From contig NZ_CP109583.1 of NCBI RefSeq assembly GCF_036250755.1, positions 5,417,501-5,481,500 of the forward strand: 64,000 nucleotides of DNA, read 5' to 3'. This DNA comes from Streptomyces uncialis. GTDB lineage: Bacteria > Actinomycetota > Actinomycetes > Streptomycetales > Streptomycetaceae. Positions 1 to 64,000 of this stretch are shown here, piece after piece. The position numbers were made by a program, and so were the translations under genes. The notes beneath the pieces are model-generated. The model made no database searches. It worked only from the letters and a program-made list of their open reading frames with translations, and was not told the origin of the DNA. Position 1 is the stretch's first letter, and each line of letters starts with the position of its first letter.

Positions 1-1739
1 ATGTGGTAACCGATGACGGTGCCGCCCGCGAGGTCCGGCCCCGAACCACCGCTCACCCCGACGAGATGCAGCCCCTGTACGGGGACCCCGGGGTACGTAC
101 GGCGCCACTCCACCTCGCCGTCGGCGGCCCGCACCCGGCTCGCGAGGACCCCGCCGCCCCCGCAGAACAGGGTCTCGGCACGGGCGACACAGCGCAGTTC
201 GTCGGCGAAGGAACGTTCCCCGCGGACGTTCTTCCGCCAGGGGGCGAACCCGGCGGGGAGCGCCGCCCCGCCCCCGGCGACCACCCGGCTGTCCTGGGTC
301 TGCCGGGTGGTGCCCGCGGTCCCGCCCGTCCCGGTTTCCCCGTCGGGCCCCAGCAGGGCGACCCCGGTGGTGATCAGCGCGACGGCCGACGCGGCGACCG
401 CGGCGACGAGGAGGGCCCGGCGGGTACGGGTACGGGAGCGGGTGCGGGTGGTGGGGGAGCGGGAGCCGTGGGAGGCGGTGCCGGCGCCGGTCGCCGGGTC
501 GGCGTCCGAACGGTCGCCGTCGGAACGGGTGCCGGGGGCGGGGACGGGGGCGTCACGGTCGCCGTCGCCGTCGTCGCCGTCGTCGTCATCGGAAACAGCA
601 CCGGACCCACCGGACCCGGACCCGGGAGCGCCACCGTCGGCGGAACCGGAACCGGAACCGGAACCGGAACCGGAACCGGAACCGAAGTCCTCGGATGACA
701 ACTCCCAGAGGGCGCCCCCGTCCCCGAACCCAGCCCCGTCCCCGAACCCGGTACCGCCCGCGTCCGCGTACCCGCCCCCGTGCGGGCTGTCGTGCGGGCC
801 GTCGGACGGGCCGTCAGGCGTGCTGTCGGGGGTGGTGTCCGTGGTCGGGTGTCCGGTGCCCGGCAGGGTCGCGAGTTCGGACATCGGCGCGGACGCGGGG
901 CCCAGGTCCTCGGGCAGCGCGCGCAGCGCGACCAGCAGTTCGTGCGCGGACGGCCGCCCCTTGCGCTCCTTCGCGAGGCACGGCTCGACGACATCCCGCA
1001 GCACTGCGGGCATCGCGCCGAGTACGGGGTCCTCGTGCACGACCTGGTACGCCGTCATGTACGGGCTGTCCGCGTCGAACGGCCCCTGCCCGGTCGACGC
1101 GTACACGAGCAGGGTCGCCAGCGAGAACACGTCGGACTCCGGCCCGACCGTACGCGGCGACTGCAACTGCTCGGGCGACATGAACGGCGGCGTACCGATG
1201 ACCCGGCCCGTCATCGTGAGCGTCTGATGGCCCGTGGCCGCCCGGGAGATGCCGAAGTCGATGACCCGGGGGCCGTCGGGGGACAGGACGACGTTCGACG
1301 GCTTCAGATCACGGTGGATGACGCCCGCGCGATGGATCTCACGCAGCGCCTCCGCCAGCCCGATGGCGAGTCTGCGCAGTTCGGCGCCGTGCAGCGAACC
1401 GCCGTCGCTGATGCGCTGGGCGAGGGTCGGCCCGGGGATGTACGCGGTGGCCATCCAGGGGTGCGCGCCCTCGGGGTCGGCGTCGACGACGGCGGCGGTG
1501 AACACCCCGCTCACCCGGCGCGCGGCGGACACCTCCTGCCGGAACCGGATACGGAATTCCTCGTCGTCCGCGAACTGCTTGTGGATCAGCTTGATCGCGA
1601 CGGGACGGCCGGATTCGGTACGCGCCAGGAACACGGTTCCCATGCCGCCGGAACCGAGGCGCGCCTCCAGGGGGTAGCCACCGATCTGTTCAGGGTCCCC
1701 GCCCCGAAGCTGCACAACTCCCCACCCCACCCGTTCCAC
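1..1739 (-). CDS. Serine/threonine protein kinase with extracytoplasmic sensor domain (3' end outside window)
   Basis: Transmembrane Hanks-type kinase that phosphorylates Ser/Thr of partner proteins in response to an outside signal. Reading the minus strand shows the glycine loop GSGGMG, the lysine in VAIK, the catalytic loop HRDLKPSN and DFG, all in the first ~200 residues. A Gly-Ser-rich linker follows, then one membrane helix (near residues 443-465) with an Arg/Thr-rich cytoplasmic flank. The visible outer part resembles the start of a PQQ-type beta-propeller. The frame is open to the window edge, so the C-terminus is missing. The start is uncertain: GTG at 1739, or GTG at 1715, which begins VQLRGGDPEQIG like many Streptomyces kinases. 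The family is clear; its substrate and ligand cannot be inferred. Confidence 0.9.
   Translation of the reverse strand, partial: MERVGWGVVQLRGGDPEQIGGYPLEARLGSGGMGTVFLARTESGRPVAIKLIHKQFADDEEFRIRFRQEVSAARRVSGVFTAAVVDADPEGAHPWMATAYIPGPTLAQRISDGGSLHGAELRRLAIGLAEALREIHRAGVIHRDLKPSNVVLSPDGPRVIDFGISRAATGHQTLTMTGRVIGTPPFMSPEQLQSPRTVGPESDVFSLATLLVYASTGQGPFDADSPYMTAYQVVHEDPVLGAMPAVLRDVVEPCLAKERKGRPSAHELLVALRALPEDLGPASAPMSELATLPGTGHPTTDTTPDSTPDGPSDGPHDSPHGGGYADAGGTGFGDGAGFGDGGALWELSSEDFGSGSGSGSGSGSGSADGGAPGSGSGGSGAVSDDDDGDDGDGDRDAPVPAPGTRSDGDRSDADPATGAGTASHGSRSPTTRTRSRTRTRRALLVAAVAASAVALITTGVALLGPDGETGTGGTAGTTRQTQDSRVVAGGGAALPAGFAPWRKNVRGERSFADELRCVARAETLFCGGGGVLASRVRAADGEVEWRRTYPGVPVQGLHLVGVSGGSGPDLAGGTVIGYH
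642..684. repeat. GGAACC hexanucleotide microsatellite inside the kinase gene
   Basis: About seven consecutive copies of GGAACC on the plus strand. On the coding (minus) strand they give an uninterrupted Gly-Ser dipeptide run in the linker between the kinase domain and the membrane helix. The unit is two codons, so slippage would change linker length without a frameshift. Confidence 0.85.
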
Positions 1740-2150
1740 GGTCAAGAGATCCCGCCTCGGTGAACAAACTAGCGGTTCGCCGGGGGAACGCGGGTGGGCG
1801 GAAGCCGCCCAAGAGGTGATCGGTCCGGCATACCGGCCAGTAGGCGGCGCGGGACGGTGCGGAAGTGCTCCCGGTGACTCAAGCGCCCCCACCCGGAACA
1901 GGTGTCCCACTGGCCCCGACCGGGAACCGCCCCACCCCCGGCCGGGAACCACCCCTCCACCGGCATCCCTCCACCGGCACCCCGGCCACCGCGCCCGCCG
2001 TCCCCGCCGCCTCGGCCCTCCCGCCCGACCCTCCCCCTGCTTGCGACCGGAACCGTCCCACCGGGTCCCCGCTCAGCCATCCGGGCGCCCGTACCGGCGA
2101 CCCGCCCCCGTACGCGCCCGCCGCGCCCACCCCGGGGCGACAATCGGCCG
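1740..2150. other. Intergenic region between kinase and small membrane protein gene
   Basis: Divergent promoter region of about 410 bases with no convincing gene. The middle part (about 1880-2130) is strongly C-rich on the plus strand. It opens long but non-biased frames in several phases, which I regard as spurious. I could not pick out a secure promoter. Confidence 0.5.
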
Positions 2151-2633
2151 GTGAGCGAACCCCCCACCCCGGTGACGGGGCCCCGGCCCGCCCCCCTGCG
2201 GTTCTTCGGTACGACCTGGGTGCGGCACGACGGTCATTACGCGCTGCGCCGCGCGGGAGTGGCGACCGGCTCCCTCACCGCCGCGTTCGGCGGATGCCTG
2301 GTGCTGCGCTTCGCCCACCAGGGCCTCGCCGCCGGTCAGGTCGGCCCGTATGTGAACCTCCTGGTCCTGGGCACGTTCGCGCTCTGTTCGGCGCTCGCGT
2401 TCCGCCGTACCTGGACGGGCTTCCGCGGCGGCCCCGACCCCGGCGCCACACCCCCGGCCCGCGCCACGATGGCCCTCGGTTTCCTCGGCACGCTGCTGGC
2501 CTACTTCCTGCGTTCCCTCGCCGAGGCGCCCGGCGAGAAACGGCTCCGCGCCCGGTACGAGGAGGAGCGCGCCCAGTACGTACGCCGGGTCGCGCGCCGC
2601 ACGGGCAACCCCGCGAAACGCGGCCCGGGGTAG
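2151..2633 (+). CDS. Small integral membrane protein of unknown function
   Basis: Predicted 160-residue protein starting at GTG (VSEPPTPVTG). A much longer upstream frame exists but is proline/arginine noise. Three hydrophobic stretches are visible: GVATGSLTAAFGGCLVL, YVNLLVLGTFALCSALAF and MALGFLGTLLAYFL. A charged, Arg/Glu-rich tail after the last helix (EKRLRARYEEERAQYVRR) is probably cytoplasmic. I recognise no catalytic motif. Such proteins are sometimes loosely annotated as EamA-type transporters, but three helices are too few for that. It lies 71 bases upstream of the ABC exporter genes on the same strand. The operator-like palindrome in the gap suggests those genes have their own promoter or a regulated internal start. 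Confidence 0.65.
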   Translation: MSEPPTPVTGPRPAPLRFFGTTWVRHDGHYALRRAGVATGSLTAAFGGCLVLRFAHQGLAAGQVGPYVNLLVLGTFALCSALAFRRTWTGFRGGPDPGATPPARATMALGFLGTLLAYFLRSLAEAPGEKRLRARYEEERAQYVRRVARRTGNPAKRGPG

Positions 2634-2694
2634 CTGCCGTACCCCTGCGCCGTTCCGTTCCGTCCGCCTTGACGGGCGGCACCGCCAGGAGGAG

Positions 2695-2714
2695 TATTCA
2701 TCACATGATGAATA
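2695..2714. promoter_or_regulatory. 20-bp palindrome spanning the start codon of the ABC exporter operon
   Basis: TATTCATCA-CA-TGATGAATA: two perfect 9-bp arms around a 2-bp centre. It is AT-rich in a very GC-rich genome. It lies immediately 3' of the GGAGG ribosome site and covers the start codon. The size and symmetry fit a TetR/GntR-class dimer operator. No regulator gene is adjacent. Confidence 0.7.
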
Positions 2715-3496
2715 AAACTCGGGAGCATCCGCCCGGCCCCCTCGGCCCGGCGGTCGACGCGGCCGGCCTCACCGTCGTACGGGGTCCGCGCACCGTCCTG
2801 AAGGGCCTCACGTTCACGATTCCCCGGGGCCGGATCACTGGTCTGCTGGGCCCCTCGGGCTGTGGGAAGTCGACCTTGATACGGGCGGTCGTCGGCACCC
2901 AGGCCAAGGTCACCGGCACACTCGACGTCCTCGGCCACCCGGCCGGCACCCGGTCGCTGCGCTCACGCGTCGGCTACGTCACCCAGGCGCCCTCCGTCTA
3001 CGACGACCTGACCGTCCGCCAGAACCTCGACTACTTCGCCACCGTCCTCGACCCGGGCCGCCCGGCGGCCGACCGCCGACGCCACCACGTCGAACGCGCC
3101 CTCACAGATGTCGCCCTGACCTCCCACGCCGACGCTCTCGCGGGGAACCTCTCCGGCGGCCAGCGCAGCCGGGTCTCCCTCGCGGTGGCCCTGCTCGGCA
3201 CCCCCGAACTGCTCGTCCTCGACGAACCGACCGTCGGCCTCGACCCCGTGCTCCGCCGCGAACTGTGGAAGCTCTTCCACCAGCTGGCGGCCGAGCGCCA
3301 GGTCACGATCCTCGTCTCCTCCCATGTCATGGACGAGGCGGAACGCTGCCACCGGCTCCTGCTGATGCGCGACGGCGAACTCCTCGCCGACGACACCCCC
3401 GAGGCACTGCGCACCCGCACCGCCACCGACACCGTCGAGGACGCCTTCCTCACCCTCGTGACCCGGGCGGCCCCGGCCGGAACCCCCGCCACCTGA
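2705..3496 (+). CDS. ABC-2 type exporter, ATP-binding subunit
   Basis: Cytoplasmic ATPase that powers the membrane subunit encoded next to it. Over 263 residues it shows Walker A GPSGCGKST (about residue 50), signature LSGGQRSRVSLA, Walker B LLVLDEPTVGLDP and the H-loop SSHVMDEAERC. This is the order found in drug/antibiotic exporters of the DrrA type. The start ATG follows AGGAGGAG; a second ATG comes right after it. The permease gene begins 29 bases downstream with its own GAAGGAG site, so the two form an operon. The palindrome over the start codon suggests repression relieved by a ligand. Substrate unknown; multidrug or antibiotic export is an inference from the family. Confidence 0.92.
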   Translation: MMNKTREHPPGPLGPAVDAAGLTVVRGPRTVLKGLTFTIPRGRITGLLGPSGCGKSTLIRAVVGTQAKVTGTLDVLGHPAGTRSLRSRVGYVTQAPSVYDDLTVRQNLDYFATVLDPGRPAADRRRHHVERALTDVALTSHADALAGNLSGGQRSRVSLAVALLGTPELLVLDEPTVGLDPVLRRELWKLFHQLAAERQVTILVSSHVMDEAERCHRLLLMRDGELLADDTPEALRTRTATDTVEDAFLTLVTRAAPAGTPAT

Positions 3497-3525
3497 CCCC
3501 GACCGACCGGTTCGAAGGAGGCCCC

Positions 3526-4263
3526 ATGAACACCGCACGGACCCTGGCCACGGCCACCCGCGTGCTGCGCCAGCTCAGCCACGACCGCAGATCACTCGCC
3601 CTGCTGCTGCTGGTCCCCTGCGTGATGCTCTTCCTGCTGCGCTACGTCTTCGACGGTGCCCCCCGCACCTTCGACTCCATCGGCGCCTCACTGCTCGGCA
3701 TCTTCCCGCTGATCACGATGTTCCTGGTCACCTCGATCGCGACCCTCCGCGAACGCACCTCCGGCACCCTCGAACGCCTCCTCGCGATGCCGCTGGGCAA
3801 GGCCGACATCATCGCGGGCTACGCCCTCGCCTTCGGCGCCCTCGCCGTCGTCCAGTCCGTCCTCGCGACCGCCCTCGCGCTGTGGGGCCTGGGCCTGGAC
3901 ATCAACGGTTCCGCCTGGCTCCTGCTGCTCGTCGCACTCCTCGACGCCCTGCTGGGCACCGCGCTCGGCCTGTTCGTCTCGGCGTTCGCGGCCTCGGAGT
4001 TCCAGGCCGTCCAGTTCATGCCGGCGGTGATCTTCCCGCAACTCCTGCTGTGCGGACTGTTCGCCGCGCGCTCCAGCATGCAACCCGTCCTGGAGGCCGT
4101 CTCGAACGTCCTGCCCATGTCGTACGCGGTGGACGGTATGAACCAGATCATGATCCACCCGGACGTCACCGCCGACTTCGTCCGGGACGCCGGTGTCGTC
4201 GCGGGCTGCGCGCTGCTGGTCCTCACCCTCGGCGCCGCCACCCTCAGACGCCGCACCCGGTGA
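3526..4263 (+). CDS. ABC-2 type exporter, permease subunit
   Basis: Membrane half of the exporter, 245 residues. Six hydrophobic segments can be followed, starting with LALLLLVPCVMLFLLRYVF and ending with VVAGCALLVLTLGAATL. The segment SIATLRERTSGTLERLLAMPL contains the conserved ABC-2 ERTSGTLE element, and the NVLPMSYAVDGMNQ loop precedes the last helix. It pairs with the upstream ATPase. Its final codons lie inside a 19-bp tandem repeat that continues past the stop, so the C-terminal RRRTR could vary with repeat copy number. Confidence 0.92.
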   Translation: MNTARTLATATRVLRQLSHDRRSLALLLLVPCVMLFLLRYVFDGAPRTFDSIGASLLGIFPLITMFLVTSIATLRERTSGTLERLLAMPLGKADIIAGYALAFGALAVVQSVLATALALWGLGLDINGSAWLLLLVALLDALLGTALGLFVSAFAASEFQAVQFMPAVIFPQLLLCGLFAARSSMQPVLEAVSNVLPMSYAVDGMNQIMIHPDVTADFVRDAGVVAGCALLVLTLGAATLRRRTR

Positions 4264-4400
4264 CACAGGCCGCACCCAGTGACACCGCCCGCACCCGGTG
4301 GCACAGACCGGACCCGGTGGCGCAGGCCGGACTCGTTGACACCGCCCGCACCGGGAGCCATCGCCCCCGCACCCGGAGCCACCGCCCCCGCACCCCGACC
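4252..4400. repeat. 19-bp minisatellite, about 7 degenerate copies
   Basis: Tandem units such as CGCACCCGGTGACACAGGC and CGCACCCAGTGACACCGCC, each 19 bases, begin in the last codons of the permease gene. They run towards proC and become more diverged (CGCACCGGGAGCCATCGCC) at the right end. Several copies carry TGA in different phases, so the permease stop is itself part of a repeat. Confidence 0.8.
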
Positions 4401-4535
4401 GGACCGGCAGAGCGAGCACCCCGGAAAGGCCACGGCGTACGCGCTCCGCGCACCCGCGCCGAGCGGACGACGAGCCCCGCGTACCCCCTCTGAAAGGATG
4501 AGCGGCAACAACCGTCCCGCGGAAGGCCGCACGTC

Positions 4536-5348
4536 ATGCCCCAGAAAGTCGCAGTCCTCGGCACCGGAAAGATCGGCGAGGCACTGCTCAGCGGAGTCAT
4601 CCGGTCGGGCTGGCCCCCGGCCGACCTCTTCATCACGGCCCGCCGCCCGGAACGCGCGGAGGAACTCCGGGTCCGCCACGGTGTCGTCCCCGTCACCAAC
4701 CAGGAGGCCGCCAAGCAGGCCGACACCCTGATCCTGACGGTCAAGCCCCAGGACATGGGCGCGCTGCTCGACGAACTGGCCCCCCATATCCCCGCCGGCC
4801 GTCTGGTCATCAGCGGCGCCGCGGGTATCCCCACCACGTTCCTGGAGGAACGGCTTCCCGAGGGCACCCCCGTCGTCCGCGTCATGACGAACACCCCCGC
4901 CCTCGTGGACGAGGCGATGTCTGTGATCTCCGCCGGCACCCACGCCAGCGCCCAGCACCTCGCCCACGCGGAGGAGATCTTCGGCGCCGTCGGCAAGACC
5001 CTCCGGGTCCCCGAGTCCCAGCAGGACGCGGCCACCGCGCTGTCCGGCTCCGGCCCGGCGTACTTCTACTACCTGGTCGAGGCGATGACCGACGCGGGCA
5101 TCCTGCTGGGCCTGCCCCGCGACAAGGCCCACGAACTCATCGTGCAGGCCGCGATCGGCGCCGCCGTGATGCTCCGCGACAGCGGCGAACACCCCGTCAA
5201 GCTCCGCGAGAACGTCACCTCACCCGCCGGTACGACGATCAACGCGATCCGCGAACTGGAGAACCACGGTGTCCGGGCCGCCCTGATCGCCGCCCTCGAA
5301 GCGGCTCGCGACCGCAGCCGTGAACTCGCCTCCGGCACCAGCACCTGA
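4536..5348 (+). CDS. proC: Pyrroline-5-carboxylate reductase
   Basis: Last step of proline biosynthesis: NAD(P)H-dependent reduction of 1-pyrroline-5-carboxylate to L-proline in the cytoplasm. At 270 residues it has the normal family length. It shows the N-terminal Rossmann motif VAVLGTGKIGEALLSG, the VKPQDM element after the fourth strand, RVMTNTPALV, and the C-terminal signature in SGSGPAYFYYLVEAM through LRENVTSPAGTT. The ATG follows a GCGGAAGG region. It appears to be a single gene: repeats lie on both sides and the next gene is on the opposite strand. Confidence 0.96.
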   Translation: MPQKVAVLGTGKIGEALLSGVIRSGWPPADLFITARRPERAEELRVRHGVVPVTNQEAAKQADTLILTVKPQDMGALLDELAPHIPAGRLVISGAAGIPTTFLEERLPEGTPVVRVMTNTPALVDEAMSVISAGTHASAQHLAHAEEIFGAVGKTLRVPESQQDAATALSGSGPAYFYYLVEAMTDAGILLGLPRDKAHELIVQAAIGAAVMLRDSGEHPVKLRENVTSPAGTTINAIRELENHGVRAALIAALEAARDRSRELASGTST

Positions 5349-5740
5349 ACCCACCCCCGTCCCGCCCACCAGGCCCCGGGCCCGTCGACCGGCCACCACC
5401 CCCGCCCGTCGCCCGCCCGCCCGTCCGCCCCGGCGCCCAAGGCCCACCGCCACCCGCCGGGAACCCGCCCCGCAAGCCGCCCACAAGGCGGCCGGGCAAC
5501 GGCGCCCCCGCACCCGCCCGGCAATTCCGGCCCGGCCGTACCGGCCCCGCCCGGCCGTACCGGCCCCGCCCGGCCGTACCGGCCCCGCCCGGCCGTACGC
5601 CAGCCGTGACCCGTGACCCGGCCCCGTCACCGGCCCCCGGGCTCGCTTGGCGGCCCCGGCAACCCGCGCCCCGCTACCCGCGCCCGGCAATTCCCCTCAG
5701 GCACCCGGCAATTCCCCCCGGACACCCGGCCAGGCCCGCC
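5349..5740. other. Repeat-rich convergent intergenic region
   Basis: About 390 bases between the ends of two convergent genes, with no gene I can support. It is almost pure G+C and contains the 19-bp tandem array at 5534-5597. Scattered copies of CCCGGCAATTCC lie around 5517 and 5685-5725. Several short inverted repeats around GGCCGTACCGGCC could fold and serve as terminators for both neighbours. Confidence 0.5.
5534..5597. repeat. 19-bp tandem repeat, 3.4 copies
   Basis: GGCCGTACCGGCCCCGCCC repeated three times exactly, with a fourth partial copy. Unit length equals that of the array 1.2 kb upstream, although the sequence differs. Perfect copies imply recent expansion. Confidence 0.85.
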
Positions 5741-6172
5741 TCATTGCTCCCCCAGCACCATCCACTTCTCCACGTTCTTCATCGGGGCGAACCCCACCCG
5801 GGCGTACACCTCATGGGCGTCGGCCGTCGCGAGCAGGATCCGGCGCAGCCCGTACGCCGCCAGACGGTCACGGACAGCCGCCGTCAGCGCCGTACCCACT
5901 CCCGCGCCGCGCGCCGCCGGTGCTACGTACACATCGCACAACCACGCGAAGGTCGCCCGGTCGGTCACCACCCGCGCGTACGCGACCTGCGCCCCGGAAC
6001 CTTCCTTGTACACACCGAAGTTCAGCGACCCGTCGATCGCCTGATCCTGCTTCTCCCGTGAGCGCCCGCGCGCCCAGTACGAGTCCTGCGACAACCAGCG
6101 ATGCACCTCTGCGCGATCGACCCGCGCGACATCCTCGGACAACTCGAAGCCTTTCGGCAGCACCTCACTCAT
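5741..6172 (-). CDS. GNAT family N-acetyltransferase
   Basis: Acetyl-CoA-dependent transferase of 143 residues. The acetyl-CoA binding signature is visible as VAPAARGAGVGTALTAAV. The preceding strand is FAWLCDVYV, and the C-terminal strand and helix are ILLATADAHEVYARVGFAPM. The layout resembles the small GNATs that acetylate amines or amino acids; the substrate cannot be read from sequence. I chose ATG at 6172 (MSEVLPKGFELSED) rather than an upstream start because the family begins here and a GGGGGG ribosome site precedes it. It lies between proC and the MFS gene and is probably transcribed with the latter, 78 bases away. Confidence 0.85.
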   Translation of the reverse strand: MSEVLPKGFELSEDVARVDRAEVHRWLSQDSYWARGRSREKQDQAIDGSLNFGVYKEGSGAQVAYARVVTDRATFAWLCDVYVAPAARGAGVGTALTAAVRDRLAAYGLRRILLATADAHEVYARVGFAPMKNVEKWMVLGEQ

Positions 6173-6250
6173 CCCCCCAGCCAACCACCACCCCCGGACC
6201 CCACCCCGAGCCACCCCACCCCCGGACCTCAGCCGGGGAACCCCGAGACC

Positions 6251-7621
6251 TCAGCCGTCAGCAGCTTCACCCGCACCCCCACTCCCACCTCCACCGGCGG
6301 ACTTCCCCGCGTCCTCCCGCCCCCCGGACACCGCACCACCCCGCTGCGGGCCGTTCCGCCCACCGGAATCCGCACCCCCGGTACCGCTGCCGTCCCCACC
6401 CACGGAACCGGCCTCCCGGGCATCTCCCGCCCCACCGGCCACGCTCCAGGAGGGCTCCGCGTCCACCGGGCCCCGCAGCCCCGGGGCCAGGGCCACCGTC
6501 ACAGCCACCGACATCGCGGCCATCACCCCTATCGCCACCGACGGCGAGGTCCACTGCGCGACCGCGCCCGCGAGCCCGGCGGCCAGCCCCTGCGCCGTCA
6601 TCATCCCCGCGCCGTGCAGCCCGAGTGCCTGCCCGCTCAACTCCTCCGGGGTGAGCGCCATCAACCGCTCCTGCAACAGCAACGTCGACGCGAACCCCAC
6701 CGAGGCCAGCGTCACCGCCACCGCCGCCAGCGCCGTCGGCGGACCGAACAGGAACACCACGTACGGCACCGCCAACAGCAACCGCAACGGCGCGTCGAGC
6801 CGCGCCCGCCACCGCGGCGGCAGGAACCGCCCCGCCACCGTGTCCCCGATGAACATCCCCAGCGCCGCGAACGCGAACAACAGCCCCGCCCGCTCGGGGT
6901 CGTACGGCACGAACAACGCCTCGCACCCGACGACCAGGCCGTTCGGCACCCACAGCGCGAGATACGTGTACCGCCGTGGCCGCGACGACCACAGCAGCCG
7001 GTTCGTACGCCATGTCTCCGTGACCGAAGCCCGTCCCGCCACCCTCGGCGCCCGCTCGGTCAGCCCGAACCGGGTGATGACCGCCGAACCCAGATACAGC
7101 CCCGCCCCCAGCAGCAGCGCCCCCCGCGGCGACATCAGTGTGATCAGCACCCCGCCCACCGCGAACCCGGCCACCTGCATCAGTCCCGTGGCCATGTTCA
7201 TCACCGACCGCCCCAGCAGATACCCCTCCCGCGCGAGGATCTCGTTGAGCAGCCCGTACCGCACCCCGCCCCCGAGCGACGCCGCCGCGCCCATCACGAA
7301 CAGGACCACGAACAGCGCCCACACCGGCATCCCCGGCACGGCCTGCACCGCCGTCCCCACCGCGAACAGCGCCGCCAGCCCCACGAGCGCCGCCCTCGGC
7401 GGCACCCGGTCCGCCGCCGACATCAGTACCGTCGCCCCCACGACCTGGGCCAGCGCCTGCCCGAACATGCTGAGCGCCGCGAGCAACGGCGACCCCGTCG
7501 CCCCGTAGACCAGCACCCCCAGCGCCAGCCCGCTGACCGTCGACGCCGCCACATGCAACGAACTGCTCAAGAACAGCGGCGTGAACTCAGGCGCCCCGAA
7601 CAACTCCCGGTAAGTACGCAT
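6251..7621 (-). CDS. Major facilitator superfamily transporter
   Basis: 456-residue membrane protein with about twelve hydrophobic segments, from LFLSSSLHVAASTVSGLALG to GVMAAMSVAVTVALAPGL. The N-half repeats charged loops (SAADRVPPRAALVG) like those of drug/proton antiporters. The last ~75 residues are Gly/Ser-rich, probably unstructured and cytoplasmic. It is transcribed away from the ArsR-like gene at 7837, a usual regulator-transporter arrangement. Substrate unknown; export of a drug or metabolite is inferred from the family and the divergent regulator. Confidence 0.88.
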   Translation of the reverse strand: MRTYRELFGAPEFTPLFLSSSLHVAASTVSGLALGVLVYGATGSPLLAALSMFGQALAQVVGATVLMSAADRVPPRAALVGLAALFAVGTAVQAVPGMPVWALFVVLFVMGAAASLGGGVRYGLLNEILAREGYLLGRSVMNMATGLMQVAGFAVGGVLITLMSPRGALLLGAGLYLGSAVITRFGLTERAPRVAGRASVTETWRTNRLLWSSRPRRYTYLALWVPNGLVVGCEALFVPYDPERAGLLFAFAALGMFIGDTVAGRFLPPRWRARLDAPLRLLLAVPYVVFLFGPPTALAAVAVTLASVGFASTLLLQERLMALTPEELSGQALGLHGAGMMTAQGLAAGLAGAVAQWTSPSVAIGVMAAMSVAVTVALAPGLRGPVDAEPSWSVAGGAGDAREAGSVGGDGSGTGGADSGGRNGPQRGGAVSGGREDAGKSAGGGGSGGAGEAADG

Positions 7622-7723
7622 CCTCGGAGTCTCAACACCCCACCCCTGAACCCCTTAGTCTTTCGCCCCCACGCGAAACCCAGCCCGGCCCGGCGCCACC
7701 CCGCGATCCCCCAAAGAGGCAAC

Positions 7724-7793
7724 ACCGACCAACGCACCGACCAACGCAGAACAGAAGACGAGGCGGAACAAGACGGAACAAGACGCAACAAGG
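7724..7793. repeat. Two short direct-repeat arrays in the MFS/ArsR divergent promoter
   Basis: ACCGACCAACGC occurs twice back to back (12-bp period, 7724-7747). GGAACAAGAC follows twice, with a third diverged copy GCAACAAGGC (10-bp period, 7764-7793). They lie just upstream of the regulator start in the divergent promoter region and could be binding sites on one helix face. Confidence 0.6.
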
Positions 7794-7836
7794 CGAAGTA
7801 GGTCGGAACGGTTCAGAACAGGACAGGAGAAGGTAC

Positions 7837-8958
7837 ATGGGCTGGTGGCACGTCGACGCGGACACCCTCGCCGCCGGCCGTTTCACTCTCTCCCCGCTCA
7901 GTGAGACCGTCGCCGCCGTCATGAGCCTCGAACGCGGTGAACCGGCCCACCCCGGCGACCAGCACTGGCTCAACCTCCACCGCCCCGCCTACCGCGAACG
8001 CCTCGCCGCCGACCCCACCACCGCCCAGCTGATCCGCGCCGCCCTCGGCCGCTTCTGGCTCGCCGACTACCTCACGCCCACCCCCACCGGTGATCTCACC
8101 CCCACCGACGACGCCACCCCCGTCCTCGAAACCGAACTGTCCCTCGTCCGCTCCACACCCCCCGCCATGGCCCGCGCCCACCTCACCCGCTCCCTCGCCG
8201 GCCCCCTGCCCGCCCTGCTCGACCGTTCCGACCTACCGGAACGCACCGCCGACCTCCTCCACTGGGTCTGGACCGAAACCGTCCTGCCCACCTGGCCCCG
8301 ACGTCGCCGCATCCTCGAAGCCGACGTCATCGCCCGCCTCCAGCACCTCACCCGCGGCGGATGGGCCGCCGCCCTCGACGGCATGCGCCCAGGAGTGCGC
8401 TGGCTCGGCGAAGGCCGCCTCCAGGTCAACGTCGACGAGTACCCACCCCGCGACCTCACCGGCACCCAGCTCTTCTTCGTCCCCGTGACCCCCCAGCACG
8501 GCTGGGCATCCTGGAACGCCCGCACCCACGCCATCACCTATCCCTGCACCGGCGCCCTCACCCTCGCCCTCGCCCCTCGCCCCACCCCGGTACCCGCGCC
8601 CCTCCCGCCACCCCACTCACCCTCCCGCCGTCCGGGCCCCCCAGCCAGGGACACCCGCCCCGCCCCGCCGCACCCCGTCACCCCGCCGCTCGCCCCCGAA
8701 GCCCTGACCCGGCTCCTCGGCCCCGTGCGCGCCACCGTCCTGACCTTGCTGGACACCCCCAAGAGCACCACCCACCTCGTCGCCCTCACCGGCCAGGCCC
8801 TGGGCACCATCGGCCGGCACCTGAAGATCCTTCACGACGCCCACCTCGTCGAACGCCGCCGCGCGGGCCGCTCCGTCCTCTACTACCGGACCCCCACAGC
8901 GGAAGCCCTTCTCAGCGCCCAGCACCCTCCAACCCAGCACCCTCCGGCCCAGCGCTGA
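7837..8958 (+). CDS. ArsR-like winged-helix transcriptional regulator with large N-terminal domain
   Basis: 373 residues. The last ~85 form an ArsR-type winged helix: LGPVRATVLTLLDTPKSTTH, recognition region LVALTGQALGTIGRHLKIL, then wing VERRRAGRSVLYYRT. The larger N-terminal part (residues 1-250) has no known catalytic motif and resembles the uncharacterised domain found in front of ArsR helices in actinomycetes. The linker (about 255-290) is Pro/Ala-rich. ATG follows AGGAGAAGGT. It is divergent from the MFS gene, which it probably controls. Its 3' end overlaps the convergent hydrolase gene by 47 bases. Confidence 0.85.
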   Translation: MGWWHVDADTLAAGRFTLSPLSETVAAVMSLERGEPAHPGDQHWLNLHRPAYRERLAADPTTAQLIRAALGRFWLADYLTPTPTGDLTPTDDATPVLETELSLVRSTPPAMARAHLTRSLAGPLPALLDRSDLPERTADLLHWVWTETVLPTWPRRRRILEADVIARLQHLTRGGWAAALDGMRPGVRWLGEGRLQVNVDEYPPRDLTGTQLFFVPVTPQHGWASWNARTHAITYPCTGALTLALAPRPTPVPAPLPPPHSPSRRPGPPARDTRPAPPHPVTPPLAPEALTRLLGPVRATVLTLLDTPKSTTHLVALTGQALGTIGRHLKILHDAHLVERRRAGRSVLYYRTPTAEALLSAQHPPTQHPPAQR

Positions 8959-9541
8959 CCCCCACCGCATCGAGCACCTCAGCCGTCCGCACCACCTGGG
9001 CGAACCCACCGCCGTGCAAGGACACCGCGGTGGCCCGCGCCAACTCGTCCGCCGGCAGTCGCCAGCCGAACGGCCCCTCCAGATCGAACGTGTGCGTCGC
9101 TTCCAGCACGAACAGCACGTCGTACCCGAGGTTGCCGCCCATCCGCGCTGTCGTCTCCGCGCACATGTTCGTCTGGATACCGGTGACCACCAGCTGCCCC
9201 ACTCCCGAGGCCCGCAGCCAGGCGTCCAGGTCCGGCGACCCGTAGAAGGCCGAGTTCACGGTCTTCGTCACCAGCAGCTCCGCCGCGGCCCCCTTCCCCC
9301 GTCGTTCCTCCACGTACCCCTTGAAGTCATTCCCCTCGTCCCCCTTCCGCAGCGGCGACCCCGGCTGAACCGAGTCGTGCCGCGTCCACACCACCGGCCG
9401 TGCCGTCGCCTGCCAGGCATCGATCAGTGCGGCGATATGGCTGTCGGCCGCCGGATTGTTCCGAGGCCCCCAGAAGTCCAGGTCCTCGAACGCCTTCTGG
9501 ACGTCGATCACCAGCAGTGCCGCGTTCTCCGCAATCTCCAT
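8912..9541 (-). CDS. Isochorismatase-like cysteine hydrolase
   Basis: 209-residue cytoplasmic hydrolase of the isochorismatase/nicotinamidase fold. The catalytic triad can be placed: Asp13 in LLVIDVQKAF, Lys93 in LLVTKTVNSAF and Cys127 in TGIQTNMCAETTAR, with a cis-peptide region before the cysteine. This supports hydrolysis of an amide or ester; the exact substrate is open. I chose the ATG at 9541 (MEIAENAALLV) because an earlier ATG adds nine unconserved residues. It is divergently arranged with the GlxA-type regulator at 9616, the common pairing in Streptomyces. Confidence 0.88.
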   Translation of the reverse strand: MEIAENAALLVIDVQKAFEDLDFWGPRNNPAADSHIAALIDAWQATARPVVWTRHDSVQPGSPLRKGDEGNDFKGYVEERRGKGAAAELLVTKTVNSAFYGSPDLDAWLRASGVGQLVVTGIQTNMCAETTARMGGNLGYDVLFVLEATHTFDLEGPFGWRLPADELARATAVSLHGGGFAQVVRTAEVLDAVGVSAGPEGAGLEGAGR

Positions 9542-10690
9542 ACCTCCGATGCTGCCGCCCGCAACCACCCCGCCCCAGAGGGTGGGAAGACAGCGATCGA
9601 TGGTTTACTGCCACGGTGGACGAGCACCGGACCCCCCAGCACCGGACCCCTCAGCACCAACCCCCCGGGACGCCCCCGCACCAAGCGACACCCCCGCACC
9701 CCACCTCCTGCTCCACCACCCCGAGCAGCCCAAGCACTCCGGCCACCCCACCGCACCGCGTGGCCCTGCTCGCCTTCCCGGGTATCCGGGCCTTCGACGT
9801 CGCCGTGATCACCGAGGTCTGGGGAACCGACCGCACCGACCGGAACGCACCCGCCTTCGAACTGCGCCGGGTCGCCCCCGACTCCGCACCCGTCCCGATG
9901 CGCGGCTCCCTCGCCCTCACCCCCGACCGCACCCTGAGCTGGCTGCACCGCGCCGACCTGGTCGTCGTCCCCGGCCTCGACGACCACCTCACCCCCGCAC
10001 CACCCCCCGTCCTCGCCGCGCTCCGCGACGCCCACGCACGCGGTACCCCCATCGCCGCCCTCTGCGGAGGCGCCTTCACCCTCGCGCAGGCGGGACTCCT
10101 CGACGGCCGCCGCGCGGTCACCCACTGGAACCTGGTCGACCTCCTCCGCGCCCACCACCCCCTCGTCGGTGTCCACCCCGACGCCCTCTTCATCGAGGAC
10201 GACAACATCTGGACCTCGGCCGGCACGGCTGCCGGTATCGACCTCTGTCTGCACCTGGTCCGCCGGAGCCACGGCGCGGAAGCCGCCGCCACCATCGCCC
10301 GGTCGATGGTCACCGCCCCCTTCCGCACCGGGACCCAGGCCCAGTTCATCGAGCACCCCACACCCCTGGCCGACCGGGACGCCGACGCCCTCGCCGCCGT
10401 ACGGGAACACGCGCTGCGCCACCTCGACCAGTCCTTCACCGTCGCCGACCTGGCCGACCGGGCCGGGATGTCACCCCGCTCCTTCACCCGGCACTTCACC
10501 GCCGCCACCGGCACCACCCCGCTGCGCTGGCTCCTCGACCAGCGCCTCGCCGCCGCCCAGAGGCTCCTCGAACGCACCGACCTCCCCATGCCCGACATCG
10601 CCCACCGCGCGGGGTTCGGCAGCGAGGTCACGATGCGCCAGCACTTCTCCTCACGCCTCGCCACCAGCCCCCGCGCCTACCGCGCGGCCT

Positions 10691-11710
<1,020 letters not shown>

Positions 11711-11779
11711 CTCTCCACCTCCTGGTCAGGACCCCCGCTGCCCGTCGGCCGGGCTCCGGGTCCCCAGGAGGGACGCAGA

Positions 11780-11804
11780 ACGGCCGCCGGATTGCGGCGG
11801 CCGT
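11780..11804 (-). terminator. Attenuator terminator hairpin of trpS
   Basis: Perfect 10-bp stem ACGGCCGCCG/CGGCGGCCGT with a 5-base loop on the minus strand, between the leader peptide and trpS. The sequence after the stem has few T residues, as is common in Streptomyces terminators. Confidence 0.75.
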
Positions 11805-11831
11805 CGAGTGCATGCGTGAGCCGGCCGCCGT
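11795..11831 (-). promoter_or_regulatory. Antiterminator pairing of the trpS leader
   Basis: The bases right after the leader stop codon (ACGGCGGCCG on the minus strand, 11822-11831) repeat the 3' arm of the terminator, so they can pair with its 5' arm (11795-11804). The two structures are mutually exclusive. A ribosome stalled at the Trp codons would favour this pairing and allow read-through. Confidence 0.7.
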
Positions 11832-11869
11832 CAGGCGGGCCACCACTGGTGCGTGGACGCATGCTTCAT
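11831..11869 (-). CDS. trpS leader peptide with tandem Trp codons
   Basis: Twelve-codon frame MKHASTHQWWPA ending in TGA. Two adjacent TGG codons sit just ahead of the attenuator structures, the expected design of a tryptophan-sensing leader. No ribosome site lies close to the ATG, but a -10-like TACGCT ends 7 bases upstream. The transcript may therefore begin at the ATG itself (leaderless). Located 120 bases upstream of trpS on the same strand. Confidence 0.8.
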   Translation of the reverse strand: MKHASTHQWWPA

Positions 11870-11876
11870 GCCCGAC

Positions 11877-11882
11877 AGCGTA
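11877..11882 (-). promoter_or_regulatory. Candidate -10 element of the trpS leader transcript
   Basis: TACGCT on the minus strand, 7 bases before the leader ATG. No good -35 hexamer is visible, so this is tentative. Confidence 0.4.
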
Positions 11883-11909
11883 GCCACGCCAAGGCCTCCT
11901 GACCCGGAG

Positions 11910-11938
11910 TTGACACTCTTCCGCGCGATACGTAATGT
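11910..11938 (+). promoter_or_regulatory. Strong housekeeping-sigma promoter, first promoter of the rrn operon
   Basis: TTGACA, exactly 17 bases, then TAATGT: close to the vegetative consensus, about 620 bases ahead of 16S rRNA. It points away from trpS and lies only some 30 bases from the trpS leader promoter region. Confidence 0.7.
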
Positions 11939-12099
11939 TCTCCGAGCTGTCCGACGTGAGCGCCGACCCACGGTCGGTCCCCGGACAGTCATTCCGCACC
12001 AACTCACCAAGAAGCGATGACTCGTCATCTGCTCCTTTGCGCGTGTTTTTGCAGAATGAGGAATCCGCGTTCGATAAGAACGCGGGCGACCACCCCCGA

Positions 12100-12129
12100 T
12101 TAGCGGGGAGGCCGGGATTCCGCTAAAGT
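12100..12129 (+). promoter_or_regulatory. Candidate rrn promoter P2
   Basis: TTAGCG, 18 bases, TAAAGT. Streptomyces rRNA operons carry several tandem promoters. This one has a plausible -10 and a weaker -35. Confidence 0.45.
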
Positions 12130-12200
12130 CTCACTCGTCGGAACGGCCCAACAGCCGGAAAGACAAACCCCGCTGACCGGGGATCAGGCCCGAAAGGATC

Positions 12201-12293
12201 TGATAGAGTCGGAACCGCCGGAAAGGAAAAGCGCGGAAGCGGTTTTCCCGGAAAGCACCGAGGAAATCGGATACGGAAACGGTCTGATAGAGT
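12201..12293 (+). promoter_or_regulatory. Two rrn promoters with repeated -10 region
   Basis: The same block TCTGATAGAGTCGG appears at 12199-12212 and 12283-12296, each holding a TAGAGT -10 hexamer 84 bases apart. Neither has a good -35. The pattern is characteristic of the downstream promoters of Streptomyces rRNA operons. Confidence 0.6.
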
Positions 12294-12369
12294 CGGGAAC
12301 ACCGAAGGGAAGCGCCCGGAGGAAAGCCTGAGCCGAATGGCTGGGGTGAGTACGAAGGAAGCGTCCGTT

Positions 12370-12386
12370 CCTTGAGAACTCAACAG
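12370..12386 (+). promoter_or_regulatory. boxA-like antitermination element upstream of 16S rRNA
   Basis: CCTTGAGAACTCAACAG resembles the actinobacterial rrn boxA. A related TTTGAGAACTGCACAG occurs in the spacer before 23S rRNA, supporting a shared transcription-antitermination or processing role. Confidence 0.6.
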
Positions 12387-12561
12387 CGTGCCAAAAGTCA
12401 ACGCCAGATATGTTGATTACCCCGTTCCTTGCCGGACTTGTTCCGGTGAGGGCGAGGTTCCTTTGAAATACAACACAGCGAGGATGCTGTGGACGAGTTC
12501 GGGACTATTCCTCCCGGCTTGTTCCGCTCCCGTGGTGGTTGACCCGATTACGGGTACACAT

Positions 12562-17532
<4,971 letters not shown>

Positions 17533-17537
17533 CAGTT

Positions 17538-17553
17538 GCTCGCGTCCACTGTG
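17538..17553 (+). promoter_or_regulatory. 3' arm of pre-23S processing stem
   Basis: Pairs perfectly over 16 bases with 14391-14406; see the 5' arm. Confidence 0.85.
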
Positions 17554-17650
17554 TTGGTTCTGAAACCACGAACAACCAACACCCCTCTGCCCCGACCCAA
17601 TTCTTGGGTTGTGTGGGCCGGTGGGGGTGTGCGGGGTGTGTTTCGTAGTG

Positions 17651-17767
17651 TTTCGGTGGTCATAGCGTGAGGGAAACGCCCGGTTACATTCCGAACCCGG
17701 AAGCTAAGCCTTACAGCGCCGATGGTACTGCAGGGGGGACCCTGTGGGAGAGTAGGACACCGCCGAA
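17651..17767 (+). rRNA. rrf: 5S ribosomal RNA
   Basis: TTTCGGTGGTCATAGCGTGA through GGAGAGTAGGACACCGCCGA, about 117 bases. It closes on itself by pairing of its ends (TTCGGTGG with CCGCCGAA). Third gene of the operon, 118 bases after 23S. Confidence 0.97.
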
Positions 17768-17779
17768 CTAACTTTATAT

Positions 17780-17830
17780 GAAGGCCGTGGTCTTCAAGAG
17801 AACTTGTTTCTCTTGAAGACCACGGCCTTC
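17780..17830 (+). terminator. Rho-independent terminator of the rrn operon
   Basis: A perfect 23-bp stem (GAAGGCCGTGGTCTTCAAGA and complement) with a five-base CTTGT loop, followed by TTTG. It starts 13 bases after 5S rRNA and is among the longest perfect hairpins in the window. Confidence 0.93.
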
Positions 17831-17871
17831 TTTGCGTTCCCGGGTAATTCCGGGCCGTCTAGGGTCGTCGT

Positions 17872-18516
17872 ATGCGCTACGACCTCGTGATCTTCGACAA
17901 TGACGGTGTCCTGGTGGACAGTGAGCCGATCTCCAACGGCATCCTCGCCGGGTATCTCACCGAACTCGGGCATCCGACCACGTACGAGGACTCCCTGCGG
18001 GACTACATGGGGGCCGCGGTGCACCGGGTGCACGACCTCGTCGGGGAACGCACCGGCCGGCGGTTGCCCGAGGACTTCGACGACGAGCTGCATGCCCGGG
18101 TCTTCGCCGCGTTCGAGCGGGAGCTGAAGCCGGTGACCGGGGCGGTCGACGTACTGGCGGAGCTGTCGGCGGAGGGGGTCCCGTACTGTGTCGCGTCGTC
18201 CGGGAGCCATCAGCGGATCAGGGTGGGGCACCGTACGGCGGGGCTCGGGCGGTGGTTCGACGACGCGCGGATCTTCAGCGCGGAGGATGTGGGCCAGGGC
18301 AAGCCCGCGCCTGATCTGTTCCTGCACGCCGCAGCCCGGATGGGGGTCGCTCCCGCGCGGTGCGTCGTGGTCGAGGACAGTCCGCTGGGGGTGCGGGCGG
18401 CGGTGGCGGCCGGGATGGACGTCTACGGGTTCACCGCGATGACGCCCGCCGAGCGGCTCGGGGACGTCACGGGGACCTTCGCGGAGATGCGGGAGCTGCC
18501 GGGACTGCTGGCCTGA
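17872..18516 (+). CDS. HAD superfamily hydrolase (beta-phosphoglucomutase/phosphatase-like)
   Basis: 214-residue cytoplasmic HAD enzyme, subfamily I with an alpha-helical cap. Motif I is FDNDGVLVDSE, with the nucleophilic Asp at residue 9. Motif II is CVASSGSHQR, motif III the lysine in GQGKPAPDLFL, and motif IV VVVEDSPLGVRAA. The cap lies between residues 18 and 85. Sugar-phosphate phosphatase or phosphoglucomutase activity is likely, substrate unknown. It starts 42 bases after the rrn terminator with its own promoter region and may share a transcript with the AcuC-like gene 67 bases downstream. Confidence 0.9.
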   Translation: MRYDLVIFDNDGVLVDSEPISNGILAGYLTELGHPTTYEDSLRDYMGAAVHRVHDLVGERTGRRLPEDFDDELHARVFAAFERELKPVTGAVDVLAELSAEGVPYCVASSGSHQRIRVGHRTAGLGRWFDDARIFSAEDVGQGKPAPDLFLHAAARMGVAPARCVVVEDSPLGVRAAVAAGMDVYGFTAMTPAERLGDVTGTFAEMRELPGLLA

Positions 18517-18583
18517 CCTGCGGGGCCCGGCCGGGCGGACGCCTGTGCGGTCCGGCCCGGGGCCGACCGATACGGTGACGGGC

Positions 18584-19756
18584 ATGAGCGGCCACGCACA
18601 GTTGATGTGGGACGAAGCGGTGACGGGCTACGACTTCGGACCGCAGCACCCCATGAACCCGGTCCGGCTGGACCTCACCCGGAGTCTGGTGCGGGCCTTC
18701 GGGCTCGACCGGCGGCTGGATGTGGTGGCGGCCAGGCCGGCGGGGGAGTCCACCTTGCGGCTCGTGCACCGGCAGGACTACATCGACGCCGTGAAGGCCG
18801 CGTCGGCGGACCCCCGGGCCGCCGACAGCGCGTACGGGATCGGGACCGTGGACGACCCCGCGTTCACGCGGATGCACGAGGTGTCCGCGCTCATCGCCGG
18901 ACAGTCGGTGGGTGCCGCGGAGGCCGTGTGGCGGGGTGACGCGCTGCACGCGGTGAACTTCGCCGGCGGGCTGCATCACGCGATGCCCGGGGCGGCCGCC
19001 GGATTCTGCGTCTACAACGACGCCTCGCTGGCGATCGCGCGGCTGCTGGAGCTGGGTGCCGAGCGGGTCGCGTACGTGGATGTGGACGTGCACCACGGTG
19101 ACGGCGTCCAGGCCGCGTTCTGGGACGACCCCCGGGTGCTCACCGTCTCCTTGCACGAGCACCCGCGGACGCTGTTCCCGGGCACCGGTTGGCCCGAGGA
19201 GACCGGGGCGGACTCGGCGGAGGGCTCGGCGGTGAACGTCGCGCTGCCCGCGGGGACCGGGGACGCGGGGTGGCTGCGGGCGTTCCACGCGGTCGTGCCC
19301 GAGCTGCTGGCGGACTTCCGGCCGCAGGTGCTGGTGTCGCAGCACGGGGCGGACACGCACTTCGAGGACCCCCTGGCGCATCTCGCGGTGTCCCTGGACG
19401 CCCAGCGGGCCGTTCAGGCGGCCTGTCACGACCTGGCGCACGAGCACGCGGACGGGCGGTGGCTCGCGCTCGGCGGCGGCGGGTACTCCGTGGTGGACGT
19501 CGTGCCGCGGTCCTGGACGCATCTGGTGGGGATCGCGGCGGGTGCGCCCGTCGAGCCGGGCGCGGAGGTTCCGGAGGAGTGGCGGCAGGAGGTCTTCGCG
19601 CGGACCCGGCTGCCGGGTCCGCGGCGGATGACGGACGGGCGGTGGCCCGTGGACTGGGCCGCGTGGGACGCCGGGTACGACCCGGCGGACCGGCTGGATC
19701 AGGCCGTGCTCGCCGCGCGGCGGGCGGTCTTTCCGCTGCGGGGGCTGCTGGCGTAG
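18584..19756 (+). CDS. acuC: AcuC-like histone deacetylase family protein
   Basis: Zinc-dependent deacetylase of the AcuC/class I HDAC family, 390 residues. In bacilli AcuC deacetylates acetyl-CoA synthetase. Visible features: QHPMNPVRL near the N-terminus, FAGGLHHAMPGAAAGFCVYN with the active-site histidine pair, the zinc site YVDVDVHHGDGVQ, the second metal aspartate in SQHGADTHFEDPL, and LALGGGGYS. I chose the ATG at 18584 (MSGHAQLMWDE) because an earlier GTG adds only an unconserved 13-residue stretch. The gene symbol rests on family resemblance only. Confidence 0.88.
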   Translation: MSGHAQLMWDEAVTGYDFGPQHPMNPVRLDLTRSLVRAFGLDRRLDVVAARPAGESTLRLVHRQDYIDAVKAASADPRAADSAYGIGTVDDPAFTRMHEVSALIAGQSVGAAEAVWRGDALHAVNFAGGLHHAMPGAAAGFCVYNDASLAIARLLELGAERVAYVDVDVHHGDGVQAAFWDDPRVLTVSLHEHPRTLFPGTGWPEETGADSAEGSAVNVALPAGTGDAGWLRAFHAVVPELLADFRPQVLVSQHGADTHFEDPLAHLAVSLDAQRAVQAACHDLAHEHADGRWLALGGGGYSVVDVVPRSWTHLVGIAAGAPVEPGAEVPEEWRQEVFARTRLPGPRRMTDGRWPVDWAAWDAGYDPADRLDQAVLAARRAVFPLRGLLA

Positions 19757-20139
19757 GCCGGGGGCGGCGGTTCGTGGGGCTGCCTGTGCCGGTGGGTCCT
19801 CGGCTTCCTGGGTTTTCTGTGCTGGGCCCACTTGTCCCCGTGCGGGTCGTTCGTGGGTGCGCAGTTCCTCGCGCCCCTTCGGTCGCGCCTCTTGCGGTTC
19901 CCGTTCGGGTGCGGGTGGTTCTTGGTTGCTCGCGCAGTTCCCCGCGCCCCTGGGTCTGTCCGGCTGAGCGCACTTGTTCCTGTGCCGTCGCTCGTCGGGT
20001 GCGCAGTTCCCCGCGCCCCTTTGGGGGCCCACCTGGACGTACCTGTTCCTGTGCGGGGGGTCCGCTGGTTTTTAGGCCGTTCGTGGGGGTGGGGGGTGTT
20101 CCGGGGACGGGGGGTGGGGCGGGGGCGGAGCATGGTGGG
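19757..20139. repeat. Intergenic region with interspersed hairpin-forming repeats
   Basis: About 380 bases without a supportable gene. Three copies of a GCGCAGTTCCCCGCGCCCCT block (one with CCTCGC) sit at roughly 19,857, 19,934 and 20,000. They are separated by segments like ACTTGTTCCTGTGCCGTCGC. The same block family recurs at 35.6-36.0 kb. Copies followed by TTTGGGGG can fold as short GC hairpins. Confidence 0.75.
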
Positions 20140-20955
20140 GTGACGGGTGCGGGGTGGTTGCGGGAGTACCTGGCCGCGGTGGGGCTCGCGGGGGCGGTGG
20201 GGACGTCCCGGGAGGGGAGTCTGCGGAGCTACCAGCTGTTCGGCGAGCGTGATCCTCGGGTCCTGCTCGGGCTCGACCCTGTGGCACGGTGGAGCGAGGC
20301 GGACGTCCTGGCGCTGATGGCCGCGCGGTGCGGGGTGTCGGGGGACCCGGGGCACCGGACCGGGCGCGATGTGATCGACCCGGTGCTGACCGTGGCGGCG
20401 CTGGACGCGTTCGCGGAGCGGATCGGACTCGCCGCCGAGCGGGGGGAACCCGTCCTGCTGGGGACCGGACACCCGGGCAGGCTGCTGGAGTTCTACGTCA
20501 GTTTGGCCGGTGCCTTGTCGGCGGCGGGATGTGAAGTCCTCATCCTGGGGGAGGGCAGCCGTGTCGACATAACGACCCGGTTCGGGGTACGCACACACCG
20601 GCTCGACTATGCACGGGGGGTCGCGTTCGTCCGGGAGCGCGACCCCGGGTGCGCCGGGGGTGAGACCGGCGCACACACCCATTCACCCCTGCCGGTTCGG
20701 GTCGCGCTGGCGGCTGCCGCGGCCTCCGGGGGGCTCCTGCCGGCGCTGGTCGTCGGGGACCACGGATGGGTCTGCGGGGCAGGTCAGCTGGGGTTCGAGG
20801 CCATCGGGCTGGGGGATACGGACGATCCGGCGTTGTTCGTCGGACAGGCCGAGGGGCGGGTGTCGGTGGCCGTGCCGATCGATGACGCTGCGCGGTCTGT
20901 TTACTACCGGCCGCTTACTCGCTATGTACTCAAACGAGCGTGTCTGTCACAGTAG
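20140..20955 (+). CDS. Conserved actinobacterial protein, putative phosphatase
   Basis: 271-residue protein from GTG (VTGAGWLREYLAAVGLAG), chosen because GGAG lies nine bases upstream and earlier in-frame sequence is repeat noise. The central part shows VLLGTGHPGRLLEFYVSLAG and CEVLILGEGSRVDITTRFGV; the C-terminal part has ALVVGDHGWVCGAGQLGFEA. Homologues in Streptomyces are annotated as phosphatases. I see no classical phosphatase motif that I could defend, so function stays tentative. It precedes the BldC-like gene on the same strand in what looks like the conserved Streptomyces order. Confidence 0.7.
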   Translation: MTGAGWLREYLAAVGLAGAVGTSREGSLRSYQLFGERDPRVLLGLDPVARWSEADVLALMAARCGVSGDPGHRTGRDVIDPVLTVAALDAFAERIGLAAERGEPVLLGTGHPGRLLEFYVSLAGALSAAGCEVLILGEGSRVDITTRFGVRTHRLDYARGVAFVRERDPGCAGGETGAHTHSPLPVRVALAAAAASGGLLPALVVGDHGWVCGAGQLGFEAIGLGDTDDPALFVGQAEGRVSVAVPIDDAARSVYYRPLTRYVLKRACLSQ

Positions 20956-21083
20956 GCCGCCGATCGCTGCTCCTCTTCCCCACTCGCATCACCCGCACCT
21001 AGTCTGGGGAGTGAGCGCACAGCGACGAGGAGTCACCGGAGGGGAAGCCGGTGCCCGTCATGTGTGGAAGGTTCAGGTGTGTC

Positions 21084-21293
21084 ATGGCTGCTGCCGATCG
21101 GCCTCTGAGCGAGGTCCAGTTCTTGACCGTGGCGGAAGTCGCCTCGGTGATGCGAGTGTCCAAGATGACCGTGTACCGGTTGGTGCACAGCGGTCATCTG
21201 CCCGCGATCAGGGTGGGGAGGTCCTTCCGGGTTCCGGAGAACGCGGTCCACGAGTACCTGCGTGAGTCCTACGTGGGGGTGGACACCGCCTGA
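21084..21293 (+). CDS. BldC/excisionase-like MerR-type DNA-binding protein
   Basis: 69-residue protein consisting of a single MerR/excisionase winged helix: FLTVAEVASVMRVSKMTVYR (helix-turn-helix), then LVHSGHLPAIRVGRSFRVPE (wing). It is similar in size and sequence to developmental regulator BldC and is probably the ortholog of the S. coelicolor BldC-like protein encoded near hem/bldN. ATG at 21084 (MAAADRPLSEVQ) matches homologues; an ATG at 21060 is possible. Proteins of this type bind direct repeats cooperatively. Confidence 0.9.
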   Translation: MAAADRPLSEVQFLTVAEVASVMRVSKMTVYRLVHSGHLPAIRVGRSFRVPENAVHEYLRESYVGVDTA

Positions 21294-21433
21294 TCGTCCG
21301 ACTCGATTACAGGCTCGGCTCTCGGGCGGGGTAGGCTGGCCCCCCGTAGGTCGTGTGGGCCCCATTGCAGCCCCGCACCGAGTGATTGTCCCTGCCCAGC
21401 AGGGGTTGTCCGAGAAGTGAGCGAGGGTATGAC

Positions 21434-21532
21434 GTGGGCTCTGTAATCAAGAAGCGGCGTAAGCGGATGGCGAAGAAGAAGCACCGCAAGCTGCTGAAGC
21501 GCACTCGCGTTCAGCGTCGCAACAAGAAGTAG
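21434..21532 (+). CDS. Small ribosomal protein bS22 (AURKAIP1/COX24 domain)
   Basis: 32-residue protein from [23 protein letters not shown], then [12 protein letters not shown]. More than half of the residues are Lys or Arg. This is the actinobacterial 30S subunit protein bS22, related to mitochondrial AURKAIP1/COX24. GCGAGGG precedes the start. A promoter-like TAGGCT lies about 100 bases upstream. Easily missed because of its length; two hairpins follow. Confidence 0.92.
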
Positions 21533-21550
21533 TTCTCCTTTTGAGGAGAA
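21533..21550 (+). terminator. Small hairpin directly after bS22 stop codon
   Basis: TTCTCC-TTTTGA-GGAGAA, a 6-bp stem immediately after the stop codon. Weak alone; the stronger hairpin lies 116 bases downstream. Confidence 0.45.
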
Positions 21551-21665
21551 GCGGTCGGCGGTCCTCCGCCCGGCCTTCCGGGGACATGTCCCGGGAAGGT
21601 ACGAGGCGGAGCGGTGGCGGATCGCTTCCGGGAACTGCTTCGGCGACGTTGTAACGGCGCGCTAC

Positions 21666-21695
21666 GTGGCCCCTCCACTCCGGTGGAGGGGCCAC
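21666..21695 (+). terminator. Terminator hairpin between bS22 and the SDR-like gene
   Basis: GTGGCCCCTCCAC-TCCG-GTGGAGGGGCCAC: perfect 13-bp stem, tetraloop. It lies in the 328-base gap after bS22. The rest of the gap shows no gene and presumably holds the promoter for the next operon. Confidence 0.8.
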
Positions 21696-21860
21696 AGCCC
21701 GTTTCCGGGCATTTTTCCCGGCCCGCCGGGTCGCGCGGGCCGTCACAGCCCGGCACCGACCCGCTAACGTGGCCGCCAGGGCCTTCCCCGGGGCGGTCAC
21801 CGGCCACGGGGGGCCCACGCGGCACTGGGGCGCGGCGGAGCGGAAGGCAGGCGCTGATTC

Positions 21861-22913
21861 GTGGGCAAGGTCGTGCTCGTGACCGGGGTGGCCCGGCAGC
21901 TGGGGAGCCGGTTCGTGCGGCGGGTCCTGCGGGACCCCGAGGTCGACCGGGTGGTCGCCGTGGACGCGGTGACTCCCGCGCACTCCCTGGGGGGCGCCGA
22001 CTTCGTCCGCGCGGACATCCGGCACCCGGCGATCGCGCGGGTCCTGGCCGAGCACGCCGTGGACACCGTCGTGCATCTGGATGTGACGGGTACCCCGCTG
22101 GGCGGTGGCGGCCGGGTGGCGCTCAAGGAGACCAACGTCATCGGGACGATGCAGCTTCTCGGTGCCTGCCAGAAGTCGCCGTACGTGCAGCGGCTCGTGG
22201 TGAAGTCGTCGACGAACGTGTACGGGTCGGCGCCGCGTGATCCGGCGTACTTCACGGAGACCACCGCGGCGAAGTCGCTGCCGAGCGGCGGGTTCGCGAA
22301 GGACACCGTCGAGGTCGAGGGGTATGTGCGCGGTTTCGCGCGGCGCCGGCCCGATGTGGCGGTGTGTGTGCTGCGGTTCGCGAACATCCTGGGGCCGCAC
22401 GCGGACTCCCCGCTGGCCGACTACTTCTCGATGCCGGTGCTGCCGACGGTGTTCGGGTACGACCCGCGGCTCCAGTTCGTCCACGAGGACGATGTGATCG
22501 AGGTGCTGCGGATCGGTGCCCGGGAGCCGGAGCGGGGCACCCTCAACAGCGGGACGTTCAACATCGCCGGGGACGGGGTGCTGCTGCTGTCGCAGTGCGC
22601 GCGCCGGCTGGGCCGTCCGACGGTGCCGACACCGCTGCCCGCGGTGACCTGGCTGGGGTCGGCGCTGCGGACGCTGGGGCTGTCCGACTTCTCGCCGGAG
22701 CAGTTGCGGCTGCTGACCCATGGGCGGGTGGTGGCGACACGTCAGATGCGCGAGACGCTCGGCTACCGGCCCACGTACACGACCGCCGGGGCCTTCGAGG
22801 ACTTCGTGGGCAGCCGGGGCCCCGGGCTGCTGCCGCCGGAGGCCGTCGCACGGACGGTCGACCGGATCGCGGAACTCGCCGTGCCCGCGCCCGGGGGCCG
22901 GACCCGAACCTGA
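21861..22913 (+). CDS. NAD-dependent epimerase/dehydratase-like (extended SDR) protein
   Basis: 350 residues from GTG. The N-terminal Rossmann motif is VLVTGVARQLGSRFVRRVL. VDAVTPAHSLGGADFVRADI gives the second strand, and LVVKSSTNVYGSAP the active-site Ser/Thr region. The usual catalytic Tyr-x3-Lys is not intact: the lysine in GGFAKDTVEVEGYVRGF has Gly where Tyr is expected. It may bind NAD(P) and be non-catalytic or use another residue. Ribosome site GGAAGG precedes the start. The acyltransferase gene follows by 63 bases and probably shares its transcript, suggesting an envelope or lipid role. Confidence 0.85.
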   Translation: MGKVVLVTGVARQLGSRFVRRVLRDPEVDRVVAVDAVTPAHSLGGADFVRADIRHPAIARVLAEHAVDTVVHLDVTGTPLGGGGRVALKETNVIGTMQLLGACQKSPYVQRLVVKSSTNVYGSAPRDPAYFTETTAAKSLPSGGFAKDTVEVEGYVRGFARRRPDVAVCVLRFANILGPHADSPLADYFSMPVLPTVFGYDPRLQFVHEDDVIEVLRIGAREPERGTLNSGTFNIAGDGVLLLSQCARRLGRPTVPTPLPAVTWLGSALRTLGLSDFSPEQLRLLTHGRVVATRQMRETLGYRPTYTTAGAFEDFVGSRGPGLLPPEAVARTVDRIAELAVPAPGGRTRT

Positions 22914-22976
22914 CGCAGTGCGCCCGTACGCACGGCCGGGCCGGTCGCGGGGCGCCAACCGAGGAGCGCAGCAACG

Positions 22977-24047
22977 ATGGCGGACGCCAAGGTCATTCCC
23001 TTCGACGACGACCGCTCGCGCGGGGGTGCGCAGCGCCCGGCCCGGCGGCGGTCGGGGCCGGCCCGGCGGTCGGTGCCGCCTGGCCGGACCGCGCCGCCGG
23101 GGCCGGTGAGTGAGGTCACGACGCTGCCGGGGCAGCCCGCCGGGCAGGATGATGGGCCGGTGACGGATGAGGTGCGTGAGCCGGGGGTGCCCGGTGGGGC
23201 GGGGCGTGACGGCTGGGAGCGGCGGGTCGCCGGGGGCCTGGCGTTCCTGCGGCGCAGGCTGACGGGTGACTACGAGGTCGACGACTTCGGGTACGACGAG
23301 GAGCTGACCGATCAGGTCCTGATGTCGTTGCTGCGGCCGGTGTACGAGAAGTACTTCCGGGTCGAGGTGAAGGGCATCGAGAACATCCCGGCGGACGGCG
23401 GGGCGCTGATCGTCTCGAACCATTCGGGGACGCTGCCGCTGGACGGGCTGATGATGCAGGTCGCCGTCCATGACCATCATCCGCAGGGGCGGCATCTGCG
23501 GTTGCTGGCGGCGGATCTGGTGTTCATGCTGCCGGTGGTCAACGAGCTGGCGCGCAAGGCGGGGCACACGCTGGCCTGCGCGGAGGACGCGGAGGCGCTG
23601 TTGCGGCGCGGTGAGCTCGTCGGGGTGATGCCGGAGGGGTTCAAGGGGCTCGGCAAGCCGTTCGGGGAGCGGTACAAGCTCCAGCGGTTCGGGCGGGGCG
23701 GGTTCGTGTCGACGGCGCTGCGGACGGGGACGCCGATCGTGCCGTGCTCGATCGTGGGGGCGGAGGAGATCTACCCGATGATCGGCAACTCGAAGACGCT
23801 GGCGCGGCTGCTGGGGTTCCCGTACTTCCCGATCACGCCGACGTTCCCGCTGCTGGGTCCGCTGGGGGCGGTGCCGCTGCCGACGAAGTGGACGATCCAG
23901 TTCGGGGAGCCGATCCCCACGGAGGGGTATCCGGCGGAGGCGGCGGAGGACCCGATGCTGATGTTCAATCTGACGGATCAGGTGCGGGAGCAGATCCAGC
24001 ACACGCTGTACAAGCTGCTGGTGCAGCGGCGGTCCGTGTTCTTCTGA
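22977..24047 (+). CDS. Lysophospholipid acyltransferase family protein (PlsC-like)
   Basis: 356 residues. The first ~100 are Arg/Pro-rich and variable, the rest a PlsC-like acyltransferase domain. The catalytic block is LIVSNHSGTLPLDGLMMQVA, with the histidine followed by the Asp of PLDG. The substrate-phosphate motif region is GELVGVMPEGFKGLGKPFGE, and PIVPCSIVGAEEIYP is the typical fourth block. It transfers an acyl chain to a glycerophosphate or related acceptor at the membrane; exact acceptor unknown. ATG follows CGAGGAGCG. It converges on rsbN, with a strong hairpin between. Confidence 0.88.
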   Translation: MADAKVIPFDDDRSRGGAQRPARRRSGPARRSVPPGRTAPPGPVSEVTTLPGQPAGQDDGPVTDEVREPGVPGGAGRDGWERRVAGGLAFLRRRLTGDYEVDDFGYDEELTDQVLMSLLRPVYEKYFRVEVKGIENIPADGGALIVSNHSGTLPLDGLMMQVAVHDHHPQGRHLRLLAADLVFMLPVVNELARKAGHTLACAEDAEALLRRGELVGVMPEGFKGLGKPFGERYKLQRFGRGGFVSTALRTGTPIVPCSIVGAEEIYPMIGNSKTLARLLGFPYFPITPTFPLLGPLGAVPLPTKWTIQFGEPIPTEGYPAEAAEDPMLMFNLTDQVREQIQHTLYKLLVQRRSVFF

Positions 24048-24147
24048 TCTTTCCGGTCGGCCCTGGTGTACCTCCGACCGGCCCTGGTGTTCTTCCGGGT
24101 CCGGTGGCCGAGTAGCCGGGCGGCCGGGTAGCAGGTGGTGCGGTGTG

Positions 24148-24189
24148 CGGGAACGGGGGCGCCTCCGACAAGGGGCGCCCCCGTTCCCG
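24148..24189. terminator. Bidirectional terminator between acyltransferase gene and rsbN
   Basis: CGGGAACGGGGGCGCC with its perfect 16-base complement and a 10-base loop, midway between two convergent gene ends. It can terminate both. Confidence 0.85.
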
Positions 24190-24235
24190 TATCCGGTGTG
24201 CGCGAGCGGGTGTGCTGGTGGCCGTGGTGTGCGGG

Positions 24236-25531
24236 CTACGGGCCCGATTCCTCGGCGTCGAGGCCGAGGCCCGGGAGGAGTCCGGGCAGCAGCGGGGGCA
24301 GGGTGACGTCCGGCTTGGGGACCGGGCTGGTCCTGCCCGAGGGGCTGGGGCTGGCCTTGTCCTGTTCCTTGGGGGTGTCGAGGAGGCCGCCGGTGCCGCC
24401 GCCGAGGAGTCCTTCGTCCTTCTTGCCGGAGGGGTCCGGCGCGGAGGGTTCGGGACTGCCGCCGCCCTGGTCCCGGGGTGTCGTGTCCCGGGGGGCCTCG
24501 CCTTCGCCGGAGCGGGTGGGCGCGGCGGGGCGTTCGGTGCCGTCCTGGGTGGGGCCCGCGGGGGACCGCTCGGTGCGGGGGCCCTGGCTGGGGCCGCCGC
24601 GGGGGGCGGGGGGCTCGGGGAGCAGCGAACGCAGGGGTTCGACCTCCTGCTCCATGGCGTCGAAGACGGAGCTGACCTCCTGGCTGACGTCGCCGAGCTG
24701 GACGGGCAGCCGGTCGCGCAGGGCGCTCCAGCTGTCGCGGTGGGATCGGGAGAACGCGGACAGGGCCTGGATGGGGCCGAGGGAGCCGTCGCGTTCGTAG
24801 GCGGCGAGGAGGAGGCGGTGGCCCTCGGCGGCGTCGTGGCGCATGCCGTTGAGGGTGCGGCGGACCTCGCCCACGGATTCGTGGTCGAGAGGGCCGCCGC
24901 GGTCGCGTTCCATGAGCCTGCGGGCCTCGCTCAGGCGGGTCGACGCCTGGTCGAGGTAGATCTCCCCGCGGTCGGTGTCACCGTCGGCGAGGCCCCGCTT
25001 GATGTCCTCGACGCCGCGCTTGAGGCCGTAGAGGGAGTCACCGGGGAGGGCGTCGGAGCTCGCGGCGGCCACGCCCCCGAGGGCGCCCGCCGCGACGCCG
25101 ACCGTGAGTCCGCCCGCGACGAGGCTCTTGCTCAGCCGGGAGCGTGGGCGTAGTTTCCGCAGCGGTCCTGCCCGGTGGGCGCCCTTCGTCCCCTTGCGGG
25201 ACCGCTGCTCGGGCACCGAAGGGTCCATCGCCCCACCGCCCGCGCCCGCCATCAGCATGGCCTCCATGGCGGCCACGAGCTGCGCGCGCTGGACGATCTT
25301 GACCTCGGGGTCCAGCGTGGGTCTGGGCAGGTCGGCGAGACCGCCCGCGAGGGTGAGCAGGCGTTGCTGCTCGGTCCTCGGGCCGGCCGGCGCGGTACCC
25401 GCCGGGTCGGGGGTCGCGCCCGGGGCGGACCGCTGATCGGACTGCTCGGCCGCCGGGCCCCGGTCGGTCGGTTCCTCCAGGGCCTGGGCGAAGGCGTTCG
25501 CCCGCCGGTGCGCCGATACGTTCGCGATCAC
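24236..25531 (-). CDS. rsbN: Anti-sigma factor RsbN (DUF5667 domain)
   Basis: 431-residue single-pass membrane protein. The N-terminal ~150 residues (VIANVSAHRRANAFAQALEE, then PEVKIVQRAQLVAAMEAML) are cytoplasmic and would hold the sigma-binding part. The membrane helix is SLVAGGLTVGVAAGALGGVA. Outside are a helical DUF5667 domain (DALPGDSLYGLKRGVEDIKR) and a long Pro/Gly/Ser tail. The start is GTG at 25531, fixed by GGAGG eight bases upstream. In Streptomyces this gene lies directly downstream of bldN and encodes the anti-sigma factor that holds sigma-BldN inactive. A sigma-BldN-like promoter lies about 130 bases before the start, giving feedback. Confidence 0.9.
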   Translation of the reverse strand: MIANVSAHRRANAFAQALEEPTDRGPAAEQSDQRSAPGATPDPAGTAPAGPRTEQQRLLTLAGGLADLPRPTLDPEVKIVQRAQLVAAMEAMLMAGAGGGAMDPSVPEQRSRKGTKGAHRAGPLRKLRPRSRLSKSLVAGGLTVGVAAGALGGVAAASSDALPGDSLYGLKRGVEDIKRGLADGDTDRGEIYLDQASTRLSEARRLMERDRGGPLDHESVGEVRRTLNGMRHDAAEGHRLLLAAYERDGSLGPIQALSAFSRSHRDSWSALRDRLPVQLGDVSQEVSSVFDAMEQEVEPLRSLLPEPPAPRGGPSQGPRTERSPAGPTQDGTERPAAPTRSGEGEAPRDTTPRDQGGGSPEPSAPDPSGKKDEGLLGGGTGGLLDTPKEQDKASPSPSGRTSPVPKPDVTLPPLLPGLLPGLGLDAEESGP

Positions 25532-25857
25532 TGGCGGCACCTCCTCTCGTCATGACGGTCGACTCCCCAGGGGGTCCTGAGGGTTCCATTCCCTGGCTGC
25601 CTCCACTCCTTCGAGTGAGCGGGGGCGGCCGGGGGGTGACCACAGGGAGCCTGTATCCCGCACAACGAGTGGCGCGGCACTTCGGTTACGGACCGGTGGT
25701 GACCGGAGTGGCCGGTCAACTGTAGCTCACGTTGGGTGAGTTGCTGGTCGCGCACCGTGTCGGGGCGGGATTCAGGGGTCGGGCGGGCCCGGTGGGGCGG
25801 GGGGTCGCCGGGTGTGATGGGGGGCGGGCCGGAGGTGGTGGATGTCGGGTTCACCGG
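25532..25857. other. bldN-rsbN intergenic region
   Basis: 326 bases without a gene; holds the rsbN promoter and its leader of about 125 bases. No clear terminator for bldN is visible, so read-through into rsbN is possible. Confidence 0.6.
25662..25690 (-). promoter_or_regulatory. Candidate sigma-BldN promoter of rsbN
   Basis: On the minus strand CGTAACC, 16 bases, CGTTGT. This resembles the GTAAC/CGTTG-type promoters that I recall for sigma-BldN targets. Location between bldN and rsbN fits autoregulation of the anti-sigma factor. Confidence 0.6.
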
Positions 25858-26724
25858 TCAGCGGGCGTCGTCCGGGAGGAGCCGGGCGAGGGTGCGTACG
25901 GCCCGGTACTGGAGGGTCTTGATCGCGCCTTCGTTCTTGCCCATGACCCGGGCGGTCTCGGCGACCGACAGGCCCTGGAGGAAACGGAGGGTCACACACT
26001 CCTGCTGCTGGGGGTTGAGACGGCGGACCGCTTCGAGGAGGGCGGCGTTGGAGAGGGCCTCCAGGACGGAGTCCTCGGGGCTGCGCTCGACCTCGTTGGC
26101 GTCGAGCATCTCGCCGGTCGTCACTTCGAGCCGGAAGCGGCTCGACTTGAAGTGGTCGGCGACGAGGTTGCGGGCGATGGTCACGAGCCAGGCGCCGAAG
26201 TCGCGGCCCTGCCAGGTGAACGTGCCGATCCGGCGCAGGGCGCGCAGGAACGTCTCGCTGGTGAGGTCCTCGGCGGTGGCCTTGCTGCCCACCCGGTAGT
26301 AGATGTAGCGGTAGACGGTGTCGCTGTACTGGTCGTACAGCCTGCCGAACGCCTCGGCCTCGCCGGACTGGGCGCGTTCGACGAGTTCCATCATGCGGGC
26401 GCTGTCGCTGTCCGCGGCGGGCCTGCGGGTGGTCGTCGTGGTCGTCGTGGAGCCCGCGCCGCGGCTGCGCCTGCCGACGGCCGCCGTGCCGTCCGCCAGG
26501 GCGTAGCAGGGGCCGGTGGGTCCGGCCTGGGCGGCGGTACGGGTGGCGCGGGAGGTGCGGGGGGACTGCGCGGCGGGACGTGGGGCGGTGTGCGGGGCGG
26601 TTGGTGCGGGGACGGCGTATGCGGGGACGGCGTACGCGGTGGGGACGAAGCCGCGCAGGTGGTCGAGGACCGTCGCGCGCAGCGTAGCCAGGCCCGAGGC
26701 GTCAACCCCGACGTGTGGGTACAC
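25858..26724 (-). CDS. bldN: ECF sigma factor BldN with N-terminal pro-sequence
   Basis: 288-residue extracytoplasmic-function sigma factor required for aerial mycelium genes (chaplins, rodlins) in Streptomyces. Region 2 runs MELVERAQSGEAEAFGRLYD through DHFKSSRFRLEV, with ATAEDLTSETFLRALRRIGT. Region 4 is RRLNPQQQECVTLRFLQGLS then VAETARVMGKNEGAIKTLQY. The first ~105 residues are not part of a normal ECF factor: MYPHVGVDASGLATLRATVL starts an Ala/Thr/Pro-rich extension. S. coelicolor BldN is known to be made as a pro-protein with such an extension, later removed. GTG start with GGGAG five bases upstream. Confidence 0.95.
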   Translation of the reverse strand: MYPHVGVDASGLATLRATVLDHLRGFVPTAYAVPAYAVPAPTAPHTAPRPAAQSPRTSRATRTAAQAGPTGPCYALADGTAAVGRRSRGAGSTTTTTTTRRPAADSDSARMMELVERAQSGEAEAFGRLYDQYSDTVYRYIYYRVGSKATAEDLTSETFLRALRRIGTFTWQGRDFGAWLVTIARNLVADHFKSSRFRLEVTTGEMLDANEVERSPEDSVLEALSNAALLEAVRRLNPQQQECVTLRFLQGLSVAETARVMGKNEGAIKTLQYRAVRTLARLLPDDAR

Positions 26725-26797
26725 GGGACTCCCAGAGGCAGAGCTTGCATCACGTGCTGTGCGGGACCGTTCACCCGTCGTGGCGACGTGTGGGTAC
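26709..26797. repeat. 14-bp direct repeat across the bldN start
   Basis: CGACGTGTGGGTAC occurs exactly at 26709-26722, covering the GTG and the next codons of bldN, and again at 26784-26797 in the upstream region. The spacing is 75 bases. Confidence 0.75.
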
Positions 26798-27113
26798 CGG
26801 CTTGCGTCTGAGGAGAATAACGCTTCGTACAGGCGGTGCTACGCCCAGTTGCTCAAATCATCGATTACGTCGCTTCTGTTATCGATCGGCGTTGGTTCAA
26901 GTGTCGGAGAGTGACAGGTTGTTGACCAAACGGGATCGATACAGGGCGGATGGGGGTGTGTTGTGCTCATTGGGGGTGCCGCTCCTGACGGCTCGTCCGG
27001 GTGGACGTGTGTGCGGGTGCGCGGGCGTCCGGGTGTCCGGGTGCCGAGTCGTCCGGGTGGGCGCACCGGGCGGACGACCCGCGGCGGTGTCCGGGCCGAG
27101 GTGGCCGTGGAGG
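26725..27113. other. bldN upstream region
   Basis: About 390 bases between bldN and the next minus-strand gene, no gene seen. It is locally AT-rich (CTTCTGTTATCGATCGG), unusual here, and likely carries the bldN promoter(s). A pair of AGTG-type half-sites (AGTGTCGGAGAGTGACA, around 26,899-26,915) could be recognised by BldD; this is a guess from remembered consensus. Confidence 0.5.
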
Positions 27114-28061
27114 TCAGCGGCGGGTCCTGCGGTGCAGGGCGATGGCGGCGGCCGTGCCGCCGGCGACCGCGCCGACGCCCGCCGCCGCGGGGATGCCGAC
27201 CTTCGCGGCCTTGCGGCCGGTGCGGTAGTCGCGCAGCCGCCAGTCGCGGGCGCGGGCGTGCTTGCGGAGCTTGGCGTCCGGGTTGATCGCGTAGGGGTGG
27301 CCGACCAGGGACAGCATGGGGATGTCGTTGTGGGAGTCGCTGTAGGCGGCGCAGCGGGTCAGGTCCAGGATCTCGGCGGTGGCCAGCGCGCGGACCGCCT
27401 CGGCCTTGGCGGGGCCGTGCAGGGGTTCGCCGACGAGCCGTCCGGTGTAGACGCCGCCGACGGACTCCGCGACGGTGCCGAGCGCGCCGGTCAGTCCGAG
27501 GCGGCCGGCGATCACGGTGGCGATCTCCACGGGGGCGGCGGTGACGAGCCACACCTTCTGGCCCGCGTCCAGATGGGCCTGGGCGAGGGCGCGGGTGCCC
27601 GGCCAGATCCGGTCGGCCATGTACTCGTCGTAGATCTCCTCGCCGATGGTCATCAGCTCGGCGACCCGGTGGCCCTTGACGATGGACAGCGCGGAGTCCC
27701 GGGCGTCCTGCATGTGCTCGGGGTCCTCGACGCCGGCGAGCCGGAACCACGCCTGCTGCCAGGCGAAGCGGGTGAGCTCGCGGGTGTCGAAGAACTTGCG
27801 TTTGTACAGGCCCCGGCCGAAGTGGAAGAGGGCGGCGCCCTGCATCACGGTGTTGTCCAGGTCGAAGAACGCGGCGGCGCGGCGGTCGCCGACCACGGGG
27901 AACGCCGGTTCCTCGGGGGTGCCGTCCGGGGCCGGGGCCCGCCGGGCGGATTCGAGGTCCTGCGAGGTCTTGCGGGCTGCCTCCGCCGAGGCCTCGCCTG
28001 CGAGCACGCTCCGCGCCGTGGCGGAGCGCCTACGGGAAGTGAGCCATCCGAGAGCGGCCAT
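27114..28061 (-). CDS. HAD-IB family hydrolase (SerB-like)
   Basis: 315-residue HAD hydrolase, subfamily IB. Motif I is AAFFDLDNTVMQGAALFHFG, motif II WLVTAAPVEIA, motif III the lysine in GPAKAEAVRALA, and motif IV AAYSDSHNDIPMLSLVGHPY. The C-terminal ~35 residues include a hydrophobic GIPAAAGVGAVAGGTAAAIA stretch that may anchor it to the membrane. I chose ATG at 28061 (MAALGWLTSRRRS) because the upstream 21 codons are unconserved. Phosphomonoester hydrolysis is expected; the substrate (phosphoserine, lysophospholipid head group or other) is unknown. Located just upstream of bldN, divergent from the glutaredoxin gene. Confidence 0.88.
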   Translation of the reverse strand: MAALGWLTSRRRSATARSVLAGEASAEAARKTSQDLESARRAPAPDGTPEEPAFPVVGDRRAAAFFDLDNTVMQGAALFHFGRGLYKRKFFDTRELTRFAWQQAWFRLAGVEDPEHMQDARDSALSIVKGHRVAELMTIGEEIYDEYMADRIWPGTRALAQAHLDAGQKVWLVTAAPVEIATVIAGRLGLTGALGTVAESVGGVYTGRLVGEPLHGPAKAEAVRALATAEILDLTRCAAYSDSHNDIPMLSLVGHPYAINPDAKLRKHARARDWRLRDYRTGRKAAKVGIPAAAGVGAVAGGTAAAIALHRRTRR

Positions 28062-28362
28062 GCGGTGAGCATAGCCAGTTTGTTCGGTGGTTCCCCGGCG
28101 GTGGTGACGCGGTGCGGTGAACATCCGGGTGGCCCTTCCCGCCGCTCCCGGATCCGCCTCCGGAACTGGCTCCCGATCCGCCTCCGGTACCGGCTCCGGT
28201 GCTGCTCCCGGTACCGCTCACGCTCCGCTCCGGGATCCGGCCCCTGTGCTCCGCTCCCGGTGCCGCTCGACGGCCGGTCGTGCGCGGGTGCGTGGTGCGC
28301 GCCGCGCTCTCTTCGGTCGCGGGGCTCCCCGGCGCGCGGGGCGCGGGGCGACAATGGGCCGT
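28062..28362. other. Divergent intergenic region before the glutaredoxin-like gene
   Basis: About 300 bases with degenerate CTCCGG/CTCCCG low-complexity sequence (28,120-28,260). No gene is supported. Promoters for both flanking genes must lie here, but I cannot assign them. Confidence 0.45.
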
Positions 28363-28641
28363 ATGAGTCCCCTCTTTCGACGTACGGAGAAGAAGCCTCC
28401 CGCGGAGCGTGTCGTGACGCTGATCGGGAAGCCCGGGTGTCATCTGTGCGATGACGCGCAGGTCGTGATCGAGAAGGTGTGCGGGGAGGTGGGTGCCTCC
28501 TGGGAGAAGAAGGACATCACCCAGGACGAGGAGCTGCACCGGCTGTACTGGGAGCAGATCCCGGTGGTGCTGGTGGACGGTGCCCAGCACGACTTCTGGC
28601 GGGTCAAGGAGGAGCGGCTGCGGAAGGCCCTGACGGGCTGA
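28363..28641 (+). CDS. Glutaredoxin-like family protein
   Basis: 92-residue thioredoxin-fold protein. The redox motif is CHLC in TLIGKPGCHLCDDAQVVIEK, with the cis-proline in EQIPVVLVDG. It fits the small glutaredoxin-like family found near haem genes in actinomycetes, which may handle disulfides with mycothiol-dependent partners. ATG at 28363 (MSPLFRR) is preferred; an in-frame ATG nine bases upstream is possible. It precedes rex by about 510 bases; a redox link is suggestive only. Confidence 0.88.
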   Translation: MSPLFRRTEKKPPAERVVTLIGKPGCHLCDDAQVVIEKVCGEVGASWEKKDITQDEELHRLYWEQIPVVLVDGAQHDFWRVKEERLRKALTG

Positions 28642-29060
28642 CGCGCGCCTCCCGGCGGAGGGTCGGCCGGGAGGGCTCGGCGCGGGCTCGCTCGTGGTGC
28701 GCGGGGCGGGTGGTTCGTGGGGGGTGGGGCGGGCTGCTCCGCTTGTCGGAGGTCCGTGCGGGTTTGGTGAGTTTGGTGTGGATTCCCTTGGGGCGGGCGG
28801 AGGTTGGCCGGAATCGGGCGGTCGAGGGGGGTGTGTTCGGGGAACGGAGGGGCACTTTAGGGCTAAAGAACGCGTTACGATCGTTGCTGTTTGCATGCTG
28901 ATTGACCGGGTTCGGCTTCGGGGGCGGGGTTGTTTTGAGGAGTGTGTACCGCTTTGCCCCCTACGGATGAGCGTTCTGGAGGTCCGTGCGCCGGTTCCCG
29001 GATCGCGCGCCGGGAGTGCGTGACCCCGGTCACGTTGGCCGGGCAAATCGGACACCATCT

Positions 29061-29078
29061 TTGTGCACGCGTTCACAA
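29061..29078. promoter_or_regulatory. Rex operator (ROP)
   Basis: TTGTGCACGCGTTCACAA matches the Rex consensus TTGTGAA-N4-TTCACAA with one mismatch. It overlaps the -35 region of the rex promoter. Rex bound here at low NADH would shut off its own operon, including haem synthesis. Confidence 0.9.
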
Positions 29079-29089
29079 AGACATAGCCT
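29061..29089 (+). promoter_or_regulatory. rex-hemACD promoter
   Basis: TTGTGC, 17 bases, TAGCCT. The -35 hexamer is the left arm of the Rex site, so repressor and RNA polymerase compete. The leader to the rex GTG is about 60 bases. Confidence 0.7.
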
Positions 29090-29154
29090 GCTGTCGACGG
29101 GGCGGTCCCGGCACCTACGGCCGCCCACAGCCCCGCTCTACCCGCAGGAGCACC

Positions 29155-29925
29155 GTGGCAACTGGCCGAACACACCGACCGGCGACCCGAAGCCGAGGGA
29201 TTCCCGAGGCCACCGTCGCCCGGCTCCCGCTGTATCTGAGGGCTCTCACCGCGCTTTCCGAGCGCTCGGTGCCCACGGTCTCGTCGGAGGAACTGGCCGC
29301 CGCCGCGGGGGTCAACTCCGCCAAGCTCCGCAAGGACTTCTCCTACCTCGGCTCGTACGGCACCCGTGGTGTGGGCTATGACGTCGAGTACCTCGTCTAC
29401 CAGATCTCCCGGGAACTGGGTCTGACCCAGGACTGGCCCGTGGTGATCGTCGGGATCGGCAACCTCGGTGCCGCGCTCGCCAATTACGGTGGGTTCGCCT
29501 CCCGCGGGTTCCGGGTCGCCGCGCTGATCGACGCCGACCCCGAGATGGCGGGCAAGCCGGTCGCGGGCATCCCGGTCCAGCACACCGACGAGCTGGAGAA
29601 GATCATCGACGAGAACGGGGTGTCGATCGGCGTCATCGCGACCCCCGCGGGCGCCGCCCAGCAGGTGTGCGAACGGCTGGTCGCCGCCGGGGTGACCTCC
29701 ATCCTGAACTTCGCCCCGACGGTCCTCAACGTGCCGGACGGGGTCGACGTACGCAAGGTCGACCTCTCGATCGAGCTCCAGATCCTCGCCTTCCACGAGC
29801 AGCGCAAGGCCGGTGAGGAGATCGCCGAGGCCGCGGAGGCGGCGGAAGCGGCCGAGGCGGCCCGGACGGCCCGTGACCCGCGTAAGGGACCTGACGGGGA
29901 CATGCCCGCCGTGATGCCGGCATGA
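29155..29925 (+). CDS. rex: Redox-sensing transcriptional repressor Rex
   Basis: 256-residue dimeric repressor that reads the NADH/NAD+ ratio and releases DNA when NADH binds. The N-terminal winged helix spans VARLPLYLRALTALSERSVP through KLRKDFSYLGSYGTRGVGYD. The NADH-binding Rossmann motif is VVIVGIGNLGAALANYGGFA. The C-terminal domain-swap helix region includes LSIELQILAFHEQRK, and an Ala/Glu-rich tail follows. GTG start with CAGGAG upstream. It overlaps hemA by ATGA, so haem genes are translationally coupled. Autoregulation is shown by the Rex operator in its promoter. Confidence 0.96.
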   Translation: MATGRTHRPATRSRGIPEATVARLPLYLRALTALSERSVPTVSSEELAAAAGVNSAKLRKDFSYLGSYGTRGVGYDVEYLVYQISRELGLTQDWPVVIVGIGNLGAALANYGGFASRGFRVAALIDADPEMAGKPVAGIPVQHTDELEKIIDENGVSIGVIATPAGAAQQVCERLVAAGVTSILNFAPTVLNVPDGVDVRKVDLSIELQILAFHEQRKAGEEIAEAAEAAEAAEAARTARDPRKGPDGDMPAVMPA

Positions 29926-31427
29926 CTCTCCTCGTCGTCGGGCTGAGCCATCGCAGCGCACCCGTCAGCGTGCTGGAGCGGGCCGCGCTGTCCCGTGACA
30001 GCCAGGGCAAGCTCCTCCAGGACACCCTCGCCGCGGAGCCCGCCGTGGAGGCGGCCGTCCTCGCGACCTGCAACCGGGTCGAGCTGTACGCGGACGTCGA
30101 CAAGTTCCACGCCGGTGTCGCGGAGCTGTCCACCCTGCTCGCCCAGCACAGCGATGTCGGTCTCGACGAGCTGACCCCGCATCTCTACGTCCACTACGAG
30201 GACCGGGCCGTCCACCATCTCTTCTCGGTGGCCTGCGGACTCGACTCGATGGTCGTCGGCGAGGGGCAGATCCTCGCGCAGATCAAGGACGCCCTCGCCG
30301 TCTCGCAGGACCTGCACACCGCCGGACGGCTGATCAACGACCTCTTCCAGCAGTCCCTGCGGGTCGGCAAGCGCGCTCACTCCGAGACCGGGATCGACCG
30401 GGCCGGACAGTCGCTCGTCACCTTCGGCCTCCAGCAGTTCGCCGCCGGCGGCGACACCGCGGCCTGGGCCAGGGGCAAGCGGGCCCTCGTCATCGGCGCC
30501 GGGTCCATGTCCTCGCTGGCCGCCGCGACCCTCGCCCGGACCGGGGTCAGCGAGATCGTCGTCGCCAACCGCACCCTGGAACGCGCCGAGCGGCTCGCCG
30601 CGATCCTCTCCGAGCCCGGTGGCACGGGAGTGTCCGCCCGTGCCGTCCGGATGGACCGGGTGGCCGCGGAGCTGACACGTGCAGACATCGTGGTGTCCTG
30701 CACCGGCGCCTCCGGACTGGTCCTGACCGGCCAGGACGTCGCGGACGCCGTCGCCGGACGGGCCATGGAGGACGCGGTCGCCGGGGAACCGGCCAGCCCG
30801 CTGGCCCTGCTCGACCTCGCGATGCCCCGCGACATCGACGCCGCCGTCCATGACGTCGCCGGAGTCCGGCTCGTCGACATAGAGTCCCTCGCCGGGGCGT
30901 CCGCGGACGCCCCGATGGCCGCCGATGTCGACCAGGTGCGCGCGATCGTCTCCGCCGAGGTCGACGCGTTCGGCGCCGCCCAGCGCGCCGCGCACGTCGC
31001 CCCGACCGTGGTGGCACTGCGGACCATGGCCGCCGATGTCGTCGCCGGGGAGATCGCCCGCCTCGACGGACGGCTGCCCGCCCTCGGCGAGAAGGAACGC
31101 GCCGAGATCACCCAGACCGTCAAGCGCGTGGTCGACAAGCTGCTGCACGCGCCGACCGTACGGATCAAGCAGCTCGCCGCCGAACCCGGCGGCGCCGGAT
31201 ACGCGGACGCGCTGCGTACCCTGTTCGACCTCGACCCGGAGGCCGTCGCCTCCGTCTCGCGGGCCGACCGGGGCGACAACGACCCGAGGAACGATGCAAG
31301 GAGCGACGTACCGAGCGTCGCCCATGTCACCCAGGTCACGAACGTTCCGGGCATCACCGGCGTACCCCAAGACGCCGACGGTGTCCCACCGAACGTCACG
31401 AACGGCAGGAACCGAGGACGCGCATGA
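29922..31427 (+). CDS. hemA: Glutamyl-tRNA reductase
   Basis: First committed step of C5 tetrapyrrole synthesis: NADPH reduction of glutamyl-tRNA to glutamate-1-semialdehyde. Catalytic Cys50 lies in VLATCNRVELYA, preceded by VVGLSHRSAPVSVLERAA. SMVVGEGQILAQIKDALA is the conserved linker region and ALVIGAGSMSSLAAATLA the NADPH fold. The helical dimerisation domain follows. At 501 residues it is longer than most; the last ~70 residues (from about DRGDNDPRNDARSD) are a repetitive low-complexity tail. Starts inside the rex stop codon and ends by ATGA overlap with hemC. Confidence 0.97.
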   Translation: MTLLVVGLSHRSAPVSVLERAALSRDSQGKLLQDTLAAEPAVEAAVLATCNRVELYADVDKFHAGVAELSTLLAQHSDVGLDELTPHLYVHYEDRAVHHLFSVACGLDSMVVGEGQILAQIKDALAVSQDLHTAGRLINDLFQQSLRVGKRAHSETGIDRAGQSLVTFGLQQFAAGGDTAAWARGKRALVIGAGSMSSLAAATLARTGVSEIVVANRTLERAERLAAILSEPGGTGVSARAVRMDRVAAELTRADIVVSCTGASGLVLTGQDVADAVAGRAMEDAVAGEPASPLALLDLAMPRDIDAAVHDVAGVRLVDIESLAGASADAPMAADVDQVRAIVSAEVDAFGAAQRAAHVAPTVVALRTMAADVVAGEIARLDGRLPALGEKERAEITQTVKRVVDKLLHAPTVRIKQLAAEPGGAGYADALRTLFDLDPEAVASVSRADRGDNDPRNDARSDVPSVAHVTQVTNVPGITGVPQDADGVPPNVTNGRNRGRA

Positions 31428-32383
31428 CTGAGAAGGCACTGAGGCTGGGGACCAGGCGCAGCAAGCTCGCCATGGCCCAGTCCGCACTCGTGGCGGAGGC
31501 CGTCCGGGAACTGACCGGGCGTGAGGTCGAGTTGGTCGAGATCACCACGTTCGGTGACACCTCGCGCCAGCACCTGGCGCAGATCGGGGGCACCGGCGTC
31601 TTCGTGACCGCGCTGCGCGACGCGCTGCTGCGCGGTGACGTGGACTTCGCCGTGCACTCCCTCAAGGACCTGCCGACGACGCAGTCCCCCGACTTCACCC
31701 TGGCCGCCGTGCCGCCGCGGGAGGACCCCCGCGACGTACTGGTCGCCCGGGACGGGCTGACGTTCGCCGAGCTGCCCGACGGGGCGCGGATCGGTACCGG
31801 TTCGCCGCGCCGGATGGCGCAGCTCAACGCGTACGCCCGAGGTCACGGCATGACCATCGAGACCGTGGCGATCCGCGGGAACGTGGACTCGCGCATCGGA
31901 TACGTCCGCGCGGGGGAGCTCGACGCCGTCGTGCTCGCCGCCGCCGGGCTGAACCGGCTCGGCAGGATCGGTGACGCCACCGACTTCCTGCCGGTCGACA
32001 CCGTCCTGCCCGCCCCCGGCCAGGGGGCCCTGGCGATCGAGTGCGCGTCCCGTGACACCGCGCTCGCCGCCGTGCTCGGAGAGCTCGACGACCCGCTGAC
32101 GCGGGCCGCCGTGACCGCCGAGCGTTCTCTGCTCGCCGCCCTGGAGGCCGGTTGCAGCGCACCCGTCGGGGCGCTGGCCGACCTGTTGGCCGACGGGCAG
32201 ATCGTCAAGGAAATGCGCCTTCGCGGAGTGGTCGGCAGTACCGACGGCTCCGCGCTGGTCGCGCTGTCCACCACCGGTCCCGTGCCTTCGACGCATGAGC
32301 AGGCCACCGCGCTCGGCCGCGAACTCGCGGACGAGATGCTGGCCAAGGGCGCGGCCGGTCTGATGGGGGAGCGAGCACAGTGA
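31424..32383 (+). CDS. hemC: Hydroxymethylbilane synthase (porphobilinogen deaminase)
   Basis: Polymerises four porphobilinogens to hydroxymethylbilane. The 319-residue protein starts LRLGTRRSKLAMAQSALVAE, has the active-site Asp in VHSLKDLPT, arginine-rich cofactor contacts in IGTGSPRRMAQLNA and VAIRGNVDSRIG, and the dipyrromethane-binding cysteine in LEAGCSAPVGALA. Normal length. Overlaps hemA and hemD by four bases each, so the three are one translational unit. Confidence 0.97.
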   Translation: MTEKALRLGTRRSKLAMAQSALVAEAVRELTGREVELVEITTFGDTSRQHLAQIGGTGVFVTALRDALLRGDVDFAVHSLKDLPTTQSPDFTLAAVPPREDPRDVLVARDGLTFAELPDGARIGTGSPRRMAQLNAYARGHGMTIETVAIRGNVDSRIGYVRAGELDAVVLAAAGLNRLGRIGDATDFLPVDTVLPAPGQGALAIECASRDTALAAVLGELDDPLTRAAVTAERSLLAALEAGCSAPVGALADLLADGQIVKEMRLRGVVGSTDGSALVALSTTGPVPSTHEQATALGRELADEMLAKGAAGLMGERAQ

Positions 32384-34086
32384 GCCCCACCACCGCCAAC
32401 CACTCCGCCGTTCCCGCGCACGGGCACGTCACCTTCCTGGGTGCCGGACCGGGTGATCCGGGACTGCTGACCCTGCGCGCCGTGGAGGCGCTCGCGGGTG
32501 CGGACGTACTGATCGCCGAGCCCGATGTGCTCGATGTGGTCCGGGCGCATGCCAGGGCGGGTGTTGCCGTCCTTGACGCCAACGCCCCCACGGCGGCGCC
32601 CCGGTCGCTGTCGGGCGCACCGGAACCGGCTGCTGACAGGGCGTCAACTGCCGTCGGTGGTCCCGTTTTGAGGGACACGGCCAATCTTGTCATGGAGGCC
32701 GCGCGCGGCGGCAAGCGGGTCGTGCGCGCGGTTCCGGGCGATCCCGGCCTGGACACCTACGCCGCCGGGGAGATGCTGGCCTGCGCGGCCGGCGGGGTGC
32801 CCTTCGAGGTCGTACCGGGTGTCGCGGCGGCCGTGGGCGTGCCCGCGTACGCCGGGGTGCCGCTGCGGGACGAACGGGGCACCGACGTACGGTTCGTGGA
32901 CGCGCGGACGGCCTCCGAGCGCTGCTGGAGCGAGGTCGGGGCCTCCGACGGGACCGTCGTGGTCTCGGCGACCCTGGAGACCGTCGCCGCGGCGGCCGGT
33001 GAGCTGGTCGCGGCCGGCCGCAAGCCGGACACCCCGCTGACGGTGACCGTCGGCGGGACGACGACCCGGCAGCGGACCTGGTCCGCGACGCTCGGGACGA
33101 TCGCGCAGACCCTCAAGCAGTCGAAGGTGCTGCCGTCGCCCGACGGCGGCCGGTCGGTGATAGCCGTGGTCGGCGAGTGCTCGGCCGCCGCGCAGCGTGA
33201 CCAGCTCTCGTGGTTCGAGTCGAAGCCCCTGTTCGGGTGGCGGGTGCTCGTACCGCGGACCAAGGAGCAGGCGGCGTCGCTCTCCGACCAGCTCCGCGGT
33301 TACGGCGCGGTGCCGCACGAGGTGCCGACGATCGCGGTGGAGCCGCCGCGCACCCCGCAGCAGATGGAACGCGCCGTCAAGGGTCTGGTGACCGGGCGGT
33401 ACGAGTGGATCGCGTTCACCTCCGTCAACGCGGTGAAGGCGGTCCGGGAGAAGTTCGAGGAGTACGGGCTCGACGCGCGGGCGTTCGCGGGGATCAAGGT
33501 CGCCGCGGTCGGTGAGCAGACCGCCGCCGCGCTGATCGCCTTCGGCGTCAAGCCGGACCTGGTGCCCAGCGGTGAGCAGTCGGCCGCCGGTCTCCTGGAG
33601 GACTGGCCGCCGTACGACCCGGTCTTCGACCCGATCGACCGGGTGTTCCTGCCGCGCGCCGACATCGCCACCGAGACGCTGGTGGCCGGGCTGATCGAGC
33701 TGGGCTGGGAGGTGGACGACGTGACGGCCTACCGGACCGTACGGGCGTCGCCGCCGCCGGCCGACACCCGGGAGGCCATCAAGGGCGGCGGGTTCGACGC
33801 GGTGCTGTTCACCTCGTCGTCGACCGTGCGGAACCTGGTGGGTATCGCCGGGAAGCCGCACAACGTCACCGTCATCGCCTGTATCGGGCCCGCCACCGCG
33901 AAGACGGCGGAGGAGCACGGGCTGCGGGTGGACGTGATGGCTCCCGAGCCGTCCGTGCACAAGCTGGCCGCCGCGCTCGCCGACTTCGGCGCGGCCCGGC
34001 GGGACGCCGCGGTGGAGGCGGGGGAGTACGTGACCCGGCCCAGTGAGCGGCGGCCGGGGGCGCGGCGCAGACGCGCGGCGCCGTAG
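32380..34086 (+). CDS. hemD: Fused uroporphyrinogen-III C-methyltransferase-like / uroporphyrinogen-III synthase
   Basis: 568-residue two-domain protein. The N-terminal ~250 residues resemble SUMT (CobA/CysG): VTFLGAGPGDPGLLTLRAVE, VRAVPGDPGLDTYAAGEMLA and PFEVVPGVAAAVGVPAYAGV. The C-terminal ~265 residues are HemD: WRVLVPRTKEQAASLSDQLR, WIAFTSVNAVKAVREKF, and VLFTSSSTVRNLVGIAG before VIACIGPATAKTAEEHGL. HemD closes the linear tetrapyrrole to uroporphyrinogen III. The methyltransferase half departs from the usual GDPF and Arg-rich motifs, so its activity is uncertain. GTG overlaps the hemC stop. A terminator-like hairpin follows 90 bases later. Confidence 0.94.
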   Translation: MSPTTANHSAVPAHGHVTFLGAGPGDPGLLTLRAVEALAGADVLIAEPDVLDVVRAHARAGVAVLDANAPTAAPRSLSGAPEPAADRASTAVGGPVLRDTANLVMEAARGGKRVVRAVPGDPGLDTYAAGEMLACAAGGVPFEVVPGVAAAVGVPAYAGVPLRDERGTDVRFVDARTASERCWSEVGASDGTVVVSATLETVAAAAGELVAAGRKPDTPLTVTVGGTTTRQRTWSATLGTIAQTLKQSKVLPSPDGGRSVIAVVGECSAAAQRDQLSWFESKPLFGWRVLVPRTKEQAASLSDQLRGYGAVPHEVPTIAVEPPRTPQQMERAVKGLVTGRYEWIAFTSVNAVKAVREKFEEYGLDARAFAGIKVAAVGEQTAAALIAFGVKPDLVPSGEQSAAGLLEDWPPYDPVFDPIDRVFLPRADIATETLVAGLIELGWEVDDVTAYRTVRASPPPADTREAIKGGGFDAVLFTSSSTVRNLVGIAGKPHNVTVIACIGPATAKTAEEHGLRVDVMAPEPSVHKLAAALADFGAARRDAAVEAGEYVTRPSERRPGARRRRAAP

Positions 34087-34524
34087 CGGTAGGACGGGTT
34101 CACCAGGGGCGGTCGGTGCTGGACCGGTCCCGTGGTCGTGGCCGGGCGCCGAGCCCGGTCACCGTGTCCGTGAGTCGGCCGGGTACCACCACTGGTGGTG
34201 CCCGGCCGGTTTCGTCGGGCCGGGGCCGTTGGTGCGGGCCCGGTGCGATGGTGGGGCGGGTGCCGCTGTGGGCGGGTGCGGTGGTGGGCGGTGCCGTTGT
34301 GGGCCGGGTGGTGCCGCCTGGTGCGGGGGCAGGGCCTAGGTTGGAAGGGTGCGGACGTCCGGTGACGCCGGGCCGCCCGTCCGTTTCCGTCCGGTGGCGG
34401 GTCCGGTGCCTGTGCTTGGCGCCGGGGCCGGGCGCGGTACGGGACGTGGCGGGCCGGTGGTGGTGCCGGGCCGTCCGGCCCGGGGCGGACAGCCGTTCCG
34501 GGCGTGACGCTACGGAGTTCGACG
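34087..34524. other. hemD-hemB intergenic region
   Basis: About 440 bases of G/T-rich sequence without a gene. It holds the hairpin at 34176-34208 and a possible hemB promoter with a TAGGTT -10 near 34,337. Confidence 0.5.
34176..34208 (+). terminator. Terminator-like hairpin after hemD
   Basis: CGGCCGGGTACCACC-ACT-GGTGGTGCCCGGCCG: 15-bp stem with a single T-G wobble and a 3-base loop, about 90 bases after hemD. It likely separates rex-hemACD from hemB. Confidence 0.7.
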
Positions 34525-35520
34525 TTGAGTAAGTACGGTTCTTTTCCCGGGGCACGGCCCCGACGGCTGCGGGCGACGCCCGTACTGCGGCGGATGGTCG
34601 CCGAGACCCGGTTGCACCCCGCCGATCTGATCCTTCCCGCGTTCGTGCGGGAAGGGGTGTCGGCGCCGGTGCCGATCGGGACGATGCCCGGGGTGGTCCA
34701 GCACACCCGGGACAGTCTGCGGGCGGCGGCCGTCGAGGCGGTGGCGGCCGGGGTGTCCGGGATCATGCTGTTCGGGGTGCCGGAGGAGGGCAAGAAGGAC
34801 GCCCTCGGCACGGCCGGTACCGACCCGGACGGGATTCTCCAGGTCGCGTTGCGCGATGTGCGGGCGGAGGTCGGGGACGAGCTGATCGTCATGTCCGATC
34901 TGTGCCTGGACGAGTTCACCGACCACGGGCACTGCGGGGTCCTCGACACGGACGGCCGTGTCGACAACGACGCGACGCTGGAGCGGTACGCGGAGATGGC
35001 GCAGGTCCAGGCCGACGCGGGCGCCCATGTCGTGGGCCCCAGCGGGATGATGGACGGCCAGATCGGGGTGGTCCGCGACGCGCTCGACCAGATCGACCGG
35101 GACGATGTGGCGATCCTCGCGTACACGGTGAAGTACGCGTCGGCGTTCTACGGGCCGTTCCGGGAGGCGGTGGGCTCCTCGCTGAAGGGTGACCGCAAGA
35201 CGTACCAGCAGGACCCCGCGAACGCCCGTGAGTCGCTGCGGGAGCTGGCGCTGGACCTGGAGGAGGGCGCGGACATGGTGATGGTCAAGCCGGCCGGGCC
35301 GTATCTCGACGTGCTCGCGAAGGTCGCGCAGGCGGTGGAGGTCCCGGTCGCCGCGTACCAGATCTCCGGGGAGTACGCGATGGTCGAGGCGGCGGCGGAG
35401 CGGGGGTGGATCGACCGGGACCGGGCGATCCTGGAGTCGCTGCTCGGGATCAAGCGGGCCGGGGCGAACATGATCCTCACGTATTGGGCTACCGAGGTCG
35501 CGCGGGGGTTGCGGGGCTGA
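34525..35520 (+). CDS. hemB: Delta-aminolevulinic acid dehydratase (porphobilinogen synthase)
   Basis: Condenses two aminolevulinates to porphobilinogen. Schiff-base lysines are in [17 protein letters not shown] and [12 protein letters not shown]. The metal loop reads [17 protein letters not shown]: the aspartate-rich variant lacks the full zinc cysteine set and suggests Mg/K dependence. I choose TTG at 34525 ([16 protein letters not shown]) because GGAG lies seven bases before it and it matches the family N-terminus. GTG at 34504 is in frame but lacks a ribosome site. 331 residues, normal length. Pathway partner of the upstream genes, with separate transcription probable. Confidence 0.95.
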
Positions 35521-35590
35521 CCCGGCCCGGTTCGGGTTCGCCCCTTCGGGGGTCGGGGGGCTGCCTCTTGCTGTGCCCCGTTCCCCGCGG

Positions 35591-35960
35591 GTCGCCTTTG
35601 CTTGGGCTTTCGGGGTCTGTCCGGGTGGACGTACTTGTTCCCTGTGCCGTCGCTCGGCGGGTGCGCAGTTCCCCGCGGGTCGCCTTTGCTTGGGCTTCCG
35701 AGGTCTGTCCGGGTGGGCGTACTTGTTCCCTGTGCCGTCGCTCGGTGGGTGCGCAGTTCCCCGCGCCCCTTTGGGGCGCCCCTGGCTGTTGTTCGTCCGG
35801 TGCGGGTCTGCCCTCGTGCGCAGTTCCCCGCGGGTCGCCTTTGCTTGGGCTTCCGAGGTCTGTCCGGGTGGGCGTACTTGTTCCCTGTGCCGTCGCTCGG
35901 TGGGTGCGCAGTTCCCCGCGCCCCTTTGGGGCGCTCCTGGCTGTTGTTCGTCCGGTGCGG
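35591..35960. repeat. Tandem long repeats with hairpin-forming GCGCAGTTCCCCGCG blocks
   Basis: An 88-base unit starting GTCGCCTTTGCTTGGGCTTC and ending in GTGCGCAGTTCCCCGCG begins at 35591, 35679 and 35834. The second and third copies are each followed by a ~40-base block with CCCCTTTGGGGCGC and GCTGTTGTTCGTCCGGTGCG. This makes a 155-base duplication that is almost exact. The blocks match those at 19.85-20.05 kb. The array lies between the ends of hemB and a convergent gene. Confidence 0.9.
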
Positions 35961-35962
35961 TT

Positions 35963-35986
35963 CCCCGCGCCCTTTTGGGCGCGGGG
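35963..35986. terminator. Hairpin at the end of the repeat array
   Basis: CCCCGCGCCC-TTTT-GGGCGCGGGG: perfect 10-bp stem with a TTTT loop, 12 bases before the stop codon of the convergent secreted-protein gene. Probably terminates both directions. Confidence 0.8.
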
Positions 35987-35997
35987 ACGTGTTGGTG

Positions 35998-36441
35998 TCA
36001 GGCGGTTACGGGGGTGCTCGCGCAGTGGTTGGTGCCGGTGTTCTGGACGAGGCAGACCCGCATGGTGTGGGTGGAGCCCTCGGGGAGGTTGCGGGTGACC
36101 CGGTCGACGTTGTCGGTCTGGCCGACGGTCGACGCCCTGCGTCCGTCGCTGAGCTGGGCCACGAACTCGTACGTGGTGTCGCCGAAGTCGACGACCTCCA
36201 GGGTGTCGTCCTGGATCAGGCCCTGCGCGTTCTGGTGCCATTCGCCGTAGCCGAGGCGCTCGGTGCCCGCGTAGTAGGTGACGCGTACGCCGTTGCCGGT
36301 GGACGCGGTCGTCGCATGGATCGCCTGTACGGCGGCCGTGGTGTCGGCGGACTGGGCGGCGGCGCTGCCCGCGCCGAACGTCATACCGGTGGTGAGGGCG
36401 AGGGCGGTCGTGGCGAGGAGGGCACCGACTGCTTTGCGCAT
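35998..36441 (-). CDS. Small secreted protein
   Basis: 147 residues. A clear Sec signal peptide (MRKAVGALLATTALALTTGM ending AGSAAAQSA) gives a mature protein of about 115 residues. The mature part is beta-rich (VRVTYYAGTERLGYGEWHQN, EFVAQLSDGRRAS) with a single cysteine pair near the end (VCLVQNTGTNHCAST), likely a disulfide. No enzyme motif. I start at ATG 36441 because it begins the signal peptide; upstream sequence is not coding-like. Function unknown; similar exported proteins are widespread in Streptomyces. Confidence 0.8.
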   Translation of the reverse strand: MRKAVGALLATTALALTTGMTFGAGSAAAQSADTTAAVQAIHATTASTGNGVRVTYYAGTERLGYGEWHQNAQGLIQDDTLEVVDFGDTTYEFVAQLSDGRRASTVGQTDNVDRVTRNLPEGSTHTMRVCLVQNTGTNHCASTPVTA

Positions 36442-36621
36442 GGAGGGTTCAGCCTTTCGGGTCGTGGAATGCCTTGCGGTACGACCATTGGACCCTCCGT
36501 GATTATCGATTGCCATAGGTGAGGGGCGGTTGACGCAATGACGCCTCAGGATGAATTCAAGAGGCATGCGGTGCGCGGATAGGGCCGGTGGCGTATTCGC
36601 GTCTTGCCGCTCGGGTTCTGT

Positions 36622-37527
36622 TTACTTTCCCAGGAGTTCCACCAGGCGGGAAAAGCCGTCGGCGGAGTGGCCTTCCGCCACCGAGCGGTCGAGGAGATCG
36701 CGCAGCGGCTCGAAGAAGGCGGGGCTGACGCCCTGGGCGGCGAAGGCGTCCAGGAAGCCGCCGATCGCGGCCTGGTTGACGGCGAGGCTGGAGACATCGG
36801 TGAGATGGTCGCCGGAGTCCAGGGCCGCCGCGATGCCCGGGACGTTGCCCTGGGTCATCGCGGTCACCCAGTCCGCCAGCAGGGGCGCGAAATCCGTGGC
36901 CGGGATGTTCTCCGAGCGGATCATCGCGTACGCCTGGGTGACGCCCATGACCATGCCGTACATGCCTGTGAGCAGGGCCAGGTCGTACAGGGCCGCGTAG
37001 CCGGGGTCGGTGCCGGTCCAGCGGGTGCCGCCGAGCGCGGCCAGGGTCGGGCGGTGTGCCTCGTACGCGCGCTCGTCGCCGCTGTAGAGGATGTAACCGG
37101 CGGGGGTGGCGATCATCTGGGGGACGGCCATGATGCCGCCGTCGAGGTAAGCGGCGCCCTGCTCCGCCGTCCAGGCGGCCAGTTCGCGGGCCTGGGCGGG
37201 GGTGCCGTTCGTGAGGTTCGCGAGGACGCGGCCCTTCAGTGAGGCGGCGATCGGGGTGAGCAGTCCGGTGACGTCGTCGTAGGTGGTGAGGCACAGGATC
37301 GTGAGTTCACCCGCCTCGATCGCGGCGGCCGGGGATTGTGCGGGAACAGCTCCCTGGGCGGTGAGGATTCCGGTCTTCGCAGGGTTCCGGTTCCATACCG
37401 TCACCTGGTGTCCGGCCTTGAGGAGCGCCGCCGCCAGGGCCGATCCCATCATTCCCAGACCGATCACCGAAACATGCGCGGGAGCGGGGTCGGGGGAAGT
37501 CGTCGCGGTGGTTTCGGGTGCGGGCAT
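36622..37527 (-). CDS. NAD(P)-dependent oxidoreductase, imine reductase-like
   Basis: 301-residue member of the beta-hydroxyacid dehydrogenase/imine reductase group. The Rossmann motif is VSVIGLGMMGSALAAALLKA with NADPH-type VTVWNRNPAKTG. The block VLANLTNGTPAQARELAAW is close to the NLTSGTP signature of imine reductases, and GYILYSGDERAYE follows as in that family. The C-terminal half is helical for the intertwined dimer. Such enzymes reduce cyclic imines with NADPH; the natural substrate is unknown. It is alone on the minus strand, 181 bases upstream of the secreted-protein gene. Confidence 0.85.
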   Translation of the reverse strand: MPAPETTATTSPDPAPAHVSVIGLGMMGSALAAALLKAGHQVTVWNRNPAKTGILTAQGAVPAQSPAAAIEAGELTILCLTTYDDVTGLLTPIAASLKGRVLANLTNGTPAQARELAAWTAEQGAAYLDGGIMAVPQMIATPAGYILYSGDERAYEAHRPTLAALGGTRWTGTDPGYAALYDLALLTGMYGMVMGVTQAYAMIRSENIPATDFAPLLADWVTAMTQGNVPGIAAALDSGDHLTDVSSLAVNQAAIGGFLDAFAAQGVSPAFFEPLRDLLDRSVAEGHSADGFSRLVELLGK

Positions 37528-37615
37528 GGGAATTCCTTTTCGGGGCGGTGGGGTGTTCCGGGAATGTGTTCATCCTTGTTCGCCCGGCCGCCGCCGACAA
37601 GTACCGACCAATTCC

Positions 37616-39040
37616 TCAGATACGCACCGAAAGGTCAGTGAGGGTTCCCAGGGGGTCCGCCGCCGGAAGGGTCACCGAGATGCTGAGGCCCCCCTCCTCC
37701 CGGGGGTGGGCCGTGACCTCGCCGTCGTGGGCGCGGGCGATCGAGCGGACGATGGACAGTCCGAGCCCGGCGCCCTTCGCGGTGACGAGCCGGTCCGTGC
37801 CCCGGCGGCGGAACGGCTCGAACAGCGAGGGGATCTCGTACGCGGGGATGACCGGGCCGGTGTTGGCGACCGTCACACCCACCCGGGTCCCCGCCGTTCC
37901 GTCCTCCTCCGGTACGGGACCGCTGACGATCTCGATCCGGCCCCCGGGCCCGGTGTTGTGGCGTACCGCGTTCTCCACCAGGTTGTGCACCAGCCGCTCC
38001 AGCAGCAGCGCGTCCCCCGTCGTCAGGGCCTCGTCGGCGGTGGACCGGATGCCGACGCCCGCCGCCCGTGCCTCCGCGCCGGTCTGCGCCACGACGTGCT
38101 CGACCACGTCGGCGAGGTCGACCGGGGCGCGCTCGGTGAGGGCGTTCTCCGAGGACGCCAGCATCAGCAGTCCGCCGATGAGCCGTTCATGACGGTCGTT
38201 GATCTCCAGCAGGTTCTCCCCGAGCCGCCGGACGTCCTCCGAGGCGGTGCGCCGGTGCATCGCCACCTCGACCAGGGCGCGGCCCAGGGTCAGCGGGGTG
38301 CGCAGTTCGTGGGAGGCGTTGGCGACGAAGCGGCGCTGTCCGTCGAAGGAGCGGTCCAGCCGCTCGATCATGGTGTCGAAGGTGTCGGCCAGGTCCTTCA
38401 CCTCGTCGTGCGGGCCGCTCAGCGCGATGCGTTCGTGCAGTCCGCGGTCGGCGGCGGGCGCGTTGGCGATCCGCCGGGCCGTTTCGGTGACCCGGTGCAG
38501 CGGGGCGAGGACGCGGCCCGCGATCAGCCAGCCGAACCCGGCCGCCACCCCGCCCACGACGAGCAGGGCGATACCGCTCTGGGTCAGCAGGGCGGTCGTC
38601 GCCGCGGACCTCAGCCGGTCCTGCTCCTTCGTGAGCCATTCCCCGGCCTCCTCGCCCTTCAGGACGGTGCCGCCGCGCAGATAGACCCGGGTGTTGCGGT
38701 CCAGGGGCGGCGGGGTGGGCAGCGGTACGGCGGAGGAGGCGGCGGACCGCTCGGACGCGGCTCCGCCGGTCAGTATCTTCGGCCCGGAGCCCTCGGTCTG
38801 CTGGTCGAACAGGACCTGGGTGAGCCCGAGCAGCAGCAGCCCCGCGATCAGGAACAGGACCCCGTACAGCAGGGTGAGCCGGCCGCGCAGGCTGAGGCGG
38901 CGCGGGGCCGTGGGGCGGCGCCGGCGGCGGAGCGCGGTTCGGGGTCCCGGGCCGCGGTGGCCGCGGGACCTCGGTGTGTGGTCGGGGGCTTTCGTGGGCC
39001 GGTCGCCGGGCTTCGGGGCCTCGTCGGGGTGGCGGTTCAC
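37616..39040 (-). CDS. Two-component sensor histidine kinase
   Basis: 474-residue membrane sensor. Two helices (LTLLYGVLFLIAGLLLLGLT and IALLVVGGVAAGFGWLIAGR) flank an extracytoplasmic loop of about 100 residues. HAMP follows (VLAPLHRVTETARRI). The H-box is FVANASHELRTPLTLGRALV, the N-box HNLVENAVRHNTG, and the G-box GAGLGLSIVRSIARAHDG. The GTG start overlaps the stop of the regulator gene by GTGA; a longer open frame upstream is the antisense of the regulator region and not real. It signals to the adjacent response regulator; together they probably control the efflux operon on the other side. Confidence 0.93.
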   Translation of the reverse strand: MNRHPDEAPKPGDRPTKAPDHTPRSRGHRGPGPRTALRRRRRPTAPRRLSLRGRLTLLYGVLFLIAGLLLLGLTQVLFDQQTEGSGPKILTGGAASERSAASSAVPLPTPPPLDRNTRVYLRGGTVLKGEEAGEWLTKEQDRLRSAATTALLTQSGIALLVVGGVAAGFGWLIAGRVLAPLHRVTETARRIANAPAADRGLHERIALSGPHDEVKDLADTFDTMIERLDRSFDGQRRFVANASHELRTPLTLGRALVEVAMHRRTASEDVRRLGENLLEINDRHERLIGGLLMLASSENALTERAPVDLADVVEHVVAQTGAEARAAGVGIRSTADEALTTGDALLLERLVHNLVENAVRHNTGPGGRIEIVSGPVPEEDGTAGTRVGVTVANTGPVIPAYEIPSLFEPFRRRGTDRLVTAKGAGLGLSIVRSIARAHDGEVTAHPREEGGLSISVTLPAADPLGTLTDLSVRI

Positions 39041-39693
39041 GGGATGCGGTACCCCACTCCGGTCACCGTCTCCACCAGGGGCGGGGCGGCCAGCTTGCGG
39101 CGGAGTTTGAGGATCGTCAGCCGGACCACCCCGGAGAACGGGTCGGCGTTCTCGTCCCACACCTTCTCCAGCAGCACCTCGGCGGAGACCGGTGCCCCGT
39201 CGGCGCGCAGCAGTTCGGCCAGTACGGCGAACTCCTTGCGGGCCAGCGGGACGTACCGGCCGTCGCGGTAGACCTCGCGGCGCCCCGGGTCCAGGGTGAG
39301 GCCCGCGCGGCGCAGCACCGGGGGCGCGGCGGGGCGGGAGCGGCGGCCGAGCGAGTGGACGCGGGCCGCGAGTTCCGCGAACGCGAACGGCTTCGTCAGA
39401 TAGTCGTCCGCGCCGAGGGACAGCCCGGCCACCCGGTCGGCGATCCCGGCCGCCGCGGTCAGCATCAGCACCCGTGGCGCGGTGTCCGCGCCGACGAGTT
39501 CCCGGCACACGTCGTCGCCGTGGACGGCCGGGATGTCCCGGTCGAGGACCACGACGTCGTAGGCGTGGACCGTCAGGCGTTCCAGGGCCGCCGCGCCGTC
39601 GTGCGCGATGTCCACCGCGTGGGTCTCCTCGCGGAGCCATTCCGCGATGGCGTCCGCGAGCAGCGGTTCGTCCTCCACGATCAGTACCCGCAT
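39037..39693 (-). CDS. OmpR-family response regulator
   Basis: 218 residues. Receiver: acidic pair in VLIVEDEPLLADAI, phospho-accepting Asp in YDVVVLDRDIPAVHGDDV, Thr in LMLTAAAG, Lys in YLTKPFAFAEL. DNA-binding winged helix: VPLARKEFAVLAELLRADGA and SGVVRLTILKLRRKLAAP. First gene of a two-gene unit with the kinase (4-bp overlap). It is transcribed divergently from the lipoprotein/efflux genes, whose promoter region carries direct repeats with an 11-bp period. Confidence 0.95.
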   Translation of the reverse strand: MRVLIVEDEPLLADAIAEWLREETHAVDIAHDGAAALERLTVHAYDVVVLDRDIPAVHGDDVCRELVGADTAPRVLMLTAAAGIADRVAGLSLGADDYLTKPFAFAELAARVHSLGRRSRPAAPPVLRRAGLTLDPGRREVYRDGRYVPLARKEFAVLAELLRADGAPVSAEVLLEKVWDENADPFSGVVRLTILKLRRKLAAPPLVETVTGVGYRIP

Positions 39694-39993
39694 GAGCCCC
39701 GTCCCTGCCGCTGGTCCCTCGCCGTGCGCCGTGTCCCGGGCGTGGTCGGCGGCCGGGTGCGCGGTGCTGAGAGGTCCATGGTCCCCGGGGCCGTGTTTCC
39801 TCCCCGTTAGTGATCGCTGTGCCTCCGGGGGGAGTTGGCGGCCTCGGCCTTGCCGTCCGGTCGGGCCGCCGGACGGGGAAACGCCCGGGAAACAGCGGGT
39901 GGCGTTCTCTCGGAGCCATCGGGCCGGTTCTCGACCGGCCGGGCGGACGGCGCGGAGAGCCGCGGCGACGCGGACCGAAGGAGACGAACCACG
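39694..39993. other. Divergent control region between response regulator and efflux operon
   Basis: About 300 bases, no gene. It contains the GGGAAAC direct repeat described separately and presumably promoters for both directions. Confidence 0.6.
39876..39893. promoter_or_regulatory. Candidate response-regulator binding site
   Basis: GGGAAAC-GCCC-GGGAAAC: two exact heptamers with an 11-bp period, one helical turn, as used by OmpR/PhoB regulators. It lies about 100 bases upstream of the lipoprotein start. Confidence 0.55.
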
Positions 39994-40533
39994 ATGCGAT
40001 CACGGACACGGGGCACGCTGGCGGCGGTGCCGGTACTGGTGGCGCTGCTGCTCACCGGGTGCGGGGCAGGCGGCACCGACGACAAGGTGGCCTCCGCCGC
40101 CGGCGACGGCAAGGGGAAGACGGCCGCCGCCAAGGAGAGCCTGAGCCCCGAGAAGCGCGCGCTGAAGATGGCCCAGTGCATGCGTGATCAGGGGATGGAC
40201 GTGGCCGACCCGGAGGAGGGCGGCGGCGTCCAGATCCAGGGGCGCGGCAAGAAGATGAGCAAGAAGAAGGTCGACGACGCGATGGCGGCGTGCCGCAAGT
40301 TCGCGCCGCAGGGGCTGGACAAGGGCGCCGATCCCAAGGCGATGGACAACATGCGCGAGTACGCCAAGTGCATGCGGGAGAACGGTGTCGAGGAGTTCCC
40401 GGACCCGCAGGGCGGCGGGATGCGGCTGGACGCCAAGGTCGCGGAGGACCCGGACGTCCCGGCCGCCGACAAGAAGTGCAAGCCCAAGATGGGCAAGGGC
40501 GGCGGCGGACTGCTGGGCGGGGGGAAGCGCTGA
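39994..40533 (+). CDS. Lipoprotein of the efflux operon
   Basis: 179 residues with a lipoprotein signal: LVALLLTGCGAGG, acylated at the cysteine, so anchored outside the membrane. Two similar modules follow, LKMAQCMRDQGMDVADPEEG and REYAKCMRENGVEEFPDPQG, each with a CMR...G...DP pattern. The C-terminus is Gly/Lys-rich. ATG follows AAGGAGA. Its stop overlaps the adaptor gene start (TGATG), so it belongs to the adaptor-ATPase-permease unit. Probable sensor or accessory subunit; no enzyme motif. Confidence 0.85.
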   Translation: MRSRTRGTLAAVPVLVALLLTGCGAGGTDDKVASAAGDGKGKTAAAKESLSPEKRALKMAQCMRDQGMDVADPEEGGGVQIQGRGKKMSKKKVDDAMAACRKFAPQGLDKGADPKAMDNMREYAKCMRENGVEEFPDPQGGGMRLDAKVAEDPDVPAADKKCKPKMGKGGGGLLGGGKR

Positions 40534-41780
40534 TGGCCGCGGACACGGACACGGACGGGGGTCCGGGGGCCGGTACGGGTACGGGTACTGATACCCGTAC
40601 CGGTACCGGTGGGGCCGGTGTCGCTCCCGCCACGGCCGACGGGGGGCTCGGAGCCGTGCTCGGCGCGGGCGGGGGTCCGGCCGGGCCCCGGGGCGCCAAG
40701 CGGGCCCGCAGGTCCCGCCGGGGGAGGCTGGCCCTCGCGCTGGTCGTACTGATCGCGGGCGGGGCTGCCGCCGCCGCGGCGCTGGGGCTCGGCAGAGCGC
40801 AGGACGACACCGCCAGCACCCCCGCGCTGCCCCCGAAGACCGCCGAGGTGGACCGCCGTGACCTCAAGGACGCCAAGAGCACGGACGGTTCCCTCGGGTT
40901 CGGCACCTCACGGACCGCCATCTCCCGGATCGGCGGCACCCTCACCGGGGTCGCGGAGGCGGGGGACACCGTCGGACGCGGCAAGGCGCTGTACGAGGTG
41001 GACGACGTGCCCGTCACGCTGATGTACGGGCCGACGCCCGCGTACCGGGCGCTGAAATCCGGCCTGGAGGGCGATGACGTACGCCAGTTGGAGCGCAATC
41101 TCGCCGCCCTCGGGTACAGCGGCTTCACCGTGGACGAGGAGTTCACGGACCTGACCGCCGACGCGGTGAAGGAGTGGCAGGAGGACCTGGGCGTCAAGGA
41201 GACCGGCACGGTCGACCTCGGACGGGTCGTCTTCGTGCCCGGCGAGGTCCGGGTGGACAGCGTCGAGGCGGAACAGGGCGCGGCACTCGCGCCCGGCGGG
41301 AAGGTCCTCGCGTACACCGGCACCGGCAAGGCGGTGACCGTGGAACTCGAACCCGCCGACCAGGACATGGCGAAGGAGGGCACCAAGGTCGAGGTCGTCC
41401 TGCCCGACGACACCGTCGCCAAGGGGGTCGTCGAGGACGTCACCACCGTCATCACACCCGGCGGCAACGGGGAGGACGACGAGGCCGAGACGACCGTCGA
41501 GGTCGTCATCGGACTCACCGACGCCAAGGGCCGCAAGGCCGCCGACTCGTACGCGCTGGCCGCGGTGGACGTGGAGTTCACCGCCGGCACCCGTGAGGAC
41601 GTGCTGACCGTGCCCGTGTCGGCGCTGCTCGCGCTGTCCGAGGGCGGCTTCGGCGTGGAGGTGGTCGAGGGGACCGCGACGCGCTACGCACCGGTGGAGC
41701 CCGGACTGTTCGCGGACGGCCGGGTCGAGATCACCGGCGACGGGATCACCGAGGGCACGAAGGTGGGGGTACCGGAGTGA
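40533..41780 (+). CDS. Membrane-fusion-type adaptor with peptidoglycan-binding domain
   Basis: 415 residues. A long Gly/Thr-rich cytoplasmic N-terminus precedes one membrane helix ([20 protein letters not shown]). Outside are a biotinyl-lipoyl-like part ([20 protein letters not shown]), a peptidoglycan-binding domain ([18 protein letters not shown] through [12 protein letters not shown]), and beta-barrel adaptor segments ([20 protein letters not shown]). It corresponds to the MacA-type adaptor that couples an ABC permease to the cell wall. It is coupled with the lipoprotein upstream and the ATPase downstream by 4-bp-type overlaps. Confidence 0.88.
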
Positions 41781-42568
41781 TCTCCCTGGACGGGGTGACC
41801 CGGACGTACGCGGGCGGGGTGACCGCCCTGGACGGGGTGTCGCTGCACATCGCCGCCGGTGAACTCGTCGCCATCGTCGGCCCGTCGGGCTCCGGCAAGT
41901 CCACCATGCTCAATGTGCTCGGCACCCTCGACCGGCCCACCGCCGGCCGGGTCCGTCTCGACGGGTACCCGGTCGGGGAACTGTCCGACGCCGAACTGTC
42001 GGCGCTGCGGGCCACCCGGATCGGGTTCGTGTTCCAGCACTTCCACCTCGCGGCCGGTACGACCGCCCTCGACAATGTCGCCGACGGACTGCTGTACACC
42101 GGGCTGCGGAGCGGGGAACGGCGGCGGCGCGCGGCGGCCGTGCTGGAACGGGTCGGCCTCGGCCACCGGCTGGACCATGAGCCGCACGAACTGTCCGGCG
42201 GGGAACGGCAGCGGGTCGCCATCGCGCGGGCCGTCGCGGGGGAACCCGCGCTGCTGCTCGCGGACGAGCCGACGGGTGCGCTGGACTCGCACTCGGGGGC
42301 CGGGGTGATGGCCCTGCTGCGGGAGCTGAACGCGTCCGGGACGACCGTCGTCGTCATCACGCACGAACGGGAGATCGCGGAGTCGCTGCCCCGGCAGGTG
42401 CGGATGCGGGACGGACGGGTGGTCGCGGACGACACCCGCACGGGCGGTGCGACCGCGTTGTCCGGCGAGACGGAGTTCTCGTCCGGGGCGTACTCGTCCG
42501 GGGACGCGTTGTCCGGGGCGTACTCGTCCGGGGAGTCCGTGTCCGGCGCGGGGGAGGGGACACGATGA
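41777..42568 (+). CDS. MacB-type ABC transporter ATP-binding protein
   Basis: 263-residue ATPase: Walker [15 protein letters not shown]-loop FVFQHFHL, signature [15 protein letters not shown], Walker [16 protein letters not shown]-loop VVITHER. This is the LolD/MacB class of mechanotransmission exporters. The last ~40 residues are a Ser/Gly repeat (SGAYSSG occurs twice) absent from typical members. GTG start overlaps the adaptor stop; the end overlaps the permease ATG. Energises export of a peptide, lipid or drug across the envelope; substrate unknown. Confidence 0.93.
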
Positions 42569-43902
42569 CCACGTCCAGTGCGTCCAGTGCGTCGGGCACG
42601 TCCGGCACGTCCAGCGGGTCCGGTGGTACCTCCGTCCTCGGGCGGCCCGGGTCGCGCGGGGCCTCGCGGGGCAGGTCGCGTCACGGGTCCCCGGCCGGGG
42701 ACCGGCCGAGGCTGCGGCCCGCCCGGCTGTCACCGCGCGATGTGGTGAAGGTCGGCGCGGTGGGACTGCGGACGCGTCCGCTGCGGGCGTTCCTGTCCGC
42801 GCTGGGTATCGCGATCGGGATCGCGGCGATGGTCGCCGTGGTCGGGATCTCGTCCTCGTCGCGCGCCGACCTCGACCGCACCCTCGACGCGCTCGGCACC
42901 AATCTGCTGACCGTCACCCCCGGCAGCACCATGATGGGCGGCCAGGCGACGCTGCCGCTCACGGCGGAGGACATGGTGTCGCGGATCGGTCCCGTCGACG
43001 CGGTCTCTGCCATCGGCAAGGTCCCGGACACCAAGGTCTACCGCAACGACAAGATCCCGGCCGCGGAGACGGGCGGCCTCTCGGCGTACGCGGTACGCGA
43101 CGACCTGCGGACGACGGTCGGCGCCGAACTGCGCGCCGGGAGCTGGCTGAACGCGGCGACCGCCCGCTATCCGGCGGTCGTCCTCGGTTCGGACGCGGCG
43201 GCCCGGCTCGGCATCGGGAAGGTCGACCCCGACACCCGGGTCCTCGTCGGACAGCGGTGGTTCACCGTCGTCGGCATCCTGGAGGAAGCCGCGCTCGCGC
43301 CCGAACTCGACGCCGCCGCGCTGATCGGCTGGCGGTCGGCCGCCACGTACCTCGGGTTCGACGGGCACGCGACCACCATCTACACGCGCTCCGCCGAGTC
43401 GGCGGTCCCGCAGGTGCAGTCCGTGCTGGGCGCGACCGCCAACCCCCAGCAGCCCGACGAGGTCAATGTGTCCCGTCCGTCCGACGCGCTGGCCGCGCAG
43501 CAGGCGGCCGGGGAGGCGTTCACCGGGCTGCTGCTCGGGCTCGGCGCGGTGGCGCTGCTCGTCGGCGGGGTCGGGGTCGCCAACACCATGGTGATCTCCG
43601 TACTGGAACGGCGGGCCGAGATCGGTCTGCGGCGTTCGCTGGGCGCGACCCGGGGGCAGATCCGGACGCAGTTCCTCGCCGAGTCGCTGCTGTTGTCCGC
43701 GCTCGGCGGGCTGGGCGGCGCGGTCCTCGGTACGGGGGTCACCGGCGGGTACGCGGTGTACCAGGGCTGGCCGACGGTCGTCCCGCTGTGGGCGGTGGCC
43801 GGCGGGGTCGCGGCGACGCTGGTCATCGGCGGTCTCGCGGGTCTGTACCCGGCGATCCGCGCGTCCAGGCTGTCGCCGACGGAGGCGCTGTCCGCGACCT
43901 GA
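42565..43902 (+). CDS. MacB/FtsX-type ABC transporter permease
   Basis: 445 residues. After a Ser/Gly-rich N-terminal stretch of ~45 residues comes helix 1 ([20 protein letters not shown]). A large extracytoplasmic domain follows, then three C-terminal helices: [40 protein letters not shown] and [20 protein letters not shown]. Between them lie [20 protein letters not shown] and the final [20 protein letters not shown], both typical of this permease family. Last gene of the four-gene efflux unit facing the two-component system. Confidence 0.93.
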
Positions 43903-44047
43903 GGAATCCGGCCGGAGCGGGGGCGGGAGGGGACGGAGGCGACTCCGGGTAACGGTTTGATCAGTGTTCATCAAGCCCGCTTACCTTCCCGCCCCCGACC
44001 TGACTCAATGATCGGGTCGTACCGGTCATAGGGGGCAGGGGGTTGGC

Positions 44048-44437
44048 ATGTTCCGGTGGTACGCGACCGTGCTCGGACGGTACGCCGTGTTCGGCGGCCG
44101 GGCCCGCTGCCGTGAGCTCTGGTACTTCGCCGTGGTGCACGCCCTTGCCACCCTCTGTCTCTACGCCCTGGACGTGACGCTGTTCGGCGCGCGGGCGCCC
44201 TGGCTGACGGCCGCGTACACGCTGGCGACCCTGCCGCCCGTCCTCGCGGCGGTGGTCCGGCGGCTGCACGACACCGGGCGCGGCGGGTGGTTCGCCCTGC
44301 TGTGGCTGGTGCCGGTCGCCGGCTGGTGCGCGGTGCTGGCGCTGCTCGGGGCGGAGGGGCAGGCCGGTGGGAACCGGTTCGGTCCCGATCCCCGGGGCGG
44401 TGTCGAGCCCGCGCCCGGGACCGTCCCGGCCGTGTGA
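44048..44437 (+). CDS. DUF805 family membrane protein
   Basis: 129 residues with the DUF805 pattern: WYATVLGRYAVFGGRARCRE at the N-terminus, helices ELWYFAVVHALATLCLYALD, YTLATLPPVLAAVVRRLHDT and GWFALLWLVPVAGWCAVLAL, and the conserved RRLHDTGRGGW loop. The C-terminus ends GGNRFGPDPRGG, also typical. Inner-membrane protein of unknown function. ATG follows GGGGGTTGGC. The 145-base gap upstream contains TTGATCAGTGTTCATCAA (43,957-43,974), an imperfect inverted repeat that may be regulatory. Confidence 0.88.
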   Translation: MFRWYATVLGRYAVFGGRARCRELWYFAVVHALATLCLYALDVTLFGARAPWLTAAYTLATLPPVLAAVVRRLHDTGRGGWFALLWLVPVAGWCAVLALLGAEGQAGGNRFGPDPRGGVEPAPGTVPAV

Positions 44438-44499
44438 CACGTCCCGGCGCCGGGGGCTCGTTCCCCTGGGCGTACGTCTGCTGTGCGGGGGTTGAGCTG

Positions 44500-45387
44500 G
44501 TGAGTACGGTCGATCCGGGTGAGGCGCGGCGCGCGCGGAAGCGGCGGGCCGCCGAACGGAACCGGCGGGGCGCGCCGCTCGGGGTGTTCTTCTGGTGCCT
44601 CCTTCTCGCGTACGGCGGGCTCTGGGGGCTCGCGGCGTACGGGGCCGCCGACGCCGCCGCCTTCCCGCTGGCGTCCGGCTACCTCACCGAGGACCTGTTC
44701 CCGGTGAACGACACCCCCGGGTACCTGTGGGCGCTGTTCACGGGCACGACCGCCGCCCTGTTCCTGGGGCTGGCGGTCGGTGCGCGCTGCACCACCCGGC
44801 TGGGCCCGTACGTCGGCCCCGCGCTGCTCCGCGCCCTCGCGTGCACCGGGGCGGGGCTGGGGCTGCTGCTCGGCGCCCGCGACCTGTGGACCCGGCCGCC
44901 CCGGACGGGCACCTTCGTGGACGCGGCGGGCCGGGCGGGCGCCGAGTGGGGGATCGGGCCGTGGGCCGCGTGGACCTCGCAGTGGTGGGTCCCCGGGCTG
45001 TTGCTGCTGATGGCGGTACGGGGTGTGGTGGCGGCCGTGGTCAGGGACCGGGTCCGACGGCGCCGGGACGCGCGGACCCGGGACCTCCTCCGTACCGGCC
45101 GCCGGGTCCCCGGCGAGGTCACCGCGGTGTCCGCGACGGGAGTGGAGATCGACGGCCGGCCCCGGCTGGAGTTCGACGTCCGGTTCACCGACCACCAAGG
45201 CGTACGGCGGTGGGTGACCCGCCGCGGCTGCTTCGACAAGGCGGCGCTGCCCCGGGTGGGGGACCCGGCGGCGGTGTGGTTCGACCCGGCGGACCCGGGC
45301 GACCAGAAGTCGATCCCGGTGGCCCTGAACGGACTTCACGACGACGCCGAGGAGATGCTGGGACGGGACGAGCTGCCGTTCGTGTGA
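44500..45387 (+). CDS. Membrane protein with DUF3592-like C-terminal domain
   Basis: 295 residues from GTG (VSTVDPGEARRARKRRAAE). Helices: FFWCLLLAYGGLWGLAAYGA, LWALFTGTTAALFLGLAVGA, LLRALACTGAGLGLLLGARD and WVPGLLLLMAVRGVVAAVVR. The C-terminal cytoplasmic part (VPGEVTAVSATGVEIDGRPR, LEFDVRFTDHQGVRRWVTRR, AVWFDPADPGDQ) looks like the beta-strand domain of DUF3592 proteins. Ribosome site GGGGG lies upstream. Function unknown; 62 bases after the DUF805 gene, so perhaps co-transcribed. Confidence 0.72.
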   Translation: MSTVDPGEARRARKRRAAERNRRGAPLGVFFWCLLLAYGGLWGLAAYGAADAAAFPLASGYLTEDLFPVNDTPGYLWALFTGTTAALFLGLAVGARCTTRLGPYVGPALLRALACTGAGLGLLLGARDLWTRPPRTGTFVDAAGRAGAEWGIGPWAAWTSQWWVPGLLLLMAVRGVVAAVVRDRVRRRRDARTRDLLRTGRRVPGEVTAVSATGVEIDGRPRLEFDVRFTDHQGVRRWVTRRGCFDKAALPRVGDPAAVWFDPADPGDQKSIPVALNGLHDDAEEMLGRDELPFV

Positions 45388-45454
45388 CGGGTGGGGGCGG
45401 GGGATGCGGGCCCCTGGGACGGGATGCGCCGAACTGTGAGCGCACACCCGTGAT

Positions 45455-45480
45455 TTGACGGTCCGTCCGGACGGTTACTG
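45455..45480 (+). promoter_or_regulatory. Possible promoter with 12-bp palindrome
   Basis: TTGACG followed by the perfect palindrome CCGTCCGGACGG (45463-45474) and TTACTG. The spacing between hexamers is shorter than usual, so this is a weak candidate for the control region of the gene at 45540. Confidence 0.3.
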
Positions 45481-45539
45481 TCTGGGCCTGTGGTGGTCGG
45501 TGGTGATCACCCGTGTCCTGGGCGAAATGGGCTCTTCTG

Positions 45540-46238
45540 ATGACCGATCTCTTCACCGTGTCCGTCGACAGCGTCGAGGGGGCGGCCTTCCACGGCCGTG
45601 TCCATCTCATAGGCGCCGACGCCGTGCGGGTGCCCCGCGATGTGACGTTCCCCGTCGCGCTGCTGGTCGACGCGTGGTCCCGGCGGGGCCGTGGCGGACC
45701 GGCCGGTGGGGGCGCTCCGGACACGGGGGACGCACGGCTCGACGGGGAGTTCCGCGTCCTGCACGAGTGCCTGCACGGGCGGCTGCTGCGGGTCACCGAC
45801 GACGGCTTCCTGCTGGCGGACGACGGGACGACGGTCCTCGAACCCCGCCGCCGGGCCGCCGAGGTGTACGACCTGGGAGGCGCGGACCGCGACGAGGTGT
45901 CCGCGTACGTCCGCACCCTGACCGACGCCGACGCGTTCGGCCGCCTGGCCGCGTCGGTCGTCACGGGCTACGACATCGGGCCGCTGGTGAACGTGCCGGT
46001 ATGGAGCGATGTCGCGGCCGTGGAACCCGAGGAGTGGGAGCCCGGCCTGGAGGAGATGGCCACCTGGAGCGAGCCCGCGGACCTCGACTACTGGCGGACC
46101 TGGCGACTGCTGGAGACCCGCCCCTTCGAGGAACTTCCCTGCGCCGGGATCACGGTGAAGGTCTCCGACCCCGCGTATCTGGAGCCGCTGGCGGACGGGA
46201 TGCGCTGGTCGACGGCGTACGCCGGGACGGCGGGCTGA
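45540..46238 (+). CDS. Hypothetical soluble protein
   Basis: 232 residues starting MTDLFTVSVDSVEGAAFHGR; an in-frame GTG 27 bases upstream is less likely. No signal peptide or membrane segment. The protein is acidic with many Trp/Asp/Glu in the C-terminal half (EPEEWEPGLEEMATWSEPAD). The composition is typical of a folded cytoplasmic protein and third-base GC is high. I do not recognise a family. It stands alone between the membrane protein genes and the DUF4253 gene. The 214 bases after it are G/T-rich and hold nothing recognisable. Confidence 0.6.
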   Translation: MTDLFTVSVDSVEGAAFHGRVHLIGADAVRVPRDVTFPVALLVDAWSRRGRGGPAGGGAPDTGDARLDGEFRVLHECLHGRLLRVTDDGFLLADDGTTVLEPRRRAAEVYDLGGADRDEVSAYVRTLTDADAFGRLAASVVTGYDIGPLVNVPVWSDVAAVEPEEWEPGLEEMATWSEPADLDYWRTWRLLETRPFEELPCAGITVKVSDPAYLEPLADGMRWSTAYAGTAG

Positions 46239-46452
46239 ACGGGTCGGGCGGGCGCGTCTGCCCCGGACCGGCGGGTGGGCGGGCGTGGCGGTCGTGGTGA
46301 TCGTGGTGGGGTCCGACGGGCGTGGCGGGGCCCGGAGGCCGGGCGGGGTCGGCTGTCACGGCTGGTGGCCCGTGGTCCGTGGCCCGTGGTCCGGGTGGTG
46401 GCGGTAGTAGTGGCGGTCGGGCCGGGGCCGTGCGGTCCTCGGGCGCGGGGTC

Positions 46453-47280
46453 TCAGTCCCACCAGAAGCTCCACACGTACTGGTCGAGCAGCCGCTCGCG
46501 GGCGTACTGCGCGATGCCCGGGGTGTCGGACTGATGGAGATTGTCCGGGCAGAAGGCGAAGTGCTCAGCGGCGAGCGCCTCCGCGGCCTCCTGGGTCCGG
46601 GGCGGCGCGGCCACCGATATCACCAGCTGGTCGTACGTCAGCGCCACGATACGGGTGCCGAACCGGTCCTCCCACGAGCGCATGACCGCGCAGAGCCGTG
46701 CCACGTCGTTGTCATGGTTCAGCGGGCCCGACCAGCCGATCACGGCGGGGATGTCCGCGCTGCGGCGCGCGGGGACGAGGGCGAGGCGGGGCTGTCCGAG
46801 CCAGCCGTCACCGTCGCTGATCATGTCCGCGAATTCCCTGGCGGCGCTGTCGGGGTCCTCGGGGAACTCGTCGCTGCCCGCCGCGAGGCCCCGCCACGGC
46901 GGCTCCTCGTGGCCACCGGTCCCGCTCTCGCCGGGCCCGTCCTCGGCCAGGCCCGCCCAGTACTCCGCGAGCACGTCGTCCGCGTCGTGGTCGCCCGGGT
47001 AGCTCATCCGGTCGGGCATCAGACCCCACTCGGCCGGGTCCGCGCCCTTGCCGTCGGGGTCCGCGATCAGCACGGGCAGCAGCCCGACGGCACGCCGCGC
47101 GGCCGACGCCCGGCCCCAGTCCCCGAACCCGACGGGCTCGGCGGACAGCCACAGCAGCGGCTCGTGCCACGACCCTTCGTGCACGGTGTCGACCAGGGCG
47201 CCGGGCGGCAGCTCCAGCCCGAACGCCCGCCCGGTCGGGTCGTCCTGGAGTCTCGGCAGCGCGTTGGGAAGTGAGGCCAT
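46453..47280 (-). CDS. DUF4253 domain-containing protein
   Basis: 275 residues. The C-terminal half fits DUF4253: PRLALVPARRSADIPAVIGW, RLCAVMRSWEDRFGTRIVAL, ALAAEHFAFCPDNLHQ and a Trp-rich end (LLDQYVWSFWWD). The N-terminal part is a variable acidic region. The start is ATG at 47280 (MASLPNALPRLQDD); an upstream in-frame start adds ten residues. Family members are found as stand-alone proteins in Streptomyces; biochemical role unknown. It follows the Nudix gene by 51 bases on the same strand, so they may be one operon. Confidence 0.82.
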   Translation of the reverse strand: MASLPNALPRLQDDPTGRAFGLELPPGALVDTVHEGSWHEPLLWLSAEPVGFGDWGRASAARRAVGLLPVLIADPDGKGADPAEWGLMPDRMSYPGDHDADDVLAEYWAGLAEDGPGESGTGGHEEPPWRGLAAGSDEFPEDPDSAAREFADMISDGDGWLGQPRLALVPARRSADIPAVIGWSGPLNHDNDVARLCAVMRSWEDRFGTRIVALTYDQLVISVAAPPRTQEAAEALAAEHFAFCPDNLHQSDTPGIAQYARERLLDQYVWSFWWD

Positions 47281-47331
47281 GTCCCAGAAGGTAACGGCCC
47301 CCACTGACAACGCCCCTTGACCTGGGGTTTC

Positions 47332-47799
47332 CTATAGTGGACCCAGTCGCCGGTTCCCGGCCGACCGGACGGCCCACGTCCCGATGTGCTCGATCACGTG
47401 GTCGCGGAGTGCGGGCGGCTGGAGGTTCAGTCCACTCACGGCGCGCACGTCCAGGGGGACCCGGACCGGCTCGTGGTCGCCGGTGTCGGGGTCGGCGAGT
47501 TCGGGACCGTGGCGGAGGCTCAGGTCCATGTCCGTGATGTCGGCGAGGAAGTAGTGCTCCACGACCGTGGTCGCCCCGCCCGGATCGGTCAGGGTCATGA
47601 GCTCCTCGACGGGACCGATCGTGGCGCCCAGCTCTTCCATCGCCTCGCGGCGCAGGGCCGCTTCGGGATCGGCGTCACCCGGCTCGACGCCGCCCCCGAC
47701 CGTCGTGCAGTACGCGGAGCCTCCCGGCCACCCCCGGCGCAGGAACACCAGTTGATCGCCGTCGAAAAGTACGGCGCGGGCCTTGTGGCGGACCTTCAT
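47332..47799 (-). CDS. Nudix hydrolase
   Basis: 155 residues. Hydrolyses a nucleoside-diphosphate-linked compound or acts in nucleotide sanitation; substrate not readable. The Nudix box is GGGVEPGDADPEAALRRE then AMEELGA, one residue longer in the loop than the strict consensus, a variant I have seen in actinomycetes. ATG at 47799 (MKVRHKARAVLFDGDQ) starts the first strand; the longer upstream frame is unlikely. Located upstream of the DUF4253 gene; divergent from the MarR pair. Confidence 0.88.
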   Translation of the reverse strand: MKVRHKARAVLFDGDQLVFLRRGWPGGSAYCTTVGGGVEPGDADPEAALRREAMEELGATIGPVEELMTLTDPGGATTVVEHYFLADITDMDLSLRHGPELADPDTGDHEPVRVPLDVRAVSGLNLQPPALRDHVIEHIGTWAVRSAGNRRLGPL

Positions 47800-48014
47800 G
47801 TCCGGAACGGTAGCGCGTCGTCCACGTCCGGGACGGTGGAGCGTCGCCGTCCGGCCTTCCGGGTGAGATTGCCGGTCAACTCTGTTGTGCGGCATGGCTG
47901 TTCGGGTGCGCCGCCCGGTCGATCGCGGTGGATGCGTCGGCCCGCTGTCCGTAGCCCGCAGTGGGTCGTCCCGCCGTCCGCGGCAAGCCGCTCCGTCCGG
48001 CGTCCCGCAAAATG

Positions 48015-48041
48015 GTAGCCATGTACATAGTAGCCATGTAC
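48015..48041. promoter_or_regulatory. Direct-repeat operator in the MarR promoter
   Basis: GTAGCCATGTAC occurs twice exactly, 15 bases apart, ending 11 bases before the MarR ATG. Each copy contains the palindromic core ATGTAC/GTACAT. Likely autoregulatory site. Confidence 0.65.
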
Positions 48042-48051
48042 GTTATTCGGT

Positions 48052-48546
48052 ATGAGTGAGGATGCGCCGGGTCCGACTCCCGGCTTTCTGGTGTGGCGGC
48101 TCGCCAACAAGTGGCGTGCCGCGGTCGATCGCGCGCTGGCCCCGCTGGGTCTGACCCACGCGCAGTACCCGTTGATCTCGTCGCTGTACGGCATGCGGTA
48201 CGACGGTGAGCGGCCCAGTCAGCGCCAACTGGCCGACCACACCGGTATGGAGGCGCTGTACGTGTCGAAGCTGGCGCGTGCCCTGGAGTCGGCCGGACTG
48301 ATCGAGCGGACCCGTGATCCCCGCGACCCCCGGGCCGTACAACTCGCCCTCACCGAGGAGGGCGAGGCCGTCGCGCGGCGGGCCGTCGTGGTGGTCAGGG
48401 AGCTGGTCGACCGGTCGATGGAGCCGCTCGGCGGTCTCGACGGCCCCCGGGCCCGCGCGTTCACCGACGAACTGACCGCCCTGCTCGACGTACCGCTCGC
48501 TCCGCTCCCGCCGAACGACGGGACCACCCAGGGGAGAACGCCATGA
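48052..48546 (+). CDS. MarR family transcriptional regulator
   Basis: 164 residues with a MarR winged helix: ALAPLGLTHAQYPLISSLYG, SQRQLADHTGMEALYVSKLA (recognition region), then LIERTRDPRDPRAVQLALTE (wing with DPRD). N- and C-terminal helices form the dimer interface. The start codon lies just after the direct repeats, so it probably represses itself. Overlaps the next gene by ATGA, coupling their translation. Ligand unknown. Confidence 0.93.
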   Translation: MSEDAPGPTPGFLVWRLANKWRAAVDRALAPLGLTHAQYPLISSLYGMRYDGERPSQRQLADHTGMEALYVSKLARALESAGLIERTRDPRDPRAVQLALTEEGEAVARRAVVVVRELVDRSMEPLGGLDGPRARAFTDELTALLDVPLAPLPPNDGTTQGRTP

Positions 48547-49013
48547 CCACCGTCCCGTCCACGTCCGCGTCCGCTGTGACCGCGCCCGCCGCCGACGCCC
48601 GTGTGCTCGGTCTGGCCCACTACGCCGCCCGCGGGGTCCTGGAGCACGTCCTGGCCCGGCACGGCCTCACGTTCCAGGAGCAGATCGTCCTGCACGCCGC
48701 GGCGACCGCCGACGCCCCGCGAACGCCGGACGATCTCGTCACCGAGGTCCAGGGCTCCCTCAAGGCCGATCCGGCCGTCCTGCGCGCGACGCTCGGCGAA
48801 CTGCTGGTCAAGCGACTGCTCGTCCAGGAAGGCGCGCGCCTTCGCCCCACGGACACGGGGCGCGAACTGCTCGCCGCGGCCCGCGCGGAACTCGCCCCCG
48901 CGGCGGCCCGCATCTGGGGCGGGATCCCGGCCGGGGACCTGGCCGCGGCCGGTCGGGTGCTCGCCCTGGTCACCGAGCGCGCCAACGCGGAACTCGCGGC
49001 GCTGGAAGTCTGA
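48543..49013 (+). CDS. MarR-like partner protein with divergent winged helix
   Basis: 156 residues, coupled to the MarR gene by a 4-base overlap. Its helix pattern follows MarR: YAARGVLEHVLARHGLTFQE, VLRATLGELLVKRLLVQEGA, LRPTDTGRELLAAARAEL. The recognition helix is weak and it lacks the DPRD wing signature. It may be a co-regulator forming heterodimers with its neighbour or a ligand-binding relative. No other motif recognised. Confidence 0.75.
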   Translation: MTTVPSTSASAVTAPAADARVLGLAHYAARGVLEHVLARHGLTFQEQIVLHAAATADAPRTPDDLVTEVQGSLKADPAVLRATLGELLVKRLLVQEGARLRPTDTGRELLAAARAELAPAAARIWGGIPAGDLAAAGRVLALVTERANAELAALEV

Positions 49014-49055
49014 CCCGAGGGCGTTCCAAGGGGGCGGCCGCGACCCGGGCGTCCC

Positions 49056-49772
<717 letters not shown>

Positions 49773-49801
49773 GGCGCGGTCCCCCTTCGCCGGAATGTCA
49801 A

Positions 49802-49838
49802 CCTTATGCTGTAAGGCAAGGTAGCCTTATGCTGTAAG
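49802..49838. promoter_or_regulatory. Two TetR-type operators between SDR and TetR genes
   Basis: CCTTATGCTGTAAGG (49802-49816), with perfect 5-bp arms, and a second copy CCTTATGCTGTAAG (49825-49838). Centres are 23 bases apart, about two helical turns. AT-rich in GC-rich surroundings. Confidence 0.75.
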
Positions 49839-49868
49839 CCGGTCAACAGGGGCGAAGGGGAAGCGCGG

Positions 49869-50585
49869 ATGGGCGACGAGGGCGAAGGCCGCCGCAGGAC
49901 GTCACCGCGCACGCCTCGCGCACCACGTACGTCAGGCACATCAGGCACACCCCGCGCACCGCTCAGCCGCGCGAGTGTGATCCGTACGGCGGTGGCGGTG
50001 GCGGACGGGAAGGGCACCGCCGCGCTCAGCATGCGGGCCGTCGCGGAACCGCTGGGCGTCCAGGCGATGTCGCTCTACCACCATGTCGCGGGCCGGGAGG
50101 ACATCCTGGACGGCATGGTGGACGTGGTGTTCGGCGAGATCGACCTGCCGCCCCGCGACATGGACTGGAGGAGCGCCGTCCGCCACCGGACGTGCTCCGC
50201 TCGTGCCGCGCTCCGCCGCCACCCCTGGGCCGTCGCCCTGATGGACTCCCGCAAGCGGCCCGGCCCGTCGACCCTGCGCCACCACGACGCCGTCCTCGGA
50301 ACCCTGCGCGGGGGCGGCTTCTCCGTCCCGATGGCCGCGCACGCCGTCTCGCTGATCGACAGCTATCTCTACGGCTTCGTCATGCAGGAACTCAGCCTGC
50401 CGTTCAGCGGTCCGGCGGAGCTGGACGAGGTCGCGGGCGCGATCCTGCGCGAGATGCCCGCCGACGCCTACCCCCACCTCGCGGAGATCGCCACCGAGCA
50501 CGTACTCAAACCCGGCTACGACTACGCCGACGAGTTCGCCTTCGGCCTCGACCTGATCCTGGACGCGCTGGGTCCGGACGAGTGA
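49869..50585 (+). CDS. TetR family transcriptional regulator
   Basis: 238 residues. A Pro/Thr-rich N-terminal arm of ~30 residues precedes the helix-turn-helix: LSRASVIRTAVAVADGKGTA, LSMRAVAEPLGVQAMSLYHH, VAGREDILDGMVDVVFGEID. The C-terminal half resembles the TetR_C (TetR class C-terminal) ligand domain: HPWAVALMDSRKRPGPSTLR, HAVSLIDSYLYGFVMQELSL. Likely represses itself and the divergent SDR gene through the CCTTATGCTGTAAGG sites. ATG follows AGGGGAAGCGCGG. Confidence 0.92.
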   Translation: MGDEGEGRRRTSPRTPRAPRTSGTSGTPRAPLSRASVIRTAVAVADGKGTAALSMRAVAEPLGVQAMSLYHHVAGREDILDGMVDVVFGEIDLPPRDMDWRSAVRHRTCSARAALRRHPWAVALMDSRKRPGPSTLRHHDAVLGTLRGGGFSVPMAAHAVSLIDSYLYGFVMQELSLPFSGPAELDEVAGAILREMPADAYPHLAEIATEHVLKPGYDYADEFAFGLDLILDALGPDE

Positions 50586-50697
50586 ACTACCCCGCCGGGA
50601 CGCTCCATTGGGTGGTGCCGGGTGACGCGGGCTTCCCGGCGAGCGGGGCGGCTGCGTGGCCGGACGGCGGGGCGCGCTGTGCGCCGGCGGGACGGAC

Positions 50698-51345
50698 TCA
50701 GCCGCGCGAGCGCTGCCGCGCCTGTTCCTCGGCGGCGTCGAGCGCGGGTTCGAGTGCGGCGAGCGCGGCGCGGAGCAGGTCCGGCAGTGAGCCCGACGGT
50801 ACGACGAGCCCGCCGCTCGCGAAGGGCGCGGCCGGAGGCCGGAGCCACTGCTGGAGCGCGATCCGGACCGCGGCGGCCACACCGGCCGCGAGGACGCGGG
50901 GGGCGGGTGGGTCCGGGTGGCCGAGGCGCTGGTCGATCGCGGTGGCGAGGGGGTGCTCGATCGCCGCGGCGGCGTCGAGGAACGCGTCGCGCAGCGCGGG
51001 ACTGGCGGTGATCAGCAGCAGCTCGTCGTGGTCACGCGGTTCGGTGTACTGCTCCAGGATCGCGTCGGCCAGGGCGTCGGCGAGGCGGACGTGGGCGGGC
51101 CGGGCGGACACGGCCGCGGCGATCCGGGACTCCCGTCCGGCGGTGACGGCGGCGACGATCGCCTGTTCGCGACTGGAGAAGTAGTTGTTGTAGGTCCTCG
51201 GCGAGACCCCGGCCGCCTCGGCGATGTCGTCGACGCGGACATCGGCGGGTCCGTGTTCGAGGGCCAGCCGGAGTGCCGCCTCGCGCAGGGCCACCCGGGT
51301 GGCCCGCTTCTTCTCCTCGCGCAGCCCGGTCCGCCGTGTCGTCAT
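50698..51345 (-). CDS. TetR family transcriptional regulator
   Basis: 215 residues. DNA-binding part: RVALREAALRLALEHGPADV, RVDDIAEAAGVSPRTYNNYF, SSREQAIVAAVTAGRESRIA. The ligand domain is Ala-rich with many helices. Start at ATG 51345 (MTTRRTGLREEKK); an upstream frame exists but passes through the operator. It is divergent from the TIM-barrel-like gene at 51441, and the gap holds overlapping GCAA/TTGC palindromes on the target promoter. Strong candidate for local repression of that gene and itself. Confidence 0.92.
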   Translation of the reverse strand: MTTRRTGLREEKKRATRVALREAALRLALEHGPADVRVDDIAEAAGVSPRTYNNYFSSREQAIVAAVTAGRESRIAAAVSARPAHVRLADALADAILEQYTEPRDHDELLLITASPALRDAFLDAAAAIEHPLATAIDQRLGHPDPPAPRVLAAGVAAAVRIALQQWLRPPAAPFASGGLVVPSGSLPDLLRAALAALEPALDAAEEQARQRSRG

Positions 51346-51372
51346 ACCCGCAGCATCCCAGCCGGAGTGCGC

Positions 51373-51400
51373 GCACGCAAACTTGCGTGCACGCAATATT
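51373..51400. promoter_or_regulatory. Overlapping palindromic operators, TetR target
   Basis: GCACGCAA-AC-TTGCGTGC (51373-51390) overlaps the perfect palindrome TTGCGTGCACGCAA (51383-51396). A third GCAA..TTGC pair follows (GCAATATTTGC). Several half-sites at short spacing suggest cooperative binding. Confidence 0.75.
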
Positions 51401-51412
51401 TGCTTCTACTCT
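51383..51412 (+). promoter_or_regulatory. Promoter of the gene at 51441
   Basis: TTGCGT, 18 bases, TACTCT. The -35 hexamer lies inside the palindromes, so repressor binding would block polymerase. Confidence 0.6.
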
Positions 51413-51440
51413 CGGGCCCTCCTCCGGAAAGGACACACGC

Positions 51441-52466
51441 GTGCGAGCCAAGGGCATCTGCTACGACACCGGCTTCCTCCGCGGCGGCACCAGCTCCCGG
51501 GAGCACTTCGACCCCGGTCCGGTCGAGAAGGAGCTGACCGTCATCCGCGACGATCTCCACTGCACCGCCGTCCACCTGACCGGCGGCGACCCGGACCGGC
51601 TGGAGCTGGCGGCCCGCCTCGCCGCCGGGTTCGGGCTGGAGGTCTGGTTCTCGCCCTACCCGCTGGAGCTGACGACCGACGAGATCCTCGTCCTGCTGGC
51701 CGACTGCGCGGAGCGCGCCGAACGGCTCCGGGCGACGGGGGCCGAGGTCGTGTTCGTCACCGGCGCCGAACTGAGCGTCATGAACCACGGGTTCCTCGAA
51801 GGTGACGGCACCGAGGAGCGGCTCGCCTGGCTGCTGGGCGACCCGGCCCGCCGGCCCGAGCGGATCGCCGCGGCCGGTGCCCGTCTCAACGCCTTCCTGC
51901 GCGAGGCCGCGGCGGTGGTCCGCGCACGCTTCCACGGCAAGGTCACCTACGCCGCCATCCAGTTCGAGGCCGTCGACTGGGACCTGTTCGACTTCAGGAC
52001 CTTCGAACTCATCCGTACCGCGGAGGTGGCCGACCGGTTCCGGGACGCCGTGCGCAGCCTCGTCGCACAGCCCGGACCCGTCGCCATCACCGGCTTCGGC
52101 ACCGCCACCTGGCGCGGCGCGGGTGACGTCGCACCCCGCAGCATGGAGATCCTCGAAACCGACCGGGCGACCGGCGCCCCGCTGCGGCTGGCCGGAGCGT
52201 ACGAGCGCGACGAGGCCGGCCAAGCGGCCTATCTGGGCGAACTGCTGGAGATCTTCGACAGCGAGGGCGTCGACAGCGCCTTCGTCTTCCTCTTCGCCCT
52301 GTACAACCTGCCCCACCGGCCGGACGGTGATCCTCGCGACGACCTCGACCTCGCCAGCCTCGGCATCGTCAAGGTCTTCGAGGACCGCCACGGCGACACC
52401 TACCCGGGTCTGTCCTGGGAGCCGAAGGCCGCGTTCGCCGCCGTCGCCGACCACTACCGGGACTGA
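51441..52466 (+). CDS. TIM-barrel, glycosidase-like protein of unknown function
   Basis: 341 residues from GTG (VRAKGICYDTGFLRGG), with GGAAAGGA eight bases upstream. The strand/helix alternation and LTVIRDDLHCTAVHLTGGDP, LEVWFSPYPLELTTDE, VTYAAIQFEAVDWDLFDFRT and VDSAFVFLFALYNLPHRPDG fit an (alpha/beta)8 glycosidase-like fold. Related Streptomyces proteins, as I remember them, have ITEFG where a catalytic Glu would sit; here it is ITGFGTATWRG. The protein may therefore lack glycosidase activity. No signal peptide. Probably repressed by the divergent TetR. Confidence 0.7.
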   Translation: MRAKGICYDTGFLRGGTSSREHFDPGPVEKELTVIRDDLHCTAVHLTGGDPDRLELAARLAAGFGLEVWFSPYPLELTTDEILVLLADCAERAERLRATGAEVVFVTGAELSVMNHGFLEGDGTEERLAWLLGDPARRPERIAAAGARLNAFLREAAAVVRARFHGKVTYAAIQFEAVDWDLFDFRTFELIRTAEVADRFRDAVRSLVAQPGPVAITGFGTATWRGAGDVAPRSMEILETDRATGAPLRLAGAYERDEAGQAAYLGELLEIFDSEGVDSAFVFLFALYNLPHRPDGDPRDDLDLASLGIVKVFEDRHGDTYPGLSWEPKAAFAAVADHYRD

Positions 52467-52607
52467 GTCCGCTCCGGACCGGGACGCGGCGGACGGACGG
52501 CCCCCCGGATGCCCCCCCCGGAAGCCCTCCCGTCCCCCGCCGCACCGGACCGCCCGGCCCGCGAGGTATCAGGTCGCCCGCCCGGCCCGCCGCCCCGCAC
52601 CCGTCAG

Positions 52608-52655
52608 TCGAGCGGGCGCCCACCCCATCGAGCGGGCGCCCACCCCGTCAAGCGG
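52608..52655. repeat. 20-bp tandem repeat reaching into the RidA gene end
   Basis: TCGAGCGGGCGCCCACCCCA and a near-exact second copy, then a partial third copy in which the stop codon of the RidA-like gene (TCA on this strand) is embedded. The repeat seems to have been copied out from the gene's 3' end. Confidence 0.75.
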
Positions 52656-53049
52656 GCAACCCCAGGTCCACGACCGCGCTGATCTCCACGAGCTGCCCCG
52701 GGAAGGTCAGTTCGGCGACGCCGACGGCCGTGCTGGCCGGGTGGTGGGTGCCGAAGTACGCGCGGTTGCCGTCCGCCATCTCCGTCGCGTGGTGGCGGAG
52801 GTCCACCACGTACAAGGTCTGGGAGACGACCTGGTTCCGGGTGGCGCCGTAGTGGTCCAGGACCCTGTCCAGGTTGACGTGGGTGCGGCGGAGCTGGGCG
52901 GGGAAGTCGTCCGCGTGCGCGAACGCGCCCGCCGCGTCGAACGCGAGCTGTCCGGAGACATGGATCAGCGCGCCGGACCTGATCGCCTGCGCGTAGCCGA
53001 AGTCGTCCTCGGCCGGGAAGCGGTGGTGGAAGACATCGGGAGTGGACAT
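52648..53049 (-). CDS. RidA family protein
   Basis: 133 residues of the RidA/YjgF/UK114 fold, trimeric enamine/imine deaminases that remove reactive intermediates. Recognisable: YAQAIRSGALIHVSGQLAFD, FPAQLRRTHVNLDRVLDHYG, VVSQTLYVVDLRH and HPASTAVGVAELTFPGQLVE. The usual catalytic Arg region is replaced by STAVGVAELTFPG, so it belongs to one of the non-RidA Rid subfamilies; activity uncertain. Divergent from the HxlR regulator, which likely controls it. ATG preceded by GAAGGAAGGACGCC. Confidence 0.9.
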   Translation of the reverse strand: MSTPDVFHHRFPAEDDFGYAQAIRSGALIHVSGQLAFDAAGAFAHADDFPAQLRRTHVNLDRVLDHYGATRNQVVSQTLYVVDLRHHATEMADGNRAYFGTHHPASTAVGVAELTFPGQLVEISAVVDLGLPA

Positions 53050-53076
53050 GGCGTCCGTCCTTCCTTCGCTCTCTTG

Positions 53077-53093
53077 TGGTTACTCGGAAACCA
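53077..53093. promoter_or_regulatory. Inverted repeat between RidA and HxlR genes
   Basis: TGGTT-ACTCGGA-AACCA: perfect 5-bp arms, 27 bases before the RidA start. Plausible HxlR operator in the divergent promoter. Confidence 0.5.
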
Positions 53094-53148
53094 TAGGAGA
53101 GTGAGCCTTGACCTGGAAGAACGCACTTTTCGGTGACTGGGGAACCTG

Positions 53149-53532
53149 ATGGTGACCAAGCAACAGCTCAAGGGACTGCCCGAGGACGCGGACCTGCGGC
53201 GCGCGGACTCCCTGGCGCGGGAGATCTTCTCGGACGTGGCCAACAAGTGGGCGCTCCTGATCATCGAGGCGCTCGGTGACGGCACGCTGCGCTTCAGCGA
53301 GCTGCGGAACGAGGTCGAGGGCATCAGTCACAAGATGCTCACCCAGAACCTGCGCATGCTGGAACGCAACGGCCTGGTCCACCGGAAGGTCCACCCGACC
53401 GTGCCGCCGCGGGTCGAGTACACCCTGACCGGGCCGGGCCGGGGCCTGCGCGCCACGGTCGACGCGATGTGCGGCTGGACCCACCAGAACCTCGGTCATA
53501 TCGAGGACGCGCGCCACCGCTTCGATTCCTGA
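53149..53532 (+). CDS. HxlR family transcriptional regulator
   Basis: 127 residues with the HxlR winged helix: IFSDVANKWALLIIEALGDG (the conserved NKW), LRFSELRNEVEGISHKMLTQ, then LRMLERNGLVHRKVHPTVPP and VEYTLTGPGRGL (wing). These dimeric regulators usually control an adjacent divergent gene, here the RidA-like gene, in response to aldehydes, quinones or similar compounds. ATG follows GGGGAACCTG. A longer open frame through the operator region is ignored. Confidence 0.93.
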   Translation: MVTKQQLKGLPEDADLRRADSLAREIFSDVANKWALLIIEALGDGTLRFSELRNEVEGISHKMLTQNLRMLERNGLVHRKVHPTVPPRVEYTLTGPGRGLRATVDAMCGWTHQNLGHIEDARHRFDS

Positions 53533-53642
53533 CCCGGTCCCGGGCGGGAAGAAGCGGTAGGCGCGCGTCGGACTGCTCGATCGGAGTCCGGTGACTGGAC
53601 CCGGTCACCGGTCCCCGGTCGGCGGTGCGACCGGTCGGAGGC

Positions 53643-55088
53643 TCAGTCGGAGAAGTTGGTGCCCAGCCAGGGGGAACCGGCCGTCGAAATGCCCACGGTG
53701 GTCACATAGATACCGGCGGGGGACGTCAGCGTCCCGTTGGCCTGGGAGCGCAGGGTGAACACCGCGCCGTTGCCGCCGTCCTCGCCCGGCGCTCCGACGA
53801 TCACGTCGCCGCGGCGGTCACCGTTGAGGTCGTCCACATGGACCTCCGAGCCGAACCAGTCCTTGGTCTCGGAGTGGTTCGGGACGCCCGTCGTGTCCTG
53901 GTTGAGGACGCGGGCGCCCGCCGTGCTGATGCCGGAACCGTTGGCCGCGCCGTACAGGACGGTGACCGTGCCCTGGTCCTTGCCGCCCGCCAGATCCTCA
54001 CCAGCCGCGCCGATGACCAGGTCGAGCCGCTTGTCGCCGTTGACGTCCCCGAGATCCAGCTCGCCGCCGAAGGCGTCCTGCTTCTCGCTGCCGCCGGGGA
54101 CCCCGCTGGTGTTCTGGGTGAACGACTGCCGCGCCCCGTGCGCCGGGCCCGAGCGCGTGCCCTTGGCGATGATCACCTTGCCGCCCAGCGCGGCACCCGC
54201 GATGCCGTTGTCCCAGTGGATGCCCAGGACGATGTCCTGGATACCGTCGTTGTCCGTGTCGCCGACATCGGTGATCAGGCCTGCCGGGAGCTTCTGGGCG
54301 CCGGAGGTGGTGGCTCCGCGCGACGAACCGGGCAGCCAGTAGTTGGCGTTGTACCCGTCGCGAGTGGAGTACCCGTTGACGAGCAGGTCCTCGCGGCCGT
54401 CGCCGTTGGCGTCGCCGGAGTGCAGATTGCTGACCCCGGTGTCCTGGCCGTCCTGGATCGCCGGAGTGACGGTGTAGCGGCCGGCGGGCTTGGCCGAGCG
54501 GTTGAAGCCGCCGCGCAGGATGTCGATGGTGGCGGAGCCGCGGGAGGAGATCGCCAGATCGTCCTTCCCGTCCTTGTTGAAGTCGGCCGCCTCCAAACCC
54601 ATGGCGAAGTGGTCGTGCTTGGTGGGGCGCGGGTCGGCGACGGTGGAGCCCTTCTTGAGGCCCGAGGCGGAGCCCCACATGATGATGAGGGTGCCGCCGT
54701 CCTTGTCGCTGCCCATGTCCTCGCCCAGGGCGCCGATGGCGAGGTCGTCGTAACCGTCGTTGTCGAAGTCGCCGTACGTCGTGTCGCCGCCGAAGAAGTC
54801 TTCCTTCTCGGCCGTACCGGGGACCCCGGCGGTGTTCTGGCTGATCGCGACCTTGCGGGTGTCCGAGCGGCCGCCGTAGATGATGACGACCTGTCCTGCG
54901 GCGGCCTTGCCCGCGACGGTGGCCCGGCTGGCGGAGACGGCGACGTCCGCGTAGCCGTCCTTGTTGAAGTCCGCGTCGGAGGCGGCGACAGGAGCGGCGG
55001 CAGCGGGGCCGGCCGCGAAGGTGAGGAGCCCGCCCGTCAGTGCGGCCACGGCGGCCGTCGCGAGGGCGGGTCTTATGCGCTGGTGCAT
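53643..55088 (-). CDS. Secreted FG-GAP repeat (integrin-like beta-propeller) protein
   Basis: 481 residues. A Sec signal (ALATAAVAALTGGLLTFAAG ending PAAAAPVAA) is followed by about seven FG-GAP/VCBS repeats. Each carries a calcium-loop signature such as DFNKDGYADVAV, DFDNDGYDDLAIGA, DANGDGREDLLV, DTDNDGIQDIVLGI, DVNGDKRLDLVIGA and DLNGDRRGDVIVGA. Integrin-alpha-type propellers bind ligands or cell surfaces. No enzymatic domain is attached. ATG at 55088 follows AGGAGA; the frame continues upstream for 150 codons but that part is not coding-like. Confidence 0.9.
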   Translation of the reverse strand: MHQRIRPALATAAVAALTGGLLTFAAGPAAAAPVAASDADFNKDGYADVAVSASRATVAGKAAAGQVVIIYGGRSDTRKVAISQNTAGVPGTAEKEDFFGGDTTYGDFDNDGYDDLAIGALGEDMGSDKDGGTLIIMWGSASGLKKGSTVADPRPTKHDHFAMGLEAADFNKDGKDDLAISSRGSATIDILRGGFNRSAKPAGRYTVTPAIQDGQDTGVSNLHSGDANGDGREDLLVNGYSTRDGYNANYWLPGSSRGATTSGAQKLPAGLITDVGDTDNDGIQDIVLGIHWDNGIAGAALGGKVIIAKGTRSGPAHGARQSFTQNTSGVPGGSEKQDAFGGELDLGDVNGDKRLDLVIGAAGEDLAGGKDQGTVTVLYGAANGSGISTAGARVLNQDTTGVPNHSETKDWFGSEVHVDDLNGDRRGDVIVGAPGEDGGNGAVFTLRSQANGTLTSPAGIYVTTVGISTAGSPWLGTNFSD

Positions 55089-55640
55089 ACGGATCTCCTG
55101 CGGTGGGGACGCCCTCTCGGGCGTCCGGGTCATTCGTGCGGGCGTCGCCCGTCGTCGAAGTGGCCGTCCGCCCACGTGCGCCCGGGGTACCGCCCGGTAT
55201 CGGCGGGGTCCCTGAGGCGCACGGGTGTTCGGCGTAAGAGGGACTTCCGAAGGGGGGCGAGGGTTGTAGGGGAATCTGAGGGAACGTCGGGGAATTCCGG
55301 GGATCCGTCCCGGGGCCGGTCGGCGCGGTGAGCCGGAGCGGGAGCCGTGCGGCATCACCAGTGTCCTGCACGGGGTGACGTGCCGTCGGCCCCACCCGGT
55401 CCGACGGCATCGTGAGGCCGTGCTCAGGGCATCGGTCCGGAGGGTGCACCAGGAACGACAGTCCTTCCGGGCTGTACGGACTCTGCGGAGCGGTCGCCCT
55501 CCTGGGTCCGGCGCGATGACACCCCCGAACGCCCCCGCAGGGCCCATGTGTTGTGCGACGGCGCGGCATCGCTGGGATAGTGGACCGCGGGCGGCCTGTC
55601 GGCGGTCGACGGGCGTGCCGCTGGAGCAGGGGGGATCGGC
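55089..55640. other. Divergent intergenic region before the STAND locus
   Basis: About 550 bases, no supportable gene. G-rich stretches (GGGGAATCTGAGGGAACG) lie near the FG-GAP gene. A possible -10 (GATAGT, near 55,579) precedes the small membrane protein by about 60 bases. Promoters for both directions must be here. Confidence 0.5.
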
Positions 55641-55994
55641 GTGACACGAGCGTGGAAGGTCACGGTCATTGTGCTGGGGGCGGCGGGAGTGGTCTCCACG
55701 CCGTTGATCTGGCTGCTGGACGGCCCCGGCGCGGGACAGCTGGTCGGCGCCTCCGTGCAGGCCGGTGCCGGTGTGATGGCCCTGGTCTGGGCACTGTTCC
55801 AGCGGTCGGGGGACGGCCCGGACGACTCGGCGACCCGCACCGGGACGGCGGACGCGAGCGGCGGCGGGACGGCCGTCACGGGTATCCGGCGTCCGCAGGG
55901 CCGTGGCGGCAGAGCGGCGAAGGCGGAGGACACCGGGAACGCCACCGCGTCCGGCGCGGGCAGCAGCGCGGTCACCGGTATCGACTACACCTGA
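55641..55994 (+). CDS. Small membrane protein with Gly/Ala/Thr-rich repeat tail
   Basis: 117 residues from GTG, with GGAGCAGGGGGG upstream. Two hydrophobic helices (KVTVIVLGAAGVVSTPLIWL and LVGASVQAGAGVMALVWALF) make a short hairpin in the membrane. The cytoplasmic or outer tail holds two related repeats: TGTADASGGGTAVTGI and TGNATASGAGSSAVTGI, the second at the very C-terminus. Matching repeats occur in the first 80 residues of the next protein. The two genes are 23 bases apart. I propose a membrane partner or anchor for the STAND ATPase; no known family recognised. Confidence 0.75.
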   Translation: MTRAWKVTVIVLGAAGVVSTPLIWLLDGPGAGQLVGASVQAGAGVMALVWALFQRSGDGPDDSATRTGTADASGGGTAVTGIRRPQGRGGRAAKAEDTGNATASGAGSSAVTGIDYT

Positions 55995-56017
55995 GCGGCC
56001 TGCCGGGGGGAGCAGAT

Positions 56018-58612
56018 GTGAAGAGGGAACGACCGCGTGGCCCGGGCAGAAGCACTCGGCCTGACGCCTCCGCCGGTGCCCCGGAGGTCACGGTGTCCGG
56101 TACCGGCGAAGCCGTGGCGGCCTCCGGCAGTACGGCCGTGACCGGCTTTCGCGGCCCGGCACCGGGGACCGGACAGGCGCCCGGGGGTCCGGTGAGCGTG
56201 TCCGGTACCGGGGACGCGAACGCCACCGACGGCGGAGTCGCCAGCACCGGTCATATGCACATCGACACCTTGAACGTGGTTCAGCGCGCGCCCCAGGAAC
56301 CTGCTCCGTGGCCGCACCAGGTCGGTGTCATCCCGCTCCGGGCGCGCTCGTTCCAGCATCGTGGTGCGGTGGATCAGTTGGCCACGAGGATCGACGGTGG
56401 CGGTACGGCTGTGCTGTCCCAGGTCCTGACCGGTATGGGCGGGGTGGGGAAGACCCAGCTCGCCGCCGACTACGCCAGTACCGCGTGGGAGTACGGCGGT
56501 CTGGACGTGCTGGTGTGGGTCACCGCGAGTACCCGGGAGGCCGTCGTGGCCGGGTACGCGCAGGCCGGTGTCGAGCTGTGCCGGGCCGATCCGGGTGATC
56601 CGGAGCGGGCCGCGCGTTCCTTCCTGGCCTGGCTCACCCCCAAGGCCGGGACGCGGCCGTGCCGGTGGCTGATCGTCCTGGACGATGTCACCGACCCCGC
56701 CGACCTGCGCGGACTGTGGCCCCCGGCAGGCGGACACGGCCGCACTCTGATCACCACCCGCCGACGGGACGCCGCTCTCGCCGGGGACGGCCGCCGCCCT
56801 ATCCAGGTCGGCGTGTTCAGCAAGAGGGAAGCCCTCACCTACCTCACGACCTCCCTCGCCGCCCACGGCCGCACCGAGCCCGCCGACCAACTGGACGCCC
56901 TGGTCTGCGAGCTGGGACACCTTCCCCTGGCGCTCGCGCAGGCCGCCGCCTACCTCATCGACACCGGCGACACCGTGGCCACCTACCGGGAACTCCTCGC
57001 CGACCGCACCACCACCCTCACCGACACGGCTCCCGACGCCCTGCCCGACGACCAGGCCCTTCCCCTGGCAGCCGCCTGGTCCCTCTCCGTCGACCGCGCC
57101 GACACCCTGCGCCCCGTCGGCCTGGCCCGTCCCATGCTCCAACTGGTCGCCATGCTGGACGCGAACGGCATCCCCCACGACGTACTCACCAGCCCGCCGG
57201 TCCTGGCCCACCTCGCTACCCCGGACACCACCGGGCAAGGAGGCCCGGTATCCGTTCGGGACGCGGTCCACGCCCTGCGGGCCCTGCACCGGCTCAGCCT
57301 CCTCGACCACACCCCCGAAACCCCGCACCAGGCCGTCCGCGTCCACCAGCTCATCCAGCGCGCCACCTGCGACACCCTGACCGCCGAGCGGTTCGACCGC
57401 ATCGCACGCACCGCAGGTGACGCGCTCATCGCTGCCTGGCCCGCCATCGAACGCGACACCGGTTTCGCCCAGACCCTGCGTGCCAACGCCATCGCTCTCG
57501 CCGGCTGTGCCGAGGACGCCCTCCACCGGCCGGACGTGCACGCGGTGCTGTTCCGTACGGGCTACAGCTACGGATCGAACGGCCAGTTGGTCGCGGCTCG
57601 CGACCACTACCAGCACCTTGCCGGGACCATCCGCCACCACTTCGGCGCGGACCACCCCGCCGCATTCGGCGCCCGTAACGATTTCGCCTTCTGGCGAGGT
57701 CAGGCGGGGGACGCGGCCGGAGCGGCGGAGACCTTCGCCGAGTTGCTGGCCGATCACGTCCGGCTCTTTGGCCCGGTTCACCGGGGCACCCTCGCCATTC
57801 AGGGGAACCTCGCCCGGATGCGGGGGGAGGCGGGGGACGCGGCCGGAGCGGCGGCGGCCTTCGCCGATCTGCTGAAGCGCATGGTGCGTGTGCTGGGTGA
57901 AGATCACCCCGACACCTTCACCACCCGAAGCCACCTTGCCAGGATGCGCGGGGAGACGGGGGACGCGGCCGGAGCGGCGGAGGCCTTCGCCGCACTGCTG
58001 GCCGACCGGGTCCGGGTACTGGGTGAAGATCACCCCGCGACGGTCACCACCCGGAACAACCTCGCCGCTTGGCGAGGTCAGGCGGGGGGCGCGGCCGGGG
58101 CCGTGGATGCTTTCGCCGCGCTGCTGACCGACCGTGCCCGGGACTTGGGCGTAGACCACCCCGACACCCTCATCACCCAGGGGAACCTCGCCTCCATGCG
58201 GGGGGAGGCGGGGGACGCGGCCGGAGCGGCGGCGGCCTTCGCCGATCTGCTGAAGCGCATGGTGCGTGTGCTGGGTGAAGACCACCCCGACACCTTCACC
58301 ACCCGGAACAACCTTGCCGCTTGGCGCGGGCAGGCGGGAGACGTGGCCGGGGCCGTGGATGCTTTCGCCGGGTTACTGGCCGATCGTGTCCGGGTTCTTG
58401 GTGAAGATCACCCGGACACGCTCATCACCCGGGGGAACCTCGCCAGCATGCGCGGGCTGGCCGGGGACGCGGCCGGGGCCGCGCAAGCCCTCACCGACCT
58501 GCTGGAGCACATGACACGGGTGCTGAGCGAGAACCACCCGCATCTACGGACCGCCCGGGTCGGACTCGACTACTGGCGCGGCCAGGCCAAGAGGAACAAG
58601 CAGCGCCGATAG
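56018..58612 (+). CDS. STAND NTPase: NB-ARC domain with C-terminal tetratricopeptide repeats
   Basis: 864 residues from GTG, with GGGGGAG six bases upstream. Residues 1-90: Gly/Ala/Thr-rich repeats like those of the preceding membrane protein. NB-ARC: P-loop GMGGVGKTQLA (139-149), Walker B WLIVLDDV (217-224), sensor LITTRRRD, GLPL-type LGHLPLALAQAAAYL, and an ARC2-like winged helix to about residue 460. Residues ~510-855: seven to eight 42-residue TPR-like units (RGxAGDxAGAxxAF, VRVLGEDHPDTxTTR). Architecture equals NLR-type switches, where TPRs sense and ATP drives oligomerisation. No toxic effector domain is present; the N-terminal repeats may recruit one. Confidence 0.92.
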   Translation: MKRERPRGPGRSTRPDASAGAPEVTVSGTGEAVAASGSTAVTGFRGPAPGTGQAPGGPVSVSGTGDANATDGGVASTGHMHIDTLNVVQRAPQEPAPWPHQVGVIPLRARSFQHRGAVDQLATRIDGGGTAVLSQVLTGMGGVGKTQLAADYASTAWEYGGLDVLVWVTASTREAVVAGYAQAGVELCRADPGDPERAARSFLAWLTPKAGTRPCRWLIVLDDVTDPADLRGLWPPAGGHGRTLITTRRRDAALAGDGRRPIQVGVFSKREALTYLTTSLAAHGRTEPADQLDALVCELGHLPLALAQAAAYLIDTGDTVATYRELLADRTTTLTDTAPDALPDDQALPLAAAWSLSVDRADTLRPVGLARPMLQLVAMLDANGIPHDVLTSPPVLAHLATPDTTGQGGPVSVRDAVHALRALHRLSLLDHTPETPHQAVRVHQLIQRATCDTLTAERFDRIARTAGDALIAAWPAIERDTGFAQTLRANAIALAGCAEDALHRPDVHAVLFRTGYSYGSNGQLVAARDHYQHLAGTIRHHFGADHPAAFGARNDFAFWRGQAGDAAGAAETFAELLADHVRLFGPVHRGTLAIQGNLARMRGEAGDAAGAAAAFADLLKRMVRVLGEDHPDTFTTRSHLARMRGETGDAAGAAEAFAALLADRVRVLGEDHPATVTTRNNLAAWRGQAGGAAGAVDAFAALLTDRARDLGVDHPDTLITQGNLASMRGEAGDAAGAAAAFADLLKRMVRVLGEDHPDTFTTRNNLAAWRGQAGDVAGAVDAFAGLLADRVRVLGEDHPDTLITRGNLASMRGLAGDAAGAAQALTDLLEHMTRVLSENHPHLRTARVGLDYWRGQAKRNKQRR
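57818..58305. repeat. 126-bp coding repeats, with an almost exact duplication 378 bases apart
   Basis: The TPR-like units are also DNA repeats. The segments at about 57,818-57,927 and 58,196-58,305 are identical except for one T/C difference. The shift is 378 bases, exactly three 126-base units. This points to recent unit duplication or gene conversion. Confidence 0.88.
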
Positions 58613-58841
58613 CGCGCTGCCGGGCGGACCGAGGACGAAGCTGTCGACCGTCGCCCCGGATCGATCAAGTGCCGTTCGGCCGGGTTTGGGCGCCCGTGTG
58701 TCGGCGCCGCGTCACGTCCGGCGGCGGGCCGGGCGGGCGGGGCGAGATCCGGTGCACCATACGTGGTGCTGACAGCCCGTCCCTTAGTCTCGTCAGGGGA
58801 GACGCCGGACGCCATGGGTGTCCGCACCGGGGGAGGCGATC

Positions 58842-59738
58842 GTGTTCGGAAGAGGTGCGCAGGTGCTCGCGGGCGCCATGGCGGTGGCCTGTGTGATGCT
58901 CCTCGGGCCCAGTGCGCCGAGCGGTGCCCTCGTCGCCAGGCCGCTGCCGGACGGGGCCGCCGGGGAGGTCGTCCCGAACCGGGTCATGACGTGGAACCTC
59001 TGCAACCCCTGCGACGTGAGCGACCTCGACCGGGCGGCGGAGATAGCCACGTACGCGCCCCAGGTCATCGGTCTTCAGGAAGCCTGCGAGGGTGACGTCA
59101 GAAGGATCCGCGACTATCTGGAGAGCCTTTACGGGCTGGTCTACCACGTCGAGTACGGCGCGGTGCTCCAGCACCGGGGCCGTTGCGGCGGGGTGCCGTG
59201 GAGTCCGGGCGGCTTCGGCCAGGCGATCCTCTCGGCGGCGCCGATGGAGGACCGCGTCGCCGTGGAGTACCCCGACGGCGGTTCCGAGGACCGCGGGTAC
59301 ATAGCGGTCACCACGATGGTGGGCGGCCAGCCCGTCCGGGTCTTCAACACACACCTCGCCCAGCGCCGCCAGGAGGCGATACGGGCGGGCCAGACCGGGG
59401 TGCTCGCCAAGGAGGTCGCCAAGCACGAGCGCGCGGTCGTCCTCGGGGACTTCAACGCGGTGCCGCAGTCGCCCGAGCTCACCGGGATCTGGACGCTCGC
59501 CGAGGACACGGACCCCCGCTGCCGTCCCGAGCCCACCGGCGAGGGCGTCTGCGGGGTGACCACCGACTGGCAGAGCAAGTTCGACTACGTGTTCCTGCGG
59601 GGCATCACCTCGCTCGAACACGACGTCCACCCCAGCGCGTACTCGGACCACCATCTGGTCGCGGCCGACGTGGACCCGACGGTAGAGGTCGCAGGGGCAG
59701 AGGCAGGGGCAGAGGCAGAGGCAGGCGCGGCGGGCTGA
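58842..59738 (+). CDS. Exported endonuclease/exonuclease/phosphatase (EEP) family protein
   Basis: 298 residues from GTG (VFGRGAQVLAGAMAVACVML), chosen because GGGGGAGG is six bases upstream and a signal peptide begins here. EEP fold: VMTWNLCNPC, PQVIGLQEACEGD with the metal Glu, VRVFNTHLAQRRQ, VVLGDFNAVPQSPEL, and SDHHLVAADV at the end with the His nucleophile pair. Such exported enzymes are nucleases, sphingomyelinase-like or inositol-phosphate phosphatases; the target is undetermined. The last ~15 residues are an Ala/Glu repeat. Starts 229 bases after the STAND gene. Confidence 0.88.
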   Translation: MFGRGAQVLAGAMAVACVMLLGPSAPSGALVARPLPDGAAGEVVPNRVMTWNLCNPCDVSDLDRAAEIATYAPQVIGLQEACEGDVRRIRDYLESLYGLVYHVEYGAVLQHRGRCGGVPWSPGGFGQAILSAAPMEDRVAVEYPDGGSEDRGYIAVTTMVGGQPVRVFNTHLAQRRQEAIRAGQTGVLAKEVAKHERAVVLGDFNAVPQSPELTGIWTLAEDTDPRCRPEPTGEGVCGVTTDWQSKFDYVFLRGITSLEHDVHPSAYSDHHLVAADVDPTVEVAGAEAGAEAEAGAAG

Positions 59739-59819
59739 CGGAGGCGGTCGGCGCCGGTCGCCCCGGCATCCGCATCCCCCGCCCTCGCCGCCCCCTCCGG
59801 CCCGGCGGCCCGGGTGTCC

Positions 59820-60527
59820 CTAGAGCTCCCACCACCAGGCTTCGAGCTCATGGTGACCGGCGAACTCCACGGGGACCGCGTACGGCGACCGCCGTGCGAC
59901 GGACAGCGCGCCGGTGCGGCGGACCACGGCCCGCAGATCCCGTACGGCGGGCATCTCCGCGAGCTCCCCGACATCGGAGGGGCACCCGGCCGGGCCGCCC
60001 ACCAGGGTCTCGCAGCCGAACGCGTACCAGAGGCCGATCAGATCGTGGTCCCGCTCCTTCTCGGCGGCGACGGCGATCTCACGGACCACGTCGATCAGCG
60101 GGGTCCGGCGCGGCGGGACGGCGTCGGGTCCGTGGAGTTCACCGGCGTCGGCCATGCGCCGCCACAGCGCGGTGCCCGCGTCGCAGTAGAGGAACGGCGG
60201 GTCGACGTAGCCGTCCTCCAGCCAGGATGCGTAGCCGTCGAAGCCGGGCGCGTCCTCGTCGAACGTGCGCAGACCGGTGAACTCCGTCAGGCCGCCGAAG
60301 TACGCGCTCCGCTCGGCGTGGTCGGGGTGCCGCTCGACCGGGAAGCGGTACGTGAACCCGCGCCGCAGCAGGATGTCCATCACCCGGAAGTGTGTGAACG
60401 AGCAGTCGTACCCGCCCTGGAACCCGTACAGCGCCGCGAACCGGTCCCGCACCCGTGGATCGTCCGGCCCGGCATGGCCGTCCAGGACCCGCACCGAGTC
60501 CGCGACCAGGTCCTCGACCATATGCAT
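59820..60527 (-). CDS. Hypothetical soluble protein
   Basis: 235 residues, probably starting MHMVEDLVADSVRVLDGHAG; TTG at 60533 is possible because AGGAGG lies better placed for it. No signal or membrane helix. Distinct blocks: RFAALYGFQGGYDCSFTHFR, GFTYRFPVERHPDH, DRDHDLIGLWYAF-like KERDHDLIGLWYAFGCETLV, and a Trp-rich end ELEAWWWEL. I know no family for it. High third-base GC supports it as a gene. No operon partner in the same direction. Confidence 0.65.
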   Translation of the reverse strand: MHMVEDLVADSVRVLDGHAGPDDPRVRDRFAALYGFQGGYDCSFTHFRVMDILLRRGFTYRFPVERHPDHAERSAYFGGLTEFTGLRTFDEDAPGFDGYASWLEDGYVDPPFLYCDAGTALWRRMADAGELHGPDAVPPRRTPLIDVVREIAVAAEKERDHDLIGLWYAFGCETLVGGPAGCPSDVGELAEMPAVRDLRAVVRRTGALSVARRSPYAVPVEFAGHHELEAWWWEL

Positions 60528-60812
60528 GGACAACGCATGCCCCCTCCTTGAGCCACCGGCGACGCGCACAGCCCTGGCCGGGTGCGAGGCGTACGTGGAC
60601 GCGGCGGTACGTACACACCCGCCCGCGTGCGCGAACGTCCCGCATCCAACCACCCCCCGCCGAGCCTCCGCCAACGCGCGGAAGCGCGCGAGCCGAGGCG
60701 GTGTCGGTGGGCGGGGCTATCGTGCGGGGCACCCGATGCCTTCCGGGCCGGATACCGGTTTGCCGGGCGGACACCGGTCAGGTCCCGCGCCGTTGCCCCG
60801 AGGAGGCACCCG

Positions 60813-61430
60813 ATGGGCGCTCGTTCGTTCATGCTGGCGACACGGATACCGATGTCGCGCGACGGCTTCGACGCGTGGCTGCGCACACCCCTGCCCGGCC
60901 TCGGCATCATCGAGAACCCGTCCGCGATGTACGCGGGGTGGGCCGTCGACGGCGCCGACCCCGACTGGGACATGACCGCGCTCGCCGCCCACTACCCGCA
61001 GGCGGTGGCCGGAATCCGCGCCGACCGGGACAAGACCCCCCAGCAACTGCTCGCCGCCCGCGCCGCACGGGGCGACGACCTGCTCCGCCACCGTGACGAG
61101 GCGCTTGAGGTCTATCTGTACGACTACCACGGCGAGGAGACCCGCACCCGGACCGACCTCCTGATGCTGGCCGGTGCGGGCCGCTTCGCGCACCCCGGCA
61201 CCGAAGCGCCGGTCATGTACTGGGGCGGCGACATCCACCCGGGTCTCCCCATGCCCGGTGAAGAGCCCCTCGCGGTCCTGCTCGTCACCAGCACCCGGGC
61301 CCGCTTCGTCGCCACCTACCCGCTCGACGCCCTGATCGCGGACCTGACCCCCGTCGAGGCCGACTTCCTCGCCCTGACCGGCTACGGCGACCCCGAGAAC
61401 CCCAGCGGCACGTCGACCCTTGCACCGTGA
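60813..61430 (+). CDS. Hypothetical soluble protein
   Basis: 205 residues from ATG (MGARSFMLATRIPMSRDGFD) with GAGGAGG nine bases upstream. Cytoplasmic, no membrane segment. Blocks: FDAWLRTPLPGLGIIENPSA, YAGWAVDGADPDWDMTALAA, EALEVYLYDYHGEETRTRTD and VTSTRARFVATYPLDALIAD. The layout suggests a compact alpha/beta domain of a type seen in small actinomycete proteins, but I cannot name it. Convergent with the Nudix gene, which ends 41 bases later. Confidence 0.7.
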   Translation: MGARSFMLATRIPMSRDGFDAWLRTPLPGLGIIENPSAMYAGWAVDGADPDWDMTALAAHYPQAVAGIRADRDKTPQQLLAARAARGDDLLRHRDEALEVYLYDYHGEETRTRTDLLMLAGAGRFAHPGTEAPVMYWGGDIHPGLPMPGEEPLAVLLVTSTRARFVATYPLDALIADLTPVEADFLALTGYGDPENPSGTSTLAP

Positions 61431-61470
61431 CAAGTCGCGGTGGGACGGCCTCGGGCGGGGCCCATGAAGT

Positions 61471-61965
61471 TCACCGGCGCCGTTTGCTGCCCGATACGGC
61501 TTCGGGCGCCTCACCGTGTTCCAGATACGCGGTCAGGCCGCTCGCGCGAGCCTGGAACCCGGCGTTGATCCTGCGCACGAGGCGGGGGACGGTGAGCTCC
61601 GGCAACCGTTCGGCGTGGTGGAAGCCGTAGCCGCGCAGCTCGTCGGCCTGAAGCCTGATCCGGCGGCGGTGATCCACGCCGAGCAGGCCCCCGTCGAAGA
61701 GGTAGAGCACCTTGTCCCCCTCCCCGGGGCTGGGCGCCCAGTCGACCACGAGCAGCCGGCCGATACGCGGTGTGATGGCCAACTCCTCGCGGACCTCGCG
61801 CACACAGGCTTGCAGGGGCGACTCGTTCCGCTCGACATATCCACCCGGAACGTCCAGATGGTCCTTGTAGGACGGCTCGACAAGCAGGACACGACCGGCT
61901 TCGTCGAAGAAGAGGGCGCCCGCTGCCATACGGGGGTGGGCCATCTTCGCCTCATGCTCGTTCAC
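61471..61965 (-). CDS. Nudix hydrolase
   Basis: 164 residues. Nudix box in DVPGGYVERNESPLQACVRE then VREELAI: Gly, then Glu in ERNES, then the REVREEL core. Start chosen at GTG 61965 (VNEHEAKMAHPRMAAGAL), because a TAGAGT -10 sits exactly seven bases upstream, implying a leaderless mRNA; ATG at 61944 is the alternative. FLEDGGLLG-like LYLFDGGLLGVDHRRRIRLQ follows. Typical of small ADP-ribose or nucleotide-sugar pyrophosphatases; substrate not known. Confidence 0.88.
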   Translation of the reverse strand: MNEHEAKMAHPRMAAGALFFDEAGRVLLVEPSYKDHLDVPGGYVERNESPLQACVREVREELAITPRIGRLLVVDWAPSPGEGDKVLYLFDGGLLGVDHRRRIRLQADELRGYGFHHAERLPELTVPRLVRRINAGFQARASGLTAYLEHGEAPEAVSGSKRRR

Positions 61966-61971
61966 AGCCCG

Positions 61972-61977
61972 GACTCT
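61972..61977 (-). promoter_or_regulatory. -10 element for a leaderless Nudix transcript
   Basis: TAGAGT on the minus strand, seven bases before the GTG start. The expected transcription start coincides with the GTG. Confidence 0.5.
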
Positions 61978-62053
61978 AACCGCCCGCGAGGACGCGAAGC
62001 CTGCGGGCCGGTTCGGCAATGGCCGGGACGGCGTACGTCATGACGATGAGCCG

Positions 62054-62206
62054 GTGGAACGCGCCCAGGGCCGTGAACCCGAGCTGGACGCGCTCGCGTT
62101 GGTCCGCACCCCGGACGACCTGGACGGCCTGGCCGGTCCGCACGCGGACTACCTGGAGCCGGTCGTACGCCGCTACACGCGGGTGCCGTCGCGGCACGAG
62201 GGCTGA
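62054..62206 (+). pseudogene. Short coding remnant or small orphan gene
   Basis: A frame without a clear ribosome site encodes about 50 residues ending LVRTPDDLDGLAGPHADYLE then PVVRRYTRVPSRHEG. Third codon positions are almost all G or C and composition is protein-like. Upstream the frame stays open but has no good start. It could be the surviving C-terminal end of a larger gene whose front was lost, or a small GTG-started gene. Function unknown. Confidence 0.4.
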
Positions 62207-62244
62207 CGGGCTGGGCGTCGGTGCGACCCGGCCCGGGTGCCCGT

Positions 62245-62784
62245 TCAGTCGTCCAGGTCGATCACGAAGTCCACGACGGTGGTGTCGCCGCGCCGGACGA
62301 TCGGGTGAGCGACCTCCACGACGCGGCCGGTGTCCGCGATATGGCGCCGGGTGTATCGCAGAACCGGAACACCCGCGCCGATACGCAGGACCGCCGCTTC
62401 GTGCTCCGTCGGCATGGCCGCCGTGAACGACTCGGTGACCTGCTTCACGCTGATCCCCAAGGTCGCGAGCTGCGCCCGGGTGCCGCCCGGCCAGGGTTCG
62501 TTGATGGGGTCCGCGACGGGTGTGCCGGCCACGTCCGACCAGCGCACGTAGCTGGTGCTCATCTGGGTGGGCTGGTCGTTGTCGTGGAACACGAAGTGCC
62601 GGGCGAGCAGCCGCTCCCCGGGCTCACAGCCGAAGAGCGCGGCCAGCTCCGCGTCCGCCCGCACCTGCTCGAACCGCTTGTCGAGTCGGTACTCAGACCA
62701 GTCGATCCCCTGGTCCAGGGTGTACGGGGTGGACGGTCCCGTACCTCGCGCGGTCCGGTACCGGTCGGCATGCTCGCTGGTCAT
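62245..62784 (-). CDS. UTRA domain protein lacking the GntR helix-turn-helix
   Basis: 179 residues. The fold after residue ~30 is a UTRA ligand domain of HutC/GntR regulators: FGCEPGERLLARHFVFHDND, STSYVRWSDVAGTPVADPIN, KQVTESFTAAMPTEHEAAVL, GAGVPVLRYTRRHIADTGRV, VEVAHPIVRRGDTTVVDFVI. GntR regulators normally carry an ~70-residue winged helix in front; here only ~30 unrelated residues precede it. Its ATG overlaps the DUF397 stop by four bases, coupling it to the WhiJ-type cluster. It may act as a ligand-binding modulator rather than a DNA-binding protein. Confidence 0.82.
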   Translation of the reverse strand: MTSEHADRYRTARGTGPSTPYTLDQGIDWSEYRLDKRFEQVRADAELAALFGCEPGERLLARHFVFHDNDQPTQMSTSYVRWSDVAGTPVADPINEPWPGGTRAQLATLGISVKQVTESFTAAMPTEHEAAVLRIGAGVPVLRYTRRHIADTGRVVEVAHPIVRRGDTTVVDFVIDLDD

Positions 62785-63098
62785 CGTCCTCGGGCGGGTC
62801 CTGTTGCCGCGTACGTGGTGAACGCCGCCCAGGTGGTGGGTGCGAGCGCCAGTTCCGGGCCGGTGGTGTTCTTGGAGTCACGGACGTGGACGGTTGCGGG
62901 ACATGCGGCGACCTCCACGCACTGCCCGCCTTCGCTACCGCTGTACGTGGACCTGTGCCAGCGGTACGCGGTCTCCACGCACTGCCCGCCCTGGTCGCCG
63001 CTGTGGCTCGACCTGAACCACGTGTACGACGCTTCGAGGCATTCGCCGCCTTCGTCGCCGCTGTGGGTCGACTTGAACCAGTCGCGTTCCGTGGTCAT
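62781..63098 (-). CDS. DUF397 protein with three internal repeats
   Basis: 105 residues. Three copies of a DUF397 repeat: WFKSTHSGDEGGECLEAS, WFRSSHSGDQGGQCVETA and WHRSTYSGSEGGQCVEVA, then the usual end VHVRDSKNTTGPELALAPTT. DUF397 proteins pair with DUF5753 helix-turn-helix regulators (WhiJ/BldB-type loci) and often act as small antagonists of the regulator. Start ATG 63098 (MTTERDWFKS). Paralog of the gene next to it, with one repeat more. Confidence 0.9.
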   Translation of the reverse strand: MTTERDWFKSTHSGDEGGECLEASYTWFRSSHSGDQGGQCVETAYRWHRSTYSGSEGGQCVEVAACPATVHVRDSKNTTGPELALAPTTWAAFTTYAATGPARGR

Positions 63099-63197
63099 GG
63101 CCACTCCGTCCGACGACGCCGCCTGTCTGCTTCGACTGTGACGGCGTCGCGACGGGTTGCCAACCATGTCCTTTCGGACGATGTACGGCTGCGCGGT

Positions 63198-63440
63198 TCA
63201 GCCTTCGGCCGCGTACGTGGTGAACGCCGCCCACGTGCTGGGCGCGACCGCCAGTTCCGGGCCGATGGGGTTCTTCGAGTCACGGACGTGGATCGTGTCC
63301 GGGCAGGCGGCTATCTCGACGCAGGCGCCGCCTTCGCTACCGCTGTAACTCGACTTGTGCCATGAGTAGGCGGTCTCAAGGCACTGGCCGCCTTCGTCGC
63401 CGCTGTAGCTCGACTTGAACCACTGACGTGCGGTGCTCAT
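63198..63440 (-). CDS. DUF397 protein with two internal repeats
   Basis: 80 residues: WFKSSYSGDEGGQCLETA, WHKSSYSGSEGGACVEIA, then IHVRDSKNPIGPELAVAPST. Close paralog of the three-repeat protein about 100 bases downstream. Its ATG overlaps the DUF5753 regulator stop by four bases, so it is the direct translational partner of that gene. Confidence 0.92.
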   Translation of the reverse strand: MSTARQWFKSSYSGDEGGQCLETAYSWHKSSYSGSEGGACVEIAACPDTIHVRDSKNPIGPELAVAPSTWAAFTTYAAEG

Positions 63441-64000
63441 TGATCCCCCAGGAGATCGTCCAGAAGGTCCCGGGACCTCTCGACGGAGAGGGCCTGAGTC
63501 CGCAGCATCGCATATTTGCGAGTGAGGATGGACACCGTCTCCGGGTCGGAGATCCACTGGCTTCCACGCTGAGTCTCCGCGTAGGCGAGGTGCTGGTGGT
63601 CTGGCGTCTCCAGCAGTGTGAATGGCCCATTCAGTCCAGCATGTGAGGGGCTGTCCATCGGCATGAACTGGAGTGCCACGGTGGGGAGCCGCGAGCACTC
63701 CAGCAGATGGCTGAGCTGCCCCTTGTGCATGGCCGGGTCGCCCAGCGAGAGGCGCAGCACCGGTTCCCAGATCACGAAGCTGACCGTCGGAGGGTTCTTC
63801 CGGTGGAGTATCTGCTGGCGCTCCATTCGGCCAGCCGTCTTCGTCTCGATCTCGGACTCCTCGTAGGCCGGAATCCTGTTACGCAGAACCGTGTTCGCGT
63901 ACTTCTGGGTCTGGAGCAGGCCCGGGAGTACCTGGTTGTCGTACCAGGACAGCGTCACGGCCTCCCGCTCATGGGCCATGTACTGCTCGGCCCACATGGG
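63437..64000 (-). CDS. WhiJ-type helix-turn-helix regulator with DUF5753 domain (5' end outside window)
   Basis: C-terminal part of the DUF5753 domain: LSWYDNQVLPGLLQTQKYAN, NRIPAYEESEIETKTAGRME, RQQILHRKNPPTVSFVIWEP, FMPMDSPSHAGLNGPFTLLE and the end SVERSRDLLDDLLGDQ. The N-terminal XRE-type helix-turn-helix lies beyond the right edge; its presence is assumed from the family. It pairs with the DUF397 gene through an ATGA overlap. Such regulators control development or specialised metabolism in Streptomyces. Confidence 0.92.
   Translation of the reverse strand, partial: PMWAEQYMAHEREAVTLSWYDNQVLPGLLQTQKYANTVLRNRIPAYEESEIETKTAGRMERQQILHRKNPPTVSFVIWEPVLRLSLGDPAMHKGQLSHLLECSRLPTVALQFMPMDSPSHAGLNGPFTLLETPDHQHLAYAETQRGSQWISDPETVSILTRKYAMLRTQALSVERSRDLLDDLLGDQ

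Follow-up and report, generated by a model that had tools for sequence, protein, structure and literature searches.

Amyloid NLR signalosomes of the BASS type, composed of a Bell-domain effector and an NLR, were reportedly described by Dyrka et al. in 2020. In HET-s, each rung consists of three strands. According to the available excerpts of three papers (PMC7889193, PMC8086366, PMC12261475), BASS signalosomes are encoded by adjacent genes, carry their motif on the C-terminus of the effector and on the N-terminus of the NLR, comprise many motif families and are found mainly in filamentous actinobacteria and cyanobacteria; the same excerpts assign two pseudo-repeats to the effector tail of HET-s. 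In the VMAP/vWA-MoxR ternary systems, the effector-associated domains (EADs) are helical or alpha+beta domains, as stated in the excerpt of PMC7159879.

The locus analysed here lies in a stretch of 64,000 nucleotides of Streptomyces uncialis DNA (hereafter, the window) and encodes a small membrane protein and an NB-ARC/TPR protein sharing a Gly/Ala/Thr-rich repeat, referred to as the TG repeat. As in BASS, a short motif is common to the effector C-terminus and to the N-terminus of the adjacent NLR; unlike in BASS, the window effector is a short 2-TM hairpin without Pfam match and not an assigned Bell domain, the TG repeat is present in two copies on both partners, and the motif is also found on NACHT and VMAP cores. 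The traits shared with HET-s are the two tail repeats with three predicted strands each, the NLR partner and the proposed membrane-acting effector, whereas there is no sequence relation, the structural match is not significant, the repeat is made of Ala/Gly/Thr and a 2-TM effector replaces the HeLo domain. As far as the excerpt of PMC7159879 describes the EADs, the likeness consists in the same small module being located on a core component and on the neighbouring effector (in locus L167, the TG repeat is on a VMAP-C protein), but TG is a short predicted beta-repeat. Because BASS signalosomes have already been described, the concept, and with it this kind of signalosome, is not new, and the window pair may be regarded as belonging to a known kind that can be likened to fungal and animal cell-death signalling. 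The TG repeat bears no resemblance by eye to the BASS3 peptide (one peptide of the ten published BASS1-10 families compared), and it is not named in the titles and abstract openings of the papers listed by literature searches, which is no claim of its absence from print.

The gene pair and the match between its two proteins

The first-pass annotation had described two open reading frames separated by 23 bases, whose position and length were confirmed (Table 1), and the repeats that it quoted proved exact; the membrane protein, said to end in these repeats, does carry them, with three more residues (DYT) after the last one. The hydropathy maximum of this protein (2.08, residues 7-25) corresponds to helix 1, while in the helix 2 region Q40 is invariant and Q33 and Q54 are conserved at 90% or more (29-row alignment A1). 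Searches at E ≤ 1 disclosed no Pfam, NCBIfam or PADLOC family for the membrane protein and no PADLOC-DB 2.0.0 family for either protein.

Table 1. Coordinates of the genes and features of the TG pair, in positions of the window.
Feature	Position	Strand	Details
2-TM membrane protein with TG-repeat tail (candidate effector)	55641..55994	+	117 aa, GTG start
Predicted helix 1, residues 3-22, hydrophobic	55647..55706	+	AlphaFold2, block pLDDT 53-66 (low)
Predicted helix 2, residues 31-53	55731..55799	+	AlphaFold2, block pLDDT 57-74
Effector rung 1, residues 62-83, TG core 67-82	55824..55889	+	AlphaFold2 strands 62-65, 70-73, 77-83; block pLDDT 86, 90, 78
Effector rung 2, residues 93-115, TG core 98-114	55917..55985	+	AlphaFold2 strands 93-96, 101-104, 109-115; block pLDDT 86, 91, 88
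Purine-rich GGGGGGAG, likely ribosome-binding site, 5 bases 5' of the NLR GTG	56005..56012	+	Sequence reading
NB-ARC/TPR STAND (NLR-like) protein	56018..58612	+	864 aa, GTG start
NLR head TG repeat 1, residues 29-44	56102..56149	+	Effector-trained profile, 20.1 bits at 29-43
NLR head TG repeat 2, residues 64-79	56207..56254	+	Effector-trained profile, 16.3 bits at 64-78
NB-ARC ATPase domain, residues 136-325; P-loop GMGGVGKT at 139-146	56423..56992	+	Pfam PF00931, 5.6e-11
DUF7779, residues 370-458	57125..57391	+	Pfam, 28.4 bits (cut-off 27)
TPR array: 126-bp units, 6.6 copies, 378-bp higher-order period (81% match)	57694..58525	+	Tandem-repeat analysis; Pfam TPR_10 and TPR_12

The partner protein has the architecture of a STAND/NLR-like NTPase, i.e., an NB-ARC domain with a P-loop, whose residues are conserved in alignments A2 and A4, followed by C-terminal superstructure-forming repeats, the TPRs matching the kinesin-light-chain TPR by sequence and fold. 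Pfam and NCBIfam revealed no effector domain on it, and the obvious choice for the effector is the membrane protein, as originally proposed. The NLR falls above the cut-off of the TPR protein of the FxSxx-COOH system (FxSxx_TPR, NCBIfam NF040586, fxsT; 355 bits, cut-off 300), a name also given to its homologues; however, another gene of the same genome scores 586, and an FxSxx-COOH peptide gene was not found in this genome, where the control also gave no match. The function suggested by the name is not supported, and the name probably reflects a shared chassis only.

The effector tail, taken as its last 62 aa, and the NLR head, taken as the first 100 aa, align locally with a score of 81, which was reached by 0 of 5000 composition-preserving shuffles (mean 37.8, sd 6.6, maximum 73); the remaining 100-aa windows of the NLR scored 34 or less against the tail. 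The relatedness of tail and head thus goes beyond composition, and the TG repeats are two related copies on each partner. Within the genome, motif matches with E < 1e-3 were found at only three places, all inside the two genes (150 of 711 candidates scored); a fourth match was judged by reading to be due to chance.

Conservation and spread of the pair

The membrane protein has 112 homologues among 282 candidates. Among the named homologous loci, 41 of 47 have a P-loop gene immediately 3' of the effector gene, NB-ARC being matched in 38 of these 41 partners, and three of the six remaining loci harbor a broken partner whose start still carries the repeat. A profile trained on the effector repeats only (threshold, 8 bits or more) recognized 37 of the 41 partner heads, while the controls yielded three hits among 820 shuffles and none among either 180 interior windows or the heads of 39 chassis relatives lacking a window-type effector; 29 of the 41 heads exceeded the best control overall (14.7 bits). 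Over 121 genomes, 17 of 18 TG-motif loci at E ≤ 1e-3 are adjacent pairs; the motif is almost restricted to such pairs and is not scattered in unrelated proteins. A TG-motif locus in genome G067 was discarded, on reading, as a chance match. When tails were compared with heads, 58 of 61 tails scored best with a head of their own motif type. Profile controls, pair census and motif-type matching bear out the proposal of a partner-specific, homotypic-looking module. It is scarcely credible that the repeats are coincidental low-complexity linkers of high-GC genes, as the Gly/Ala/Thr-rich composition of the tail might suggest, since shuffles, profile controls, interior windows and genome census all contradict this.

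In all 41 intact named pairs the membrane gene is the upstream one, and its helical half holds 9 of the 12 invariant columns (29 homologues). Both observations would suit a membrane protein acting as the sensor of membrane stress or of a phage protein, with the repeat relaying the signal and the NLR activity as output. This arrangement is nevertheless very improbable: neither Pfam nor NCBIfam gave the NLR an effector domain, different small proteins occupy the membrane position in other loci, and both the repetitive TPR array and the variable partner length (538 to 1295 aa, some proteins being cut by contig ends) are on the NLR, which thus fits the expected sensor side.

The membrane gene was detected at E ≤ 1e-3 in at least 40 of 199 genomes, effector matches being limited to 4 of 114 genera sampled from the class, and on plasmids in 19 of 72,556 records. 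The nine plasmid loci that were read among these 19 records contain the TG tail in eight cases and a TG-headed partner in seven; L223 continues into different sequence, and in L222 the frame of the partner is either broken or unread. Some plasmid homologues looked tail-less because BLAST had masked low-complexity sequence, an artefact recognized by reading these nine loci. Both flanking genes are kept in four relatives (61 genomes searched), on different contigs in three and more than 5 Mb apart in one, so that an empty insertion site could not be defined. The restriction to few genera, together with the allorecognition role of the fungal counterparts mentioned in the excerpt of PMC7889193, might point to cell death that serves development or kin recognition in filamentous actinomycetes, by the same molecular mechanism, rather than to phage defence. 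We consider this unlikely, since patchy occurrence and plasmid carriage resemble those of an accessory defence gene and not of a core developmental one.

Exchange of repeats, effectors and NTPase cores

The first-pass annotation had counted against its own idea the possibility that homologues of the ATPase mostly lack the membrane gene. To the letter, this is the case, the NLR chassis being present at E ≤ 1e-30 in at least 142 of 199 genomes. Yet the pattern favours recruitment, because 24 of 40 chassis loci read without window-type effector have a different small upstream gene with its own tail type, one more of the 40 harbors a different TG pair, and a fused TIR or trypsin domain is present in 2 of 8 additional chassis relatives scanned. 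In the chassis relative L075, both partners bear a motif closely like the BASS3 peptide, which is amyloid-like by FTIR and Congo red according to the published excerpt.

A search with the tail alone retrieved nothing but the membrane protein's own family (13 proteins of 37 candidates), whereas other TG-tailed effectors came from genome searches. The TG repeat also links a second 2-TM family with NACHT-HEAT and with VMAP-C proteins, and it is shared by a helical effector and NB-ARC/TPR proteins; the TG-tailed helical protein of L171, L173 and L176 may be Bell-like. In L167, the repeat is at the N-terminus of the VMAP-C protein, whose gene precedes an AAA_5 gene; a vWA component was not found there, the 660-aa frame having no Pfam match. 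As read from these sequences, the TG repeat is demonstrably a cassette swapped among effectors and NTPase cores, and the chassis also takes other tail genes or fused domains.

For the effector tail, AlphaFold2 predicts two sets of three strands (block pLDDT 78-91, higher than in the helices of the protein), suggesting a compact two-unit, solenoid-like beta structure, in line with the strand pattern anticipated from the sequence. No solved relative of the effector profile was retrieved by sequence (best E 0.78), and a fold match beyond chance was not found, the match to 2RNM being not significant. The two effector repeats vary in length together (107 of the 112 homologues could be parsed, giving 76 long/long, 31 short/short and no mixed cases), and the NLR repeats are independent of this length. 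This independence, the compact structure predicted for the tail alone and its polar, Ala/Gly-rich core might be expected of a static scaffold, i.e., a finite beta-solenoid joint docking the NLR to a membrane anchor that only positions the receptor, with no amyloid-like propagation. The TIR and trypsin fusions found in place of the cassette are, however, effector-type and not anchor domains, and a BASS3-like motif pair also takes its place in L075; such a scaffold retains a minor but appreciable chance.

Proposed mechanism and significance

The interpretation that we favour, with a probability of roughly 0.6, is that the window pair is a bacterial two-gene NLR signalosome of a kind similar to BASS, whose 2-TM effector is recruited by solenoid stacking; once activated, the receptor probably gathers the membrane protein by means of the matching repeats. 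Judging from its architecture, the resting NB-ARC/TPR protein would be autoinhibited, with the TPR array as sensor; as in STAND biology generally, activation would lead to NB-ARC oligomerization and to the clustering of many head TG repeats, which might nucleate a beta-solenoid or amyloid-like stack. This stack would recruit the 2-TM proteins through homotypic contact with their two-rung TG tails; the hairpins of these proteins, once gathered, may oligomerize and permeabilize or depolarize the membrane, leading to growth stop or cell death.

What is unusual in the window pair is its repeat, which has been shuffled among different receptors and effectors. It is possible, with the odds somewhat against it, that TG serves actinomycetes as an adaptor by which membrane effectors can be exchanged on NTPase immunity cores that are otherwise unrelated (NB-ARC/TPR, NACHT/HEAT and VMAP). 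Such an adaptor would be a portable beta-solenoid with two rungs that does not belong to the published BASS families, its effectors would comprise a helical family besides two or more of the 2-TM type, and amyloid-like signalling and EAD-type recruitment would form one continuum.

The pair offers a compact and testable bacterial model of templated NLR signalling, in which a 117-aa effector, its tail predicted to be a solenoid of two rungs, meets a receptor with matching repeats. The natural motif swaps predict which receptors and effectors should communicate. The system also connects amyloid-like motifs with the EAD-type recruitment of VMAP systems, and one NLR chassis is seen to trade fused TIR or trypsin domains for membrane effectors that are recruited.

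The gene pair and its shared repeat

The 117-residue membrane protein and the 864-residue NLR are encoded by neighboring genes. The former contains two hydrophobic stretches according to its hydropathy profile, and no family was matched when it was searched against Pfam, NCBIfam and PADLOC; the latter is composed of NB-ARC, DUF7779 and TPR domains (Pfam) and exceeds the cut-off of the NCBIfam model FxSxx_TPR. The name fxsT is probably over-extended when applied to NLRs of this type. Neither protein is represented in PADLOC. The periodicity of the TPR array suggests a recent duplication or a concerted evolution of the putative sensor.

Features of the window gene pair and of two relatives of the NLR
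Feature	Window position	Strand	Remarks
Membrane-protein ORF, 117 aa	55641-55994	+	GTG start
NLR ORF, 864 aa	56018-58612	+	GTG start; 23 bases downstream of the 117-aa ORF
TPR array of the NLR	57694-58525		126-bp units; 378-bp higher-order period, 81% match
L060 and L074, chassis relatives			TIR and trypsin-like domains N-terminal; no repeat

Each protein carries two copies of the Gly/Ala/Thr-rich TG repeat (consensus T-G-x-A-x-A-x-x-G-x-A-x-T-G-[IFYH]), located near the C-terminal end (tail) of the membrane protein and near the N-terminal end (head) of the NLR. The tail-head alignment scored 81, a value reached by none of 5000 composition-preserving shuffles (mean 37.8, maximum 73), so the sharing proposed by the first-pass annotation is real; the best other segment of the same NLR scored at most 34 against the tail. 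A profile built on 18 TG repeats, three of them from the window, hit only three places in the same genome at E < 1e-3 (150 of 711 candidates scored), all within the two genes.

Distribution of the pair and of the repeat

Homologues of the membrane protein numbered 112 among 282 candidates. Of 199 Streptomyces genomes, 40 had matches to it, including weak ones and ones limited to the tail. When genome contigs were scanned, 47 named loci were obtained, 45 in Streptomyces and two in Streptantibioticus; a P-loop gene lies directly downstream of the effector in 41 of them. In three loci (L080, L085, L090), the partner is broken and the TG repeat still stands at its start; L098 lacks a partner, the locus L124 is degraded and L125 is a fragment. 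NB-ARC was matched by 38 of the 41 partners, the others being L096 (TPRs and NTPase models below cut-off) and L116 and L122 (weak AAA models only). At L006 (G128:C2), the effector is retained and a short partner frame is followed by an apparent transposase gene.

The repeat was also found in both partners of these homologous pairs: a profile of 61 effector repeats, containing no NLR repeat, reached at least 8 bits in 37 of 41 partner heads, versus 3/820 shuffled heads, 0/180 interior windows and 0/39 heads of chassis relatives (proteins sharing the NLR body) without a window-type effector. One of these 39, L053, has a TG head by eye, yet scored 4.5 bits. The best control overall, a shuffle with 14.7 bits, was surpassed by 29 of the 41 heads; the low-scoring ones (L096, L100, L112, L116) show looser repeats by eye.

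Nor is the motif scattered in unrelated proteins: at E<=1e-3, 121 Streptomyces genomes yielded 18 loci, 17 of which are adjacent small-gene/large-gene pairs, the partner head being weak or broken in some; the eighteenth, in G067, was judged on reading to be a chance frame. Among 296 genomes of the class, the motif (E<=1e-3) was found in 12 and the effector profile (E<=1e-4) in 11, two counts that are not independent since both profiles cover part of the tail. Every genome with the effector profile also has the motif, and the one with the motif alone is G067; these genomes belong to 4 of the 114 genera.

Outside Streptomyces, an effector of the window type is paired with an NB-ARC protein in G313. 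In L201 (G288:C1:6898000-6905500), also outside this genus, a 2-TM gene with a TG tail and a frame of 1300 aa with a TG head are transcribed divergently, unlike the other pairs read. A second 2-TM family, distinct from that of the window effector, also bears the repeat; its partner is a NACHT-HEAT protein in L165 and, outside the genus, a protein with TPRs (L202) or with NB-ARC and TPRs (L204). In L167 (G058:C1:6968500-6975000), a TG-tailed gene of this family lies upstream of a gene for a VMAP-C protein, which has the repeat near its N-terminus and is followed by an AAA_5 gene; no vWA protein was identified at this locus. TG-bearing helical proteins are located beside NB-ARC/TPR proteins in L173 and L176, and L171 likewise has a helical TG effector. 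The region of L171 and L172 (G108:C1:1881500-1898000) holds, in a stretch of about 12 kb, two TG pairs that differ in effector and core and a third TG-tailed helical effector, possibly representing a cluster of such systems. The exception is L207 (G465:C1:5164500-5170500), where a window-type effector adjoins a TG-headed 276-aa protein, apparently membrane-bound and without Pfam match, followed by an apparent solute-binding protein gene; no STAND gene was recognised at this locus.

One chassis, several cassettes

The chassis (NLR residues 100-864, E<=1e-30) occurs in at least 142 of the 199 genomes, a lower bound with five candidates scored per genome, and is far commoner than the membrane gene (40/199). 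The ATPase homologues mostly lack the membrane gene, an outcome that the first-pass annotation had named as counting against its reading; yet the overall pattern favours that reading. For 40 high-scoring chassis homologues without an adjacent membrane-gene match, the upstream region was inspected, and 24 of these regions contain another type of coding tail gene. These genes were recognised by eye, position, coding bias and appearance being the criteria, a choice that may bias toward matches. One of the 40 regions belongs to a paralogue in the same genome as the window. A paralogue at C1:7627196-7629637 of this genome scores 586 bits with FxSxx_TPR, whereas the window NLR reaches about 350. In L053, the 2-TM protein is of another kind, and both it and its partner bear TG repeats.

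The tail-head comparison covered 61 loci (these 24 and 37 of the 41 TG pairs), the remaining 15 of the 40 regions being left out. Mean scores were 55.8 for cognate, 55.2 for same-type non-cognate and 30.0 for cross-type combinations, and the best head was of the same motif type for 58 of 61 tails. Among the other types, the most frequent one (16 helical proteins) gave a weak match (38.6 vs 29.7, AUC 0.64). Small upstream proteins share with the same chassis motifs resembling RQxARGxGxITQxGGD (L056, L068, L076) or GGxAxGGDxxxxAxG (L065, L066, L071), or the motif GDxxDFRxSxxHGPVxGKGTxxN (L046). In L075, the effector carries LRDARGVQVGDGNVQHNTF and the NLR LPHARGVQFGHGNVQHNTY; this effector has a sub-threshold hit to the RHIM model of Pfam (E 0.18). 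The peptide VDLRDAKGVQVGDGNVQINRF of BASS3, one of the published bacterial amyloid motifs shared by NLR and effector, is reported to aggregate, FTIR and Congo red showing amyloid-like features (PMC8086366).

A domain scan of eight of the 15 unused relatives disclosed a TIR before NB-ARC in one and a trypsin domain in one; the other six had no effector domain, helix-turn-helix being weak in two and clear in one. These fusions and the other upstream tail types point to a modular chassis, one of whose cassettes includes the TG repeat.

NLRs and effectors with a common terminal motif are a kind already described in filamentous bacteria, with Bell, CHAT and TIR among the partners named in a review (PMC7889193). 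The literature search, with the published BASS motif set outside the comparison, found no naming of the TG repeat. The TG pair is most safely regarded as a variant of the described kind.

Proposed mechanism and role

The TG systems show adjacency, repeat pairing and cassette swapping, and the effector tail is predicted to adopt a beta fold. Oligomerisation of the NLR might be accompanied by stacking of TG repeats, which would recruit the 2-TM hairpins with their tails in the cytoplasm (basic residues lie N-terminal to the first helix), and the recruited effectors may damage the membrane. Glutamines 33, 40 and 54 on helix 2, conserved in the alignment of homologues, would fit an oligomerising polar face.

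Effector homologues were found in 19 of 72,556 plasmid records and in none of 50,697 phage records. One plasmid-borne TG pair (L225, NZ_CP109336.1) adjoins a gene annotated as Pycsar system effector family protein. Taken together, the patchy occurrence, the plasmid carriage and the repetitive TPR array suggest a putative role of the TG pair in defence.
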